The notes beneath the pieces were generated by a model, which ran no database searches, was not told the origin of the DNA, and saw only the letters and a program-made list of their open reading frames with translations. This document shows, piece by piece, positions 1 through 64,000 of a stretch of DNA of 64,000 nucleotides; within the stretch, counting starts at the first letter, position 1, and every line of letters starts with the position of its first letter. The position numbers and the translations under genes are program-made. This stretch comes from Achromobacter sp. AONIH1 (lineage in GTDB: Bacteria > Pseudomonadota > Gammaproteobacteria > Burkholderiales > Burkholderiaceae_B). The stretch covers positions 3,968,001 to 4,032,000 of the forward strand of contig NZ_CP026124.1 of assembly GCF_002902905.1 (NCBI RefSeq), given 5' to 3'.

Positions 1-897
1 GGCGACGAAGGCGTAGACCTCACCGATGTGCGCGGCGCGCGCGCCGTGGCCGCGAAAGCGTGGATCGTCGGCCAGTTCCGGCCGGCCGATCAGGGCGAAG
101 AAGTTGTGCCAGTGCTTGTCGTTGTAGATCAGCAGGCACAGGTAGCCGTCGGCCGTGGCGTAGGGCCGGCGGTGCGGCGCGAGCAGCCTGGCGTAGCCGA
201 CCGGGCCCAGCGGCGGGTCGAACGTGGCGCCGCCCAGGTGATCGCCCAGCGTCATGTGCGCCATGCCCTCGAACATGGGAATCTCGACCTGCTGGCCGCG
301 TCCGCTGGCGCGGGCATGCAGCACGGCCGACACCAGCGCGATGGCGGCATGCAGGCCGACGGCGCGATCCGCCAGCGTCAGGGGCGCGTAGCGCGGCACC
401 TCGCCGCTCTGCCGCGCATACAGCGCCGCGATGCCGGCCTGTCCCTGGATCAGGTCGTCGTAGGCGGGCCGCCCGGCGTAGGGTCCTTGCTCGCCGAAGC
501 CATAGGCGCCCAGGTAGACGATGCGCGGATTGCGCGCCGCCACCGCTTCATAGGACAGGCCCAGCCTGGCCATGGCCTGGGGGCGGATGTTGTAGAGCAG
601 GGCGTCGCAGCCCTCGGCTAGCCGAAGGCAGGCCTCGCGGCCCTCGGGCGTCTTCAGGTCCAGCGCGATCGAGCGCTTGTTGCGGTTCAGGTGCAGGTGC
701 AGATGGCCCATGCCGGGATTGCGCATGGGGCCGACCGCGCGCAGGTTGTCGCCGGCGGGGGACTCGACCTTGACCACGTCCGCGCCCAGGTCGCCCAGCA
801 CCTGGGTGGCGTAGGGGCCCATGACGACCGAGCTGAGGTCCAGGATGCGCACGCCGGCCAGCGGGCCGGCGGCGGAAGAGGCGGGTTGCGGGCTCAT
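1..897 (-). CDS. CaiB/BaiF-family (class III) CoA-transferase, 3' end beyond the window
   Basis: Moves coenzyme A from an acyl-CoA donor to a free carboxylic acid in the cytoplasm; the acid is unknown here. About 299 codons are visible, so the C-terminal quarter of a roughly 400-residue family member lies left of the window. The N-terminus carries the family pattern LAGVRILDLSSVVMGPYATQ, then GADVVKVE and a KRSIALDLKTPEG-like stretch. A later LADRAVG segment holds the Asp expected to form the aspartyl anhydride. The ATG overlaps the stop of the upstream receptor gene by 4 bp (ATGA), so the two are translationally coupled. Family is certain, substrate is not. Confidence 0.88.
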   Translation of the reverse strand, partial: MSPQPASSAAGPLAGVRILDLSSVVMGPYATQVLGDLGADVVKVESPAGDNLRAVGPMRNPGMGHLHLHLNRNKRSIALDLKTPEGREACLRLAEGCDALLYNIRPQAMARLGLSYEAVAARNPRIVYLGAYGFGEQGPYAGRPAYDDLIQGQAGIAALYARQSGEVPRYAPLTLADRAVGLHAAIALVSAVLHARASGRGQQVEIPMFEGMAHMTLGDHLGGATFDPPLGPVGYARLLAPHRRPYATADGYLCLLIYNDKHWHNFFALIGRPELADDPRFRGHGARAAHIGEVYAFVA

Positions 898-1865
898 TGC
901 TGCTCGATCCCGGCATCGCGGATCAGCTTGCCCCACAGGTCGCGCTGCTCGCCCACGAAGCGGGCGAAGTCCTGCGGCGTGCCCGAGAACGCGTCGAAGC
1001 CCAGCGCGGCCAGGCGCTGGCGGGTCTCGGGCCTGGCGACGACCTGGTTGATCGCCGCGTTGAGCCGGGCGACGATCTCGGGCGGCAGTCCGGCCGGGCC
1101 GAAGTAACCGTTCCAGGAGTTCAGGTCGAAATCCGGCACGCCGGATTCGGCCATCGAGGGCAGGTCGGGGACGATGGCGCTGCGCTGCGCGGTGGACACC
1201 GCCAGCGCCCGCAACTGGCCGGACTGCACGAAGGGCAGGCCGGAAGCCAGGTCGGTGAACATGAAATCCACCTGTCCGCCGACCACGTCGGTCAGGCCCT
1301 GCGGCGTGCCTTTATAGGGCACGTGCAGGATGTCGATATTGGCGCGGCGGGCCAGCGTGGCGCCGGCCACGATGCCGGTGCTGTTGCCGCTGGCATAGGT
1401 GATGCGCCCGGGGCGCTGGCGCGCATCGGCGACCAGGTCGGCGACCGTTTTCCAGGGCCGTTTGGGGTTGGCGACCAGGATGAAGGGCAGGTTGCCGCCG
1501 CGCGCGATGGGCGTGAAGTCCTTCACGGGGTCGTAGGGCACGTTCTTCATCAGCCAGGGCGCGGCCGAGTGCGAGGTGTTGGTGGTGACGAAGATCGTGT
1601 AGCCGTCGGGGCGGGCGCGCGCCACCAGATTGGCGGCGATGGTGGCGTTGGCGCCGGGCTTGTTCTCGACGATGACCTGCTGGCCCAGGATGGACGAGAG
1701 TTCGTTGCCGAAAATGCGCCCGACCGCGTCGGTGCCGGAACCGGCGGGGAAGGGCACGATCAGCGTGATGGGCTTGGCGGGATAGTCCGCGGCGCGGACC
1801 GCGACCGCGGGCAGCAGGGCCGCGCTGGCAAGCAGCGCGGCGCCCAGCAGGCGCGATGGTTTCAT
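894..1865 (-). CDS. Bug-type (TctC family) periplasmic solute-binding protein
   Basis: Extracytoplasmic receptor of the tripartite tricarboxylate transporter family, which binds organic acids in the periplasm. The start at 1865 was chosen because MKPSRLLGAALLASAALLP is a normal signal peptide, cleaved near VRAADYP, and AAGGAG lies just upstream; a longer frame only adds a charged tail. The mature protein begins YPAKPITLIVPFPAGSGTD, the usual Bug opening, and contains HVPYKGTPQGLTDVVGGQVD, typical of the ligand-binding loop region. Length of 323 residues is normal. No tctA or tctB membrane gene lies nearby, so it is an orphan receptor, common in Bordetella and relatives. Confidence 0.93.
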   Translation of the reverse strand: MKPSRLLGAALLASAALLPAVAVRAADYPAKPITLIVPFPAGSGTDAVGRIFGNELSSILGQQVIVENKPGANATIAANLVARARPDGYTIFVTTNTSHSAAPWLMKNVPYDPVKDFTPIARGGNLPFILVANPKRPWKTVADLVADARQRPGRITYASGNSTGIVAGATLARRANIDILHVPYKGTPQGLTDVVGGQVDFMFTDLASGLPFVQSGQLRALAVSTAQRSAIVPDLPSMAESGVPDFDLNSWNGYFGPAGLPPEIVARLNAAINQVVARPETRQRLAALGFDAFSGTPQDFARFVGEQRDLWGKLIRDAGIEQQ

Positions 1866-1931
1866 GGCTGGTCTCCTTGGTGGAATGGCGCGGGCGGCTT
1901 CTGCGGCCGCCACGGCCGGCGGGGCGCCGCG

Positions 1932-2357
1932 TCAGGCGGCGGGGGGCGTCGGGAAGCCGCGTATCACGCGGTCCGGCGATTCTTCATAGGGTGGGGAGTA
2001 GATCACCAGCAGCCGCGCGGGCTGGTCGCTGGTCACGGTGAAGACGTGCGGCACGTCCGGCGGGAAATAGCAGCAGTCGCCCGCCGCCATGTCGGCCCAT
2101 TCGTCCGCCACCTGCGCCCGCGCGGTGCCGGACAGCAGGTAGCAGACCTGTTCGATGCCGGGATGCGCATGCGGCAGGGCGCCCTGGCCCTTTTCGATCA
2201 CGCCCAGCAGCACTTCCACGTGGCGCGAGCCGACGGTGTCGGGGCCGATCAGGCGCCGGTTGAGCGTGCCGGTGTGGTTGGCCGGGTGGTAGCCGGGCAC
2301 ATCGGCCTCGCGCACCAGCCAGGCAGGGGTGGGTTTCGCTCTGGTGTCCAGACTCAT
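1932..2357 (-). CDS. Small cupin-domain protein
   Basis: A 141-residue single-domain cupin. The two cupin motifs are visible: LPHAHPGIEQVCYLLSGTA (metal-binding His and Glu) and GDCCYFPPDVPHVF (last His). Such proteins are metal-dependent dioxygenases, isomerases or small-molecule sensors; the sequence alone does not decide. First gene of a minus-strand operon with the Bug receptor and CoA-transferase, 66 bp ahead of the receptor start. The context suggests uptake and activation of one organic acid, with the cupin acting on it or sensing it; that part is inference. Confidence 0.85.
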   Translation of the reverse strand: MSLDTRAKPTPAWLVREADVPGYHPANHTGTLNRRLIGPDTVGSRHVEVLLGVIEKGQGALPHAHPGIEQVCYLLSGTARAQVADEWADMAAGDCCYFPPDVPHVFTVTSDQPARLLVIYSPPYEESPDRVIRGFPTPPAA

Positions 2358-2372
2358 GCGGGCTCCATGAAA

Positions 2373-2418
2373 TTCTCATTCATGAATTTATTTTTATATA
2401 TGAGAAAAATATCGGCAA
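2373..2418 (-). promoter_or_regulatory. Putative promoter and operator of the cupin operon
   Basis: This is an AT-rich island in GC-rich DNA just upstream of the cupin gene. On the minus strand TTGCCG (2413-2418) and TAAAAA (2391-2396) are separated by 16 bp, a plausible sigma-70 pair. TTCTCAT (2373-2379) and ATGAGAA (2400-2406) form a 7-bp inverted repeat around the palindrome ATTCATGAAT (2378-2387), which looks like a regulator site. The 16 bp at 2398-2413 recur exactly upstream of the IclR gene near 60962, in the same orientation relative to the gene. Confidence 0.5.
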
Positions 2419-2480
2419 GGCATTTTGCGCGCGATTCCAGGCCGTCCAAGGGGGGATTAGGGAAAACGCCGGTCTCGCGC

Positions 2481-2489
2481 TGATAGAAT
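2481..2489 (+). promoter_or_regulatory. Putative extended -10 promoter of folC
   Basis: TGATAGAAT combines a TGn extension with a five-of-six match to the -10 consensus. It lies 32 bp before the folC ATG. No good -35 hexamer is present 16-18 bp upstream, which fits an extended -10 promoter. Confidence 0.45.
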
Positions 2490-2520
2490 CGCGTGTTGCG
2501 TTCCTCTCTGCCGTCCGTCC

Positions 2521-3831
2521 ATGTCTCCTGTCCAAAAGCCCGCGCCCGCCGCCACCCTGTCCGATTGGCTGCGCTATCTGGAATCCATCCATGCCACGGC
2601 CATCGACATGGGCCTGGAGCGGGTGCGTGAGGTGGCCGATCGGCTGGGGCTGGCGCTGTCCGGCGTCAAGTTCGTGGTCGGCGGCACCAACGGCAAGGGG
2701 TCCACCTGCGCCATGCTGGAGGCCATTCTGCTGGCCGCGGGCTACAAGGTCGGGCTGTACACCTCGCCCCATCTCATCGATTTCAACGAGCGCGCCCGCG
2801 TCAACGGCCAGATCGCCACCGACGAGGCGCTGATCGAGCAGTTCCAGGCGGTTGAAGCCGCCCGGGGCGACACCTCGCTGACCTATTTCGAGTTCACCAC
2901 CCTGGCGATCCTGCGCCTGTTCTCGCAGTCGCGGCTGGACGCCGTGGTGCTGGAAGTGGGCCTGGGCGGCCGGCTGGACGCGGTCAATATCGTCGACGCG
3001 GACTGCTCGATCGTCACCAGCGTGGACCTGGACCATATGGACTGGCTGGGCGACACGCGCGAGAAGATCGGCTTCGAGAAGGCGCATATCTACCGGTCGG
3101 GCAAGCCCGCCATCTGCAGCGATCCGTCGCCGCCGCAGTCGTTGCTGGACCATGCCGCCGCCATCGGCGCCGATCTGTGGCTGTTCAGCCGCGATTTCAA
3201 TTACTCGGGCGATCGCCAGCAATGGGCCTACGGCGGGCGCGAACAGCGCCGCAGCGCGCTGGCCTATCCCGCGCTGCGCGGCGCCAACCAGCTGCTCAAC
3301 GCCTCGGCGGCGCTGGCCGCGCTGGAATCGGTGCGCGAACTGCTGCCCGTGCCGCAGCAGGCCGTGCGCATGGGGTTGTTGCAGGCTTCGCTGCCCGGCC
3401 GTTTCCAGATCCTGCCCGGCCAGCCCGCCGTCATCCTGGACGTGGCGCACAATCCCCACGCCGCCGCGGTGCTGGCGCAGAACCTGGACAACATGGGTTT
3501 CCATCCGTATACCCACGCGGTCTTCGGCATGCTGAACGACAAGGACCTGGCGGGCGTCGTCGCCAAGCTGGGCTCGCGCGTCGACCATTGGTATTGCGCC
3601 GGCCTGCCGGGCCCGCGCGGCGCCAGCGGCGAAGACCTGGCGCGGCAGGTCGGCCAGGCCCTGCCGGCCGCGCCAGCGGGCGGTGAAAATCCCAGTGTGC
3701 AGGCCTATGCCGATCCCGCCGCGGCCTTCGCGGCAGCGCGCGAACGGGCTGCCGAGAATGATAGAATCGTGGCGTTCGGGTCGTTTCTCACCGTGGCCTC
3801 GGTTTTGCAGGCCCTGGGTCGCAAGGCATAG
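2521..3831 (+). CDS. folC: Bifunctional folylpolyglutamate synthase / dihydrofolate synthase
   Basis: Adds glutamate to dihydropteroate and then to tetrahydrofolate, using ATP, in the cytoplasm. The Mur-ligase-type P-loop GTNGKGST sits at residues 55-62, followed by YTSPHLIDFNERARVNG and the LEVGLGGRLDAVN motif of FolC enzymes. The C-terminal ligase domain has LDVAHNPHAA. Length of 436 residues is normal. The ATG opens a plus-strand operon with the SPOR gene, cvpA and purF, an order kept in many Betaproteobacteria, so folate supply and purine synthesis are linked. Confidence 0.97.
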   Translation: MSPVQKPAPAATLSDWLRYLESIHATAIDMGLERVREVADRLGLALSGVKFVVGGTNGKGSTCAMLEAILLAAGYKVGLYTSPHLIDFNERARVNGQIATDEALIEQFQAVEAARGDTSLTYFEFTTLAILRLFSQSRLDAVVLEVGLGGRLDAVNIVDADCSIVTSVDLDHMDWLGDTREKIGFEKAHIYRSGKPAICSDPSPPQSLLDHAAAIGADLWLFSRDFNYSGDRQQWAYGGREQRRSALAYPALRGANQLLNASAALAALESVRELLPVPQQAVRMGLLQASLPGRFQILPGQPAVILDVAHNPHAAAVLAQNLDNMGFHPYTHAVFGMLNDKDLAGVVAKLGSRVDHWYCAGLPGPRGASGEDLARQVGQALPAAPAGGENPSVQAYADPAAAFAAARERAAENDRIVAFGSFLTVASVLQALGRKA

Positions 3832-3930
3832 GCAAGAGCGCGGGCAATCGGGGCTAGATTCGGTTCATCGGCAAGGTGGCGGCAAGCCGCCGCGCCGTCC
3901 GCCGAAAGGCGCCGCAAGGAATTCTCTTCC

Positions 3931-4764
3931 ATGGGTTTTTTCAAACGCAAAGATCCTGCCGACCAGGCGCAGTCCTCCAAACGGGCGGCCGTGCCCAGCG
4001 AAGTGCAGGCGGCGGAGTTGCGCGGCCGTGCGCGGCGCAGGCTGGCAGGCGCGATCGCGCTGGTCCTGGCGGCCGTCATCGTGCTGCCCATGGTGCTCGA
4101 TTCCCAGCCGGTTCCGGTTGCGGACAATATCCCCATCAAGGTGCCGGAACGCAACACGCCGTTCCAGCCCCAGGTAAGCGAGCCGCAGGTCGCGCCGCCC
4201 GTGGCGTCCGCGCAGGGCGCGGGCCAGACGTCCGGCGCCGCCGCGCCGGCGGATCCCACGGGAACTATCCCAACGCCGCCGCCGGTGGTCTCGGTGCCGC
4301 CGCCCGTGATGACGGCCCAGCCGCAAGTGCCGCCCGCCGGCACCACGCCGGCGACGTCGGCCGCGGCGCAGCCGTCCAGGCCGGACCCCAAGCCTGCCGC
4401 CAAGCCCGATCCCAAGCCCGCCGCCAAGCCGGAAACGCGTACCGACGACGGCGCCCGCGCGCTGGCGTTGCTCGAGGGCCGCAGCGCGCCTGCCGCCACG
4501 CCGCCCGCCGCAAAGCCGGCCGCGACCAAGGGCAATTTCGTATTGCAGGTCGCCGCGTACACCACGTCCGATGACGCGCAGTCGCGGCGCAGCAAGCTGC
4601 ATCAGGCCGGCGTGACCAACGCCTTCGTGGAGCAGGCGAACATCGGCGGCAAGCAGCAGTACCGTTTGCGCGTGGGGCCGTTCCCCTCGCGCGAGGCGGC
4701 GCAGGCGGCTCAGGCGCGGTTGCGCACGCTGGGCTATGACAACGGCTTCATCGCCGCCCAGTAG
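3931..4764 (+). CDS. DedD-like SPOR-domain cell-division protein
   Basis: Inner-membrane protein expected at the septum, where its SPOR domain binds peptidoglycan stripped of stem peptides. Order: basic cytoplasmic N-terminus; one membrane helix at about residues 38-56; a long Pro/Ala-rich periplasmic linker containing a tandem DPKPAAKP repeat; SPOR domain from about residue 202 to 277 (NFVLQVAAYTTSDDAQ, then RLRVGPFPSREAAQ). The layout is that of DedD in enteric bacteria. The stop overlaps the cvpA start by one base (TAGTG). Family assignment is firm; naming it dedD rests on position and architecture. Confidence 0.9.
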   Translation: MGFFKRKDPADQAQSSKRAAVPSEVQAAELRGRARRRLAGAIALVLAAVIVLPMVLDSQPVPVADNIPIKVPERNTPFQPQVSEPQVAPPVASAQGAGQTSGAAAPADPTGTIPTPPPVVSVPPPVMTAQPQVPPAGTTPATSAAAQPSRPDPKPAAKPDPKPAAKPETRTDDGARALALLEGRSAPAATPPAAKPAATKGNFVLQVAAYTTSDDAQSRRSKLHQAGVTNAFVEQANIGGKQQYRLRVGPFPSREAAQAAQARLRTLGYDNGFIAAQ

Positions 4765-5252
4765 TGACCGGTTTCGACTTCGTCGTGCTGGCCATCCTGG
4801 TGGTATCGGGTGTGCTGGGCCTGGTGCGCGGCCTGCTGAAGGAAGTGCTGTCGCTGGTGGCGTATCTGCTGGCGTTCGTGGCGGCGATCTGGTGGGGGCC
4901 CACGGTCTACGCCTGGTTGGAGCCATACATTGAAACCACGCTGCTGCGCATGGGGGTTTCCTACGCGGCGGTGTTCATTATCGTGCTGCTAGGCGTGGGC
5001 CTGGTCAATATGACGCTTTCAGCCTTGATCCGCAGCACCGGACTGAGCCCGGCCGACCACGGCCTGGGCGGAATGTTCGGGCTGGCCCGCGGTCTGCTGA
5101 TCGTGCTGGCGCTGGTCGCCGCCGCCGGTTACACGCCCTTGCCCCAGGAGCCCTGGTGGCGGGACGCCATGTTTTCGCATTCGGCCATCGAGGCCATCAA
5201 ACATATCAAGACGTGGCTGCCGCCGTCGCTGGCGACCTGGCTGCCGTATTGA
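4764..5252 (+). CDS. cvpA: CvpA-family inner-membrane protein
   Basis: A 162-residue protein with four hydrophobic segments, opening with the family pattern TGFDFVVLAILVVSGVLGLV. CvpA was named for colicin V production and is tied to envelope stress resistance; its exact role is not settled. It starts with GTG, sharing one base with the preceding stop, and sits 30 bp before purF, the neighbour it has in enteric bacteria too. The Gly/Leu-rich first helix and the short C-terminal tail ending TWLPPSLATWLPY fit the family. Confidence 0.92.
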   Translation: MTGFDFVVLAILVVSGVLGLVRGLLKEVLSLVAYLLAFVAAIWWGPTVYAWLEPYIETTLLRMGVSYAAVFIIVLLGVGLVNMTLSALIRSTGLSPADHGLGGMFGLARGLLIVLALVAAAGYTPLPQEPWWRDAMFSHSAIEAIKHIKTWLPPSLATWLPY

Positions 5253-5282
5253 TTTGCTTCACATCAACCAGGAACTCTCACC

Positions 5283-6803
5283 ATGTGTGGAATCGTAGGG
5301 GTCATCGGGCGCGGGCCGGTCAACCAGCTGCTCTATGACAGCTTGCTGCTGTTGCAGCATCGCGGGCAGGACGCCGCGGGCATCGCAACGTCGCAAGGCA
5401 ACCAGTTCAATATGTACAAGGCGCATGGCCTGGTGCGCGACGTGTTCCGCACCCGCAACATGCGCGCGCTGCCCGGCACGTCCGGCGTCGGCCAGGTACG
5501 CTATCCCACGGCGGGTTCCAGCGCCAGCGAGGAAGAGGCACAACCCTTCTACGTGAACGCCCCGTTCGGCATCATGTTCGCCCACAACGGCAACCTGACC
5601 AACTGGCGCGAGCTGCGCGAATCGCTTTACCGCGTCGACCGCCGCCACATCAACACCAATTCCGATTCCGAAGTCCTGCTGAACGTGCTGGCGCACGAAC
5701 TGCAATCGGCCGCCAGCGGCGTGTCGCTGGACGACGATGCGATGTTCCGCGCGGTCGCGGCGGTGCACAAGCGCGTGCGCGGCGCCTACGCCGTGGTGGC
5801 TCAGATTTCCGGCTACGGCCTGCTGGCCTTCCGCGATCCGCATGGCATCCGTCCGCTGTGCATCGGCCGCCAGGAAACGGATGAGGGCGTCGAGTGGATG
5901 GTGGCGTCCGAGTCGGTGGCGCTGGAAGGCAGCGGCTTCGCCTTCGTGCGCGACGTGGCGCCGGGCGAGGCGGTCTTCATCGACCTGGACGGCCGTTTCG
6001 TCAGCCGCCAGTGCGCCGACAATCCGCAGCTGGTGCCCTGCATTTTCGAATACGTCTACTTCGCCCGGCCGGACTCGCTGATTGACGGCGCGTCGGTCTA
6101 CGGCGCGCGTCTGCGCATGGGTGAATACCTGGCCGACAAGGTCGCGCGCAACATGCGCCTGGGCGACATCGACGTGGTCATGCCGATTCCGGATTCCTCG
6201 CGTCCCGCCGCCATGCAGCTGGCCGCGCGCCTGGGCCTGGATTACCGCGAGGGCCTGATCAAGAACCGTTACGTCGGCCGCACGTTCATCATGCCGGGCC
6301 AGGCTGTGCGCCGCAAATCCGTGCGCCAGAAGCTCAACGCCATCGGCATGGAGTTCAAGGGCAAGAACGTGCTGCTGGTGGATGATTCCATCGTGCGCGG
6401 CACGACCAGCCGCGAGATCGTGGACATGGCGCGCGCCGCCGGCGCCAACAAGGTCTATTTCGCCTCGGCCGCGCCTCCGGTGCGCTTCCCCAATGTGTAC
6501 GGCATCGACATGCCGACGCAGCAGGAGCTGATCGCCACCGGCCGCAGCGACGAGGAAATCGCCCGCACCATCGGCGCCGATGCCTTGGTCTACCAGGATC
6601 TGCACGACATGCAGCAGGCCGTGCGCGACGTCAATCCCGCGCTGTCGCGTTTCGAGGCGTCCTGCTTCGACGGTGAATACGTCACGGGTGACATCACCGC
6701 CGAATACCTGGCGCGCCTGGGCCAGTCGCGCGGGCAAGCCAGCGATGGCGAATTGGCCGGCGGCCTGCAGTTCAACATGGGGTACGCGGCCAACGACGCC
6801 TGA
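5283..6803 (+). CDS. purF: Amidophosphoribosyltransferase
   Basis: First committed step of purine synthesis: PRPP plus glutamine gives 5-phosphoribosylamine. After removal of Met the N-terminal Cys of MCGIVGV is the glutaminase nucleophile. [20 protein letters not shown], the HNGNLTNW loop and NSDSEVLLN follow. The C-terminal PRTase domain carries [13 protein letters not shown] at about residues 363-375, the PRPP loop. At 506 residues it matches the enteric enzyme and, lacking a propeptide and Cys cluster, is the non-iron-sulfur type. A strong terminator follows 20 bp after the stop and closes the operon. Confidence 0.98.
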
Positions 6804-6823
6804 TCGTCGGGCGCTGTTGCCTG

Positions 6824-6852
6824 AAAAGCCGTCCCGGGAGGGACGGCTTTTT
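6824..6852 (+). terminator. Rho-independent terminator after purF
   Basis: AAAAGCCGTCCC pairs with GGGACGGCTTTT around a GGGA loop and runs into a T tract. The leading A run gives a reverse-strand T tract as well, so it could also stop transcription from the convergent peptidase gene. Confidence 0.93.
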
Positions 6853-6892
6853 CATTCTGGCGCGCCGGCGGTGGGGCGGGGGAAGGGGTTTT

Positions 6893-7414
6893 TCAGCCCG
6901 CCGGCTCCCACAGCGCCTGCCGGGTCGCATCCAGGTGCGTCAGATACAGCCGCAGGTCGAACTCGTACTGGTGATACTGTGGTTCCATGCGCTGGCACAG
7001 GCCATAGAACGCCTTGTTGTGCTCTTTTTCCTTCAGGTGCGCCAGCTCGTGCACCACGATCATGCGCAGGAACTCCTCGGGCAGGTTGCGGAACAGCGTC
7101 GCCACGCGGATCTCGTGCTTGGCCTTGAGCTTGCCGCCCTGCACGCGCGATACATAGGTATGCTGGCCCAGCGCATGCTGCATGACCTGGATCTTGCTGT
7201 CATAGGCCACTTTGCTGATCGGGTCGCCGTTGCGGATGTAGGCGTTCTTCAGGTCGACCACGTAGTCATACAGCTGGCGGTCGGTGCGCACGCCATGCGG
7301 GCCTTGCGGATAACGGGCGCGCAGCGCCGGCCCCAGGCGGCCCTGGTCCATGAGCTTGCGGGCCTGGTCGAGCAGGGGGGGCGGGTAGCCGGTCAGGTAT
7401 TTCAATGCGGACAT
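6893..7414 (-). CDS. YgjP-type zinc metallopeptidase (M48/DUF45 family)
   Basis: A 173-residue putative metalloprotease. VVHELAHLKEKEH gives the HExxH zinc motif at residues 122-126 with a third His at 132, followed by NKAFYGLC as in YgjP-like proteins. There is no signal peptide or membrane segment, so it is cytoplasmic. The start at 7414 (MSALKYLTGY) was chosen over a longer frame whose extra N-terminus is only a shadow of the upstream gene. It overlaps the stop of the nucleotidyltransferase gene by 13 bp, suggesting coupled translation. Substrate unknown. Confidence 0.87.
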   Translation of the reverse strand: MSALKYLTGYPPPLLDQARKLMDQGRLGPALRARYPQGPHGVRTDRQLYDYVVDLKNAYIRNGDPISKVAYDSKIQVMQHALGQHTYVSRVQGGKLKAKHEIRVATLFRNLPEEFLRMIVVHELAHLKEKEHNKAFYGLCQRMEPQYHQYEFDLRLYLTHLDATRQALWEPAG

Positions 7415-8007
7415 GAATTCAGTTCGGGCGCGGCCGCGAGGCGCAGCCGGGGCCATTTCTCTGTATAGCGCTTGGCGCGCAGCCGTTGGGCGAAGAGCGC
7501 CGGATCGGCGAGCGCCGGGCTGGGGCGCAGGATCAAGGCATACAGGTCGGACAGCCCGTGCGGGCACAGGATGCGCAAGGCGTCGTCGCGCCCCAGCGAA
7601 ACGCCGACGCAGGTCGCCGTTTCAGGCCAGGCGGCGATGCCGGCTTCCAGCGATGCGATGGGGGGCGGGACGCGCTCGCCATCGCGGCGCCACAGATGCA
7701 CGCGCGCCTGATTGACCACTTCCCAGGGCGCGTCCGGCGCCGCCGCGCGCAGGCGGGCGGCCAGCCCGGTTTCACTTGCCGAGGACAGGTCGGCGGGATC
7801 GAAATAAACGAAATCCACGTCGGCGGGCGCATGGCTGCCAGCGGGCAGTCCGTGCAGGTGATTCCAGACCAGCGCCCGCACCGCGCCGGCGCCGATGCAC
7901 CAGTCCAGCCCGGTCGCGCAGGCCCGCGCCGCGCGCAGCCAGCGCATCAGCGGCGCGTGGGCGCGGACCAGGGCGCGCAGCGCGTCGGCGCGGGGATCTT
8001 CAATCAC
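7402..8007 (-). CDS. Nucleotidyltransferase-like protein (DUF925/NTP_transf_6 type)
   Basis: A 201-residue soluble protein with the pattern of this uncharacterised nucleotidyltransferase-superfamily group: WCIGAGAVRALVWNHLHG near the N-terminus, then ADVDFVYFDP (acidic residues in a DxD-like arrangement) and WEVVNQARVHLW in the middle. The C-terminal KRYTEKWPRLRL is also typical. No substrate is known for the group. It lies between dsbB and the zinc peptidase, and its 3' end overlaps the peptidase start by 13 bp. Confidence 0.82.
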   Translation of the reverse strand: MIEDPRADALRALVRAHAPLMRWLRAARACATGLDWCIGAGAVRALVWNHLHGLPAGSHAPADVDFVYFDPADLSSASETGLAARLRAAAPDAPWEVVNQARVHLWRRDGERVPPPIASLEAGIAAWPETATCVGVSLGRDDALRILCPHGLSDLYALILRPSPALADPALFAQRLRAKRYTEKWPRLRLAAAPELNSCPH

Positions 8008-8013
8008 TATTTG

Positions 8014-8496
8014 CTATGCGCGGCCGCAGCCGAAGGCGGCCCGCAGGGACAGCAGCAGCACGACCACGAACAGCGCCAGGCTCCACAGCGCGTATTCCAC
8101 GCCCAGCACCGACACGACCGCGTCCATGCAGGTGGCGTAGATGCCGAACAGCCAGGGCACGGCGGCGTCCAGGCCTGCGCCGCTCATGAAGCGGTCGGCG
8201 AAGGTCTGGTCGCAGGACAGCATCTTGGCGGCCACGCTGTACTGGTACCAGGCGGCGACGACGCCCGCCAGGCCCAGCAGCGCGGCCAGCGCGCCGCAGA
8301 CGCGCGTCAGGGCGCGGCCGCCGCCGAAGCCGCCAACCAGCGTCACCACGCCGATGACCAGGTAGATCAGGCGCTGCATCACGCACCAGGCGCAGGGCGG
8401 CATGTCGAACGCATGCTGGGAGATCAGGGCGACGCCGACGGCGCCGAAGCAGAACAGGGCGACCAGGCGTAGCAGGCGTTCGGAGCGGGAGGTCAT
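8014..8496 (-). CDS. dsbB: Disulfide bond formation protein B
   Basis: Inner-membrane protein that reoxidises DsbA and passes electrons to quinone. About 160 residues with four membrane helices. The first periplasmic Cys pair is in PPCAWCVMQR (C35 and C38). The second pair lies in the loop running from MLSCDQTF to IYATCMDA. The start at 8496 (MTSRSERLLRL) was preferred because anything upstream is shadow of the intergenic DNA; the ribosome-binding site is weak. dsbA is not in the window. Confidence 0.94.
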   Translation of the reverse strand: MTSRSERLLRLVALFCFGAVGVALISQHAFDMPPCAWCVMQRLIYLVIGVVTLVGGFGGGRALTRVCGALAALLGLAGVVAAWYQYSVAAKMLSCDQTFADRFMSGAGLDAAVPWLFGIYATCMDAVVSVLGVEYALWSLALFVVVLLLSLRAAFGCGRA

Positions 8497-8591
8497 GGTT
8501 TCAATGAATCTTGTAAGACGGGTTGGTGGAGCCGCGGCGCGGCACGGGGCAGGCCGGGGCCTGCGCGGGCCTTCCGGCCCGTGGCCTAGAC

Positions 8592-9305
8592 CTAGACCTT
8601 GGGAACCGGAATTGGTTGCATGACCTGCTGCAGCACGCCGACCATCAGTTCGCGCGCGCCTTCCCAGAAGATCTGCACGCCCAGGCACAGCATGATGAAG
8701 GCCGACAGGCGCATGAACACGGCGGTGCCATTGTCGCCCAGCCGGTGCAGCATCTGCGCCGCGAAGCGCAGGCAGATATACAGGGTGACGGACACCACGA
8801 TGATGCCCGGGATGGAGCCGGCCAGCCGGACCAGGCTCAGCGCGTGGTTCTGGTCGCGCAGCGACACGCCGACCGTGATGGCCGCGGCGATCGAGCCGGG
8901 GCCGCAGCTGATGGGGAAGGTCAGCGGGTAGAAGGCGCGGGCCTTGGCCATTTCCGGGGTGAACGATTCGGCCAGCCGCGCCACGCGCTCGGTGTCGGCG
9001 TCGGGCGAGTTGACCAGGCGCCAGGCGCTGGCGATCACCAGCATGCCGCCGCCCACGCGCACGATGGACAGCGAGATGCCGAAGAAGCTCAGCAGCACGT
9101 TGCCGGCGACCATGGCCACGACCAGCATCAGGCCGACGTTGACGGCGACCCGCTTGGACAGCACGGTGCGGGTCGAGGACGACGCGCCTTCGGTGAGCGA
9201 CAGGAAGATGGGGGCGATGGCCGGCGGATTGAGAAAGGGCAGCAGGGTCGCCAGCGCGAAGAGAAAGCTTCCGCCGAACACGCGCAGGTAGTCGTAGAGC
9301 TGCAT
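8592..9305 (-). CDS. MarC-family integral membrane protein
   Basis: A 237-residue protein with six predicted membrane helices. Typical family segments are LFALATLLPFLNPPAIAPIF at the start and FYPLTFPISCGPGSIAAAIT in the middle. The family is annotated as NAAT transporters or simply MarC/YchE; despite the name, MarC does not itself give multiple antibiotic resistance, and the transported substrate is unsettled. It stands alone on the minus strand between dsbB and glnD, with 95-99 bp spacers on each side. Confidence 0.9.
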   Translation of the reverse strand: MQLYDYLRVFGGSFLFALATLLPFLNPPAIAPIFLSLTEGASSSTRTVLSKRVAVNVGLMLVVAMVAGNVLLSFFGISLSIVRVGGGMLVIASAWRLVNSPDADTERVARLAESFTPEMAKARAFYPLTFPISCGPGSIAAAITVGVSLRDQNHALSLVRLAGSIPGIIVVSVTLYICLRFAAQMLHRLGDNGTAVFMRLSAFIMLCLGVQIFWEGARELMVGVLQQVMQPIPVPKV

Positions 9306-9404
9306 AGAGGGCCATCGCCGGAGCCAAAACCCGGATTGTATGCGTTGGCGGCCCGCGTGGCGATGCGCCGCGCGGGCCGTTATTGCTGCCGGGTCACGCT
9401 GCGA

Positions 9405-12011
9405 TCAGGCCGCGCGCTGGCGGGCTTCCTCGCCGGCCAATGCGTCCAGGATGTCGCGCTCGAACTGCATCTGCGTGCGGGGCCGCTCCAGCGCCGCGCC
9501 GTCCACGATGAACACGTCCTCGACGCGGTCGCCCAGCGTCATGATCTTGGCCATGAGCAGGTTCACCTCGTGCCGCGCGAATACCTGCGCCAGCGCGTGC
9601 AGCAGGCCGGCGCGGTCGGTGGCGGTCACTGACAGGCGCCAGGACTTGCTGCGCTCGTCGGGCTGCAGTTCGGCCTGGGGCATGACAGGAAACACGCGTG
9701 AAACGCGCGACTGGCGCGCGCGGCCGTAGTAGCCACCCGTGTGCGCCGGCTGTTGCGCCGTGGCGGCGGGCGCCTTCAGGCGCTCGGCCAGTTCGTGTTC
9801 GACCAGTGTCGCCTGGGCGCGCAGGTCGGCGTCGCCCTCGGGCAGCAGCACGATGAAGCTGTCCAGCGCCCAGCCGTGGCGGGTGGTATGGATGCGGGCG
9901 TCCTGGATCGACAGCGACTTGGCGGCGAAATAGGCGCAGATGGCCACGAACAGATCGGGCACGTCGCGCGTGTAGACCATGATCTGCAGGCCTTCGCCCT
10001 GTTCGGTGGGGCGGGCTCGCACCACGGGCTCGGCCGGCGTCACCTGGTGATAGAGGTGGCGCGTGTGCCAGGCGATGTCCGAGGCGTCGTGGCGCAGGAA
10101 ATAGGCCACGTCGAGCTGGTTCCAGAAGGCTTCGCGGGCGTCGTCGCGCAGGCCGGCGCGGCGGGTCAGGCGCGCGGCTTCTTCCTTGCGCTCGGCCAGC
10201 ACGGTATGGGCGTCGGCATGGGCGCCGCCCAGCGCGGCCAGCGTCAGCCGGTACAGGTCTTCGAGCAGCTTGCCCTTCCAGGCGTTCCAGACCTTGGGGC
10301 TGGTGCCGCGGATGTCGGCCACGGTCAGCAGGTACAGGGCGGTCAGGTGGCGTTCGTCCTTGACGATGGCGGCGAAGTCCTGGATCACGGCAGGATCGGA
10401 CAAGTCGCGCTTTTGCGCCACGGCGGACATGAGCAGGTGTTGGCGCACCAGGAATTCGGCCAGCTCGGTGTCCTCGGCGTCCAGCCCGTGCTCATGGGCG
10501 AAGCGGCGCAGGTCGCGCGCGCCGAGTTCGGAGTGATCGCCGCCGCGGCCCTTGGCGATGTCATGGAACAGCGCCGCGACATACAGCAGCCAGTGGCGGT
10601 CCAGGCCGGCGATCAGCTGGCTGGCCAGCGGATACTCCTGGGCGTGCTCGGGCATGGTGAAACGGCGCAGGTTGCGCACCACGGCCAGGGTGTGCTGGTC
10701 CACGGTATAGGCGTGGAACAGGTCGTGCTGCATCTGGCCGACGATGCGCCGGAACACCGGCAGATAGCGCGGCAGGATGTTCAGCATGGTCATGCGGCGC
10801 AGCTCGTGCACGATGCCGCGCGGCTGCTGCAGGATCTGCAGGAACAGCTTGCGGTTGACCGGGTTGCGGCGGAACTGCGCGTCGATGCGGTGGCGCGAAT
10901 GCCAGATGGCGCGCAGCGTGCGCGCCGACATGCCGGTCAGCTCGGGATGTTGCTGCATGACGAGGAAGGCGCGCAGCAGCAGGGTCGGATTGCGCTCGAA
11001 ACCGTCGTCACGGATGATGTCCAGCCGGTCGCGCAGGTTGCGGAAATCGTCGTCGATGTCGCGCGCGTCGCTGTCCGGGCGCGGGAACAGCCGCTCTTCG
11101 ATGTTCTGCACCAGGATGACGTTGAGCTGGGTCACCAGCCGCGCCGCCCAGTAATAGCGCTGCATCAGCAGTTCGCTGCCGCGCCGCGTGGCGGTGGCGT
11201 GGATGCGGTAGATCTCGGCCAGCGCGGGTTGCAGGTCGAACAGCACGCGGTCTTCGCGGCGGCGGGCTAGCAGGTGCAGTTCGATGCGCAGCCGCTTGAA
11301 GGCCTGTTCGGCCTTGCGCAGGTCGCGCGCCTCGGACGGCGTCAGCAGGCCGGCCTGGGCCACCTGGCGCCAGTTGTCGCCGAAGCCGGCCGCGCGCGCC
11401 ATCCACAGGATGACCTGCAGGTCGCGCAGGCCGCCGGGCGATTCCTTGCAGTTCGGCTCCAGCGCGTAGGGCGTGTCCTGGTAGCGGGCGTGACGCTGCT
11501 GCATCTCGACGCGCTTGGCGCGGAAGAAGGCGCGCGGGTCCAGCCGCGCCTTGGTGGCCGCGTCGAATTTCTTCATCAGCGCGCGGCTGCCCGCCAGCCA
11601 GCGCGATTCCAGCATCGCGGTTTCCACCGTGATGTCGGCCTCGGCTTCGCGCTGGCAGTCCTCGATGGTGCGCACGCTGTGGCCGGGCTCCAGGCCCAGG
11701 TCCCAGAGGGCCGCGACCAGGCGCTCGATCGCGGCTTCATCGTCGGCCGACGGCGCTTGCGGCAGCAGGATCAGCAGATCCACGTCCGAATGCGGGTACA
11801 GCTCGCCGCGGCCATAGCCGCCCACGGCCGCCAGCGCCGCGCCCTCGGGCAGGGGGTGTTGCTTGACCAGATCGCGCAGCGCGGCGTCGACGATCCGGCG
11901 CAATTCGGACAGCAGCGTGTCGGGGCGCTCGTGCTCGCGGAACTGGGCCACCGCCGTCCGCCGGGATTCCTGGATGCGTTCGCGCAGGGCGGCGAGGGGG
12001 GCGGCGGTCAT
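9405..12011 (-). CDS. glnD: Bifunctional PII uridylyltransferase / uridylyl-removing enzyme
   Basis: Senses glutamine and modifies the PII signalling proteins GlnB/GlnK, setting nitrogen metabolism. Domains in order: nucleotidyltransferase with GGYGRGELYPHSDVDLL (Gly pair at 64-65, Asp 76 and 78); the linker; the HD hydrolase with FHDIAKGRGGDHSE around residue 480; and two C-terminal ACT domains (about 690-770 and 790-868) that bind glutamine. Length 868 is normal. It is 13 bp downstream of map, so the two are probably cotranscribed, an arrangement seen across Betaproteobacteria. Confidence 0.97.
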   Translation of the reverse strand: MTAAPLAALRERIQESRRTAVAQFREHERPDTLLSELRRIVDAALRDLVKQHPLPEGAALAAVGGYGRGELYPHSDVDLLILLPQAPSADDEAAIERLVAALWDLGLEPGHSVRTIEDCQREAEADITVETAMLESRWLAGSRALMKKFDAATKARLDPRAFFRAKRVEMQQRHARYQDTPYALEPNCKESPGGLRDLQVILWMARAAGFGDNWRQVAQAGLLTPSEARDLRKAEQAFKRLRIELHLLARRREDRVLFDLQPALAEIYRIHATATRRGSELLMQRYYWAARLVTQLNVILVQNIEERLFPRPDSDARDIDDDFRNLRDRLDIIRDDGFERNPTLLLRAFLVMQQHPELTGMSARTLRAIWHSRHRIDAQFRRNPVNRKLFLQILQQPRGIVHELRRMTMLNILPRYLPVFRRIVGQMQHDLFHAYTVDQHTLAVVRNLRRFTMPEHAQEYPLASQLIAGLDRHWLLYVAALFHDIAKGRGGDHSELGARDLRRFAHEHGLDAEDTELAEFLVRQHLLMSAVAQKRDLSDPAVIQDFAAIVKDERHLTALYLLTVADIRGTSPKVWNAWKGKLLEDLYRLTLAALGGAHADAHTVLAERKEEAARLTRRAGLRDDAREAFWNQLDVAYFLRHDASDIAWHTRHLYHQVTPAEPVVRARPTEQGEGLQIMVYTRDVPDLFVAICAYFAAKSLSIQDARIHTTRHGWALDSFIVLLPEGDADLRAQATLVEHELAERLKAPAATAQQPAHTGGYYGRARQSRVSRVFPVMPQAELQPDERSKSWRLSVTATDRAGLLHALAQVFARHEVNLLMAKIMTLGDRVEDVFIVDGAALERPRTQMQFERDILDALAGEEARQRAA

Positions 12012-12024
12012 GGTGGCGGCTGCG

Positions 12025-12846
12025 TCAGACGGCGGGGATGACGAGGGGTTCGGTGATGAAGGCGGGCGGCTGGGGCATGCCCGGCGACAGGGTCAGCACT
12101 TCATAGCCGGTATCGGTGACACATACAGCATGCTCCCATTGGGCCGACAGGCTGTGGTCGCGCGTCACGACCGTCCAGCCATCGGACAACTGGCGTATCT
12201 CGCGACGGCCGGCATTGATCATGGGCTCGATGGTGAACAGCATACCCGTCACCAATTTCACGCCCGTGCCTGGCTTGCCATAGTGCAGCACCTGCGGATC
12301 TTCATGGAAGCGTTGGCCGATGCCGTGGCCGCAGAACTCGCGCACCACGGAAAAGCCATTGGCCTCCGCGTGCTTCTGGATGGCGTGACCGATATCGCCC
12401 AGCGTGGCCCCGTTTTTGACCTGCTGGATGCCTTTCCACATGCACTCGAACGTGACGTCGGTCAGCCGGCGCGACAGGATGGACTGCTCGCCCACGTGAT
12501 ACATCCGGCTGGTGTCGCCGAACCAGCCATCCTTGATGATGGTCACGTCGATATTGAGGGAGTCCCCGTTTTTCAGGACCTTGTCGCCCGGAACGCCATG
12601 GCAGACCTGGTGGTTGACCGAGGTGCAGATGGCGCCGGGGAAGGGCGGGTAGCCAGGCGGGGCGTAGCCCACCGTGGCGGACTTCACCTTGAGTTCGTCG
12701 GTCAGGTATTCCAGGCAGAGCCGGTCCAGCTCGCCGGTGGTGACGCCCGGCTTGACGTGGGGGGTGATGAAGTCGAGAACCTTGGCGGCGTCCTGGCAGG
12801 CCGCGCGCATCTTGTTCAGGTCGTCCGGATTGGTAATGGTGCCCAT
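12025..12846 (-). CDS. map: Methionine aminopeptidase, type I
   Basis: Removes the initiator Met from nascent proteins; essential and metal-dependent. The 273-residue protein shows the pita-bread metal ligands in their usual contexts: LNIDVTIIKDGWFGDTSRM (two Asp), GHGIGQRFHEDP (His), FTIEPMI (Glu) and SAQWEHAVCV (Glu). TSVNHQVCHGVPGDK carries the substrate-binding His. There is no N-terminal zinc-finger extension, as expected for bacterial type I. It is divergent from rpsB across a long spacer, as in enteric bacteria. Confidence 0.97.
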   Translation of the reverse strand: MGTITNPDDLNKMRAACQDAAKVLDFITPHVKPGVTTGELDRLCLEYLTDELKVKSATVGYAPPGYPPFPGAICTSVNHQVCHGVPGDKVLKNGDSLNIDVTIIKDGWFGDTSRMYHVGEQSILSRRLTDVTFECMWKGIQQVKNGATLGDIGHAIQKHAEANGFSVVREFCGHGIGQRFHEDPQVLHYGKPGTGVKLVTGMLFTIEPMINAGRREIRQLSDGWTVVTRDHSLSAQWEHAVCVTDTGYEVLTLSPGMPQPPAFITEPLVIPAV

Positions 12847-12896
12847 GAAGTAACTGAAGCTCTCTTGCTTGAATGTCTGCTGGAAAGAATAGTAGA

Positions 12897-12924
12897 ATTA
12901 TAGGCTTCCCTAAATTTTTGGGGA
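12897..12924 (-). promoter_or_regulatory. Putative map promoter with overlapping palindrome
   Basis: On the minus strand a perfect TATAAT occupies 12897-12902, 51 bp before the map ATG. The spacer and -35 region are covered by an 18-bp imperfect palindrome, TCCC(T)AAA..TTT(TG)GGGA at 12907-12924, matching its own complement at 14 of 18 positions. A recognisable -35 hexamer is missing at the right distance, so activator or repressor control is possible. Confidence 0.5.
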
Positions 12925-13583
12925 GCGATGCGCGGCAGGAAGGCCTGGTCCGACGGGACGGAAAGCCTTTCATGTGCGCAAAGCAAGTAGTGTAGTAATC
13001 GGGTTTAGGTTACGGCAAAGAGCCTTCATCCGGTTTGTGCGATCTGGATTTGGTCGGTCGGCGCTCAGGCGCCCGGCAAGACGGCCCAGGCGGCGGTTTT
13101 TCCGATATCGGGATTCTTTGGCATCTGTGTCCGCAAGCGAAGGTTGTGGATGGCGGCAAGCAAAAGAACAACGACGCGGAAAGGGCGGCGGCGGGACGGC
13201 CTGGCGGGTTTCACGAGTGCGGAAAGACCGGAACGGCGAGCGCAGGCTGGAGCGGGGCATGCCCGTAAGCCCGGTCATGTTTTTGAGCGGCGATGCAGGT
13301 TCCCTGTGGACGGCGGCCTAAGTTCTTGGAAGACGGGTTTCCCGGTTTCTTGAAGAAATGCCCCGCGGTCTGATGCGTGCGCGGTAGCACAGGCGCATGA
13401 ATGGAACTCGATTTCGCCACCGACGAAACAGGTCCGGGCGCGCTCCCATTTTTCTGGGGCGTCAGGCGGGCGGCAACGCAAGGCTCTTGGTCGTGATGGC
13501 CGTCTGGGTTTATCGCGGCAGAGCAGGTCGCGGGACGTCGCAAGGCGTCCTGAATGAATGCGGCAGTGATCGGCAGGTCCGGT
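12925..13583. other. Long non-coding spacer between map and rpsB
   Basis: About 660 bp without a credible gene. Open frames on both strands are short or continue as shadows of rpsB, are rich in Arg/Gly/Pro, and lack a ribosome-binding site and recognisable motifs. Visible structure is limited to AAGGC/GCCTT arms around 12940-12970 and a TTTCTTGAAGAAA palindrome at 13346-13358. The spacer may hold distal promoter sites for rpsB or a small RNA; nothing in the sequence proves either. Confidence 0.5.
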
Positions 13584-13691
13584 TAAAATTTTTTCATCCC
13601 GCATGTGCGGGAAATCGCGCGCAACACCACCCAGGGTGTCGGCAAAGGCCGATGCAGGTGCGGCGCAAGAAATCAACCCTTGGAGAATAGA
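13584..13691 (+). promoter_or_regulatory. rpsB promoter and structured mRNA leader
   Basis: TAAAAT (13584-13589) is a likely -10; the matching -35 is poor. The transcript would begin with CCCGCATGTGCGGG (13598-13611), a short hairpin. A second one follows, ACACC...GGTGT around 13624-13639, ahead of the GGAG ribosome-binding site. In enteric bacteria the rpsB leader binds S2 to repress rpsB-tsf; whether this leader works the same way is inferred from its position and its two hairpins. Confidence 0.45.
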
Positions 13692-14441
13692 ATGTCCCTG
13701 ATGCGCGAAATGCTGGAAGCGGGTGTCCACTTTGGTCACCAGACCCGCTACTGGAACCCCAAGATGTCCCAATACATCTTCGGCCATCGCAACAAGATTC
13801 ACATCATCAACCTCGAAAAGACGGTTGAGAAGTACGTCGAAGCCACCAAGTTCGTGAAGCAAGTGGCTGCTCGTGGCGGCAACATCCTGTTCGTCGGCAC
13901 CAAGCGCGCCGCCCGTGAGCTGGTCGCCGTCGAAGCCGCCCGTTGCGGCATGCCCTTCGTCGACGCCCGCTGGCTCGGCGGCATGCTGACCAACTTCAAG
14001 ACGGTCAAGACCTCGGTCAAGCGCCTGAAGGACATGGAAGCCCTGGTCGCCGAAGGCGGCGCCGAGCGCATGATCAAGAAGGAAGGCCTGCTGTTCCAGC
14101 GCGAACTGGAAAAGCTGAACAAGTCGATCGGCGGCATCAAGGATATGAACGGCCTGCCCGACGCCATCTTCGTGATCGACGTTGGCTACCACAAGATCGC
14201 CATCGCCGAAGCCAAGACGCTGGGCATCCCGGTCGTGGGCGTGGTTGACACCAACCACTCGCCCGACGGCATCGACTACGTCATCCCCGGCAACGACGAC
14301 TCGGCCAAGGCCATCGCGCTGTACGCCAAGGGCATCGCCGACGCCGTGCTGGAAGGCCGCGAGCAGAACCTGAACGGTCTGGTCGAAGAGCTGGGCGAAG
14401 GCCAGGAAGAGTTCGTCGAAGTGCAGGACAACCAGGCCTAA
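13692..14441 (+). CDS. rpsB: 30S ribosomal protein S2
   Basis: Small-subunit protein needed for S1 binding and translation initiation. The 249-residue product opens [20 protein letters not shown], the S2 signature, and carries [19 protein letters not shown] and [19 protein letters not shown]. The ATG at 13692 follows GGAG with good spacing; an upstream extension of the frame is leader RNA. Codon use is strongly biased, as for a highly expressed gene. First gene of the rpsB-tsf operon. Confidence 0.98.
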
Positions 14442-14471
14442 GCCTGCTGTCATGTCCGGCGGTTAGTGTCT

Positions 14472-14588
14472 GGGAGCGGCGGTCGCCGCTCCCGCCTCGC
14501 CGGCATTGCGAGGATGGGCTCCCATCTTCCAGGCCCGCTGTACGCGGGCGTCCCATCGAATCACACCGCTGCCCCGCCAAGCCGGGGC
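14472..14588 (+). promoter_or_regulatory. Three consecutive hairpins in the rpsB-tsf spacer
   Basis: GGGAGCGGCG (14472-14481) is perfectly complementary to CGCCGCTCCC (14484-14493). A second hairpin is GCCCGC (14533-14538) with GCGGGC (14544-14549), and a third GCCCCG (14571-14576) with CGGGGC (14583-14588). None is followed by a T tract, so they are unlikely to be simple terminators. They may protect the upstream rpsB message or set the rpsB/tsf ratio; that role is inferred. Confidence 0.6.
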
Positions 14589-14613
14589 ATGTCTTAGCAA
14601 ATTTGGAGCAAAC

Positions 14614-15492
14614 ATGGCTGAAATTACCGCTGCCCTGGTCAAGGAACTGCGCGAAAAGACCGACGCCCCGATGATGGAGTGCAAGAAGGCTCTGACGGAA
14701 GCCGAGGGTGACCTGGCCCGCGCCGAGGAAATCCTGCGCGTCAAGCTGGGCAACAAGGCCAGCAAGGCTGCCGCCCGCGTCACCGCCGAGGGCCTGATCG
14801 GCCTGTTCATCTCCGCCGACGCCAAGAAGGGCGCCGTCATCGAAGTCAACTGCGAAACCGACTTCGTCGCCAAGAACGACGACTTCGTCGCCTTCGTGAA
14901 CAAGCTGGCCGAACTGGTCGCCACGCAGAACCCGGCCGACGTGGCCGCTCTGTCGGCGCTGCCCTACGGCGACGGCACGGTCGAAACGACCCGCACCGCC
15001 CTGATCGGCAAGATCGGCGAGAACATGGCGATCCGCCGCTTCGAGCGCATCGAGACCCCCAACGCCCTGGCCAGCTACGTGCACGGCGGCCGCATCGGCG
15101 TGCTGGTCGAGTACAGCGGCTCGGAAGAAGTCGGCAAGGATCTGGCCATGCACATCGCGGCCACCAAGCCCAAGGCTCTGAACGCCGATGGCGTGAACGC
15201 CGCCGACATCGCCGCCGAGCGCTCGGTCGCCGAGCAGAAGGCCGCCGAATCGGGCAAGCCGGCTGAAATCGTCGCCAAGATGGTCGAAGGCTCGGTGCAG
15301 AAGTTCCTGAAGGAAGTGACGCTGCTGTCGCAGCCCTTCGTCAAGGATGACAAGAACACCGTCGAACAGATGCTGAAGGCCAAGGGCGCTTCGATCACCA
15401 AGTTCGTGCTGTTCGTCGTCGGCGAAGGTATCGAGAAGAAGACCAGCGATTTCGCCGCCGAGGTTGCCGCCGCCGCCGCCGGCCGCGCCTGA
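14614..15492 (+). CDS. tsf: Elongation factor Ts
   Basis: Nucleotide exchange factor for EF-Tu in the cytoplasm. The 292-residue protein begins [20 protein letters not shown] with the [12 protein letters not shown] signature, then the [15 protein letters not shown] motif that contacts EF-Tu. The second half has [14 protein letters not shown] and a C-terminal module. The start at 14614 follows a GGAG-type site; the longer frame upstream runs through the hairpins. A clear terminator follows the stop and separates tsf from pyrH. Confidence 0.98.
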
Positions 15493-15509
15493 TCGCAGGG
15501 TAGTGCTTG

Positions 15510-15547
15510 AAGGCCGGCGCTAGATTACAGTCTAGTCCGGCCTTTTT
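15510..15547 (+). terminator. Rho-independent terminator after tsf
   Basis: AAGGCCGG and CCGGCCTT form the outer stem. It continues inward with a mismatched CGCTAGA/TCTAGT extension and ends in a T5 tract. It lies 18 bp after the tsf stop. Confidence 0.92.
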
Positions 15548-15611
15548 CTCGCCAGGCCCTTCTGTGACGTAACGTTTCTCCTGTGGGGGAGGCGTGGCGC
15601 CAGGGCAGGGC

Positions 15612-15617
15612 TATCAT
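15612..15617 (+). promoter_or_regulatory. Weak candidate -10 element for pyrH
   Basis: TATCAT matches five of six -10 bases, 45 bp before the pyrH ATG and after the tsf terminator, so a promoter is expected here. No convincing -35 is seen. A TTGTCT at 15621-15626 is an alternative -35, but the hexamer 17-18 bp beyond it is poor. Confidence 0.3.
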
Positions 15618-15662
15618 TTCTTGTCTTACACTTTCGTCGGATTGTTCTACGGGATATCACCT

Positions 15663-16379
15663 ATGAGCAGCAGATCATACAAACGGGTTCTTCTCAAGCT
15701 TTCCGGCGAGGCGCTGATGGGCGAAGATGCATTCGGCATCAACCGCTCCACCATCGTCCGCATGACCGATGAGATCGCCGAAGTCGCCGCCACGGGCGTC
15801 GAGCTGGCCATCGTCATCGGCGGTGGCAACATCTTCCGCGGCGTCGCGCCGGGTGCGCAGGGCATGGACCGCGCCACCGCCGACTACATGGGCATGATGG
15901 CCACCATCATGAACGCGCTTGCCCTGCAGGACGCGCTCAAGCACAAGGGTATCGACACCCGCGTACAATCGGCCCTGAATATCGACCAGGTGGTCGAGCC
16001 GTACATCCGCCCCAAGGCCTTGCGCTACCTCGAAGAAGGCAAGGTCGTCATCTTCGCCGCGGGCACCGGCAACCCCTTCTTCACGACCGATACCGCGGCC
16101 GCCCTGCGCGGCGCCGAGATCGGCGCGGAGATCGTGCTGAAGGCCACCAAGGTCGACGGCATCTACAGCGCGGATCCCAACAAGGACCCGACCGCCACGC
16201 GCTATGCCCGCATCAGCTTCGACGAGGCGATCGTGCGTCGCCTGGAAGTCATGGACGCCACCGCTTTCGCGCTGTGCCGTGACCAGAAGCTGCCGATCAA
16301 GGTGTTTTCGATCAACAAGTCCGGCGCGCTCAAGCGCGTGGTCAGCGGGGACGACGAAGGCACCCTGGTACACGTTTAA
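15663..16379 (+). CDS. pyrH: Uridylate kinase (UMP kinase)
   Basis: Phosphorylates UMP to UDP in pyrimidine metabolism; hexameric, activated by GTP and inhibited by UTP in the family. The 238-residue protein shows the amino-acid-kinase fold: [15 protein letters not shown] at the N-terminus, [14 protein letters not shown], and [20 protein letters not shown], with [10 protein letters not shown] close behind. The start at 15663 (MSSRSYKR) was preferred to an upstream extension with no ribosome site. Followed after 15 bp by frr, as in most bacteria. Confidence 0.98.
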
Positions 16380-16394
16380 AGAAAAGGAAAAACC

Positions 16395-16955
16395 ATGAGC
16401 GTCGCAGAAATCCGCAAATCCGCCGAAGCCAGGATGGTCAAGTCGCTTGATACGCTCAAGACCAACCTGTCCAAGATCCGTACGGGCCGCGCCCACGCCG
16501 GCATCCTGGATCATGTGCAGGTCGAGTACTACGGTTCGCCGGTGCCGATCAGCCAGGTGGCCAACCTGAACCTGGTGGACGCGCGCACCATCAGCGTGCA
16601 GCCCTACGAGAAGAGCATGGCCGCCCCGATCGAGAAGGCCATCCGCGAGTCGGACCTGGGCCTGAACCCCATGTCCATGGGCGACACCATCCGCGTGCCG
16701 ATGCCGGCCCTGACCGAAGAGCGCCGCCGCGACCTGACCAAGGTCGTGCGCAGCGAAGGCGAGGATGCCAAGGTCGCCGTGCGCAACCTGCGCCGCGAAG
16801 CCAACGACGCGCTCAAGAAGCTGGTCAAGGACAAGGAAATCTCCGAGGACGACGAGCGTCGCGCCCAGGACGATGTCCAGAAGCTGACCGACCGCAACGT
16901 GAGCGACATCGACAAGATGGTCACTCAGAAAGAAGCGGAAATCATGACCGTATAA
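16395..16955 (+). CDS. frr: Ribosome recycling factor
   Basis: Splits post-termination ribosomes together with EF-G. The 186-residue length is standard. Family motifs include [15 protein letters not shown] in the first half, the [16 protein letters not shown] stretch and [18 protein letters not shown]. The C-terminal helix ends with [23 protein letters not shown] lies just before the ATG. Cotranscribed with pyrH, 15 bp upstream. Confidence 0.98.
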
Positions 16956-16969
16956 TTCCGGCGCATGGC

Positions 16970-17016
16970 GGGGCACGGGTTGGCGCTCGTGTCCCGGCGC
17001 CGGTTTTTGCTTTTTT
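16970..17016 (+). terminator. Possible terminator after frr
   Basis: GGGGCACG (16970-16977) can pair with CGTGTCCC (16988-16995), including one G-T pair, around a 10-nt loop. After 8 nt come T5 and T6 runs. The gap between stem and T tract makes it weaker than the purF and tsf terminators, so some readthrough into uppS is likely. Confidence 0.45.
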
Positions 17017-17125
17017 GCGCCGCCCCGTCCGCCGTTTCGCGCCAAGCTTGGCGGCGATGGAATCACGGCGCGGATTTTCCCGTATTACGTTTTTCGCCGG
17101 TCATACGCGCGCGGCACCAGACTCC

Positions 17126-17890
17126 ATGGCAACCAGTTCCACCCAGGCGGTTCCCGAGACCCGCGATACCCCGCAGCACGTGGCCATCATCATGGACGGC
17201 AACGGCAGGTGGGCGACGCGGCGTCTGCTGCCCCGCACGGCGGGACACGCCAAGGGCGTGCAGGCCGTCCGGCGCGTGGTCGAGGCCTGCGGGCGCGCCG
17301 GCGTGCGCTACCTGACGCTGTTCGCGTTCAGCTCCGAGAACTGGCGGCGTCCCGTCGAAGAGGTCTCCCTGCTGATGCGGCTGTTCGTCCAGGCGCTGGA
17401 GCGCGAGGTCGGCAAGCTCGAAGAGCAGGGCGTGCGGCTGCACGTGATCGGCGATCTCTCGGCCTTCGAGCCGCGGCTGCAGGAACTCATTTTCGCGGCG
17501 CAGCAACGCACCGCCCACAACGACCGCCTGCATCTCACCGTGGCGGCCAATTACGGCGGACGCTGGGACATCCTGCAGGCCACGCGCGCCATGCTGGCGG
17601 CCGAACCCGATCTGGCCGCGCACCCGGAACGGATCGATGAGGCGCATCTGTCGCGCCACCTGTCGATGTCCTGGGCGCCCGAGCCGGACCTGTTCATCCG
17701 CACCGGCGGAGAACAACGCATTTCCAATTTCCTGATCTGGCAGATGGCCTACGCGGAGTTCTACTTCACGGATCGCTACTGGCCGGATTTCGGCGCCGCC
17801 GAATTGCAGGCGGCGTTCGACTGGTATCGGACCCGCGAGCGCCGCTTCGGCCGCACCAGCGCCCAAGTCAACGGCGACGACCCGAAATAG
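17126..17890 (+). CDS. uppS: Undecaprenyl diphosphate synthase (di-trans,poly-cis)
   Basis: Condenses eight isopentenyl diphosphates onto farnesyl diphosphate to make the C55 carrier for peptidoglycan and O-antigen. [16 protein letters not shown] carries the catalytic Asp, [12 protein letters not shown] the substrate loop, and [18 protein letters not shown] the diphosphate-binding Arg residues. The 254-residue length is normal. The start at 17126 ([11 protein letters not shown]) is chosen because upstream codons lie in the terminator-like spacer. It leads the uppS-cdsA-dxr-rseP run of lipid and envelope genes. Confidence 0.97.
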
Positions 17891-17937
17891 GCCGCCGAGC
17901 GCGCGTCTTTCCGGGCAGCACAAGAGGAGACCGTCAC

Positions 17938-18795
17938 ATGTTGGGCCAGCGTATCGTTACCGCCGTTATTCTGTTGGCCATCCTGGCCGCCGCCATGATG
18001 AGCGCCAATCCCTGGTGGTTCGTCGCCCTGCTCGCGCTGGCCGCGGCCTGCGCCAATTGGGAATGGCTGCGACTGACCTTGCCGCAGCCTCCATCCCCAC
18101 TGATCTGCGCCGGCGTGCCGGTCCTGCTGTTCGCCGCGATGCTGGCGCTAAGCTCGGCATGGCTGGGCGGCGCGGGTCCAGGCTGGGCCGAGCCTCGCTG
18201 GATCCTGGGCTATGCGGCGCCCGCCGTCGCCGCCGTCTGGCTGTTCGGCGGCGTGACCGCCGTGGTTCGCGGTCAGTCCAGCGCGCCGCCTGCCAGCCTG
18301 GGCTGGTCGCTGTTCTCGGTGCCCGCCGCCTTCGTGGCCTGGGCCGTGCTGGCCCAGATGTACATCGCGCGCGGCGCGGCGTTCGTGGTGTCGCTGCTGG
18401 CGCTGGTCTGGGTGGCCGATATCGCCGCCTATTTTGCCGGCCGCGCGTTCGGCAAGCGTAAACTGGCGCCGCGGGTGAGCCCCGGCAAGACCATCGCCGG
18501 CGCGGTCGCCGGCGTGCTGGGCGCGGTCGTGTGGATCGGCCTGTCCAGCCTCTGGGACGGCACATATGGCCACGCGCTGGTGGCGCGCTGGAGCTTCTGG
18601 CTGGCGCTGCCGCTGGCGGCCGCGCTGGGCGTGCTGTCCATCATCGGCGACCTGTTCGAATCGCTGCTCAAGCGGCGCGCGGGCCGCAAGGATTCCAGCG
18701 CGCTGCTGCCCGGCCATGGCGGCGTCTACGACCGTATCGACGCCATCCTGCCGGTCGCGCCGTTCGCGCTAATTTTGTCTGGAGTGTTGTCTTGA
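17938..18795 (+). CDS. cdsA: Phosphatidate cytidylyltransferase (CDP-diglyceride synthase)
   Basis: Makes CDP-diacylglycerol from phosphatidic acid and CTP at the inner membrane, the branch point to all phospholipids. 285 residues, with about eight hydrophobic helices. [20 protein letters not shown] precedes [14 protein letters not shown]. The family signature [20 protein letters not shown], followed by GVYDRID, sits near the C-terminus. The stop overlaps the dxr TTG start (TTGA), so translation is coupled. Confidence 0.96.
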
Positions 18796-19991
18796 CGGTT
18801 TTCCAACGCGTCGTCGTGCTGGGGTCCACCGGCTCGATCGGCGAAAGCACGCTCGATGTGATCGCCCGCCATCCCGAACGGCTGGCGGTCTATGCGCTGT
18901 CGGCGTACACGCGCATGCAGAAGCTGGCCGAGCAGGCGCTGGCCAGCCGCGCGGAAGTGGTGGTAGTGCCCGACGATGCGGCGCGCCGGCAGTTCCTGGA
19001 CGCCTGGCCCGCCGGCCCGGCCTTGCCCGAGATCCGGGTGGGCGCCCAGGCGCTGGCGGATACGGCCGCCGACGCGCGTTGCGACGCGGTCATGGCCGCC
19101 ATCGTCGGCGCGGCCGGCCTGCCGGCGGCGCTGGCCGCGGCCCGGGCGGGCAAACGCGTGCTGCTGGCCAACAAGGAAGCCCTGGTGGCGGCCGGTTCGC
19201 TATTCATGCAGGCCATCCGCGACAGCGGCGCCGAATTGCTGCCCATCGACAGCGAGCACAACGCCATTTTCCAGTGCCTGCCGCATGGCGGCCGGGCCCA
19301 GGCGCCAGACGCGCCCGCGCCAGGCGTGCGCCGCCTGCTGCTGACCGCTTCGGGCGGTCCGTTCCGTGGGCGCGACCTGGACGACCTGCATGACGTGACC
19401 CCGGCGCAGGCCTGCGCCCACCCGAACTGGAGCATGGGCCGCAAGATTTCCGTCGATTCGGCCACCATGCTGAACAAGGGCCTGGAAGTGATCGAGGCGC
19501 ACTGGCTGTTCGCCATGCCCGCCGACCGCATCGAGGTGGTGGTCCACCCGCAGAGCGTGGTGCATTCCATGGTGGAGTACGCGGACGGCTCCATCCTGGC
19601 CCAGCTGGGCCAGCCCGACATGCGCACGCCGATCGCCTATGGCCTGGGTTTTCCCGAGCGCATCGACAGCGGGGTCGGCCCGCTGGATCTGATGCGCCTG
19701 GGCCGGTTGGATTTCGAGCAGCCGGATCTGGCGCGCTTTCCCTGTCTGGCGCTGGCCTTTGCCGCGTTGCGGGCCGGGCAAGGCGCCTGCGTGGCGCTGA
19801 ACGCCGCCAACGAGGTGGCGGTGGAGGCATTCCTGAGCGGCCGGCTGGCCTATACCTGGATCCCCCGCGTCATCGAGGCGGTGCTGGAGTGGCAGGCGCG
19901 GCAGGCTTCTGTTACGCTCGGCAGTCTCGAGGATGTGCTGGCGCTGGATGCGGCGGCGCGCCGTTACGCGGGCAACCTGGGGCTGGCCTGA
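18792..19991 (+). CDS. dxr: 1-deoxy-D-xylulose 5-phosphate reductoisomerase
   Basis: Second step of the MEP isoprenoid pathway: DXP to 2-C-methyl-D-erythritol 4-phosphate with [25 protein letters not shown] is the NADPH-binding start; [15 protein letters not shown] holds metal-binding residues, and [19 protein letters not shown] the substrate loop. 399 residues, normal. The start is TTG, overlapping the cdsA stop in TTGA; no ATG or GTG lies in a better place. It supplies precursors for UppS two genes upstream. Confidence 0.95.
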
Positions 19992-20080
19992 GGCGTCCCG
20001 CGCGCCTGCCTTGTCTGGTGTATCCCGCCTGGCAATCGTTGGGTTATCGCCTGCTTATCGATCCTGGATTCTAGATCCCG

Positions 20081-21412
20081 ATGCTTTTCACCCTGCTCGC
20101 CTTTGCGGTTGCGCTAGGCTCCCTGATCATTTTTCACGAGCTGGGCCACTATTGGGTCGCGCGCCTGTGCGGCGTGAAGGTCCTGCGGTTTTCCGTGGGT
20201 TTTGGCAAGGTGGTGCTGCGCCGCACCGACCGGCACGGCACGGAGTGGGCCGTCTCGGCCCTGCCGCTCGGCGGCTACGTCAAGATGCAGGACGATCCTC
20301 CACCGGGCGCGAGTCCGTCCGAGATCGCTTCCGCCTTCAATACCCAACCGGTCGGCAAGCGCATCGCCATCGTCGCGGCCGGGCCGATCTTCAACCTGAT
20401 CCTGGCCGTGCTGCTGTACGCCGTCCTGAACCTGGCCGGCACGCAGGAGCCTGCCGCGATCCTGGCCAAGCCGGCCGTGGATACGCCGGCGGCCCGTGCC
20501 GGGCTGCTGGAAGGGGACCGCATCCTGTCCATCGGCGGCGAGGAAGTCGTTTCCTGGGCGGACGCGCGCTGGCGGCTGATGGACGTGATGTCCGGCGGCG
20601 GGCGCGCCCTGGTCGAGGTCAGCACTCCGTCCGGCGCGGTGCACCAGCGTGAATTGACGTTGCCCGCCAATGCCATGGATCCCGCTGGCGGCGACCCGCT
20701 GGCGGCCGCCGGCCTGCGGCTGGCCCAGCCGCGTCCCGCCGTCCGCAGCGTCATCGCGGGCGGGCAGGGTGAAGCGGCCGGCCTTAAGGACGGCGACCTG
20801 ATCGTGGCCGTCGACGGCCAGCCGGCCCCGGATACCGGCGCGCTGGTGCGCCGCATCCAGGAAAGCGCCGGCCAGCCGCTGGCCCTGACGCTCAAGCGTG
20901 GCTCGGACACGGTCACGCTGAATGTGACGCCCCGCGCCGAAACCGTGGAAGGCCGCCAGATAGGCCGGCTTGGCGTGCAGCTGGGCGGCGATGTGCCGAT
21001 GGTGACGGTCCGCTATGGCGTGTTCGAAAGCCTGTGGCGCGGCGCGGTCCGCACCTGGGACACCGCCTGGTTCTCGCTGCGGATGATGGGCCGCATGGTC
21101 ATGGGCGAGGTGTCCTGGCGCAATGTCAGCGGCCCGGTCACGATCGCCGACTACGCCGGCCAGACCGCCCGGATCGGCATTGTTGCTTATATCGCCTATA
21201 TCGCGTTGATCAGTATCAGCCTTGGCGTACTAAATTTGCTGCCCATTCCTATGCTGGACGGCGGCCATCTGCTGTACTATCTCGTCGAAATCGTGCGGGG
21301 CAGCCCGCCGCCCGCCCGTTGGATCGATATCGGACAGCGCGCCGGCATAGGAATATTGGCAGGGCTCATGGGCCTTGCGCTGTTTAATGATTTCTCGCGC
21401 CTGTTCACCTAG
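20081..21412 (+). CDS. rseP: Site-2 protease RseP
   Basis: Intramembrane zinc protease that cleaves the anti-sigma factor RseA after DegS, releasing sigma-E, and clears signal-peptide remnants. IIFHELGHYWVAR has the HExxH zinc motif near residues 19-23 in the first membrane helix. LPIPMLDGGHLLYYLVE supplies the third ligand Asp near the C-terminus. Two PDZ domains fill the periplasmic middle (e.g. EGDRILSIGGEEV and DGDLIVAVDGQPA). 443 residues, typical. Directly upstream of bamA, as in enteric bacteria. Confidence 0.97.
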   Translation: MLFTLLAFAVALGSLIIFHELGHYWVARLCGVKVLRFSVGFGKVVLRRTDRHGTEWAVSALPLGGYVKMQDDPPPGASPSEIASAFNTQPVGKRIAIVAAGPIFNLILAVLLYAVLNLAGTQEPAAILAKPAVDTPAARAGLLEGDRILSIGGEEVVSWADARWRLMDVMSGGGRALVEVSTPSGAVHQRELTLPANAMDPAGGDPLAAAGLRLAQPRPAVRSVIAGGQGEAAGLKDGDLIVAVDGQPAPDTGALVRRIQESAGQPLALTLKRGSDTVTLNVTPRAETVEGRQIGRLGVQLGGDVPMVTVRYGVFESLWRGAVRTWDTAWFSLRMMGRMVMGEVSWRNVSGPVTIADYAGQTARIGIVAYIAYIALISISLGVLNLLPIPMLDGGHLLYYLVEIVRGSPPPARWIDIGQRAGIGILAGLMGLALFNDFSRLFT

Positions 21413-21466
21413 GCGTCAATAGCATATAAAATCCCCCGCCATTTGCACGACCGAGGATACTCAAGG

Positions 21467-23800
21467 ATGTCTTTTCGCCGGATGTTTCAACACAAGAAGG
21501 GTGTATTGCCGAGTCTTGTCGCCGCGCTGCTCGTTCCGGCCATGGCTCACGCCTTCGACCCTTTCGTCGTGCGGGATATCCGCGTAGAAGGGATCCAGCG
21601 AACCGACGCCGGCACCGTATTCGGTTATCTCCCCGTGAAAGTGGGCGAGAAATTCACCGATGAAGAAGCCACCGAGGCGATTCGCCGCCTGTACGGCACG
21701 GGCTTTTTCTCTGACGTGCAGATCCAGACCGACAATAATGTCGTTGTCGTGGTCGTGCAGGAACGTCCCACCATCGCATCCGTGAATTTCAACGGCATGC
21801 GCGAATTCGATTCCAAGGCCATCATCAAGTCGCTGGGCCAGGTCGGTTTCGCCGAAGGCCGTATTTTCGACCGCTCCATGCTCGAGCGCGCGGAATACGA
21901 ACTCAAGCAACAGTACCTGTCCAAGGGCAAGTACGGCGTGGAAGTGACCTCCACCGTGACGCCGCTGCCGCGTAACCGCGTGGGCGTGAGCTTCGACGTG
22001 TTCGAAGGCTCGGTCGCGCGCATCCAGGAAATCCGTTTCGTCGGCAACAAGGCTTTCTCGGAAAGCGACCTGCTTGACGAAATGAAGCTGACCACGCCGG
22101 GTTGGCTGACTTGGTATACCGATACCGACAAGTATTCGCGCGAAAAGCTCGAAGGCGATCTGGAACGCCTGCGTTCGTATTATCTGGACCGGGGCTACCT
22201 GGAGTTTTCCGTCGAGCCCCCGCAGGTCACGATCTCGCCCGACCGTAAGGACATCCGCATCACCATCACCGTCCACGAGGGCGAGCCCTACAAGGTGCGC
22301 AGCGTCAAGCTGGCCGGCAACCTGCTCGGCCTGGACAGCCAGATCAATGGTCTGGTGCAGCTCAAGCCCGCCGAGACCTTCTCGGCCGCCAAGGCCAACG
22401 ATTCGGCCAAGGCCATCACCGACTACCTGGGCGAACTGGGCTACGCCTTCGCCAACGTCAACCCGAATCCGCAGCTCGACCGCGACAAGCACGAAGCCGA
22501 CGTGACCTTCTACGTCGACCCGAGCCGCCGCGTGTACGTGCGCCGCATCCAGATCGGCGGCAATACCCGCACGCGCGACGAGGTCGTGCGCCGCGAAATG
22601 CGCCAGCAGGAAGCCGCCTGGTACGACGCCAAGGACATCAAGACCTCGCGCGACCGCGTCGACCGTCTGGGCTACTTCAGCGAAGTCAATGTCAAGACCG
22701 ACCCCGTGCCGGGCTCGCCCGACCAGGTCGACGTCAACGTCGACGTGAAGGAAAAGCCCACCGGCATGATCAATCTGGGCGTGGGTTACGGCTCGTCCGA
22801 AAAGGCCATCCTGTCGGCCGGCATCAGCGAAGACAACGTCTTCGGCAGCGGCACCAACCTGACCCTGCAGCTGAACACCAGCAAGAGCAACCGCGCGGTG
22901 GTGCTGTCGCATACGGATCCGTACTGGACCAAGGACGGCATCAGCCGCACCACGTCGGCCTACTACCGCGTGACCGAGCCCTGGAACAACAACGACGGCG
23001 ACTACCGCGTCAAGGCCATGGGCCTGGGCATGAACTTCGGCGTGCCGATCTCGGAATACGACCGGATCTTCCTGGGTGCGAACTTTGAGCGCAACCAGAT
23101 CGACCTGTATAACAACTCGCCGCAGGCTTATCGCCATTTCGTGGATCAGTACGGCGATTCGACCAACTCGGTGATCTTCAGCGCCGGCTGGTCCAAGGAT
23201 ACGCGCGACAGCGCGCTGGCGCCCACCAAGGGCGGCTACACGCGTCTGAAGAGCGACCTGTCGACGGTGGACCTGAAGTACTACATGCTGACGGCCCAGC
23301 AACAATACTTCGTGCCGCTGGGCGGTTCGTACACGCTGGCTCTGAACGCCATGGCGGACTGGGCCCAGAGTTACGGCGGCAAGGACTACCCGATCATCAA
23401 GACCGTTTACGCAGGCGGTATCGGCACCGTGCGCGGCTATGAAGGTTCGTCGCTGGGCCCGCGCGATGCGCGCACCGGCGACTACCTGGGCGGCACGCGC
23501 CGCGTCGTGGCCAACGCGCAGTTGTACCTGCCGTTCCCGGGCGCGTCGAAGGACCGCACGCTGCGCTGGTTCCTGTTCACCGACGCCGGCCAGGTGTCCG
23601 CGGGCAGCGGCCTGTCTTGCACCACCGGCAAGTCGAGCAGCCCCGTGGAAGATCCTTGCGGCTGGCGTTTCTCGGCGGGTATCGGCCTGTCGTGGCAATC
23701 GCCGATGGGTCCGCTGCAGCTGTCCTATGCGCGACCGCTCAACGCCAAGCAGGGCGACGACAAGCAGGCATTCCAGTTCCAGATCGGAACCGGTTTCTAA
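21467..23800 (+). CDS. bamA: Outer-membrane protein assembly factor BamA
   Basis: Central Omp85-family component of the BAM complex that folds beta-barrels into the outer membrane. Signal peptide with cleavage near MAHA/FDPF; five POTRA domains follow (FVVRDIRVEGIQRTD opens the first), then a 16-strand barrel ending in the terminal Phe of QFQIGTGF. The barrel has GGIGTVRGYEGSSLGPRD, the conserved VRGY loop. The start at 21467 follows GAGG with good spacing and gives 777 residues; a start eight codons earlier lacks a site. Confidence 0.97.
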   Translation: MSFRRMFQHKKGVLPSLVAALLVPAMAHAFDPFVVRDIRVEGIQRTDAGTVFGYLPVKVGEKFTDEEATEAIRRLYGTGFFSDVQIQTDNNVVVVVVQERPTIASVNFNGMREFDSKAIIKSLGQVGFAEGRIFDRSMLERAEYELKQQYLSKGKYGVEVTSTVTPLPRNRVGVSFDVFEGSVARIQEIRFVGNKAFSESDLLDEMKLTTPGWLTWYTDTDKYSREKLEGDLERLRSYYLDRGYLEFSVEPPQVTISPDRKDIRITITVHEGEPYKVRSVKLAGNLLGLDSQINGLVQLKPAETFSAAKANDSAKAITDYLGELGYAFANVNPNPQLDRDKHEADVTFYVDPSRRVYVRRIQIGGNTRTRDEVVRREMRQQEAAWYDAKDIKTSRDRVDRLGYFSEVNVKTDPVPGSPDQVDVNVDVKEKPTGMINLGVGYGSSEKAILSAGISEDNVFGSGTNLTLQLNTSKSNRAVVLSHTDPYWTKDGISRTTSAYYRVTEPWNNNDGDYRVKAMGLGMNFGVPISEYDRIFLGANFERNQIDLYNNSPQAYRHFVDQYGDSTNSVIFSAGWSKDTRDSALAPTKGGYTRLKSDLSTVDLKYYMLTAQQQYFVPLGGSYTLALNAMADWAQSYGGKDYPIIKTVYAGGIGTVRGYEGSSLGPRDARTGDYLGGTRRVVANAQLYLPFPGASKDRTLRWFLFTDAGQVSAGSGLSCTTGKSSSPVEDPCGWRFSAGIGLSWQSPMGPLQLSYARPLNAKQGDDKQAFQFQIGTGF

Positions 23801-23823
23801 GCTGTCCGGTTACGCTTGAAAAC

Positions 23824-23853
23824 AAGGGGCGGGCCGGGTGGCCCGGCTCCCTT
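23824..23853 (+). promoter_or_regulatory. Intercistronic hairpin between bamA and skp
   Basis: AAGGG (23824-23828) pairs with CCCTT (23849-23853), and GCCGGG pairs with CCCGGC inside. The T tract is lacking (TATCGTTT follows). It probably protects the bamA message or reduces readthrough rather than ending transcription. Confidence 0.45.
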
Positions 23854-23910
23854 ATCGTTTAGTGGCACAATACACACTTTGGCTTTGCCTTACTGGAAGG
23901 TGAGATTTTC

Positions 23911-24471
23911 ATGATGTCTGATTTCGCACTTAAATCGTCGGATTCGCTGGGCGCCAAGCGCCGCGGCAAGCTGGGCGCCACCATGGCCCTGGCAGGTGCG
24001 CTCATTCTCGGTTCGGTCGCGGCGGTTCCCGCCCAGGCCCAAGGCACCAAGATCGGCTTCGTCAATACCGAGCGGATCCTGCGTGAATCGGCCCCCGCCA
24101 AGGCCGCGCAAAGCAAGATCGAATCCGAATTCAAGAAGCGTGACGACGAACTGCAGCGCCTGAACACCAGCCTGCGCACGCAAGCCGAGAAGTTCGACAA
24201 GGACGCTCCGGTGCTGTCGGAATCCGACCGCGTCAAGCGCCAGCGCGAACTGTCCAACCTGGACACCGACCTGCAGCGCAAGCGCCGCGAGTTCCAGGAA
24301 GACTTCAACCGTCGCCGCAACGAAGAGTTCTCCTCGATCGTGACCAAGGCCAATGACGCCATCAAGCGCATTGCCGAACAGGAAAGCTACGACCTGATCA
24401 TTCAGGACGCCGTCACGGTCAACCCGCGCATCGACATCACCGACAAGGTGATTCAGAGCCTGGGCAAGTAA
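23911..24471 (+). CDS. skp: Periplasmic chaperone Skp/OmpH
   Basis: Trimeric periplasmic chaperone that holds unfolded outer-membrane proteins on the way to BamA. A signal peptide ends near VPAQAQ/GTKIG, after which GTKIGFVNTERILRESAPAK matches the OmpH family start. Residues about 60-150 are charged and heptad-like, the coiled-coil tentacles. 186 residues before processing. Sits between bamA and lpxD, the conserved position. Two in-frame ATGs start the gene; the first is given. Confidence 0.94.
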   Translation: MMSDFALKSSDSLGAKRRGKLGATMALAGALILGSVAAVPAQAQGTKIGFVNTERILRESAPAKAAQSKIESEFKKRDDELQRLNTSLRTQAEKFDKDAPVLSESDRVKRQRELSNLDTDLQRKRREFQEDFNRRRNEEFSSIVTKANDAIKRIAEQESYDLIIQDAVTVNPRIDITDKVIQSLGK

Positions 24472-24485
24472 GCTCGGTCGTCAGC

Positions 24486-25583
24486 ATGCCGGTATTGCTG
24501 GATATTGCCCGCGCGCCCACGCTTGAAGCGCTGCTGAGCGCCGCCAAGACCCAGGGCATGGACTGGCGGATCAGCGCGGTCCCCGACGCGGGGCCTCTCA
24601 AGATCCAGGGCGTGGGGACCTTGTCCTCGGCGGGCGGCCAGGAAATCAGTTTCCTGGCGAACCCGCGCTACCAGAGTCAGCTGGGCGCCACCAAGGCGGC
24701 GGCGGTCATCGTCTCCCCCGATGTAGCCCAGGCCCTGGAAAGCGGCGAGCAAGGCCGTCCGCCCTTTGCGCTGGTCGTCTGCAAGCATCCCTACCTGCTG
24801 TATGCCCGCGTGGCCCAGTGGTTCGACGCGGCGCGTCGTCCCGCGCTACCGGGCGGCACGCATCCTTCCGCGGTGGTGGCGGCTGACGCCGTCATCGAAG
24901 AGGGCGCCCGCATCGGCCCGCTCTGTGTCGTGGAATCGGGCGCGCGCATCGGGCGCGGCGCCGTGCTGGGCCCGGGCTGCGTGATCGGCGCCGGTTCCTC
25001 GGTGGGGCCGGACAGCCTGCTGCACGCGCACGTGACCCTGTACGAAGGCGTCAAGGTGGGCGCCCGCGCCATCCTCCATAGCGGTGTCGTGCTGGGCGCG
25101 GACGGTTTCGGTTTCGCGCCGGATCCCTCGCTGGGGCAGGGCGCCTGGGGCAAGATCCCCCAGCTGGGCGGCGTGGCCATCGGCGACGACGTCGAGATCG
25201 GCGCCAACACCACGATCGATCGCGGCGCGCTCGAAGACACCTTCGTGGCCGACGGCGTCAAGCTGGACAACCAGATCATGGTGGGTCACAACTGCCGCAT
25301 CGGCGCGCACACAGCGATGGCCGCGTGCGTGGGGGTGGCCGGTTCGACCACCATCGGCGAGCGCTGCACCATCGGTGGCGCCGCGATGCTGTCGGGGCAC
25401 CTGACGCTGGGCGACGATGTGCATATTTCGGGTGGCACCGCGGTGACGTCCAATATCCTGAAGCCGGGCCGGTATACCGGGGTCTTCCCGTACGCCGAGC
25501 ACGGCGAATGGCAGCGCAACGCCGCCGTGATACAACAGTTGGCGCAGTTGCGCCGCCGCGTGCGCTCGCTCGAAAAAGAGTAA
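24486..25583 (+). CDS. lpxD: UDP-3-O-(3-hydroxyacyl)glucosamine N-acyltransferase
   Basis: Third step of lipid A synthesis: adds the N-linked hydroxyacyl chain from acyl-ACP. A uridine-binding N-terminal domain ([13 protein letters not shown]) is followed by a left-handed beta-helix of hexapeptide repeats, such as [20 protein letters not shown], and a C-terminal helix. [18 protein letters not shown] carries the catalytic His region. 365 residues. Starts 15 bp after skp. Confidence 0.97.
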
Positions 25584-25647
25584 GGCGCGGGTCCGCCGCC
25601 CGGCGCACGCCGCAAGATCATTTCATTTCGCAGGAATTCACAGAAAA

Positions 25648-26100
25648 ATGGAACTCGACATCAAGGGGATCATGGAGCGTCTGCCGCATCGTTACCCGAT
25701 GCTGCTGATCGATCGCGTCGTGGAGATGGTGCCCGGCAAGTCCATCGTCGCCATCAAGAACGTCTCCATCAACGAGCCGTTTTTCACGGGGCACTTCCCG
25801 CATCACCCTGTGATGCCCGGCGTCCTGATCGTTGAAGCCATGGCGCAGGCCGCCGCGCTGTTCTCGTTCACGGATGCCGACGGCGGCCTGAAGTGCGACG
25901 GCAAGACCGCCTACTACCTGGTCGGCATCGATGATGCGCGCTTCCGCCGTCCGGTCGTGCCGGGCGACCAGCTGCGCCTGGAAGTCGAGGCGCTGCGCCT
26001 GAGCCGCAGCATCTGTAAGTACCAAGCGCGCGCGACGGTCGACGGGCAGGAAGTGGCCGCGGCCACGCTCATGTGCGCCATCCGCAGCCTGGAAGAGTAA
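25648..26100 (+). CDS. fabZ: (3R)-hydroxyacyl-ACP dehydratase
   Basis: Dehydrates 3-hydroxyacyl-ACP in fatty-acid elongation and so competes with LpxA and LpxD for the same substrate. The hot-dog fold motif [20 protein letters not shown] holds the catalytic His, and the following EAMAQAAAL the Glu. 150 residues, normal length. The stop abuts the lpxA ATG with no gap, so expression of the branch enzymes is tied together. Confidence 0.97.
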
Positions 26101-26895
26101 ATGGCCGCGAACATCCATCCGAGCGCTGTCGTCGATCCGGCGGCGAAGATCGATCCCTCTGTCACCATCGGGCCGTTCTGCGTGATCGGGCCGGATGTGA
26201 CCATCGGCGCGGGTACCGAAGTGGGTCCGTATTGCATGATCGACGGCGTGACGACCATCGGGCGCGACAACCGCTTCTACCGGTACTGCTCGATCGGCGG
26301 CATGCCGCAGGACAAGAAGTACGACGGCGAGCGCACTCGCTTGACGATCGGCGACCGCAACACGGTCCGTGAATTCGTCACGCTCAACACGGGTACCGTG
26401 CAGGACGGCGGCGTCACCACGTTGGGCAATGACAACTGGATCATGGCCTATGTGCATGTGGCGCACGACTGCCACGTTGGCAACAACGTCATCCTGGCCA
26501 ACTCGGTCCAGCTTGGCGGCCACGTGCATGTGGGCGATTGGGCCATCATCGGCGGCCTGACCGGCGTGCACCAGTTTTCGCGCATCGGCGCGCATTCCAT
26601 GACCGGCGGCAACAGCTCGCTGATGCAGGATGCGCCGCCCTTCCTGCTGGCCGCGGGCAATCCCTGCCGGCCGGTCGGCGTCAACGTCGAGGGCCTGCGC
26701 CGCCGCGGCTTCTCGGCCGAGGCGATTTCCGCGTTACGCGAGGCCTACAAGATCGTCTACCGCCGCGGCCTGTCGCTGGACGAAGCGCGCGCCGAGCTGA
26801 AGGCGCGCCAGCAGTCCGAGCCCGGCGTGGCCGAGCCGTTGCAGGTGTTCCTGGATTTCCTGGACGTCGCCTCGCGCGGCATCATCCGTCCATGA
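26101..26895 (+). CDS. lpxA: Acyl-ACP:UDP-N-acetylglucosamine O-acyltransferase
   Basis: First step of lipid A synthesis in the cytoplasm. The sequence is a run of hexapeptide repeats ([20 protein letters not shown] onward) forming a left-handed helix. [14 protein letters not shown] carries the catalytic His; the C-terminal domain ends with [15 protein letters not shown]. 264 residues. The ATG directly follows the fabZ stop. LpxC, which acts next, is not in the window. Confidence 0.97.
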
Positions 26896-26968
26896 CCCCC
26901 GTCCGGCCGCCACAGCCGTGTCGGGCTCCCCGGCGCGCAGCGCAGCCGGGCAATTTGGGGGATGCACA

Positions 26969-28165
26969 ATGAGCAAGCGCATCGGCATGGTGGCGGGCGA
27001 GCCCTCGGGCGACCTGCTGGCCGGTCGCATCATCGCCGGCCTGCAGGCCGGCGACGCCTCGGTGCGTTGCGAAGGCATCGGCGGGCCGCAGATGCAGGCC
27101 CGCGACTTCAACGCCTGGCATCCTATGCATGCCCTGACCGTGTTCGGCTACGTCGACGCGCTCAAGCGCCTGCCCAGCCTGCTGTCCACCTATCGCGACG
27201 TCAAGCGGCGCTGGCTGGCCGAGCCGCCGGCCGTGTTCGTCGGCATCGACGCGCCTGATTTCAACCTGCGCCTGGAGCATCAGCTGCGCCAGGCCGGCAC
27301 GCCCACGGTGCACTTCGTCGGTCCGTCGATCTGGGCGTGGCGCTATGAGCGCATCCACAAGATCCGCGAGTCGGTTTCGCACATGCTGGTACTGTTTCCG
27401 TTCGAGGAAGAGATCTACCGCAAGGAAGGCATACCGGTCACCTACGTCGGCCATCCGCTGGCCGGCGCGGTGCCGATGCTGCCGGACCGGGCCGCCGCGC
27501 GCGCGCGGCTGGGCATCGACCAGAACGCCCGCGTGCTGGCGATCCTGCCGGGCAGCCGCTCGTCGGAAATCCGCCTGTTGGCGCCACGCTTCCTGCAGGC
27601 CGCGCAGATCCTGCAAAAGCGCGATCCGGCGTTGCAGTGCATCGTGCCCATGGTCAACGAACAGCGGCGCGCGGAGTTCCAGTCCTTCCTCGAGCAGTAC
27701 CCGGTGCCGGGCCTGCGCTGCGTCACGGCGCAGGACCTGCATGGCGAAGGCGGCGAACGGCAGGCGCCGGTCGCCTGGTCGGTCATGGAGGCCAGCACCG
27801 CGGTGCTGGTGGCCAGCGGCACCGCCACGCTGGAGACGGCGCTGTACAAGCGTCCCATGGTCATCTCCTATGTGTTGTCGCCGTGGATGCGGCGCATCAT
27901 GGCCTGGAAATCCGGCCAGGAACGCCCCTATCTGCCCTGGGTCGGACTGCCCAACGTGCTGCTGCGCGACTTCGCGGTGCCGGAGCTGTTGCAGGACGAC
28001 GCCACGCCGGAAAAGCTGGCCGAGGCGACCTGGACGGCCCTGACCGACGAAGCCCTGGGCGCGCGCATCGAGGCGCGCTTCACGGCGCTGCACCAGGACC
28101 TGCTGCGCGACACGCCCGCGCTGGCCGCGCGCGCCATCCTCGAGGTCGCCGACGGTGCAGCCTGA
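26969..28165 (+). CDS. lpxB: Lipid A disaccharide synthase
   Basis: Glycosyltransferase of family GT19 joining lipid X to UDP-2,3-diacylglucosamine at the inner-membrane surface. [16 protein letters not shown] is the family start; [17 protein letters not shown] and [11 protein letters not shown] follow, with the [17 protein letters not shown] donor-binding stretch near the C-terminus. The ATG at 26969 gives 398 residues; upstream codons of the open frame lie in spacer. Its 3' end overlaps rnhB by 11 bp. Confidence 0.97.
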
Positions 28166-28760
28166 TCTTTTCGGGGCCACGCCCCAGCCCGAGCAGATCA
28201 CCGCCGGCGTGGACGAGGCCGGCCGGGGCCCGCTGGCCGGCGCGGTCTATGCCGCCGCCGTGATTCTCGATCCGGCCCGGCCGATCGAGGGCCTGGCCGA
28301 TTCCAAGGCGCTCAAGCCGGCGCGGCGCGAAGCGCTGGCACTGGAGATCCGCGAGCGCGCGCTGGCCTGGTTCATCGCCAGCGCCAGCGTCCAGGAGATC
28401 GACAGCCTGAACATCCTGCGCGCCACCATGCTGGCGATGCAGCGCGCGGTGCAGGGCCTGTCCGTCGCGCCGCAACTGGCGCTGGTGGACGGCAACCAGG
28501 CGCCCAAGCTGGGCTGCACGGTGCAGACCGTGATCAAGGGAGACGCCCTGGTGCCGGCGATCTCGGCCGCGTCCATCCTGGCCAAGACCGCCCGCGACGC
28601 CGACCTGCTGCGCCTGCACGAGCAGTATCCGCAATATGCCTTCGATCAGCACAAGGGTTACGGCACGGCGCTGCACCTGCGGCTGCTACGCGAGCATGGC
28701 CCCTGCGCCGAACACCGGCGCAGCTTCGCGCCCATCAAGGCCTTCGGCGCCGACGCATGA
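28155..28760 (+). CDS. rnhB: Ribonuclease HII
   Basis: Removes ribonucleotides misplaced in DNA and the RNA of hybrids. The catalytic acids appear in [16 protein letters not shown] (Asp, Glu) and [10 protein letters not shown] (Asp). The [15 protein letters not shown] stretch is typical of bacterial RNase HII. 201 residues, GTG start inside the end of lpxB. The 3' end overlaps the methyltransferase gene by 4 bp (ATGA). The lpxB-rnhB link is a general proteobacterial pattern. Confidence 0.95.
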
Positions 28761-29542
28761 AACACATCAGTTCCCGCGACAACCCGGCCGTCAAGGCGCT
28801 GGTCAAGCTGGCCGGGCTGGCGGGGCGCCGTGGCGCGTCCGTCTTGCTGGACGGCGTGCATCTGTGCCGGGCCTGGCTGGACCATCATGGCCTGCCGGAG
28901 CAGGCGGTGTTCGATGCCGAGCGTCTGGACCAGCCCGAACTCGCGGCCCTGGCCGCCGCGCTGCCGTCCGAGCGCTGCCTGGCGCTGGACGCGCGCCTGA
29001 TGCAATCGCTGGCCAGCGTGGAGAGCGGGCAGGGCGTGGCCTTCGTGGTCGCGCCGCCGGCGCCGGCCTTGCCGGGTGCCGTGGACGAGAATTGCGTGCT
29101 GTTCGACCGCATCCAGGATCCGGGCAATGTCGGCACCTTGCTGCGCACCTGCGCGGCGGCCGGCGTCAAGCGCGTGTTCCTGGCCACCGGCACGGCCGCC
29201 GCCTGGTCGCCCAAGGTGCTGCGCAGCGGCCAGGGCGCGCATTTCGCGCTGGCGATTCATGAACACGTGGACCTGGCGGCCCTGCTGCCGCGCCTGCGCG
29301 CGCCGCTGGTGGCGACGGCGCTGGACGGCGCCAGCGACCTGTACCGCACCGCATTGCCGGCGCGCTGCGCCTGGGTGTTCGGACATGAAGGGCAGGGCGT
29401 GGACGCGGGCCTGCTGGCCGCCGCGGCCTTGAAGGTCCGCATCCCGCATGATGCGCAGGCGGTGGAATCGCTGAATGTCGGCGCCGCCGCCGCGATCTGT
29501 CTGTTCGAACAACGTCGTCAACATTGGGGAGCGGGCTCATGA
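28757..29542 (+). CDS. SPOUT-family RNA 2'-O-methyltransferase (TrmH/RlmB type)
   Basis: Methylates a ribose in rRNA or tRNA with S-adenosylmethionine. An N-terminal substrate-binding domain ([27 protein letters not shown]) leads into the SPOUT domain with [33 protein letters not shown] and [14 protein letters not shown]. These are the three knot motifs. 261 residues, normal. Which nucleotide is modified cannot be read from the sequence. Coupled by 4-bp overlaps to rnhB upstream and to the lipoprotein gene downstream. Confidence 0.9.
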
Positions 29543-29958
29543 CGATACCGCGCATGTCATTCCTCTCATCCGGGCGCGCCTGGCGCGGCCTGGCCGGCGC
29601 CGCGGCGCTGGTTGTCCTGGGCGCGTGCGCGTCCGGCCCCGAGCGGGCGGTGCTGGTGCCAGTGGTGTCGGCGGACGCCGCCAACACCCAGGTGCTGTCG
29701 CGCGCCGTGACCGGCAAGCTGTCCGATGGTCAGGCCTTCAGGCTGGAAGATGCCTCGCAGTGGCGCAGGGTGGGGGCGCTGGTGCAGGGCGATGTCTATC
29801 GCCCGCTGGGCGCGCCGGTGGCGCTGGGCAAGGGCGCACGCTCGGAGGCCTATCTGGTGGCGTCATCCGGACGGTTGATCGGGTTCTATTTGCCGGCGGC
29901 CAGCATGTTCCTGCCGCTGTCCGAGTCGCAGGTGCTGCCGTTCTCGCAGCGCCTGTAG
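29539..29958 (+). CDS. Small lipoprotein of unknown function
   Basis: A 139-residue protein with a signal peptide and lipobox LGAC, giving the lipid-anchored Cys at about residue 30. The mature part has no motif I recognise; it is mixed charged and hydrophobic and ends SESQVLPFSQRL. ATG overlaps the methyltransferase stop (ATGA), so it is translated with it. The residue after the Cys is Ala, not Asp, which favours outer-membrane sorting by Lol rules. Function not known. Confidence 0.75.
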   Translation: MTIPRMSFLSSGRAWRGLAGAAALVVLGACASGPERAVLVPVVSADAANTQVLSRAVTGKLSDGQAFRLEDASQWRRVGALVQGDVYRPLGAPVALGKGARSEAYLVASSGRLIGFYLPAASMFLPLSESQVLPFSQRL

Positions 29959-30058
29959 GACGCGATTCGGCTGGCGTGGCGGGCCTGGCGGCCGTCTGGT
30001 CGAGCCGGCCCCGCCCGGCGGCGCCGGGCGTCCGGTGGCGTCGTCGCCGGCGTGGCGT

Positions 30059-30886
30059 TCAGGTCCGGTCCAGGCCCACTTCCTGCAGCACCGTGGTCGA
30101 GATTTCCTCGATGGACTTGGTGGTGGTCGACAGCCAGGAAATGCCCTCGCGCCGCATCATGCGCTCGGCCTCGGCGACTTCGTAACGGCATTGCTCCAGC
30201 TGCGCGTAGCGGCTGTTCGGACGGCGCTCGTTGCGCACCTCCGCCAGTCGCTCGGGCTGGATCGACAGGCCGAACAGCTTGGCGCGGTGGGGCGCGATGG
30301 TGGAGGGCAGCGTGCCGCGCTCGAAATCGTCCGGCGTGAGCGGGAAATTGGCCGCCTTGATCGCATATTGCATGGCCAGGTACAGGCTGGTCGGCGTCTT
30401 GCCGCAGCGGGACACGCCCACCAGGATCACGTCGGCCTGGTCCAGCTGGTTCACGAACTGCCCATCGTCATGCGCCAGGCTGAAGTTGATGGCGTCGATC
30501 CGGTTGCGGTATTTCTCGGAATTCGCCGCCATGTGGGACCGGCCGATGGAATGGCTGGATTTCAGTCCCAGCGCCTGCTCGATATGGCTGACGAAGGTGC
30601 CGAACAGGTCCAGGAAAACGCCGTTCGCCTGGCGAACACGGGCCAGGATATCCGGATTGACGAGGGTGCTGAACACAATGGGCGGGACCCCGGCTTCCAG
30701 GGCGCTGCGGTCGATGCGCTGAGCCACCTCGGCGGCTTTTTCCAGGGTGTCGACGTAGGGCAGTCGCACGGGCTTGAACTGGACCTCCTCGAATTGTGAC
30801 AGGACCGACTGGCTGAAGGTCTCGGCGGTGATGCCGGTGCTGTCAGAAACGATGTAGACGGTGCGTGCGATCGGGCTAGATGTCAT
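30059..30886 (-). CDS. ppsR: PEP synthase regulatory protein (kinase/pyrophosphorylase)
   Basis: Bifunctional DUF299 enzyme: ADP-dependent phosphorylation of PEP synthase on Thr, and its phosphate-dependent reversal. YIVSDSTGITAETFSQSVLS is the family start; ILVGVSRCGKTPTSLYLAMQ holds the P-loop. 275 residues. Divergent from ppsA, its target, across about 180 bp. The sequence ends with STTTKSIEEISTTVLQE, a conserved C-terminal helix. Confidence 0.96.
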   Translation of the reverse strand: MTSSPIARTVYIVSDSTGITAETFSQSVLSQFEEVQFKPVRLPYVDTLEKAAEVAQRIDRSALEAGVPPIVFSTLVNPDILARVRQANGVFLDLFGTFVSHIEQALGLKSSHSIGRSHMAANSEKYRNRIDAINFSLAHDDGQFVNQLDQADVILVGVSRCGKTPTSLYLAMQYAIKAANFPLTPDDFERGTLPSTIAPHRAKLFGLSIQPERLAEVRNERRPNSRYAQLEQCRYEVAEAERMMRREGISWLSTTTKSIEEISTTVLQEVGLDRT

Positions 30887-30933
30887 GTGTAAAAAATTCC
30901 AACCGGGCGGATGGCCGGCAGTGCTCCGAAGAG

Positions 30934-31066
30934 TACAATCAGGCCCCTATATGAGTCACCCCAAGGGCGGTCCAAGGCCAGTTTGGTCAGCGCGTGACGG
31001 CAAGGCGAAAGCGCCTTCCATGCATTGACCAAACTCGCTTTCATTCCATTGTAAAAGGTGACTTCA
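30934..31066 (+). promoter_or_regulatory. ppsA promoter candidate and structured leader
   Basis: TACAAT (30934-30939) is a plausible -10, so transcription would begin near 30946 and leave a leader of about 120 nt. In it AGTTTGGTCA (30980-30989) and TGACCAAACT (31026-31035) form a perfect 10-bp inverted repeat enclosing a second hairpin, AAGGCG/CGCCTT at 31002-31017. The ribosome site AAAGGTGA follows the outer stem. This could be a leader RNA switch, or a DNA operator for the divergent pair. Confidence 0.5.
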
Positions 31067-33433
<2,367 letters not shown>

Positions 33434-33451
33434 TCGGCCGCGCTTGGCCTG

Positions 33452-33489
33452 AAAAACCCCCGCTTCCGCAAGGGCGCGGGGGTTTTTTT
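33452..33489. terminator. Bidirectional Rho-independent terminator between ppsA and the MFS gene
   Basis: AAAAACCCCCGC and GCGCGGGGGTTTTTTT form a strong stem around a loop of about ten bases. T runs on both strands suit the two convergent genes, whose 3' ends flank it. Confidence 0.95.
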
Positions 33490-35036
33490 CATTGCACGCT
33501 GGACCCCGCGCCGGTCCGGCGCGCCGCGCGTGGCACGCCGAACACCAGCAAGCTGCCCAGCGCGAACAGCCAGACGCTGACCCCGCCATACAGCATCACC
33601 CAGCCGAAACCGTGGGCCAGCGCTTGCCTGGCCGTTTCGGCGGGAACGGTCCACGCGGCCGCGCCCTGTCCGATCGTCGGGGCCGTTCCCGTGGTCAGCT
33701 GTTCGGCCAGCGAGCGGAGCTGGGCGGCATCGATCGCCGGTGGGAGCTGCCTGCGCAGGAACGAGGCGATGCCTTCCACCAGGATGAAGCCCATCACGGC
33801 GATGTTCAGCGCCAGGCTGATGAAGCGCGCGCTGGTGTCGATGCCGGACGCCATACCGGCGCGCCCCGTTGGCACCGAGCCGGTGGTGGTGTTGGTCACG
33901 GGCGTATTGGTCACGCCCAGGCCGATGCTGGCGAGCAGGCAGCCGGGGAGCATCGTCAGCCAGCTGGCCTGCTGGACGCCGCTGCCCCAGGCCATTAGGA
34001 AGCACCCCGCGCCGATGGCGAACAGGCCGGCGGGAATCACGGCCTCCGCCCGGTAGCGCAACGCCAGGCGTTCGCCGAGCGGCGGCAGTATCAGCGTCGG
34101 CAAGGTATAGGCCAACAGCGACAGCCCGGTCGCCAGGCTGGCATAGCCCAGCCCGTGCTGGAAATACAAGGGCAGGTAGATCATGATCGGCCAGAAGCTG
34201 AAGTTCATGCCCATCGACCCAAGCAGCGCGCCGGAGAAGCGGCGGATGCGGAATACCGAGAAATCGAACAGCGGATCGACGGCCCGCCGTTGCGCCGCGG
34301 CGAAGATGATGAAACCGCCCGCGGCGGCGAGCAAGCTGGCCAGCGAGGGCAGGCTGGCAAAGCCCGCCACCGGCCCTTGCGTGATGAACCAGGCCAGGCC
34401 GAACACCGCGACCGAGAGCGAGACGATGCCCGCCCAGTCTAGCCGGCGGTGTTGCGGGTCGCGCGATTCGTCCACGCCGGCCGCCGCCAGGCCGAAGGCC
34501 GCCACCGCGATGGGAACATGCACCAGGAACACCCACTGCCAGCTGGACAGTGCCACGATGCCGGCGCCGATGATCGGGCCCAGGCCCAGGCCGATGCCAA
34601 AGACCACGCCCCAGGCGCCGAAGGCCTTGGCGCGCGCGGCGCTGTCGGCGAACTGATGCGACAGCACCGCCAGCTGGCAGACCAGCATGGCGCCGCCGGC
34701 CATGCCCTGAAGGAAGCGGCCCGCGATCAGCCAGGCGGAACTGCCTGCCAGGCCGCAGGCCAGGGAGGTGAGGCCAAACAGCACCAGGCAGAGCAGGAAT
34801 GCCCGTTTGCGCCCGTAGCGGTCGGCCAGCGCGCCCGCCGCCATCAGTACGGCGGCGCAGGCGATGGTGTAGGCGTTCATGATCCATTGCAGATCGCGAA
34901 AGCTGCTGCGCAGGACGGTTTCGAGGATGGGCAGGATTACCGGGACGCTGGAAATCTCCAGGCCGAACATCAGGCAGGCGAGGCAGGCGGCGGTAAGCGT
35001 GACCGTATTCTTGTGTGCAGGGGTTAGGGGCTTCAT
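33489..35036 (-). CDS. MFS drug:proton antiporter, 14-TM (DHA2) family
   Basis: Inner-membrane exporter of the EmrB/QacA type. The 515-residue length and about 14 hydrophobic helices fit DHA2. The loop 2-3 motif ADRYGRKRAFLL and the antiporter motif C-like stretch GVVFGIGLGLGPIIGAGIVA are present. The start at 35036 (MKPLTPAHKN) was chosen over an upstream extension into the regulatory region. No membrane-fusion partner is adjacent, so it may act alone. Divergent from a LysR gene, its likely regulator. Substrate unknown. Confidence 0.92.
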   Translation of the reverse strand: MKPLTPAHKNTVTLTAACLACLMFGLEISSVPVILPILETVLRSSFRDLQWIMNAYTIACAAVLMAAGALADRYGRKRAFLLCLVLFGLTSLACGLAGSSAWLIAGRFLQGMAGGAMLVCQLAVLSHQFADSAARAKAFGAWGVVFGIGLGLGPIIGAGIVALSSWQWVFLVHVPIAVAAFGLAAAGVDESRDPQHRRLDWAGIVSLSVAVFGLAWFITQGPVAGFASLPSLASLLAAAGGFIIFAAAQRRAVDPLFDFSVFRIRRFSGALLGSMGMNFSFWPIMIYLPLYFQHGLGYASLATGLSLLAYTLPTLILPPLGERLALRYRAEAVIPAGLFAIGAGCFLMAWGSGVQQASWLTMLPGCLLASIGLGVTNTPVTNTTTGSVPTGRAGMASGIDTSARFISLALNIAVMGFILVEGIASFLRRQLPPAIDAAQLRSLAEQLTTGTAPTIGQGAAAWTVPAETARQALAHGFGWVMLYGGVSVWLFALGSLLVFGVPRAARRTGAGSSVQ

Positions 35037-35160
35037 GGGTGTTTCCACAATCGGGTGGATCTTGCCGGCGCGCCGGGTGGTGCGCACGTCAGGTCCGGAC
35101 CCGGTCCGCGGATGCGCGGCGGACGGTTGGCGGGAATGCCATTGTGGAAAAAGACAAAAA

Positions 35161-35206
35161 ATGATGGAAATGATTTAATTTTGTTGGATTAATTAAATTT
35201 CATCAT
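35161..35206. promoter_or_regulatory. AT-rich dyad between the MFS and LysR genes
   Basis: ATGATGGAAATGATTTAATT (35161-35180) faces AATTAAATTTCATCAT (35191-35206); their outer ATGATG, AAAT and TTAATT blocks are complementary. The dyad ends three bases before the LysR start region and is much more AT-rich than its surroundings. LysR regulators bind such dyads (T-N11-A boxes) between divergent genes, so this is the likely autoregulatory site. Confidence 0.5.
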
Positions 35207-35208
35207 GA

Positions 35209-36075
35209 ATGATCGGCATGGACTACGACCCGGATCTTCTGCGCGCATTCATCGCGGTACATGAGACGGGCGGTTTCACGCGCGCCGGCAAGCGTCTGCA
35301 CCTGAGCCAATCAGCGGTCAGCCATCAAATCCGCAGGCTGGAAGAGCAGGCGGGAACCGCGCTGCTCAAGCGCACGACCCGCAGCCTGACCCTGACCGAG
35401 GACGGTGAGGAATTCCTGCGCCATGCCGAGCAGATCCTGCGGGCGCAGGATGCGCTGGCGATACGCTTTCAACGCTCCGCCGTGGCGGGCGCGGTGCGCT
35501 TCGGCGTTCCGGAAAGCTATGTGGGCGACCGCCTGCCGCCCATGCTGGCGCGCTTCTCGCGCCAGTTCCCCGCAGTGAGGCTGGACGCGACGGTGGACAC
35601 GTATCTGACCTTGCGCGACCAGATAGACGCCGGCCTGCTGGACCTGGCGGTCACGCTGTCGCTCGACGAGGACCCGGCGTCGCCCCTGTTGCGCCGGACC
35701 CGGTTCGTGTGGGCGGCGGGGGCCGGGTTCGACGTGGCCGCGCATGCGCCGCTGCCCCTGGCCCTGGCCCCCAGACCCTGCCTGCACCGGGAGGTGGCGA
35801 CACGCGCGCTGGAGGAGGCGGGGCGTGAATGGCGGCTTGCCTTCACGTCGCTCAGTCAGCAAGGGCTGCGCGCGGCGGTGAAGGCCGGCCTGGCGATCAC
35901 CGCCATTCTTCAGGAAGACCTGGAACCGGGAATCGTGGAGATCGACGCCGAAGCCGGTTTGCCGCCCTTGCCGCAAGCCAGCTTCCGGTTGCTCTGGAGC
36001 GCGTCGGGAAGGACGCCCGCCGCGCAGGCGCTGGCGGGGCAGTTGATCGAGTCGTGCGATGCGGCTTCCGCATAG
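35209..36075 (+). CDS. LysR-family transcriptional regulator
   Basis: A 288-residue regulator with the N-terminal winged helix-turn-helix: LLRAFIAVHETGGFTRAGKR then LSQSAVSHQIRRLEEQ and LLKRTTRSLTLTEDGEEFL. The C-terminal periplasmic-binding-like domain (FGVPESYVGDRLPPMLARF onward) would bind an effector. Two ATG codons (35209 and 35218) are possible; the second gives the more usual MDYDPDLLRAF start. Divergent from the DHA2 exporter, which it most likely controls. Effector unknown. Confidence 0.93.
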   Translation: MIGMDYDPDLLRAFIAVHETGGFTRAGKRLHLSQSAVSHQIRRLEEQAGTALLKRTTRSLTLTEDGEEFLRHAEQILRAQDALAIRFQRSAVAGAVRFGVPESYVGDRLPPMLARFSRQFPAVRLDATVDTYLTLRDQIDAGLLDLAVTLSLDEDPASPLLRRTRFVWAAGAGFDVAAHAPLPLALAPRPCLHREVATRALEEAGREWRLAFTSLSQQGLRAAVKAGLAITAILQEDLEPGIVEIDAEAGLPPLPQASFRLLWSASGRTPAAQALAGQLIESCDAASA

Positions 36076-36109
36076 CGCGGCCGCCAACGCCGGGGCCGCG
36101 CGTCGACGT

Positions 36110-36745
36110 TCAAGCGCGGTGCGCCACGTCGGCGATATAGGCGCAGAACATGTCCGCCATGGCGTCCGCATAGGCGCCGATTTCCGCCTTGCTGCGCGCG
36201 TGGCCTGAAAAGACCTTGCCCACGGCGCTCAGGGTGGTGGATATCAAGCCGCCCACCAGGGCCAGGTCGGCCGGCGAGGCCTTGGGCATCACCTCGCGCA
36301 TGAAGGCGCGAAAGGTTTCCTCGCCCGCCGCCCGCGCTTCGCGGGCTTCCGGCGCGTCTCGGTAGAGCGGGGCGGCGTCGCTGAGCGCGACCCGCATCTC
36401 GGCTTCCTCGCACTCCGAGCGGACAAACGCATGCACCAGCGCCCGCAGCCGTTCCAGCGGCGGCCTGGCCTGGTCTTCCAGGATGCGGCTCAGCATTTCC
36501 TGCGTCTGGCGCCATTCATCGCTTTGCAAGCGGAACAGGATGGCGGCCTTGTTGGGAAAGTATTGGTAGACCGAACCGACGCTGACGCCGGCCTTTTCGG
36601 CCACGCGTGCCGTGGTGAAGCGGCCGGCGCCTTCCTGGGCCAAAACCTGAGTAGCGGCTTGCAGGATGGTGGCCACGAGCTCGGCCGAGCGCGCCTGCTT
36701 GGGCTGCTTTCTAGAGGAGATCTGCGGGGGATTGCTCTGGCTCAT
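36110..36745 (-). CDS. TetR-family transcriptional repressor
   Basis: A 211-residue regulator. The N-terminal helix-turn-helix runs from about residue 19 to 65: ATILQAATQVLAQEGAGRFT then RVAEKAGVSVGSVYQYFPNK. The C-terminal ligand and dimer domain is unlike any I can name. The start at 36745 follows the leader MSQSNPPQISSRKQPKQARS. Divergent from the MFS-RND efflux operon, with repeated TCGCAT half-sites between, so it probably represses that operon and itself until a drug binds. Confidence 0.93.
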   Translation of the reverse strand: MSQSNPPQISSRKQPKQARSAELVATILQAATQVLAQEGAGRFTTARVAEKAGVSVGSVYQYFPNKAAILFRLQSDEWRQTQEMLSRILEDQARPPLERLRALVHAFVRSECEEAEMRVALSDAAPLYRDAPEAREARAAGEETFRAFMREVMPKASPADLALVGGLISTTLSAVGKVFSGHARSKAEIGAYADAMADMFCAYIADVAHRA

Positions 36746-36769
36746 GGCGGCTGGGCGGGTCGAAAGAGA

Positions 36770-36829
36770 ATGCGAATAGAAAACGCGAAGGATTAGTCGC
36801 ATAATTTTAACGCGACGAATTATTCGCAT
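36770..36829. promoter_or_regulatory. Operator array between the TetR gene and the efflux operon
   Basis: ATGCGAATA (36770-36778) and TATTCGCAT (36821-36829) are a perfect 9-bp inverted pair. ATTAGTCGCAT (36792-36802) is a third copy of the half-site, and GCGACGAAT (36812-36820) a fourth in reverse, making GCGACGAATTATTCGC (36812-36827) almost palindromic. GTCGC...GCGAC spans 36796-36816. The region is AT-rich and sits where both promoters must lie. Confidence 0.65.
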
Positions 36830-36953
36830 TTTATCCCGATGACGGCGAAAAAGCGCATTCCAAGGAGACGAGGAAGACGCCCGCCAACCGACATCGAACG
36901 CCCCGGCGCCGACCGAAAACGGCCCGTGGCGCCGCTCTCTCCTGGACCCAATC

Positions 36954-38177
36954 ATGACAAAAGCACATACCCAGCACGCGTCGCCCTCGACGCTTGCGCC
37001 CCCCGTCACCAATGTGGTGATCAAGCTGCTGCCGCTCACGCTGGCGGTATTCATCGGCTTCCTGGTCATCGGCATGCAATTGCCCGTGCTGCCGCTGCAC
37101 CTGCACGACACCCTGGGCATGGACACGCTGGTGGTCGGCCTGGTGGTCGGCTCGCAGTTCGCCGCGGCCCTGCTGTCGCGCTCGTGGGCCGGCAACTACG
37201 CCGACATGCGCGGCGCCAAGCGCGCCGTGGTGGCGGGCTCGGTGGCCGCCGCCGCCTCGGGCCTGCTCTATCTGGCCTCGCTGGCCTTTCTTGACGCGCC
37301 GACCACGTCGGTGTGGATCCTGGTGGCCGGCCGCATCCTGCTGGCCATGGGCGAAAGCCTGATCGTCACCGGCGCGATGGGCTGGGGCATCGGCCTGGTC
37401 GGGCCGCAGAACGCCGGCAAGGTCATGGCCTGGAACGGCATCGCCATGTACGGCGCCTACGCGCTGGGCGCGCCCGCCGGCGTGGTCGTCAACGGCCTGT
37501 GGGGCTTCAACGGCATCTCGGTCGCCACGCTGTTCGTGCCCATGCTGGCGCTGGCCGTGGTGGCCGGCGTGCGCGGGATCGCTCCCACCAGCCAGCGGCG
37601 CACGCCGTTCTACAAGGTGCTGAGCGCCGTCTGGGCGCCCGGCATGGGCCTGGCCCTGTCCAGCGTCGGCTTTGGCGTCATCACCGCCTTCATCGCCCTG
37701 CTGTTCGCGGCCAAGGATTGGGGCAATGCCTCGCTGGCCTTCACCGCGTTCGGCGTGGCCTTCATCGGCGCCCGCCTGTTCTTCGGCCATCTGCCCGACA
37801 AGATCGGCGGCGCCAAGGTCGCGCTGGTGTGCGTGATCATCGAAGCGGCCGGCCAGCTGCTGATCTGGGGCGCGGACACGGCCGTCATGGCCTACATCGG
37901 CGCCGCGCTCACCGGCTTCGGCTACTCGCTGGCCTTCCCCGGCTTCGGCGTGGAAGCCGTGCGCCGCGCGCCGCCGCAGACCCGCAGCCTGGCAATGGGC
38001 GCCTACGTCGCGTTCCTGGACATGTCGCTGGGCATCACCAGCCCGTTGGCCGGCCTGCTGGCCGATGCCGGCGGCATCGCTTCGGTGTACCTGGCCGGCG
38101 CCACCGCCGTGGCCCTGTCCGTGGTCGTGGCCTTGAAGCTCTTGTTCGGCGCATCCAAGGGAAATCGTCATGCGTGA
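36954..38177 (+). CDS. MFS transporter of the YhhS/YfcJ type
   Basis: A 407-residue, 12-helix exporter. Typical family segments: PLTLAVFIGFLVIGMQLPVL in helix 1; WAGNYADMRGAKRAVVAG as loop 2-3 motif; GRILLAMGESLIVTGAMGWG in helix 4. Some relatives are annotated as arabinose efflux proteins, but substrate evidence is thin. It is the first gene of an operon with an RND pump; its end overlaps the adaptor start by 8 bp. Controlled with the rest by the divergent TetR gene, as inferred from position and operator. Confidence 0.9.
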   Translation: MTKAHTQHASPSTLAPPVTNVVIKLLPLTLAVFIGFLVIGMQLPVLPLHLHDTLGMDTLVVGLVVGSQFAAALLSRSWAGNYADMRGAKRAVVAGSVAAAASGLLYLASLAFLDAPTTSVWILVAGRILLAMGESLIVTGAMGWGIGLVGPQNAGKVMAWNGIAMYGAYALGAPAGVVVNGLWGFNGISVATLFVPMLALAVVAGVRGIAPTSQRRTPFYKVLSAVWAPGMGLALSSVGFGVITAFIALLFAAKDWGNASLAFTAFGVAFIGARLFFGHLPDKIGGAKVALVCVIIEAAGQLLIWGADTAVMAYIGAALTGFGYSLAFPGFGVEAVRRAPPQTRSLAMGAYVAFLDMSLGITSPLAGLLADAGGIASVYLAGATAVALSVVVALKLLFGASKGNRHA

Positions 38178-39360
38178 TACGAATACCTCCGCGGGCGGCC
38201 CCGGCATCCGCCTGCCCAAGGCGGGCAACCGGCGCACGGGCGTGATGCGCATCCGGCCCTTCGTCATCAGCCTGGTCGGTCTGGCGCTGGTGTCCGGCGG
38301 CTTGTACGGCTGGCGCGCCGCGCGGGCCGGCGTGGCCAAACCGGGGGAACGGCCGCCGTTCCTGGTCTCGGTTGTCCAGGCCGAGCCGCGCAGCGTCGCC
38401 GGTTCGTTGCGGGCGGTCGGCAGTCTGCAGGCCGTGCGCGAAGTCATGCTGGCGCCGGATACGGCGGGACGCGTGACCGCCATTCACTTCACGGCCGGGC
38501 AGACCGTCAAGGAAGGGGCCGCGCTGGTCCAGCTGTTCGACGCGCCCGAGCAGGCCGACCGCGCGGCCGCCTCGGCCAAGGCCGATTTCGCGCTGCTGCA
38601 ATTGCGGCGCTCGCAGGGATTGGCGCCCAGCGGCGCCGAGTCGCGCGAGGTGCTGGAGCAACGCAAGGCCGAGGCGGCCCAGGCCGTCGCCGCCGTCCGG
38701 CAACTGGATGCACGCATCGAGCAGAAGCGCGTCCAGGCGCCGTTCGCCGGCCAGATCGGCATCCGGCGCGTCAACGTGGGCCAGTACCTGAACGCGGGCG
38801 AACCCGTAGCCACGTTGACGCAGCTCGATCCGTTGTACGTGAACTTCACGCTGCCGCAGCAGGACCTGCCCAGGCTGGCGCCCGGCGCGACGGTGCAGGT
38901 GAGCGTGGACGCCGTGCCCGGCCGCGTGTTCGAGGCCAGGGTCAGCTCCATCGAGCCGCGCGTCGACAGCCAGACGCGCAACGCCACGGTGCAGGCCGTG
39001 CTGCCCAACCCCGACCACGTGCTGCAGTCGGGCATGTACGCCACGGCCGCGCTGGCGTTGCCCGCGACCGAGAGCGCGGTCGTGCTGCCGCTCACGGCGA
39101 TCCAGACCTCGGCTTCCGGCGACAGCGTGGTGCTGGTCCGCGACGCCAACGCGCAAGGCGTGGGCAAGGCCGTCGCGGTGCCGGTCACGACCGGTCGCCG
39201 GCTGGGCGAGGAGGTGCTGGTCACGCAAGGCATCCAGGCCGGCGACCTGGTGGTGACGGCAGGACAGAACCGCCTGCCGCCGGGCGCCGTCGTCAGGATC
39301 AAGGGCGCCGATGCCACGGCCAGTCCCGCGCCGGGCGCGGCAACGAGGAAGTCGCCATGA
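38170..39360 (+). CDS. RND efflux periplasmic adaptor (membrane fusion protein)
   Basis: Links the inner-membrane pump to the outer-membrane channel. A single membrane anchor lies at about residues 30-47, with no lipobox. After it come a barrel-sandwich (lipoyl) half, GRVTAIHFTAGQTVKEGAAL, then an alpha-hairpin, the second half VQAPFAGQIGIRRVNVGQYL, and beta-barrel and membrane-proximal domains. 396 residues. A second ATG at 38245 gives a shorter N-terminus that also fits. Overlaps its neighbours on both sides (8 and 4 bp), so the operon is tightly coupled. Confidence 0.93.
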   Translation: MRDTNTSAGGPGIRLPKAGNRRTGVMRIRPFVISLVGLALVSGGLYGWRAARAGVAKPGERPPFLVSVVQAEPRSVAGSLRAVGSLQAVREVMLAPDTAGRVTAIHFTAGQTVKEGAALVQLFDAPEQADRAAASAKADFALLQLRRSQGLAPSGAESREVLEQRKAEAAQAVAAVRQLDARIEQKRVQAPFAGQIGIRRVNVGQYLNAGEPVATLTQLDPLYVNFTLPQQDLPRLAPGATVQVSVDAVPGRVFEARVSSIEPRVDSQTRNATVQAVLPNPDHVLQSGMYATAALALPATESAVVLPLTAIQTSASGDSVVLVRDANAQGVGKAVAVPVTTGRRLGEEVLVTQGIQAGDLVVTAGQNRLPPGAVVRIKGADATASPAPGAATRKSP

Positions 39361-42300
39361 GTTTCACCGACATCTTCATCCGCCGGCCCATCCTGGCGCT
39401 GGTGGTCAGCCTGCTGATCCTGCTGATGGGCGCGGCCGCCGTGTTCTCGCTGCCGGTGCGGCAGTATCCGTACCTGGAAAACGCCACCGTCACCGTGACC
39501 ACGTCCTTTCCGGGCGCGACGCAGGAGGTGATGCAGGGCTTCGTCACCACGCCGATCTCGCAGTCCATCGCCACGGCCAGCGGCATTGAATACCTGAGTT
39601 CGACCACCACCCAGGGCAAGAGCGAAATCAAGGCGCGCCTGGTGCTCAATGCCGACGCCGACCGCGCCATGACCGAGATCCTGGCCAAGGTGCAGCAGGT
39701 CAAGTACCAGCTGCCGGCCGGCATCACCGATCCGGTCATCAGCAAGTCCACCGAGGGCGGCACGGCCGTGCAGTACGTGGCCTTCTTCAGCGACACGCTG
39801 ACCATCCCGCAGATCACGGACTTCGCCAACCGGGTCGCCCAGCCGCTGTTCGCCGGTATTCCCGGCGTCGCCTCGGTCGATATCAACGGCGGCCAGACGC
39901 TGGCGCTGCGCATCTGGATCGATCCGGTCAAGCTGGCCGCGCGCGGCCTGTCGGCCGGCGAGGTCGCGGCGGCGCTGCGCGCCAACAACGTGCAGGCCGC
40001 GCCCGGCCAGCTCAAGAGTTCGCTGACCGTCACCAACATCAGCGCCGCCACCGACCTGCGCGATGTCGAGGACTTCCGCCAGATGGTGATCCTGTCCAAG
40101 CCCGACGGCGGCGTGGTGCGCCTGTCCGACGTGGCGACGGTGGAAATTGGCGGCCAGAACTACAACAACGCGTCCTTCGCGTCCGGCGTGCCGGCGATCT
40201 TCGTGTCGCTGTATCCCTCGCCGGAAGGCAATCCGCTGGAGATCGTCAAGCAGGCCAAGGCGCTGGTGCCGAAGATCCGCGAGATGGCGCCGCCGGGACT
40301 GAGCGTGATGCCTAACTACGACGTGGCGAAGTTCGTCAACGCCTCGATCGAGGAAGTCAGGGAAACGCTGGTCGAGGCCGTGGTGATCGTGATCGCGGTG
40401 ATCTTCCTGTTCCTGGGCACTTTCCGCGCCGTCATCATTCCGGTCGTGACCATTCCGCTGTCGCTGATCGGCACCGCGGCGCTGATGCTGGCGTTCGGTT
40501 TTTCCATCAATCTGCTGACCTTGCTGGCGATGGTGCTGGCGATCGGGCTGGTGGTGGACGACGCCATCGTGGTGGTCGAGAACATCCATCGACACGTCGA
40601 GGACGGGTTGTCGCCGGTGCGCGCGGCGCTGCTGGGCGCGCGCGAGATCGTCGGGCCGGTGATCGCCATGACCATCACGCTGGCCGCCGTGTACGCGCCG
40701 ATCGGCATGATGGGCGGCCTGACGGGGGCGCTCTTCAAGGAATTCGCCTTCACGCTGGCCGGCTCGGTCGTCGTGTCCGGCGTGGTCGCGCTGACCTTGT
40801 CGCCGGTGATGAGCTCCATGCTGCTGGATGCCCGCCAGAACGAGGGCCGGCTGGCCAGGCTGGTGGAGCACTACATGGCGTCGCTGGCCGAGCGCTACCG
40901 GCGCGCGCTGTCGCGCACCCTGGCCGCGCGCGGCGCGGTGCTGCTGGTGGGCGTGGCGGTGCTGGCCGCCATCGTGGTGCTGTTGCTGGGCATCCGCCGC
41001 GAGCTCGCGCCCACGGAAGACCAGGGCGCGGTCATCGTCATCGCCAAGGCGCCGCAGTACGCGGGGGTGGGCTATACCGCGCGCTACGCCGCCCGGGTCG
41101 AGCAGATCTTCGAATCCATCCCCGAGTTCGACAGCAGCTTCATGCATATCGGCGGCACCGGACGCGGGCAGAACCAGATGCTGAGCGGGGCGATCCTGAA
41201 GGACTGGTCCGAGCGCTCGCGCTCGTCCATCCAGATCCAGGGCCAGATACAGGCGGCCGGCGGCGCGGTCGACGGCGAAACGCTGACCGCCGTGCAGTTC
41301 CCGGCGCTGCCGGGCTCCAGCGGCGGCCTGCCGGTGCAGATGGTGCTGCGCTCGCCGGAGGACTTCAAGACGCTTTATGACACCGCCGAGAAGATCAAGG
41401 CGGCGGCTTATGCCAGCGGCCTGTTCGTCTACGTGCAGAACGACCTGGCCTTCGACAGCCAGCAGGCGCATGTCGCCATCGACAGCGCCAAGGCGCGCGA
41501 AATGGGCGTGACCATGCAGGCCATCGCCGAAACCCTGGCGGTGCTGGTGGGCGAGAACTACGTCAACCGCTTCAATTTCCATGACCGGTCCTATGACGTG
41601 ATCCCGCAGGTCAGGCAGGACGACCGGATGACGCCGGAAGACCTGGGCCGCTTCTACGTCAAGACCGTCACCGGCGCATTGGTGCCGCTGGCCACCGTCG
41701 CCCGCGTCGAGACGCGGCCCCAGGCCAACCAGCTCACCCAGTTCGGCCAGATGAACTCGGCCACGCTGGTCATGCTGCCCCGTCCCGGCATCAGCATGGG
41801 CGAGGCCGTCGCGTTCCTGCAATCGCAGCCGCTGCCGGCCAGCACCAGCGTCGACTGGCTCAGCGACAGCCGTCAGTTCGTGCAGGAAGGCAACCGGCTG
41901 TGGGTGTCGTTCGGCTTCGCGCTGGTGGTGATCTTCCTGGTCCTGGCGGCGCAGTTCGAGAGCCTGCGCGATCCGCTGGTGATCCTGGTCACGGTGCCGC
42001 TGGCCGTCTGCGGCGCGCTGGTGCCGCTGTGGCTGGGCTACGCCACGCTCAACATCTACACCCAGATCGGCCTGGTCACCCTGATCGGCCTGATCTCGAA
42101 ACACGGAATCCTGATGGTCACTTTCGCCAACCATATCCAAGAGCATGAGAACCTGAGCCGCATCGAAGCCATCGAGAAGGCGGCGACGGTGCGCATGCGT
42201 CCCGTGCTGATGACCACGGCGGCCATGGTCGCCGGCCTGGTGCCGCTGCTGTTCGCCGGCGGAGCGGGTTCGGCCAGCCGGTATTCGATCGGCGTGGTCG

Positions 42301-42443
42301 TGGTGATGGGCATGCTGATCGGCACGCTGTTCACGCTGTTCGTGCTGCCCACGATCTACAGCTTCATCGCCAAGGACCACCGGGCGGCGGCGCAAGGCGC
42401 GCGCGCCCGCGAACTGGCGTCGGAGGCGGGCCATGCGCATTGA
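39357..42443 (+). CDS. RND multidrug efflux pump, HAE1 family
   Basis: Proton-driven inner-membrane pump, 1028 residues, with twelve helices and two large periplasmic loops. FIRRPILALVVSLLILLMGA is the first helix. GLVVDDAIVVVENIHRH in helix 4 has the Asp pair of the proton relay. The GxxxGGLTGALF-like region and the second half repeat the fold. It most resembles the MdtB/MexK type by feel, but closest subfamily and substrate need a search. Same operon as the adaptor and the NodT channel. Confidence 0.94.
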   Translation: MSFTDIFIRRPILALVVSLLILLMGAAAVFSLPVRQYPYLENATVTVTTSFPGATQEVMQGFVTTPISQSIATASGIEYLSSTTTQGKSEIKARLVLNADADRAMTEILAKVQQVKYQLPAGITDPVISKSTEGGTAVQYVAFFSDTLTIPQITDFANRVAQPLFAGIPGVASVDINGGQTLALRIWIDPVKLAARGLSAGEVAAALRANNVQAAPGQLKSSLTVTNISAATDLRDVEDFRQMVILSKPDGGVVRLSDVATVEIGGQNYNNASFASGVPAIFVSLYPSPEGNPLEIVKQAKALVPKIREMAPPGLSVMPNYDVAKFVNASIEEVRETLVEAVVIVIAVIFLFLGTFRAVIIPVVTIPLSLIGTAALMLAFGFSINLLTLLAMVLAIGLVVDDAIVVVENIHRHVEDGLSPVRAALLGAREIVGPVIAMTITLAAVYAPIGMMGGLTGALFKEFAFTLAGSVVVSGVVALTLSPVMSSMLLDARQNEGRLARLVEHYMASLAERYRRALSRTLAARGAVLLVGVAVLAAIVVLLLGIRRELAPTEDQGAVIVIAKAPQYAGVGYTARYAARVEQIFESIPEFDSSFMHIGGTGRGQNQMLSGAILKDWSERSRSSIQIQGQIQAAGGAVDGETLTAVQFPALPGSSGGLPVQMVLRSPEDFKTLYDTAEKIKAAAYASGLFVYVQNDLAFDSQQAHVAIDSAKAREMGVTMQAIAETLAVLVGENYVNRFNFHDRSYDVIPQVRQDDRMTPEDLGRFYVKTVTGALVPLATVARVETRPQANQLTQFGQMNSATLVMLPRPGISMGEAVAFLQSQPLPASTSVDWLSDSRQFVQEGNRLWVSFGFALVVIFLVLAAQFESLRDPLVILVTVPLAVCGALVPLWLGYATLNIYTQIGLVTLIGLISKHGILMVTFANHIQEHENLSRIEAIEKAATVRMRPVLMTTAAMVAGLVPLLFAGGAGSASRYSIGVVVVMGMLIGTLFTLFVLPTIYSFIAKDHRAAAQGARARELASEAGHAH

Positions 42444-43875
42444 GTCATCGCAGCGCCCGGCGGGCAGGGCGCGAGCCCTTGCCGCGCCCTTGCTGCTGGC
42501 GCTGGCCCTGGGCGGCTGCGCCAGCGGGCCCGACTATCGCGCGCCGGCGATGCCGTCGGCGGCCGCCGGGGCGTTCGTCAGCCAGTCCGAGCGCACCAAC
42601 GCCGGCGCCGAGCTGCCAGCGGACTGGTGGCGGCTGTACGACGACGCCACGCTCAACGGCCTGTTGCAGGAAGCGCTGGCCGCCAATCCCGACCTGCGCG
42701 CGGCGCTGGCCAACCTGGACAAGGCGCGCGCGGTCTACGGCCAGGCCCGGGTCGGGCTGCTGCCGTCGACCCAGCTGTCGGGCGGCACGCGTTATGGCCG
42801 CAACAACGCGGCTGGCGGCGGCGACGGCCCGGCGCCCCGGCAGTGGAGCTACAGCGGCGGGCTGGAAGTGGCCTACGAGGTGGACCTGTTCGGACGGGTG
42901 CGGCGCGACATCGAGTCGGCCCGCTACGACGCCGACGCGGTCGCAGCGGCCTATGACGCGGCCAGGGTGCTGGTCGTGGCCGACACGGCGCGCGCCTACC
43001 TGAACGCCTGCGCCTACGGCGAGTCGGAGCAGGTGGCTCGCGCGTCCATCGCGCTGGCGCGGCGCAACCTGGACCTGATCAGCGAGCAGGAGCGCGCCGG
43101 TTCGGCTTCGCGCCTGGACGCCGAGCGGGCCGGCGTGGCGCTGGCGCGCACCGAGGCGGCGCTGGCGCCCATCGAGGCGCGCCGCAGCGCCGCCCTGTTC
43201 GAACTGGCGGCGCTGCTGGGACGCACGCCGGCGCAGGTGCCGCAGGCCGCGCGGGCATGCGCCAGCCCGCCCGAGGTGGGCGGCGCGATCCCGGTGGGCG
43301 ACGGCGCCGCGTTGCTGCGCAGGCGGCCCGATCTGCGCCAGGCCGAGCGCAGGCTGGCTGCCGACACCGCGCGCATCGGCGTGGCCGTGGCCGATCTCTA
43401 TCCGCGCGTCACGCTGGGCGCGTCCGGCAGCTACCTGCGCAATGACACGCTTACCGGCGACCGCGCCTGGTCGTTCGCGCTGGGTCCGCTGGTGTCCTGG
43501 AGCTTTCCCAACATCGCTGCCGCGCGTAGCCGCATCGAGCAGGCCGAGGCGCAGAGCGCGGCCTCGCTGGCCCGCTTCGACGGCGCGGTGCTGAACGCGC
43601 TGAAAGAGACGGAGCAGGCATTGAGCGCCTATGACGCGGCGATCCGCCAGCGCGATGCGCTGGTCCAGGCCCGCACCCGCGCCGACAATGCCTTCCGCCT
43701 GGCCGAGCAACGCTACCGCGCGGATTCGATCAGCTATCTGGACGTGCTGGTGGCGCAAGACAGCCTGGTCACGGCGATGTCGCAGGAGGCTGCCCTGAAG
43801 CAACAGGTCGGCTCCGCGCGGGTCGATGTGTTCAAGGTCCTGGGCGGCGGCTGGGAGCCGGGCGTCGTGAACTGA
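42433..43875 (+). CDS. Outer-membrane efflux channel, NodT/OprM family lipoprotein
   Basis: Trimeric TolC-like channel for the RND pump. A signal peptide with lipobox LGGC gives the lipidated Cys at residue 29. WWRLYDDATLNGLLQEALAA and two TolC-type repeats of long helices follow; LRRRPDLRQAERRLAADTAR is typical of the second repeat. 480 residues. Overlaps the pump by 11 bp and ends the operon. The spacer after it holds no clear terminator. Confidence 0.95.
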   Translation: MRIESSQRPAGRARALAAPLLLALALGGCASGPDYRAPAMPSAAAGAFVSQSERTNAGAELPADWWRLYDDATLNGLLQEALAANPDLRAALANLDKARAVYGQARVGLLPSTQLSGGTRYGRNNAAGGGDGPAPRQWSYSGGLEVAYEVDLFGRVRRDIESARYDADAVAAAYDAARVLVVADTARAYLNACAYGESEQVARASIALARRNLDLISEQERAGSASRLDAERAGVALARTEAALAPIEARRSAALFELAALLGRTPAQVPQAARACASPPEVGGAIPVGDGAALLRRRPDLRQAERRLAADTARIGVAVADLYPRVTLGASGSYLRNDTLTGDRAWSFALGPLVSWSFPNIAAARSRIEQAEAQSAASLARFDGAVLNALKETEQALSAYDAAIRQRDALVQARTRADNAFRLAEQRYRADSISYLDVLVAQDSLVTAMSQEAALKQQVGSARVDVFKVLGGGWEPGVVN

Positions 43876-43905
43876 CGGGGCGCGCGCGGGGTGGCCGAGG
43901 GCGCG

Positions 43906-44751
43906 TCAAGCCGCCTGCGCCTCGCGCGCGATCAGCTCGCGCTTGCGCTCGATGCCCCAGCGGTAGCCGGCCAGCGAGCCGTCGGTGCGGACCACGCGAT
44001 GGCAGGGAATCGCCAGCGCGATGTTGTTGGTGGCGCATGCGCGCGCCACGGCGCGCACCGCCGCCGGCGAGCCGATGCGTTCGGCGACCTGCGCATAGGT
44101 GGCGGTGGCGCCAACCGGAATCTCGCGCAGCGCTTCCCACACGCGGCGCTGGAAGGCGGTGCCGCGCACATCCAGCGGCAGGTTCAGGCCCAGCGACGGG
44201 TCTTCGACGAAGCCCACCACCTCGGCCACCCAGCGTTCGAACTCGGCGTCGGCGCCGATCAGGCGGGCCTTGCTGAAGCGTTCCTGCAGGCCGCGCACCA
44301 GGTGTTCGGGGTCTTCGTGTAGCGCGATCTCGCAGATGCCGATGGCGCTGGCCGCCACCAGCAACGCGCCCAGCGAGCATTGCGCCACGGCGAAGCGGAT
44401 GTCCACGCCCGCGCCATGCTGGCGATAGGCTGTGGGCGTCATGCCCAGCATGGCGGGCGCGGCTTCGTAAAAGCGCCCGCTGGAATTGAAGCCCGCGTCG
44501 TACATGGCGTCCGTGACGCTGGCGCTTTCGCGCAGCTGCTGGCGCGCGCGGCTGGCGCGCAGCGCGGTGGCATAGGCCTTGGGCGTGACGCCGGTGGCGG
44601 CCTTGAACACGCGATGGAAATGGAAGCGGCTCATGCCGGCCTGCTCGGCCAGCGTGTTCAGGTCGGGCGGCTGCTCCGCCTCGAGCGCGCGGCAGGCCCG
44701 CTCGACGGCGGCGGCGTGCTGGGGGCTCAGGGGGGCGGCGGCTCGGTTCAT
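43906..44751 (-). CDS. Ada-like AraC regulator fused to O6-methylguanine-DNA methyltransferase
   Basis: Repairs O6-alkylguanine by irreversible transfer to Cys and probably regulates alkylation response. Order: AraC-type HTH (SRFHFHRVFKAATGVTPKAY, SGRFYEAAPAMLGMTPTAYR), a linker domain, then the methyltransferase with ATYAQVAERIGSPAAVRAVA and the active site IPCHRVV near the C-terminus. At 281 residues it lacks the N-terminal zinc domain that in full Ada repairs phosphotriesters and acts as methylation switch. Start at 44751 gives MNRAAAPLSPQH; a longer frame upstream is shadow. Confidence 0.92.
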   Translation of the reverse strand: MNRAAAPLSPQHAAAVERACRALEAEQPPDLNTLAEQAGMSRFHFHRVFKAATGVTPKAYATALRASRARQQLRESASVTDAMYDAGFNSSGRFYEAAPAMLGMTPTAYRQHGAGVDIRFAVAQCSLGALLVAASAIGICEIALHEDPEHLVRGLQERFSKARLIGADAEFERWVAEVVGFVEDPSLGLNLPLDVRGTAFQRRVWEALREIPVGATATYAQVAERIGSPAAVRAVARACATNNIALAIPCHRVVRTDGSLAGYRWGIERKRELIAREAQAA

Positions 44752-44827
44752 GGGGTGGGGCTCCTCGGGCGCGCGCGATTGCGCGCTGGAGAAATGGTGC
44801 CAAATGCCCGGCCGCCGCGCACTCCGC

Positions 44828-45577
44828 TTATTGCGGACGGCTGGCGGCGGGGGCGCAGAGATCCAGGAAGCGGCGCAGCAGCCCGCCGGCGACCGGCGTG
44901 GCGCGCACATTGGCGGCCAGGCCGGGCACGTCCAGGTTTTCCGCCATGTACTTGCGCTGGTAGCGTTCCAGGTGGGCGCGCACGAAGTCCGGGCCGAATT
45001 CGGGGTGGAACTGGGTCGAGAACACGTTCGGGCCGACGCGGAACATCTGGTGCGGATCCTGGTCGGACCGGGCCAGCACGGCCGCGCCCGGCGGCGGTTG
45101 CAGCACGGTCTGCGCATGCAGCATCTGGGCCGGGAAGCTGGCGGGCAGGCCGTCCAGCAGCTGGTCGCCGGCCGCCGGCGGCAGCAGCTCCACGGTCTGG
45201 GTGCCCAGCTCGCTGCCGGTGGGGTTGTAGCCGACCTTGCCGCCCAGCGCATGGGCCAGCAGCTGGTGGCCGTAACAGACGCCGAACATGGGCAGTCCGG
45301 CGGCGGCGGCCTCGCGCAGCCAGGCGGCGGTGTCCTCGCTCCAGGGCTCGCGGTCGGTGACCATGGCGGGCGAGCCGGTGATCAGGGCGGCCCGATAGTA
45401 TTGCGGTGCGCGGGGGCGCGCGCCTTCATGCACCGGCACCACCTCGACCTCGCCGGCCTCCAGGCCCGCCGCCACGGCGATCTGCTCGGCATAGCTGCCG
45501 AACCGTTCTTTCAGGGAGGGTTCCGGATCTCCGGTGTGCAGGATCAGGACGGGTAGGGCGGGGGGCGTTGCGGTCAT
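44828..45577 (-). CDS. Class I glutamine amidotransferase, stand-alone
   Basis: Hydrolyses glutamine to feed ammonia to an unseen synthase, or acts as a gamma-glutamyl hydrolase. MFGVCYGHQLLAHALGGKVG holds the nucleophilic Cys; VFSTQFHPEFGPDFV carries the His and Glu of the triad. 249 residues, no synthase domain, so it is not GuaA itself; GMP-synthase-like proteins of this size exist in many bacteria with little known function. The start at 45577 is the first ATG after the spacer. It follows the Ada-like gene on the same strand. Confidence 0.88.
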   Translation of the reverse strand: MTATPPALPVLILHTGDPEPSLKERFGSYAEQIAVAAGLEAGEVEVVPVHEGARPRAPQYYRAALITGSPAMVTDREPWSEDTAAWLREAAAAGLPMFGVCYGHQLLAHALGGKVGYNPTGSELGTQTVELLPPAAGDQLLDGLPASFPAQMLHAQTVLQPPPGAAVLARSDQDPHQMFRVGPNVFSTQFHPEFGPDFVRAHLERYQRKYMAENLDVPGLAANVRATPVAGGLLRRFLDLCAPAASRPQ

Positions 45578-45742
45578 AAGTCCATATATTGAATACACGC
45601 TGCCCGTGCGGAACAGCGTCTGCCATAGCCGCATCATAATCCAGCGCCAGACTGGGCACGGGCGGCGACGTGCACGCTCCGTCCCGGAAATACGTACAAT
45701 CCGCTGGATATTGACATTCTTTCCTGAGGCGGACCGGACAAT

Positions 45743-46180
45743 ATGTGGATATGGCTGGGATTGGCCGCGCTGGCGCTGATTGGCGAACTGGCGACGGGAA
45801 CGTTCTATTTGCTGCTGGTGGCCCTGGGCCTGGCTGGCGGCGGCGTGGCGGCCTGGCTGAACGCCGGCCTGGAATGGCAGTTGCTCGCCTGCGGCGTCGT
45901 GGTGCTGCTGGGGCTGGTGATCTTGCGCAAGACCCGCGTGCTGAAAAAGCGCGAGGTCGACGCGGCCAGCAATGCCGACGTCAACCTGGACATCGGGCAG
46001 ATCGTGTCGGTGGAAGCCTGGTCCGACAACCGCACGGCCCGCGTCTGGTATCGCGGCGCTCACTGGCAGGCTGAACTGGCCGAGGGGCACGCGCCCCATG
46101 GCGGCGAGCATGTCATCACCGAATTGCGCGGCACGCGCCTGGTGCTCACGCCCAGGAACGCATCCGGCGGCGCGCGCTAG
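45743..46180 (+). CDS. Short NfeD-family membrane protein
   Basis: A 145-residue protein: two to three membrane helices (WIWLGLAALALIGELATGTF, LLACGVVVLLGLVILRKT) followed by an OB-fold domain (DIGQIVSVEAWSDNRTARVW). It lacks the ClpP-like protease part of long NfeD forms. Such short forms pair with SPFH proteins; here the QmcA-like gene follows 81 bp later. The pair is thought to organise membrane microdomains; this is known of the family, not shown here. Confidence 0.9.
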   Translation: MWIWLGLAALALIGELATGTFYLLLVALGLAGGGVAAWLNAGLEWQLLACGVVVLLGLVILRKTRVLKKREVDAASNADVNLDIGQIVSVEAWSDNRTARVWYRGAHWQAELAEGHAPHGGEHVITELRGTRLVLTPRNASGGAR

Positions 46181-46261
46181 TCCCGGTCCGGCGGGGCCGG
46201 CCAGGGGCGCCTTGCGCGAGCGGAGCGTCCGGGCAACCAACCAAGAAGAGGGATACACACC

Positions 46262-47188
46262 ATGATCGAAACTTCCACCATCGTCCTCGTCGTCATCGTG
46301 GCGCTGGCGATCCTGATCGTCATCAAGGCGATCGCCATCGTGCCGCAGCAGCACGCCTGGGTCGTCGAACGCCTTGGCAAGTTCGATCGCGTGCTGTCAC
46401 CCGGCGCCGCCTTCGTCATCCCGTTCATCGAGCGCGTGGCCTACAAGCACTCGCTCAAGGAAATCCCGCTGGACGTGCCCAGCCAGGTCTGCATCACGCG
46501 CGACAACACCCAGCTGCAGGTCGACGGCGTGCTGTACTTCCAGGTCACGGACCCGATGCGCGCGTCCTACGGCGCGTCGAACTACATCCTGGCGATCACG
46601 CAGCTGGCGCAGACCACGCTGCGCTCGGTCATCGGCAAGATGGAACTGGACCGCACCTTCGAAGAGCGCGACGCCATCAACAGCACCATCGTGTCCTCGC
46701 TGGACGAGGCCGCGCTGAACTGGGGCGTGAAGGTGCTGCGCTACGAGATCAAGGACCTGACGCCGCCCAATGAAATCCTGCGCTCGATGCAGGCGCAGAT
46801 CACGGCCGAGCGCGAGAAGCGCGCGCTGATCGCCGCGTCCGAAGGCCGTCGCCAGGAACAGATCAACATCGCGACCGGCGAGCGCGAGGCCGCCATTGCC
46901 CGCTCCGAGGGCGAGAAGCAGGCCCAGATCAACCAGGCCCAGGGCGAGGCCGCCGCCGTGCTGGCGATCGCCGAAGCCACCGCCAAGGCGGTGACGCAGG
47001 TGGCCGAGGCGGTGCGCCAGCCCGGCGGCATGGAAGCCGTCAACCTGAAGGTGGCCGAGCGCTATGTCGAGGCCTTCGGCAACGTGGCCAAGCAGGGCAA
47101 CACGCTGATCCTGCCGGCCAACCTGGCCGACGTGGGCGGCATGATCGCCTCGGCCATGACCATCGTCAAGGGCACCAAGACCGGCTGA
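46262..47188 (+). CDS. qmcA: SPFH/stomatin-like membrane protein, QmcA type
   Basis: Forms large membrane-bound oligomers and may guide proteolysis. One membrane helix at about residues 7-25, then VPQQHAWVVERLGKFDRVLS, the stomatin start. The SPFH domain contains ELDRTFEERDAINSTIVSSL, and a coiled coil rich in Glu, Arg and Ala (AEREKRALIAASEGRRQEQ) follows. 308 residues. Downstream of short nfeD and 25 bp upstream of the diguanylate cyclase gene, so the three may be one transcript. Confidence 0.93.
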   Translation: MIETSTIVLVVIVALAILIVIKAIAIVPQQHAWVVERLGKFDRVLSPGAAFVIPFIERVAYKHSLKEIPLDVPSQVCITRDNTQLQVDGVLYFQVTDPMRASYGASNYILAITQLAQTTLRSVIGKMELDRTFEERDAINSTIVSSLDEAALNWGVKVLRYEIKDLTPPNEILRSMQAQITAEREKRALIAASEGRRQEQINIATGEREAAIARSEGEKQAQINQAQGEAAAVLAIAEATAKAVTQVAEAVRQPGGMEAVNLKVAERYVEAFGNVAKQGNTLILPANLADVGGMIASAMTIVKGTKTG

Positions 47189-47213
47189 AGACCCGCCCGC
47201 GGGCGCTTGCAAG

Positions 47214-48404
47214 ATGATCGCTCCCGTCCATTTGCTATCGATCGCGGCGCTGGCGGGCTTGCTGTCCTTGTGCGTGCTGGGATCGCTGGCGCGCAGCGGC
47301 ATGGCCGGCATCGGCGAGAGCATCCGGGCCAACCTGCTGACGCTGGCGGCTTTCGGCGGATATGCGTTGCAGGTTACGGCCGCGCCCTTGTGGTTGTCCG
47401 TGCTGCTGCCCAATGCGCTGGTCGCATTGGCGCTGTGCTGCTATTTCACGGGCGTGCGGCGCATGATGGGGCGCACGGTGCCGCGGCGCCTGATGGCGCT
47501 GTCGGCGATCGCGGCCTTGCTGGCGGTCGCGGCGTACACCTATGTCGAGCCGCGCGTGGCGCTGCGCATCTCCGCCATGTCGCTGCTGCAGACGGGTTTC
47601 ATGCTGGCCACGGCCGCGACGGTGCGCGGCGGCATGCCGCAAAATCGTTCGCGCTACGCCTATTGGTTCGTCTGGACGGTGGCCGCCGCGTCGGCCGCCG
47701 TTTGCGGGCTGCGCGCGGTGCTGTACATGACGGGCGTGGCGCATACCTGGGCGCTGCTTGAAGCCACCACCTGGAATGTCGTCTTCCTTACGCTGGGGCT
47801 GTTGACGCTGCCCTGCCTGATGCTGGGCACCATCATGATCATCCACGACCGCATGCTGGCCGAGCGCGAACAGGAAGCGAACACGGACTTCCTGACCGGT
47901 CTCCTGTCGCGCAAGGCTTGGTGGCTGCAGGCCGAGCGCTACTGCGCCCAGGCCCTGCGCACGCGTCGGCCGCTGACCCTGCTGCTGCTGGATATCGATC
48001 ATTTCAAGCGCATCAACGACCTGCACGGCCATGCCGTGGGCGACGCCGTGCTGCGGCACTTCGGCCTGCTGGCGATCGCCACGCTGCGTTCCAGCGACCA
48101 TGCCGGCCGCGTCGGGGGCGAGGAGTTCGCGGTGATGTTTCCCGACTCGCGCGGCGAGGCTGTGATGGAGGTGGCGGGGCGCTTGCTGGAATCGGTGCGG
48201 CGCACGCCTTGCGGCCATGGCGGCGGTGCGATCTCGTACACGTTCAGCGCGGGCGTGGCCGAGTGGATCCCGGGCGAGAACCTGCAATCGCTGTTCGAGC
48301 GCGCCGACCGCAAGCTGTACGCGTCGAAGGCCGCCGGGCGCAACCGCATCAGCGGGCCGGGCGTCGAAGCCGAGCCGGCCGAGCGCGCGGCGATAACGGC
48401 CTGA
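47214..48404 (+). CDS. Membrane-bound diguanylate cyclase
   Basis: Makes cyclic di-GMP from two GTP, promoting sessile behaviour. The first 210 residues or so hold about six membrane helices of an unnamed sensor. The GGDEF domain follows (DFLTGLLSRKAW, LLLLDIDHFKRINDLHGHAV) with intact active site GGEEF at 301-305. RSSD at 292-295 is the inhibitory RxxD site at the correct five-residue distance, so product inhibition is expected. No EAL domain. 396 residues. Twenty-five bases after qmcA. Confidence 0.94.
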   Translation: MIAPVHLLSIAALAGLLSLCVLGSLARSGMAGIGESIRANLLTLAAFGGYALQVTAAPLWLSVLLPNALVALALCCYFTGVRRMMGRTVPRRLMALSAIAALLAVAAYTYVEPRVALRISAMSLLQTGFMLATAATVRGGMPQNRSRYAYWFVWTVAAASAAVCGLRAVLYMTGVAHTWALLEATTWNVVFLTLGLLTLPCLMLGTIMIIHDRMLAEREQEANTDFLTGLLSRKAWWLQAERYCAQALRTRRPLTLLLLDIDHFKRINDLHGHAVGDAVLRHFGLLAIATLRSSDHAGRVGGEEFAVMFPDSRGEAVMEVAGRLLESVRRTPCGHGGGAISYTFSAGVAEWIPGENLQSLFERADRKLYASKAAGRNRISGPGVEAEPAERAAITA

Positions 48405-48435
48405 GCGGGACCGGGCCTGGGGCCGGCAAGCGCTG

Positions 48436-48601
48436 CTAGTGTGCTGTCCCGCAGATACGCCCGCACGAAATCCACCCCTAGCCGCCATGGCGTCGTTGCA
48501 AATCCTCGCGATACCTACGGGTATCACTGCGGTTTGCGCCTAGCCCTGACGTCTATGGATGAATTTCGTCATGCGGACGTACCTACGGGACAGCACACTA
48601 G
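48436..48601. mobile_element. Palindromic MITE-like element with CTAG flanks
   Basis: A 158-bp palindrome (48440-48597) flanked by CTAG on both sides (48436-48439 and 48598-48601), which looks like a 4-bp target duplication. With flanks the ends are perfect 16-bp inverted repeats, CTAGTGTGCTGTCCCG and its complement. Over the first 39 bases the arms agree at 35 positions, allowing one 3-nt gap. CCATGGCGTC and GACGTCTATGG continue the pairing inward; the tip is GATACC-TACG-GGTATC (48510-48525). It has no coding capacity. The stop codon of smpB lies in the right CTAG. Confidence 0.75.
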
Positions 48602-49059
48602 TTGTCCTTGCGGCGCGTGTCGTGCTTCATCAAGCGCTCTTTCTCGCGCTGCCAATCCTTCTCGCGCGAGGTGTCGCGCTTGTCGTAGAGCTTCTTGCCG
48701 CGGCCGAGCGCGAAATCCAGCTTGATGCGGCCGTTCTTGTAGTGCAGGTTCAGCGGCACCAGCGTGTAGCCGCGCTGCTCGACCTTGCCGATCAGCTTGC
48801 TGATTTCCTCGGCCTTGAGCAGCAGCTTGCGCGTGCGCATGGCATCGGGATGGATGTGGGTCGAGGCCGTGGGCAGGGGGCTGACGTGCATCCCCAGCAG
48901 GAACAGCTCGCCGTCGCGCACGATGACATAGCTTTCCTTGAGCTGCACGCGACCGTCACGGATCGCCTTGACTTCCCAGCCCTGCAGGACCAGGCCGGCC
49001 TCGTAGCGGTCCTCGATGAAATAGTCGTGCGTGGCCTTGCGGTTGTCGATAATGCTCAT
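48598..49059 (-). CDS. smpB: SsrA-binding protein SmpB
   Basis: Partner of tmRNA in rescue of stalled ribosomes. The 153-residue protein starts [20 protein letters not shown] and has [19 protein letters not shown], then a basic C-terminal tail ([20 protein letters not shown]) that enters the mRNA channel. The stop TAG overlaps the CTAG flank of the palindromic element; the protein end RRKDN is as expected for the family. Divergent from ratA, a conserved pairing. The ssrA gene is not in this window. Confidence 0.97.
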
Positions 49060-49212
49060 AAAGCCTGTTCTGTTCTTCCCCCTGGCAAGCAGGAGTGGGT
49101 CTTTGCTCTGGGATTTTTCACCGGGGTTCGCGCCAGCGGGGCTGCAACGGCGTTTGCGTCGACGTCCGCACCGGAGTTTGCGTCAGTGCCCGCGCCACAA
49201 TTTCGTCCCGGG

Positions 49213-49241
49213 TTGGGATCGACGAGCGGGACCGGTAAAAT
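49213..49241 (+). promoter_or_regulatory. Putative ratA promoter
   Basis: TTGGGA (49213-49218), a 17-bp spacer and TAAAAT (49236-49241) make a good sigma-70 promoter, 29 bp before the ratA ATG. The expected leader is only about 20 nt. Confidence 0.6.
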
Positions 49242-49270
49242 CTTGTCATTCTAGCCATTTGCGATAGTCG

Positions 49271-49705
49271 ATGCACAAAGTACAACGATCCGTCCTGGTG
49301 CCCTACAGCGCCGCCCAGATGTTCGATCTGGTCGCGGACGTGGAAAAGTACCCGGAATTCATGCCCTGGTGTGGCGGCGCCGAGGTCCAGACCCGCGACG
49401 AGCATGGCATGCAGGCCTCCATCCTGATCAGCTTCGCGGGCATGAAGCAGCGCTTCACCACGCGCAACACGCACGTCTATCCCGACCGCATCGACCTGCG
49501 GTTGGTGGACGGCCCGTTCTCCAGCCTGGTCGGCCACTGGGAATTCCAGCCGCTGGCGGAAGACGCCTGCAAGGTGCTGTTCACCATGGAATACGCGTTC
49601 TCGAACCGGGCGCTGGAAATGGTGGTGGGGCCGGTGTTCAACCGCATCGCCACCAGCTTCATCGATTCCTTCACCAAGCGCGCGCAGGCCAAGTATGGCG
49701 AATGA
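49271..49705 (+). CDS. ratA: RatA-family START-domain protein
   Basis: A 144-residue member of the polyketide cyclase / coenzyme Q-binding START group. Start MHKVQRSVLVPYSAAQMFDL and the LVDGPFSSLVGHWEF motif are typical. E. coli RatA was reported to block 70S assembly; homologues of Coq10 help ubiquinone function, and the second role may be the general one. Divergent from smpB and overlapping rnfH by 11 bp, the usual neighbourhood (smpB / ratA-rnfH). Confidence 0.92.
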   Translation: MHKVQRSVLVPYSAAQMFDLVADVEKYPEFMPWCGGAEVQTRDEHGMQASILISFAGMKQRFTTRNTHVYPDRIDLRLVDGPFSSLVGHWEFQPLAEDACKVLFTMEYAFSNRALEMVVGPVFNRIATSFIDSFTKRAQAKYGE

Positions 49706-50027
49706 GGACATAGGCGTCAGCGTCTGTCACGCATTGCCGGACCAGGTCTGGACGCGGGTGCTGCGCCTGCCGGCCGGCGCGACGGCGGCCGAGGCCATTG
49801 CGGCCAGCGGGTTCGCCGCCGATTTTCCCCGCAACGACCCCTGGCAGGCCGGCGTGGGCGTGTTCGGGCGCGCGGTCAGGCCGGATACGGCCCTGAACGA
49901 CGGCGACCGCCTGGAAATCTACCGTGGCCTGACCTTCGACCCGAAGGAATCGCGCCGCCGCCGGGCCGAGCACCGGCGCGCGCTGACGGCCAGGAACGGA
50001 CGCGAACGGCCCGCAGGGCTGCTCTAG
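49695..50027 (+). CDS. rnfH: RnfH-family ubiquitin-like protein
   Basis: A 110-residue protein of the RnfH (UPF0125) family with the beta-grasp fold of ubiquitin and ThiS. VCHALPDQVWTRVLRLPAGA and VFGRAVRPDTALNDGDRLEI, then YRGLTFDPKESRRRRAEHR, match the family. It lacks a C-terminal Gly-Gly, so it is not a sulfur carrier. Overlaps ratA, with which it is generally linked; biochemical role unclear. Confidence 0.92.
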   Translation: MANEDIGVSVCHALPDQVWTRVLRLPAGATAAEAIAASGFAADFPRNDPWQAGVGVFGRAVRPDTALNDGDRLEIYRGLTFDPKESRRRRAEHRRALTARNGRERPAGLL

Positions 50028-50149
50028 CGCCTGGGCGCCGCCCGGCGCCTCTGGCGACATTGTCGCTGCCGAGACAAATCCCGCCCGCGCTTCGGGCGTA
50101 ACATGAACCCCGGTTGGGCGCCTCGCAGCGCCGTCAGGCGTGTTTGCCC

Positions 50150-50169
50150 TTACGTTTACGTCAACGTCA
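50150..50169 (+). promoter_or_regulatory. Repeated ACGT operator, LiuR-like
   Basis: Three ACGT cores at 50152, 50158 and 50164 repeat every six bases within TTACGTTTACGTCAACGTCA. The published motif of LiuR, a MerR-type regulator of branched-chain amino-acid catabolism in Proteobacteria, is a similar TTTACGT..ACGTAAA palindrome. It lies 80-100 bp before a valine-catabolism operon, which supports the match. Motif recalled from memory; not compared with a matrix. Confidence 0.5.
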
Positions 50170-50248
50170 TGTCAAAATCGGCGGGCTGACGTTCACGAGA
50201 CGGCAGCGATGCCGACAGACAATACTCATACCACCGGGAGACTAGGCT

Positions 50249-51403
50249 GTGGACTTGGAACTGACCGACGAGCAGCGCGCGTTCGCGCAGGCGGCGCGCG
50301 ACTACGCGCAAGGCGAGCTGGCGCCCCACGCGGCGCACTGGGACGCCGAGGGCATATTCCCGCGCGAAGCGTTCGCGCGGGCGGGCGAGATGGGCTTTTG
50401 CGGCATCTACGCCAGTGAAGAGATCGGCGGCCTGGGCCTGCCGCGCCTGGACGCCACGCTGGTGTTCGAGGAAATGGCGGCGGTGGATCCGTCGACCACG
50501 GCCTTCCTGACCATTCACAACATGGCCACCTGGATGGTGGGCCATTGGGGCCAGCCCGCGCTACGCGAGGAATGGGGCCCGCAACTGGCCAGCGGCGAGA
50601 AGCTGGCTTCGTACTGCCTGACCGAACCGGGCGCCGGCTCCGACGCGGCCTCGCTGTCGACCCGCGCGCAGCGTCAGGGCGCCGACTACATCGTCAACGG
50701 CGCCAAGGCCTTCATCTCGGGCGGCGGCGATACCAATCTGTTGATCGTGATGGCGCGCACTGGCGGCGAGGGCGCGGCCGGCATCAGCGCCTTTGCCATT
50801 CCCGCCGACAGCGCCGGCATCAGCTATGGCCGCAAGGAAGAAAAGATGGGCTGGAACAGCCAGTCCACCCGGCCCATCGTGTTCGAGAACGTGCGCGTGC
50901 CGGCCGCCAATCTGCTGGGCAACGAGGGCGACGGCTTCAAGATCGCCATGAAGGGCCTGGACGGCGGTCGCATCAACATCGGCACCTGCTCGGTCGGCGC
51001 GGCCCAGGGCGCGCTGGACGCGGCCCGGCGCTACATGGACGAGCGCCGCCAGTTCAACCGCCGCCTGGCGGAATTCCAGGCGCTGCAATTCAAGCTGGCC
51101 GACATGGCCACCCATCTCGTGGCCGCGCGCCAGATGGTGCGCCTGGCGGCGTGCAAGCTGGACGGCGGCGCGCCCGACGCGGCCACCTACTGCGCCATGG
51201 CCAAGCGCTTCGCGACCGACATGGGCTTCCAGATCTGCCTGGATGCGCAACAGATACACGGCGGCTACGGCTACCTGCGGGACTATCCCTTGGAGCGTCT
51301 GGTGCGCGATACTCGCGTACATCAGATTCTGGAGGGGACGAATGAGATCATGCGCGTGATCATCGCCCGCCAGTTGTTGGAAAAAGGAGCCGACATACGA
51401 TGA
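50249..51403 (+). CDS. Acyl-CoA dehydrogenase, probably isobutyryl-CoA dehydrogenase
   Basis: FAD enzyme forming methacrylyl-CoA from isobutyryl-CoA in valine breakdown. YCLTEPGAGSDAASLSTRAQ is the acyl-CoA dehydrogenase signature 1 and FNRRLAEFQALQFKLADMAT lies in the helical C-terminal domain. The catalytic Glu is the first Glu of HQILEGTNEIMRV near the end. 384 residues, GTG start after GGGAG. The substrate is inferred from the operon with HIBYL-CoA hydrolase and MmsB. Overlaps the next gene by 4 bp (ATGA). Confidence 0.9.
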   Translation: MDLELTDEQRAFAQAARDYAQGELAPHAAHWDAEGIFPREAFARAGEMGFCGIYASEEIGGLGLPRLDATLVFEEMAAVDPSTTAFLTIHNMATWMVGHWGQPALREEWGPQLASGEKLASYCLTEPGAGSDAASLSTRAQRQGADYIVNGAKAFISGGGDTNLLIVMARTGGEGAAGISAFAIPADSAGISYGRKEEKMGWNSQSTRPIVFENVRVPAANLLGNEGDGFKIAMKGLDGGRINIGTCSVGAAQGALDAARRYMDERRQFNRRLAEFQALQFKLADMATHLVAARQMVRLAACKLDGGAPDAATYCAMAKRFATDMGFQICLDAQQIHGGYGYLRDYPLERLVRDTRVHQILEGTNEIMRVIIARQLLEKGADIR

Positions 51404-52578
51404 CTGCACCGGTGCTGTTTGAAGAAAGGGCCGCTGCCAATGGCATGCGTTTCGGGATCGCGACGCTGAATTCGCCGCAGACCCTGAACGGCCTGTCGCT
51501 GGAAATGGTGGAACTGCTGGCCGCGCGCCTGGATGCCTGGGCGCGCGATCCCGGCGTGGCCCTGGTGGTGCTGCAAGGCGCGGGCGAGAAGGCGTTCTGC
51601 GCCGGCGGCGACCTGCACGGGCTGTACCGCAGCATGACCGAGAACGCCGGCAAGGGGCCCTGGGCCAACGCCTATGCGCGGCGCTTCTTCGAGCTGGAAT
51701 ACCGGCTGGACTACCGCATCCACACCTATCCCAAGCCCGTGCTGTGCTGGGGTCATGGCATCGTCATGGGCGGCGGCATCGGGCTCATGATGGGCGCCAG
51801 CCACCGCGTGGTGAGCGAGGCCTCGCGCCTGGCCATGCCCGAGGTGAGCATCGGCCTGTTCCCGGACGTCGGCGGCAGTTGGCTGCTCAACCGCATGCCC
51901 GGCCGCATCGGCATGTTCCTGGCGCTGACCGGCGCGCAGCTGAACACGGCGGACGCCTTCTTCGCCGGCCTGGCCGATTTCCGCCTGGACCATGCCGACT
52001 GGCCCAAGCTGCTGGAATCGCTGCAAGACCAGCCCTGGGCCGGGCAGGCGCAGGCCGCGCCGGACAGCGATGCGATCCCCCCGCGTTCCATCAATGACGG
52101 CCTGCTGCGGCGCGCGTTGACGGCGCTGGAGCCGCAGACGCCGTTGGACCCCGGCCATCTGCGCCAGCATTCCTTCCTGATCAACAATCTGTGCAGCGGC
52201 AACCGCCTCGACGAGATCTACGAGGAACTGGCGGCGCTGAAGGACCACGACGATCCCTGGCTGGCGCGCGCCGCGTCCACCATGCTGGCCGGCTCGCCCG
52301 GCTCGGTCCGCCTGTCGTTCGCGTTGCAGCAGCGCATGCGGCTGCGCTCGCTCGACGATGTGTTCCGAGCCGAGTACATCGCCGCGCTGACCTGCGCCGC
52401 GCATGGCGATTTCGCCGAGGGCATCCGCGCGCTGCTGATCGACAAGGACAAGCGGCCGCGCTGGAACCCTGCGGTGCTGGACGTGGCCACGGACGCCTGG
52501 GTGCAGAAGTTCTTCGACGAACCCTGGCCCGAGGGCCAGCCGCATCCGCTGGACGACCTGGGCAAGGAAGGGCGCTGA
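51400..52578 (+). CDS. Enoyl-CoA hydratase/isomerase family, probable 3-hydroxyisobutyryl-CoA hydrolase
   Basis: Probably releases 3-hydroxyisobutyrate from its CoA ester. The crotonase core is present: EKAFCAGGDLHGLYRSM and CWGHGIVMGGGIGLMMGASH form the oxyanion-hole segments, and AMPEVSIGLFPDVGGSWLLN has the Glu and Asp used by HIBCH-type hydrolases. At 392 residues it is too long for a simple hydratase and fits hydrolases of this type, which have an extended C-terminus. Context (before mmsB) supports this. Confidence 0.9.
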   Translation: MTAPVLFEERAAANGMRFGIATLNSPQTLNGLSLEMVELLAARLDAWARDPGVALVVLQGAGEKAFCAGGDLHGLYRSMTENAGKGPWANAYARRFFELEYRLDYRIHTYPKPVLCWGHGIVMGGGIGLMMGASHRVVSEASRLAMPEVSIGLFPDVGGSWLLNRMPGRIGMFLALTGAQLNTADAFFAGLADFRLDHADWPKLLESLQDQPWAGQAQAAPDSDAIPPRSINDGLLRRALTALEPQTPLDPGHLRQHSFLINNLCSGNRLDEIYEELAALKDHDDPWLARAASTMLAGSPGSVRLSFALQQRMRLRSLDDVFRAEYIAALTCAAHGDFAEGIRALLIDKDKRPRWNPAVLDVATDAWVQKFFDEPWPEGQPHPLDDLGKEGR

Positions 52579-52588
52579 GGCCGGCGAG

Positions 52589-52613
52589 CGGCCGCGTCCC
52601 AGGGACGCGGCCG
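52589..52613 (+). promoter_or_regulatory. Perfect hairpin between the hydrolase gene and mmsB
   Basis: CGGCCGCGTCCC and GGGACGCGGCCG are perfect 12-base complements around a single A, inside a 117-bp gap in the operon. No T tract follows. It may reduce readthrough or protect the upstream message and make mmsB expression differ. Confidence 0.6.
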
Positions 52614-52695
52614 GGCCGGCGGCAAGGCACGAGGCATTGAACGATTTCCCCCTACAAGCATCAGCAATAGCAAAAGCAACAGGAGACAGGACATC

Positions 52696-53583
52696 ATGAG
52701 CAGCATCGCGTTTATCGGCCTGGGCAATATGGGCGCGCCCATGGCGCTGAACCTGGTCAAGGCCGGCCACAGCCTGAAGGTCTACGATCTGGCGCCCGCC
52801 GCCGTCAAGACGCTGACCGACGCCGGCGCCAAGGCGGCCGCGTCGGCCGCCGACGCCGTGCAGGGCGCCGAAGTCGTCATCTCGATGCTGCCCGCCAGCA
52901 AGCACGTGGAAGGGCTGTACCTGGGCGAGGACCTGCTGGGCAAGATCCCGGCCAGCGCGCTGGTCATCGAGTGCAGCACCATCGCGCCGGATTCGGCCCG
53001 CAAGGTGGCGCAGGCCGCCGAGGCGCGCGGCATCGCCATGATCGACGCGCCCGTGTCGGGGGGCACCGGCGGCGCGGCCGCCGGCACGCTGACCTTCATC
53101 GTCGGCGGCCTGCCCGCCGCGCTGGAGCGCGCCCGTCCGGTGCTGGAAAAAATGGGCAAGAACATCTTCCACGCCGGCGCGGCGGGCGCGGGCCAGGTCG
53201 CCAAGATCTGCAACAACATGCTGCTCGGCATCCTGATGGCCGGCACCTCCGAGGCGCTGGCGCTGGGCGTGGCCAATGGCCTGGATCCCAAGGTGCTGTC
53301 GGACATCATCGCCAAGAGCTCGGGCCGCAACTGGGCCACCGAACTCTACAACCCCTGGCCCGGCGTGATGGAACACGCGCCCGCGTCCAAGGGCTACGCC
53401 GGCGGCTTCGGCGTGGACCTGATGCTCAAGGACCTGGGCCTGGCGGCCGAGGCCGCGCTGGCGGCGCGCGCCTCGATCCCGCTGGGCGAGCTGGCGCGCA
53501 ACCTGTATTCGCTGCACAGCGCTGGCGGCTCGGGCAAGCTGGATTTCTCCAGCATCGTGAACTTGCTCAAGCGCGAGGACTGA
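52696..53583 (+). CDS. mmsB: 3-hydroxyisobutyrate dehydrogenase
   Basis: Oxidises 3-hydroxyisobutyrate to methylmalonate semialdehyde with NAD. FIGLGNMGAPMALNLVKAGH is the Rossmann start; IDAPVSGGTGGAAAGTLTFI is the substrate loop, and GAGQVAKICNNMLLGILMAG carries the catalytic Lys. 295 residues. The next enzyme, MmsA, is not in the window. It follows the valine-branch dehydrogenase and hydrolase genes, supporting the assignment over other beta-hydroxyacid dehydrogenases. Confidence 0.94.
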   Translation: MSSIAFIGLGNMGAPMALNLVKAGHSLKVYDLAPAAVKTLTDAGAKAAASAADAVQGAEVVISMLPASKHVEGLYLGEDLLGKIPASALVIECSTIAPDSARKVAQAAEARGIAMIDAPVSGGTGGAAAGTLTFIVGGLPAALERARPVLEKMGKNIFHAGAAGAGQVAKICNNMLLGILMAGTSEALALGVANGLDPKVLSDIIAKSSGRNWATELYNPWPGVMEHAPASKGYAGGFGVDLMLKDLGLAAEAALAARASIPLGELARNLYSLHSAGGSGKLDFSSIVNLLKRED

Positions 53584-53584
53584 C

Positions 53585-54019
53585 GTGAGCGCCGGCTTGC
53601 CGCCGGCCGACCCGCGCGAGCGGGTCCGCGCCAGCTTCGAACGGCAGGGCATCATGCGCCTGCTGGGCGCCGAGCTGGCCCTGGTCGAGCCGGGCAGGGT
53701 GGAGATCAGGCTGCCGTATCGTGCCGACCTGTGCCAGCAGAACGGCTATCTGCATGCGGGCATTTCCACGACCATCGCCGACACGGCCGGCGGCTATGCC
53801 GCCTACAGCCTGTTCGAGCCGGGCCAGGATGTGCTGACCTCGGAGTTCAAGATGAACTTCCTGGCGCCGGCGAAGGGCGAGCGCTACACGGCCACCGGCC
53901 GCGTGGTCAAGCCGGGCCGGCGCCTGTCGATCTGCCAGGTCGAAGTCCATGCGCACGCGCAAGACCAGGCCACGCTCTGCGTGATAGGCTTGCTGACCGC
54001 TGTGAGAGTAGAGCGGTAG
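53585..54019 (+). CDS. PaaI-family hot-dog thioesterase
   Basis: A 144-residue single hot-dog domain that hydrolyses acyl-CoA; the acyl group is unknown. RADLCQQNGYLHAGISTTIA carries the catalytic-site pattern with HAG, then ADTAGGYAAYSLF and EFKMNFLAPAKGERYTATGR, all typical of the PaaI group. GTG start one base after the mmsB stop, so it belongs to the valine operon and may relieve accumulation of reactive methacrylyl-CoA; that role is speculation. Confidence 0.9.
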   Translation: MSAGLPPADPRERVRASFERQGIMRLLGAELALVEPGRVEIRLPYRADLCQQNGYLHAGISTTIADTAGGYAAYSLFEPGQDVLTSEFKMNFLAPAKGERYTATGRVVKPGRRLSICQVEVHAHAQDQATLCVIGLLTAVRVER

Positions 54020-54130
54020 ACCCGCTTCGGTGTGTCGGCAGCGCTTCCCTGGAAAGGGGGGGCGCTGCGGGCCGCCGTCAGGCGCGCCTCTGGCGCGCCA
54101 TGGGTCTTGTCACGGATCTATGAGCAAATC

Positions 54131-54820
54131 ATGCCAGCAAAAGAGCATCACCGGATTTTCCGCAGCAACTGGCTGCGCGCGGCCGTATTGGGCGCGAACG
54201 ACGGCATCGTGTCCACCGCCAGCCTGATCACGGGGGTGGCGGCGGCGCAGGCCGCGCATGGCGCCATCCTGACCTCGGGGCTGGCCGGCCTGGTGGCGGG
54301 TGCCCTGTCGATGGCTGCCGGTGAATACGTATCCGTGCGTTCGCAGGCCGATACCGAGGCGGCCGACCTGCGGCTTGAGCAGCGCTCGCTCAAGCGCAAT
54401 TCCGGCGAGGAACTGGCCGAACTGACCGAGATCTATGTGCAGCGCGGGCTGTCGCCGGACCTGGCGGCGCAGGTCGCCAGCCAGCTGACGCATCATGATG
54501 CGCTGGACGCGCATGCGCGCGATGAGCTGGGCATCCTGCTGCACAACCGCGCCCGTCCGGTGCAGGCGGCCGTGGCGTCGGCAGCCTGTTTCGCGGGCGG
54601 CGCGGCCTTGCCCCTGGCGGTGGCGGCGGTTACGCCGACCGGACCGTTGATCTGGACCGTGACGGGTGCGTCCATCGCCTGTCTGGCCGCGCTGGGGGCG
54701 CTGGCCGCCGGCGCCGGCGGCGCGCCCAAGGGGCCGGCCGCCTTGCGCGTCACGATCCTGGGCGCGCTGGCCATGGCGGTCACGGCCGGCGTGGGCGCCG
54801 TGTTCGGCGTGGCCGTCTAG
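54131..54820 (+). CDS. VIT/CCC1-family transporter
   Basis: Five-helix transporter related to plant VIT1 and yeast CCC1, which move Fe or Mn out of the cytosol. SNWLRAAVLGANDGIVSTAS is the family start, and LVAGALSMAAGEYVSVRSQA the second core helix. A soluble charged loop (about residues 70-140) would bind metal, then three C-terminal helices follow. 229 residues. The start at 54131 (MPAKEHHRIFRSN) is preferred to an upstream frame extension. Stands alone; no Fur box found by eye. Confidence 0.9.
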   Translation: MPAKEHHRIFRSNWLRAAVLGANDGIVSTASLITGVAAAQAAHGAILTSGLAGLVAGALSMAAGEYVSVRSQADTEAADLRLEQRSLKRNSGEELAELTEIYVQRGLSPDLAAQVASQLTHHDALDAHARDELGILLHNRARPVQAAVASAACFAGGAALPLAVAAVTPTGPLIWTVTGASIACLAALGALAAGAGGAPKGPAALRVTILGALAMAVTAGVGAVFGVAV

Positions 54821-54821
54821 C

Positions 54822-54891
54822 ACCTTCCACTGATTACCTTCCACGGATTCGGACGCATGCGCGCGCTTAGCAGGCGCGCGCTCAGCAGGCG
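54822..54891 (+). repeat. Two short tandem duplications in one spacer
   Basis: ACCTTCCACTGATT (54822-54835) is followed immediately by ACCTTCCACGGATT (54836-54849). GCGCTTAGCAGGCG (54863-54876) and GCGCTCAGCAGGCG (54878-54891) repeat at 15 bp. Each pair differs by one base. They fill most of the spacer between two convergent genes. Confidence 0.7.
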
Positions 54892-54907
54892 CTCGTCTGG
54901 AGCGCGT

Positions 54908-55909
54908 TTACTCGGGCTGAATGGAATAGGGCAGCGGCGCGACCGCGATGCGCGGGCCGTCGGCCGCGCCCAGGCGCAGGTCGCCGGGCAGCGCGGCCAG
55001 CGCGATCTCGAACAAGGCGCTGACCGAGCCGGCATGGCGCGCCGCGTCGATCACGCGGCCCACGGGTTCGTCCGGCTGCGCGGCGTCATACACATCGACG
55101 TTCGCCAGCGCGCCTTCCTGGGCGCCCGCCTCGACGCGGCCGTAGGCCATGCGGCGCTTGACCGTGCCGCGGTAGTGGCTGCGCGCCACCACTTCCTGGC
55201 CGGGATAGCAGCCCTTGGTGAAGCTCACGCCCTGGATCAGTTCCAGGTTGACGGTCTGCGGAATGAACAGATCCTGGGTGGCGGCGCCGATCCAGGGGAT
55301 GCCGGCGGCCAGGTCGGCCGCGCGCCAGGCGTCGGCGTCCGTCCGCGTCAGCGCGCCGGCCAGGGCGGAGGCGCCGGCCAGCTGCTCGTCCGAGGCGATC
55401 CACCACCAGCGCCGTTCGCCGGCCGCCGAGGGCGCGGCGATCCAGGTGCCCGACGGCAGCTCGGCGCGTTCCCAGGTCTGGCGCGGCAGCGGGCCGGCGG
55501 CGGCTTCGAGCGCGGCCAGCTGGGCGTCGTCGGTGGCCCGCATTCCGCAGGCGTGCAGCGCGGTCGCGGCCAGCTTGGCCTTGGCGCGCAGCACGAACAT
55601 GGACAGGCGCTTGAGCAAGGCTTGCGACAGATCCTGGCGCAGCAGCGCGTACAGCTGCGGCGCCTCATCGCCGGCGCCCGGGGCGGCGCGCCACATCAGC
55701 AGCGTGGCCAGCAGCCGGCCCTTGGCGGTGCAGTAGCCGGCCAGGCGGGCGGCGTCGGCCGGCAGGCCGGTGACGTCCTGGGTCAGCTGGCCGTGCAGGA
55801 AAGTCAGCGCATCGGCGCCCGAGGCGGAAATGACCAGGAAATCGTCCAGCGGGGCGCAGGCGGCGCAACCTTCGGCGTTGGACGGAATCGAAGCTAGGAA
55901 ATCGTGCAT
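54908..55909 (-). CDS. ygfZ: Folate-binding protein YgfZ
   Basis: Tetrahydrofolate-dependent protein that helps maintain some iron-sulfur enzymes, such as MiaB. The family motif KGCYPGQEVVAR lies in the C-terminal half. FLHGQLTQDVTGL near the N-terminus is also typical of the GcvT-like fold. 333 residues. The start at 55909 (MHDFLASIPSNAEG) is chosen over a long upstream frame that covers the mltG promoter. Divergent from mltG and convergent with the VIT-family gene. Confidence 0.94.
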   Translation of the reverse strand: MHDFLASIPSNAEGCAACAPLDDFLVISASGADALTFLHGQLTQDVTGLPADAARLAGYCTAKGRLLATLLMWRAAPGAGDEAPQLYALLRQDLSQALLKRLSMFVLRAKAKLAATALHACGMRATDDAQLAALEAAAGPLPRQTWERAELPSGTWIAAPSAAGERRWWWIASDEQLAGASALAGALTRTDADAWRAADLAAGIPWIGAATQDLFIPQTVNLELIQGVSFTKGCYPGQEVVARSHYRGTVKRRMAYGRVEAGAQEGALANVDVYDAAQPDEPVGRVIDAARHAGSVSALFEIALAALPGDLRLGAADGPRIAVAPLPYSIQPE

Positions 55910-56102
55910 GGCGGCGTGTCTTGTGGCGGCCCGCGCAGGATGGGGCCGCATCGCATCTTCAAAGATCCGATGATAGCCGTCTTCGGCGCGGGTCCAGGCC
56001 AATTCCTCGCGCCGTCCAGGGGCGTGTCGCCCGCGTGGCGTACCATTCTGTCCCGATTTCCAGCGTCGGACCCGCGCGCGATCCATTAAACTTCCGGAAC
56101 TT

Positions 56103-57272
56103 ATGAAGAAGCGACTCCGTTCTTATTTCCTGTGGTCCCTGCTGCTCCTGGTGCTGGCCGCCGCGGCGGCCGTTGGCGGCGCCTGGCATTGGATGCATCG
56201 GCCCATGCAGCTCAAGGCCGACAGGATCGATTTCGTGGTGGATCCGGGCAGCAGCCCGCGCACGGTCGCACGCGCGTTGAACGCGGCCGGCGTGCCGGTC
56301 TGGGAGCCGGGTTTCGTCTGGATGGCGCGCCTGTCCGAGCAGGACAAGCTGATCAAGGCGGGCGGCTACCAGGCCATCAACGGCGATTCGCCGTGGCAGC
56401 TGCTGGAACGCATGGCGCGCGGCGATATGACCCAGCGCCAGATCACCTTCCTGGAAGGCTGGACCTTCCGCCAGATCCGTCAGGCGCTGCGCGAGCATCC
56501 GGACGTCAAGCAGACCCTGGGCGACATCAGCGACGAGGAACTGATGGCGCGGCTCGGCTCGGACATCAAGCATCCCGAAGGCCTGTTCTTCCCCGATACC
56601 TATATCTTCACGCCCGGCAGCACCGACTACGACCTGCTGCGCCGCGCCTACCAGGAAGGCCAGCGCATCCTGGACGACACCTGGGCCAAGCGCCAGGCCG
56701 ACCTGCCCATGGCCACGCCCTACGAGGCGCTGGTGATGGCGTCCATCATCGAAAAGGAAACCGGCCACGGACCCGACCGCCGGCGCGTCTCGGGTGTGTT
56801 CGCCAACCGCCTGAAGATCGGCATGCTGCTGCAGACCGATCCCACCGTGATCTACGGCATGGGCGACGCCTACCAGGGCCGCATCCGCAAGCGCGACCTG
56901 CAGACCGACACGCCCTGGAACACCTATACCCGGCCCGGCCTGCCGCCCACGCCGATCGCGGCGGCCGGCCGCGCGGCGCTGCTGGCCGCGGTGCAGCCGG
57001 AACAGCACAAGTACTTGTTCTTCGTGTCCAAGGGCAACGGCACCAGCGAATTCTCGGTCAACCTGAACGAGCACAACCGCAACGTGTCGCGCTACATCCT
57101 GGGCCAGGGGCAGCAGGCGCAGCCCTCGCGGCCGGCGCAGCCCGCGCGGCCCGCCCAGCCGACGGAGCCGGCGCAGCCGCAGTCGCCGCAACAGGCGGCG
57201 CAGCCGCAATCAGCGCCACAGTCGCCGGCCCAACAGCCGGCGCAACCGGAACAACAAGGACAAGACGAATGA
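56103..57272 (+). CDS. mltG: Endolytic murein transglycosylase MltG
   Basis: Cuts nascent glycan strands in the periplasm and so sets strand length. One N-terminal membrane anchor (about residues 8-30), a LysM-like domain, then the YceG catalytic domain with [20 protein letters not shown]; the catalytic Glu is about residue 217. [20 protein letters not shown] is typical. The last 50 residues are a low-complexity Pro/Gln/Ala tail not needed for the family fold. 389 residues in all. Overlaps tmk by 4 bp. Confidence 0.95.
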
Positions 57273-57892
57273 CCTCGCGCGGACGTTTCATCACGCTGGA
57301 AGGCGTCGACGGGGCAGGCAAGAGCACCCACACCGGCTGGATCGCCGATTTCCTGCGCGCGCAGGGCCTGGAAGTGGTTGCCACGCGTGAGCCCGGCGGC
57401 ACGCCGCTGGGCGAGAAGCTGCGCGCCCTGGTGCTGAACGACCCGATGGGCCTGGATACCGAGACGTTGCTGATGTTCGCCGCGCGCTGCGAACACGCGC
57501 GCCAGGTGATCGAGCCGGCGCTGGCGCGCGGCGCCTGGGTGGTCTGCGACCGCTATACCGACGCCAGCTATGCCTACCAGGGCGGCGGTCGCGGCCTGGG
57601 CGCCGAGCGCGTGGCCGCGCTGGAAGCCTGGATGCAGGCGGGCCAGCCCGACCGCACCTGGCTGTTCGACGTGCCGCTGGAAGTGGCGCGTCAGCGCCTG
57701 GCCGACGCGCGCGAACCAGACCGTTTCGAGCGCGAGGGCGCGGCCTTCTTCGAGCGCACCCGCGCGGCCTATCATGATCGCGCCAAGGCGGATCCGGACC
57801 GCATCCGCGTGATCGATTCCACCCGTTCCATCCCCGAGATCCGGGCCGAGCTGGAAGCCGGCCTGCTGGCCTTGATCGAAGGACGCGCATGA
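57269..57892 (+). CDS. tmk: Thymidylate kinase
   Basis: Phosphorylates dTMP to dTDP. P-loop GVDGAGKST at residues 12-20, [13 protein letters not shown] as dTMP-binding stretch, and [20 protein letters not shown]. 207 residues. The ATG overlaps the mltG stop (ATGA); a longer open frame in this phase only shadows mltG. The mltG-tmk-holB order is conserved across many Proteobacteria. Confidence 0.97.
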
Positions 57893-57959
57893 TGCGCCTC
57901 GTCCATCCGCAGGTGCCCGCGAGAACTGGCATCGGTTCCGTGAACAGGAGGCCAGCCCA

Positions 57960-59012
57960 GTGAGCGCGCCGCAATTCCTGCCCTGGCAGCTTGAGACCGC
58001 CCGCAACTGGCTGGGCAACCGCGAGCGATTCGCCCACGCCTGGCTGGTGCATGGTCTGGCCGGCATCGGCAAGCTGGACTTCGCCGTGGCCGCCGCCGCC
58101 AGCCTGCTTTGCGAGACGCCGCAAGACGGCCTGGCCTGCGGCCATTGCGCGGCCTGCGCCTGGTTCGCCAGCGGCAACCATCCCGACCTGCGCCGCATTC
58201 GTCCCGAAGCCATCGCGGTGGAAGAGGGCGCCGAGGCCGCCGAACAGGCCGAGGACGCCGAGCCCGTGGCCGGCAGCGCATCCAAGCGCGCGCCGTCCAA
58301 GGAAATCCGCATCGACCAGATCCGCGCGCTGGAATCCTGGTTCAACACCGCCACCCACCGGGGCGGCTGGCGCGTGGCGCTGCTGTATCCGGCCCATGCG
58401 CTGAACGTGGTCTCGGCCAACGCGCTGCTCAAGGTGCTGGAAGAGCCGCCGCCGCACACGGTGTTCCTGCTGGTGGCGGATGCGCCGGACCGGCTGCTGC
58501 CGACCCTGGTGTCGCGCTGCCGCCGTCTGCCCCTGCCGGCGCCCGATGCCGACACCGCGCTGCAATGGCTGCGCGAGCAGAACGTCGAACCCGCCCGCGA
58601 ATGGCTGGCGGCCGGCGGCGGCGCGCCGCTGGCGGCCCTGCGGCTGGCGCAGAGCGGCGAGGCCGCCTGTCCCCCATGGCTGGGCCAGTTGGTCGCGCCG
58701 CTGGCGCAGGGCCAGTCGCCCGATGTGGGCACGCTGGCCGAGGCGCTGGAAAAGGTGCCGGCGACCGACTGGATCGACGCGCTGCAACGCTTCTATACCG
58801 ACCTGATGCTGGCCGCCGCCGGCGCGCCGGTGCGCTACTTCCCCGCGCTGGGCGCGGGCGTGGCGCAAGTGGCCGCGCGCGCCCGGCCGGCCCGCGTGGC
58901 CGAAGCCGCGCGCTGGCTGACGCGCCAGCGCGCGCTGGCCACGCACCCCTTGAATGCCAAGCTTTTCGCCCACTCCGCGCTGCAGCGCGTGGTGCTATCC
59001 TGCCTGGCGTAG
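57960..59012 (+). CDS. holB: DNA polymerase III delta-prime subunit
   Basis: Stator of the clamp loader. AWLVHGLAGIGKLDFAVAAA holds a degenerate P-loop ending K-L instead of K-S/T, as expected because delta-prime does not bind ATP. CETPQDGLACGHCAAC is the four-Cys zinc module. SANALLKVLEEPPPHTVFLL and the RCRRLPLPAP motif follow. 350 residues, GTG start with AGGAGG upstream. Follows tmk by 67 bp. Confidence 0.95.
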   Translation: MSAPQFLPWQLETARNWLGNRERFAHAWLVHGLAGIGKLDFAVAAAASLLCETPQDGLACGHCAACAWFASGNHPDLRRIRPEAIAVEEGAEAAEQAEDAEPVAGSASKRAPSKEIRIDQIRALESWFNTATHRGGWRVALLYPAHALNVVSANALLKVLEEPPPHTVFLLVADAPDRLLPTLVSRCRRLPLPAPDADTALQWLREQNVEPAREWLAAGGGAPLAALRLAQSGEAACPPWLGQLVAPLAQGQSPDVGTLAEALEKVPATDWIDALQRFYTDLMLAAAGAPVRYFPALGAGVAQVAARARPARVAEAARWLTRQRALATHPLNAKLFAHSALQRVVLSCLA

Positions 59013-59093
59013 TCCCGCGCCGCCCGTCGCCCGCGGCCCGCAGGAGCGCGGCGCCGGCCAGGGCCAGGGGCGGCGCCCGCAACCCGGATTTCC

Positions 59094-59864
59094 ATGTACG
59101 TCGATTCCCACTGCCATCTGAATTTCCCCGAACTGGCCGCCGACCTGCCCGCCATCCTGGAGCGCATGGCCGCCAACCAGGTGACGCACGCGCTGGTGGT
59201 CAGCGTCAACATGCCCGAATGGCCCGGCCTGATGGCGCTGGTCGAGCCGCACGCCCATCTGTGGGCGTCGGTGGGCGTGCATCCGGACTACGAAGACACG
59301 CCGGATCCCTCCGTGGAAGAACTGGTGCGCCTGTCGGCCCATCCCCGCGTGGTCGCCATCGGCGAGACCGGGCTGGACTACTACCGGCTGTCCGAGCCGT
59401 TGGACTGGCAGCGCGAGCGCTTCCGCCGTCATATCCGCGCGGCGCGCGAGACCGGCCTGCCGCTGATCGTGCACACGCGCGCCTCGGCCGAGGACACGGT
59501 GCGCGTGCTGCGCGAGGAAAACGCTGGTGAAGTCGGCGGCGTGATGCACTGTTTCACCGAGAACTGGGAGGTCGCGCAGGCGGCGCTGGAGCAGAATTTT
59601 TATATCTCGCTGTCCGGCATCGTCACCTTCAAGAATGCTCAGATCGTGCACGAGGTCGCCGCCAAGGTGCCGCTGGACCGGCTGCTGATCGAAACGGATT
59701 CGCCGTACCTGGCGCCGGTGCCTTACCGTGGCAAGCTGAACGACCCGTCCAAGGTGATCCATGTGGCCGAGAAGATCGCCGATCTGCGCGGCATCACCGT
59801 GGCCGAGGTGGCGCGCGCGTCAACCGATAATTTCTTTAATCTTTTCAATAAGATAAAGAAATAA
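59094..59864 (+). CDS. tatD: TatD-family metal-dependent DNase
   Basis: TIM-barrel hydrolase with 3'-5' exonuclease activity in relatives. YVDSHCHLNF holds two metal-binding His (6 and 8); VAIGETGLDYYR the Glu, LPLIVHTRASAEDT and GGVMHCFTENWEVA further His, and LLIETDSPYLAP the Asp. 256 residues. The last dozen codons (ASTDNFFNLFNKIKK) are very AT-rich and form a hairpin with the stop region. Elsewhere in Proteobacteria pilZ often lies between holB and tatD; here only 81 bp separate them. Confidence 0.94.
   Translation: MYVDSHCHLNFPELAADLPAILERMAANQVTHALVVSVNMPEWPGLMALVEPHAHLWASVGVHPDYEDTPDPSVEELVRLSAHPRVVAIGETGLDYYRLSEPLDWQRERFRRHIRAARETGLPLIVHTRASAEDTVRVLREENAGEVGGVMHCFTENWEVAQAALEQNFYISLSGIVTFKNAQIVHEVAAKVPLDRLLIETDSPYLAPVPYRGKLNDPSKVIHVAEKIADLRGITVAEVARASTDNFFNLFNKIKK
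59830..59862 (+). promoter_or_regulatory. AT-only-like hairpin over the tatD stop
   Basis: ATTTCTTTAATCTT (59830-59843) pairs with AAGATAAAGAAAT (59850-59862) with one bulged A and a 6-nt loop. The second arm reaches into the stop codon. The DNA from 59827 to 59880 is far more AT-rich than anything nearby. It may slow or end transcription or mark a promoter of the next gene; the role is unknown. Confidence 0.5.
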
Positions 59865-59901
59865 ATTAAGAAAATAGTTCAAGTTGAATCGCGAGGTTCC
59901 C

Positions 59902-60798
59902 ATGCAGATCGCCCGCCGTCCGTCGCCCGTCCGAGGCTCGTTCCCGTCCGCCCGCAAGGCGCTGGCAGCCATGGCGATGGCGCTGGCGGCCCACGCGGCG
60001 CAGGCCGCCAATCCGAACGACTGGTGGGTCTACCTGGCTAACGACTACGCCGACGACATCAAGGACGTGCTGGCGCAAGGCGCCGATCCCAATGTCCGTT
60101 TCCAGAATGGCCAGCCGGCGCTGATGCGCGCGGTGGTGGCCGGCGCCTGGAACGTGTTCGACGCGATCGTCGCCGACCGCCGCACGGACGTGAACGCCGA
60201 GAATCCGGCGGGCGAGACCCCGCTGATGTACCTGGCGATCGCGGGCCAGACCGAGCGGGCGCGCGCGCTCATCGCGCGCGGCGCCCAGGTCAACCGCCTG
60301 GGCTGGACGCCGCTGCACTATGCCGCGTCCAAGGGCCAGCTGGCGATGGCGCAACTGCTGCTGCAGCACAAGGCCATGGTCAACGCGCCCGCGCCCTCGG
60401 GCGAGACGCCGCTGATGATGGCCGCGCTGTCGGGCAGCAAGCCCATGGTCGAGCTGCTGCTCAAGGCCGGCGCCGACGTCACCACGCGCGATACCAAGGG
60501 GCAGAACGCGGCCGACTGGGCCACCACCGGCAAGTCGACCAAGCTGGCCGCCGAGCTGCGCGAGCTGATCGCGCGCCAGGATCGGGACAAGCAGGCGCGG
60601 CGCGCGGCCGCGCCGGCGGAAGCCGAGGCGGTGGACGATGCGGCGGCGCCGGCCGGCGCGGGGCAGGACGCCGCGCCGCCCAGTCTGGCGACGCCTCCTG
60701 TCGCGTCGCCCCCCGTCACATCGCCGTCATCGTCACCCGAACCCGGGACGCCGGCCGTCCGTGGCGTTTCGGGCGTCAAGCTGAACAGCTACGACTGA
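59902..60798 (+). CDS. Secreted ankyrin-repeat protein
   Basis: A 298-residue protein with a signal peptide cleaved near AHAAQA/ANPND, so it is periplasmic. Four to five ankyrin repeats lie between about residues 45 and 215 (AGETPLMYLAIAGQTERARA, WTPLHYAASKGQLAMAQLLL, GETPLMMAALSGSKPMVELL). The last 80 residues are Ala/Pro-rich and disordered. Start at 59902 follows GAGG; a TTG six codons earlier is possible. Ankyrin repeats bind proteins; partner unknown. A terminator follows. Confidence 0.88.
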   Translation: MQIARRPSPVRGSFPSARKALAAMAMALAAHAAQAANPNDWWVYLANDYADDIKDVLAQGADPNVRFQNGQPALMRAVVAGAWNVFDAIVADRRTDVNAENPAGETPLMYLAIAGQTERARALIARGAQVNRLGWTPLHYAASKGQLAMAQLLLQHKAMVNAPAPSGETPLMMAALSGSKPMVELLLKAGADVTTRDTKGQNAADWATTGKSTKLAAELRELIARQDRDKQARRAAAPAEAEAVDDAAAPAGAGQDAAPPSLATPPVASPPVTSPSSSPEPGTPAVRGVSGVKLNSYD

Positions 60799-60862
60799 CG
60801 GGCCTCGCCAGCCGGGTTTCCGCCGTTGCGCGCCGCGTCCAGCGGTCATGCGACGGCCCATG

Positions 60863-60888
60863 CGCCGCCCCTATGGGGCGGCGTTTTT
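60863..60888 (+). terminator. Rho-independent terminator after the ankyrin gene
   Basis: CGCCGCCCC (60863-60871) and GGGGCGGCG (60875-60883) form a 9-bp stem with a TAT loop, followed by TTTTTCTTTT. It is 64 bp after the stop codon and isolates the iclR promoter. Confidence 0.94.
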
Positions 60889-60961
60889 CTTTTCGCTGTG
60901 CGGTGTGGCGCGCCCTTGGCGCGTGCCAGGAAGGGTGGCGCGCACACGCGGGGCATCTTTT

Positions 60962-61049
60962 GATATTTTTCTCATATTTGCTGGGGTTTTCCCTTGTAAT
61001 TCTCAATTTTCGGGAATAATTTGCAGGATCAAAGCCATAAATTGATAAT
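60962..61049 (+). promoter_or_regulatory. iclR promoter and upstream regulatory DNA
   Basis: TTGCAG (61021-61026), 17 bp and GATAAT (61044-61049) form a good sigma-70 promoter. About 45 bp upstream of it is the 16-bp word GATATTTTTCTCATAT (60962-60977), repeated exactly before the cupin operon at 2398-2413. TTCTCAT (60969-60975) and TTCTCAA (61000-61006) repeat in the same direction. The whole stretch is AT-rich. Confidence 0.55.
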
Positions 61050-61078
61050 CTCCGCTCCAGTTCGTTTGGAGATGAATC

Positions 61079-61822
61079 TTGACACCCGACCCCTCTGTCG
61101 GCGCCGGCGCGGATCGCGTCCTGTATGTGCTGGCCACGCTGGCCCGGCATGACGGGCCGCTCAGCATCGCGGCGCTGGCCGAACAGACCGGCCTGGCGCA
61201 AAGCACGCTGTACCGGCAGGTGGCGCTGCTCAAGCGCTGGGGTTTCGTCGCCGAACACGATGGCGAGTACGGACCGGGGCCGCTCAGCGTGCAGCTGGCC
61301 TGGGGCTTCGACCAGTCTTCCTTCCTGATCCATGAGGCGCAGCCGGACATGGCGGCGCTGGCGGTCGCGTCCGGCGAGACCATCGGCCTGCTGGTCGCGG
61401 TCAAGGACCAGGCCGTCTGCCTGGACATGGTGGAAAGCCAGCATCCGCTGCGCTGCTCGTTCACCAAGGGTCGCGGCCTGCCGCTGGCCCGGGGTGCGTC
61501 GGCCAAGTCGCTGCTGGCCTTCATGCCGGCCGCGCGCCTGCAGGCGGCGCTGGGCTATCTGGCCGGCGAGGCGGGCATGGATCCGGCGCGCCTGTCCGGG
61601 GAGCTGGAAACCATACGCGGGCAGGGCTACGCCGTCACCGACAGCGAAGTCGACGCCGGCGTCTGGGGCGTGAGCGTGCCGATCTTCCAGCGCGCCCACC
61701 AGGCCGTCGCCTCGATCACGCTGATGGCGCCGTCGACCCGCGCGGCGCAGCGCCCGCAGGCCCTGATCGACATGACGGTCGGCGCCGCCCGGCGCATTTC
61801 ACTGAAGCTGCAGGCGCGCTGA
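61079..61822 (+). CDS. IclR-family transcriptional regulator
   Basis: A 247-residue regulator: winged HTH (RVLYVLATLARHDGPLSIAA, then AEQTGLAQSTLYRQVALLKR) and an effector domain (GETIGLLVAVKDQAVCLDMV, KGRGLPLARGASAKSLLAFM, EVDAGVWGVSVPIF). TTG start with GGAG seven bases upstream; a nearby ATG is in another frame. Directly upstream of, and co-oriented with, an amino-acid ABC transporter, which it may control. Effector unknown. Confidence 0.92.
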   Translation: MTPDPSVGAGADRVLYVLATLARHDGPLSIAALAEQTGLAQSTLYRQVALLKRWGFVAEHDGEYGPGPLSVQLAWGFDQSSFLIHEAQPDMAALAVASGETIGLLVAVKDQAVCLDMVESQHPLRCSFTKGRGLPLARGASAKSLLAFMPAARLQAALGYLAGEAGMDPARLSGELETIRGQGYAVTDSEVDAGVWGVSVPIFQRAHQAVASITLMAPSTRAAQRPQALIDMTVGAARRISLKLQAR

Positions 61823-61970
61823 GCGCCAGGCCCGATACCGTTACGTTCCGAATACCGTCCCGACCGACCTTGATTTTCCATTCCATGCTGTCCCGGCGCT
61901 CCACCGCGTTCCCTGTTCCGCCTGCCGCCTCGCGGCTCGCCTTTCCGATATCCCTTTCCTAGGATTGATC

Positions 61971-62717
61971 ATGACCACTCGTCGCACTCTGCTGACCGCC
62001 GCCCTGAGCCTGGGCCTGGCCGCCTGGACCGCCGGTTCCGCCCACGCGCAGGAAACCATCCGCGCCGTCACCGACGCCACCTTCCCGCCGATGGAATTCG
62101 TCAAGGACGGCAAGCGCACCGGCTTCGACATCGAGCTGGTGGAAGCCCTGGCCGGCGCCATGGGCAAGAAGGTCGAATGGATCGACATCGACTTCAAGGG
62201 CCTGATTCCCGCCCTGCAGGCCGGCCGCGCCGACATCGCCGTGTCCGCCATCTACATCACGCCCGAGCGCAGCCGCGTGGTCGACTTCACCGACCCGTAC
62301 TACGCCGGCGGCCTGGTCGTGCTGACCAAGAAGGACGGCCCGATCAAGACGCTCAAGGACATGGATGGCCGCAAGGTCTCGGTGCAGGTCGGCACCAAGT
62401 CGGTCAACTACCTGAAGGAACACTTCCCGTCGGTGCAGCGCGTCGAAGTGGAAAAGAACCAGGAAATGTTCAGCCTGGTGCAGATCGGCCGCGCCGAAGC
62501 CGCCGTGACGGGCAAGCCCGCCGCCAAGCTGTTCGCGCAAAGCACGCCGGACCTGACCGTGCTGACCGAGCAGGTCACCACCGAGGAATACGGCATCGCC
62601 GTGCCCAAGAACAAGCCCGAGCTGACCCGCGACCTGAACGCCGCGCTGGCCAAGCTCAAGGCTGACGGCAGCTACCAGGCCATCGTCAACAAGTGGTTCG
62701 AGGCCCCCGCGAAATGA
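61971..62717 (+). CDS. Periplasmic polar amino-acid binding protein
   Basis: Substrate receptor of a PAAT-family ABC importer. Signal peptide MTTRRTLLTAALSLGLAA, cleaved near SAHAQETIRA. TDATFPPMEFVKDGKRTGFD is the family start; GRADIAVSAIYITPERSRVV and VDFTDPYYAGGLVVL follow. 248 residues before processing. ATG at 61971 with AGGA upstream; a TTG two codons earlier is an alternative. The ligand (His, Arg, Glu or a related amino acid) cannot be told from sequence alone. Confidence 0.94.
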   Translation: MTTRRTLLTAALSLGLAAWTAGSAHAQETIRAVTDATFPPMEFVKDGKRTGFDIELVEALAGAMGKKVEWIDIDFKGLIPALQAGRADIAVSAIYITPERSRVVDFTDPYYAGGLVVLTKKDGPIKTLKDMDGRKVSVQVGTKSVNYLKEHFPSVQRVEVEKNQEMFSLVQIGRAEAAVTGKPAAKLFAQSTPDLTVLTEQVTTEEYGIAVPKNKPELTRDLNAALAKLKADGSYQAIVNKWFEAPAK

Positions 62718-63388
62718 ACCAGCCTTTGGATTTTTCCGCCGTCTTTGCCGACTTCGACGCGCTGCTGCGCGGCGCGCTGGTCAGCATCGAGGTGACCGCC
62801 GGCGCCTTGCTGGTGGGCTGCGTCGTCGGCCTGCTGGTCGGCGTGGGCCGGCTCAACCCGCAGCGCCGCGTGATCTACAACCTGTGCAGCGTCTACCTGC
62901 TGCTGTTCCGCGGCACGCCCCTGCTGGTGCAGCTGTTCATCTGGTTCTTCGGCCTGCCCCGGTTCGGCATCACGCTGCCGGCCTTCGTCTGCGGCGTGGT
63001 GGGCCTGGGCATGTACTCCGGCGCCTATGTGTCGGAAATCGTGCGCGGCGCCATCCAGTCGGTGGATCGCGGCCAGACCGAGGCGGCGCGCTCGCTCGGC
63101 ATGTCCTCGGGTCAGGCCATGCGCATCATCATCCTGCCGCAGGCGGTGGTGCGCATGATCCCGCCGCTGGGCAACGAGTTCATCGCGCTGATCAAGAACT
63201 CGGCGCTGGTGTCGCTGCTGACCATCCATGACCTGATGCACGAAGGCCAGAAGATCATCAGCGTGTCGTACCTGGCGCTGGAAACCTATCTGGTGGTGGC
63301 GCTGGTTTATCTGGTCCTGACCACGGTGGCCATGGTGATTCTGCGCAAGATCGAGCAACATCTGCGCGCCGGGGGGATGGTGCAATGA
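62714..63388 (+). CDS. Polar amino-acid ABC transporter permease
   Basis: Inner-membrane permease of the HisM/GlnP type with five helices. [20 protein letters not shown] and [20 protein letters not shown] followed by [17 protein letters not shown] form the EAA loop that contacts the ATPase. 224 residues. ATG overlaps the receptor stop (ATGA), as does the ATPase start at the other end. Only one permease gene is seen, so the pore is probably a homodimer. Confidence 0.95.
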
Positions 63389-64000
63389 ACACCGCAACCA
63401 TGAATGAAATGATCCGCATCCGCGGCCTGCAGAAATCCTACGGCGACCACGCCGTGCTGCGCGGCATCGACTTCGATGTGCTGCCGTCGCAGGTGGTGGT
63501 GGTGATCGGGCCCAGCGGCTCGGGCAAGAGCACGCTGCTGCGCTGCTGCAACGGGCTGGAAGTGGCGCAGGGCGGCACCGTCCGCATCTGCGGCCAGACC
63601 CTGCAGGACAACGGCAAGATGCTGCCCGAGGCGCAGCTGAACCAGCTGCGCATGCAGGTGGGCATGGTGTTCCAGGGCTTCAACCTGTTCCCGCACCTGT
63701 CGGTGCTGGACAACGTCACGGTCGGTCCGCGCAAGCTGCGCGGCATGGGCCGCGACGAGGCCCACGCGCTGGCCGAGGACCTGCTGACCAAGGTCGGCCT
63801 GAGCCAGAAGATGAACGCCATGCCGGCCAGCCTGTCCGGCGGCCAGAAGCAGCGCGTGGCCATCGCCCGCGCGCTGGCCATGCAGCCCAAGGTCATGCTG
63901 TTCGACGAGCCGACTTCGGCGCTGGACCCGGAACTGGTGGGCGAAGTGCTGCAGGTCATGAAGCTGCTGGCCCGCGAGGGCATGACCATGATGGTGGTCA
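63385..64000 (+). CDS. Polar amino-acid ABC transporter ATP-binding protein, 3' end beyond the window
   Basis: ATPase of the importer, cytoplasmic. Walker [12 protein letters not shown], signature [18 protein letters not shown], Walker [36 protein letters not shown] is the Q loop. About 205 codons are present of the usual 240-260; the sequence stops inside the MMVVTHE region just before the H-loop. The ATG is coupled to the permease stop (ATGA). Confidence 0.95.

Follow-up and report, generated by a model that had tools for sequence, protein, structure and literature searches.

IS870 of Agrobacterium vitis depends on a CTAG target for the stop codon that closes its own open reading frame, and the YPAL/RU-2 repeats of Yersinia, in the 2006 account of De Gregorio, are reportedly located close to stop codons. 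The palindromic or non-autonomous elements closest to the one described here include (i) RUP of Streptococcus pneumoniae, a 107-bp MITE of IS630-Spn1 with TA targets and the IS630 transposase as its proposed mover, (ii) YPAL/RU-2, a mobile palindromic repeat of about 168 bp, both as portrayed in the available excerpts of PMC2229807, and (iii) MITEPsy1 of Pseudomonas syringae, 100 bp long, with IS5-type ends at CTAG or YTAA according to the available part of PMC3189936. Elements of the IS630 family duplicate TA, as stated in the accessible portion of PMC2170065, which cites Tenzen and Ohtsubo 1991 for TA within CTAG.

The element analyzed here lies at the smpB end in the window, i.e. the whole stretch of 64,000 nucleotides of Achromobacter sp. 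AONIH1 under study. It resembles RUP as described in those excerpts in being a MITE with an IS630 transposase as proposed mover and TA at its targets, but differs in its length of about 160 bp, its full palindrome, its location at CTAG and often at stop codons, and a core held in common with elements that display other ends. The TA doubled inside CTAG is a feature common to IS630 elements, on the evidence of the same part of PMC2170065, from which the window element differs in being non-autonomous and in residing in a genome without a DDE_3 match. In contrast to the window element, YPAL/RU-2 is reported in the excerpts of PMC2229807 with target duplications of 3–26 bp and no TA ends. MITEPsy1 displays IS5-type ends, as do the type D elements considered below, but it is only 100 bp long, its ends are unlike those of the window element, and the available part of PMC3189936 does not mention the core.

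Architecture of the element at the smpB end

A near-complete palindrome with CTAG on both ends occupies positions 48436–48601 of the window, between two convergent genes (Table 1). The TGA of the diguanylate-cyclase-like gene starts 34 bp ahead of the left CTAG, and smpB reads ...AAG GAC AAC TAG at the right end of the element. The initial annotation had proposed a long hairpin filling the spacer between CTAG flanks, with the right CTAG supplying the smpB TAG stop (AAC TAG); the former is borne out by the palindrome and its folding, and the latter by the reading frame. The DNA fold of 48420–48620 reaches −54.1 kcal/mol, whereas 200 shuffles average −34.1 and none is as good (z −6.4), and the RNA fold of 48436–48601 reaches −85.1 (z −8.6). 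The palindrome had been described as 158 bp long with 12-bp ends: its palindromic nature stands, whereas its dimensions need revision, since the body bounded by a TA duplication comprises 160 bp, which leaves no room for a transposase gene, and the perfect terminal inverted repeat, GTGTGCTGTCCCG, extends over 13 bp. A search of the window against Rfam returned 0 families at the gathering score.

Table 1. Features of the palindromic element and its neighboring genes, in window coordinates.
Feature	Position	Strand	Remarks
MITE body	48439..48598	.	160 bp, G...C between doubled TA dinucleotides
Left CTAG	48436..48439	.	target C, TA copy and the element's first base
Right CTAG	48598..48601	.	the element's last base, TA copy and target G; 48598–48600 is the smpB TAG stop (minus strand)
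Left terminal inverted repeat GTGTGCTGTCCCG	48439..48451	+	same as in IS630-family IS
Right terminal inverted repeat	48586..48598	-	
Central hairpin core, 50 bp	48491..48540	+	common to elements with differing arms
smpB, 153 aa	48598..49059	-	stop codon finished by the element's last base
Diguanylate-cyclase-like gene	47214..48404	+	GGEEF motif by eye; convergent with smpB

Copies in the genome and in relatives

The 6.65-Mb genome, a single contig, comprises ten near-full copies (L001–L010) with different flanks, one of them (L009) cut to 145 bp, and this recurrence confirms that the palindrome is real and not a product of chance. Six copies (L002–L007) are identical to the window copy at 160–165 of 166 positions, and L008 at 151. 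Ten partial copies (L011–L020) are also present, including two short ones with both ends (L015 and L017), the rest being single-armed. The single-arm copies (L011–L014, L016 and L018–L020) comprise the outer ~50 bp, always of the same arm, and end near a small palindrome, CGCCATGGCG.

The assignment of the element as a MITE, already made from the window, is supported by copies at different places, by the terminal repeats and by an empty CTAG site found in three relatives at one copy; with ten near-full copies and this empty site at L002, the element is neither a single copy nor fixed in one position.

Matches at E ≤ 0.001 were found in 14 of 43 genomes of the genus and, with just three candidates scored per genome, in 45 of 268 genomes of the family, both counts taking in the own genome as well as matches that are partial or confined to the core. 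In three species (L030, L031 and L041, in G012, G009 and G021, respectively), a single-arm copy that over its length is 75–80% identical to the window element follows one common left flank, and it is probably an old remnant that was vertically inherited. Lone ends in L127–L129, L137 and L138 were tried as IS ends, and no convincing partner was found within 3 kb. In the viral collection, the core gave 0 matches and the three end patterns gave 1, 0 and 0 matches, the single hit lying in one contig (L220); phage records contained no match. Core-type matches turned up in 3, 5 and 4 plasmid records in the respective searches, and the search of plasmids by ends alone returned only chance-like matches.

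Empty sites and the host protein

The empty-site comparison at L002 covered 29 relatives (L161–L189). Three of these (L174, L175 and L176) align on both flanks and have exactly one CTAG at the junction, where the own genome reads CTAG-element-CTAG; by eye, this single CTAG is the in-frame stop of the upstream ortholog. CTAG closes the ortholog in L169 and L188 as well, the other flank being out of place, and L182 aligns on both flanks around a junction with no CTAG, most other relatives having stop codons of other kinds. At the L005 site, the left flank aligns in 24 of the 29 relatives, none of which has CTAG there. At smpB, all 29 genus relatives read end the gene in TGA and lack the element, and the empty CTAG state, which a comparison of smpB 3′ ends in element-less relatives had been expected to reveal, was not seen.

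The empty site and the target duplication are thus seen at one copy only, L002. Insertion into a CTAG that is itself a stop codon is supported at this copy and consistent with the sites elsewhere. The further claim that insertion leaves the protein unchanged is borne out at L002, by the single-CTAG stop of three relatives, but not at smpB itself, where all 29 relatives read have TGA.

At the L002-orthologous stop codon of L169 (G008) stands another short CTAG-flanked palindrome, with GGGCCTGTTCA ends, which also occurs beside L109 and L114 and in L102; palindromes with these ends are possibly a second family of CTAG-targeting elements.

CTAG sites and stop codons

In 464 kb of the own genome, with the element masked, 130 CTAG sites were observed versus a Markov estimate of 371.5, about 2.9 times fewer, in agreement with the scarcity asserted for GC-rich proteobacterial DNA in the initial annotation. 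According to simple in-house gene calls, these background sites comprise 33 at stops, 42 within genes and 55 between genes.

Stop codons at the elements were called for coding frames, recognized by a codon-position rule that compares the GC content of the three positions. Seven of the ten near-full copies (L001–L005, L007 and L009) supply the in-frame TAG of such a frame; in L008, a 403-codon frame ends at the element and fails the codon-position rule, and L006 and L010 supply no in-frame TAG of a coding frame. Among the eight partial copies tested, five (L011, L014, L016, L018 and L019) give a stop at the outer end, two (L013 and L020) give it via an inner CTAG, and L017 gives none. In other genomes, a coding-frame stop lies exactly at the boundary in 9 of 28 elements. 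Relative to the 88 non-disrupting CTAG sites, stops are only weakly in excess (P 0.04 for 7/10; 0.008 for 8/10, with L008 counted), and most of the bias would follow from CTAG targeting combined with the purging of insertions within genes.

These observations bear on an alternative in which the hairpin is a selected bidirectional 3′-end structure between convergent genes, either a terminator or an mRNA-stabilizing hairpin, its mobile origin being incidental. The strong RNA hairpin and the many copies at stop codons accord with such a role, as do changes on both sides of pairs, found in the core and, across 15 sequences, in type A arms (23 cells versus 53 broken cells), but a simple scan for terminator-like sites found no T-run terminator within the element, the element is missing at smpB in every one of the genus relatives read, the stop excess mostly follows from the distribution of CTAG, and single-arm copies persist. 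We consider this alternative unlikely. The same scan bears on the bidirectional barrier suggested in the initial annotation, as it disclosed no terminator-like site inside the element.

Target duplication

Ends were paired by a rule that places no constraint on the neighboring bases; of 48 elements tried, 47 gave an end pair. TA stands at both ends in 28 of these, the other 19 having TA at one end at most or being registered otherwise. Across the 28 TA-flanked elements, the left TA is preceded by C 22 times and by T six times, and the right TA is followed by G 26 times and by A and T once each, with C preceding it in every case; eight have a non-CTAG flank on one side. The six T-left elements, which come from four genomes only, read T-TA-G...C-TA-G. 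Because they keep C before the right TA, where a 4-bp duplication would need T, they fit a duplication of TA only, and the 4-bp YTAR duplication originally put forward is not supported for the window element. The window copy taken alone, with CTAG on both sides, fits TA and CTAG duplication alike.

Terminal repeats and the candidate transposase

A genome collection of 84,980 species was scanned for the MITE end followed by a base absent from the MITE, and 12 stretches were obtained. One of these, in Acidovorax sp. Root219 (L356), is a complete 1161-bp IS with MITE-type ends, located in CTAG. Its transposase matches NF033545 (IS630) with 247.7 bits, the cut-off being 100, and contains Pfam DDE_3, and its left end agrees with the MITE left end at 19 of 20 bases and with the MITE right end at 17.

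Ten of the 12 IS630-type loci, among which L359 and L360 carry the same IS, display a TA-adjacent end pair, in all ten cases within CTA...TAG and in seven with GTCCC-type ends. The transposase frame closes on a TAG completed by the target in 10/10 of the ISs with an end pair, a likeness to IS870, from which the window MITE differs in rebuilding the stop codons of host genes. IS630-family transposase genes that have no stop of their own, the target completing TAG, were recorded at L356, L358–L360, L362–L366 and L368. In Ideonella alba, a 272-bp element (L346 and L350) displays the same IS630-type ends around another interior.

A driver in the same genome is usual for an IS630-derived MITE and is not a defining requirement. 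The own genome (G000) has no DDE_3 (IS630-type) match at E 0.001, which means that the driver was lost, is located elsewhere or was missed. A search of the PDB returned no sequence relative of the IS630 transposase. Taken together, the window element is very probably a gene-less, repeated 160-bp MITE whose ends are of the IS630 type; its insertion at the smpB stop, into the TA of a CTAG, was likely the work of an IS630-family transposase acting in trans.

The mover proposed in the initial annotation was an IS5-group transposase generating a 4-bp YTAR duplication. CTAG at both ends of the element and the insertion of IS5-group ISs of the genus at CTAG or TTAA (L318 in the own genome, L339 and L345) are in keeping with it, as are the type D elements, which have the core in common with the window element and carry IS5-group ends; nevertheless, the window ends, GTGTGCTGTCCCG, are unlike the IS5-group ends read, e.g. 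GGAACCTCTGAACAAG and GGACGCTCTGCATAAC, differing from those of L318, L322, L339 and L345, they match those of an IS630-family IS, and the T before the left TA facing a C before the right TA in six elements is at odds with YTAR duplication. An IS5-group mover is therefore highly improbable for the window element.

The type D ends themselves match those of IS5-group ISs: the G187 end agrees exactly over 16 bases and adjoins an IS5-family transposase gene (NF033581, 345.6 bits), the second end not being found, and the G020 ends agree with one or two differences in 17. G020 contains 32 IS5-group transposase matches of equal score, and the few of them that were read have ends near the type D MITE ends. 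Two other leads were abandoned: (i) an IS3 one, raised by a type-C-like end beside an IS3 transposase (L231), since 21 of the 22 end pairs found among 30 loci of that transposase group are of the TGA type; and (ii) IS427-type (DUF4096) ISs, present in 32 of 268 genomes, which gave a convincing GTGTGCTGTCCC end in 0 of the 30 loci read, the matches there all having 3 mismatches.

A palindrome with a tetranucleotide on both ends would also suit a RAYT/REPIN-type element, in which a Y1 transposase acts on tetranucleotide-tagged hairpins, but such an origin is scarcely credible here, as insertion duplicates target sequence and the ends match a DDE-type IS630 IS.

The shared hairpin core

The central core recurs in palindromes of similar length with either IS630-type or IS5-type ends. 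Comparison of 14 representatives discloses 80–96% identity between equal-length cores (66 pairs), versus 16–84% between left arms and 20–80% between right arms (91 pairs). The left and right arms of the window type are 16 and 20% identical to those of type B, and 24 and 29% to those of the IS5-ended type D. A clear relationship nevertheless links some arms, the window left arm being 60–76% identical to its counterparts in types C, A2, L355 and L106. The G-to-C length is 160–162 bp in 38 of 46 elements, examined over the range of 133–193 bp, a count in which L008, L035 and L302 (156, 156 and 149) are probably mis-registered and the second element of the locus was picked for L120.

Within the order, the core pattern with at most one mismatch was found in 12 of 399 genomes, the own one counted, and the reversed control in none of the genomes listed. 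Outside the own genome, 19 of 23 core loci have an end pair and four have none; one of these four, L294, resembles ordinary sequence. The core is not required for an element to exist, because short copies with both ends and no core are found (L130, L131, L135 and L136). No intermediate between IS630-ended and IS5-ended core elements appeared among those examined. The core is not described in the open-access literature searched, including by its sequence letters, nor in the available parts of PMC2267715, on stem-loop families of Bordetella, and PMC4133298.

Covariation was analyzed in 39 of 59 distinct cores over 18 pairs. Pairs are formed in 95.2% of cells versus 90.8 in shuffles, and seven pairs show two-sided changes versus 2.6, none of 500 shuffles matching the covariation score, although relatedness alone can exceed the shuffles used; the 14 further pair types are unremarkable, as 72 of the 500 reach that number. 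The core may be kept by selection, or move as a module. A bolder version, which we advance tentatively and hold at somewhat less than even, is that the core is itself the mobile module, spread through Burkholderiales within the ends of IS630 or IS5, two unrelated families that share a CTAG/YTAR target, the length of about 160 bp being kept and the arms replaced wholesale. The use of YTAR-like sites by both transposase groups would favor stacking and the exchange of ends.

Proposed mechanism and significance

In the proposed mechanism, an IS630-family transposase acting in trans would excise the element at its terminal G and C, and the excised element would be joined to staggered cuts at TA, which would double the TA. 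With an element that starts with G and ends with C, a target TAG stop would be rebuilt in either orientation and the host protein left intact. CTAG is rare, with a quarter of the counted sites at stops, and as insertions within genes would be purged, copies would accumulate where genes end. The driver may have been lost from the own genome, may lie outside it or may have been missed, and the central hairpin core, conserved apart from the arms, may represent a structured module kept by selection.

These findings suggest a harmless entry at gene ends such as that of smpB, in which the end base of the element would rebuild the CTAG stop codon upon landing. The occurrence of one hairpin under both IS630-type and IS5-type ends would make it possible to test whether MITE interiors are junk or selected, exchangeable modules, and the element family is a marker for past IS activity in Burkholderiales.
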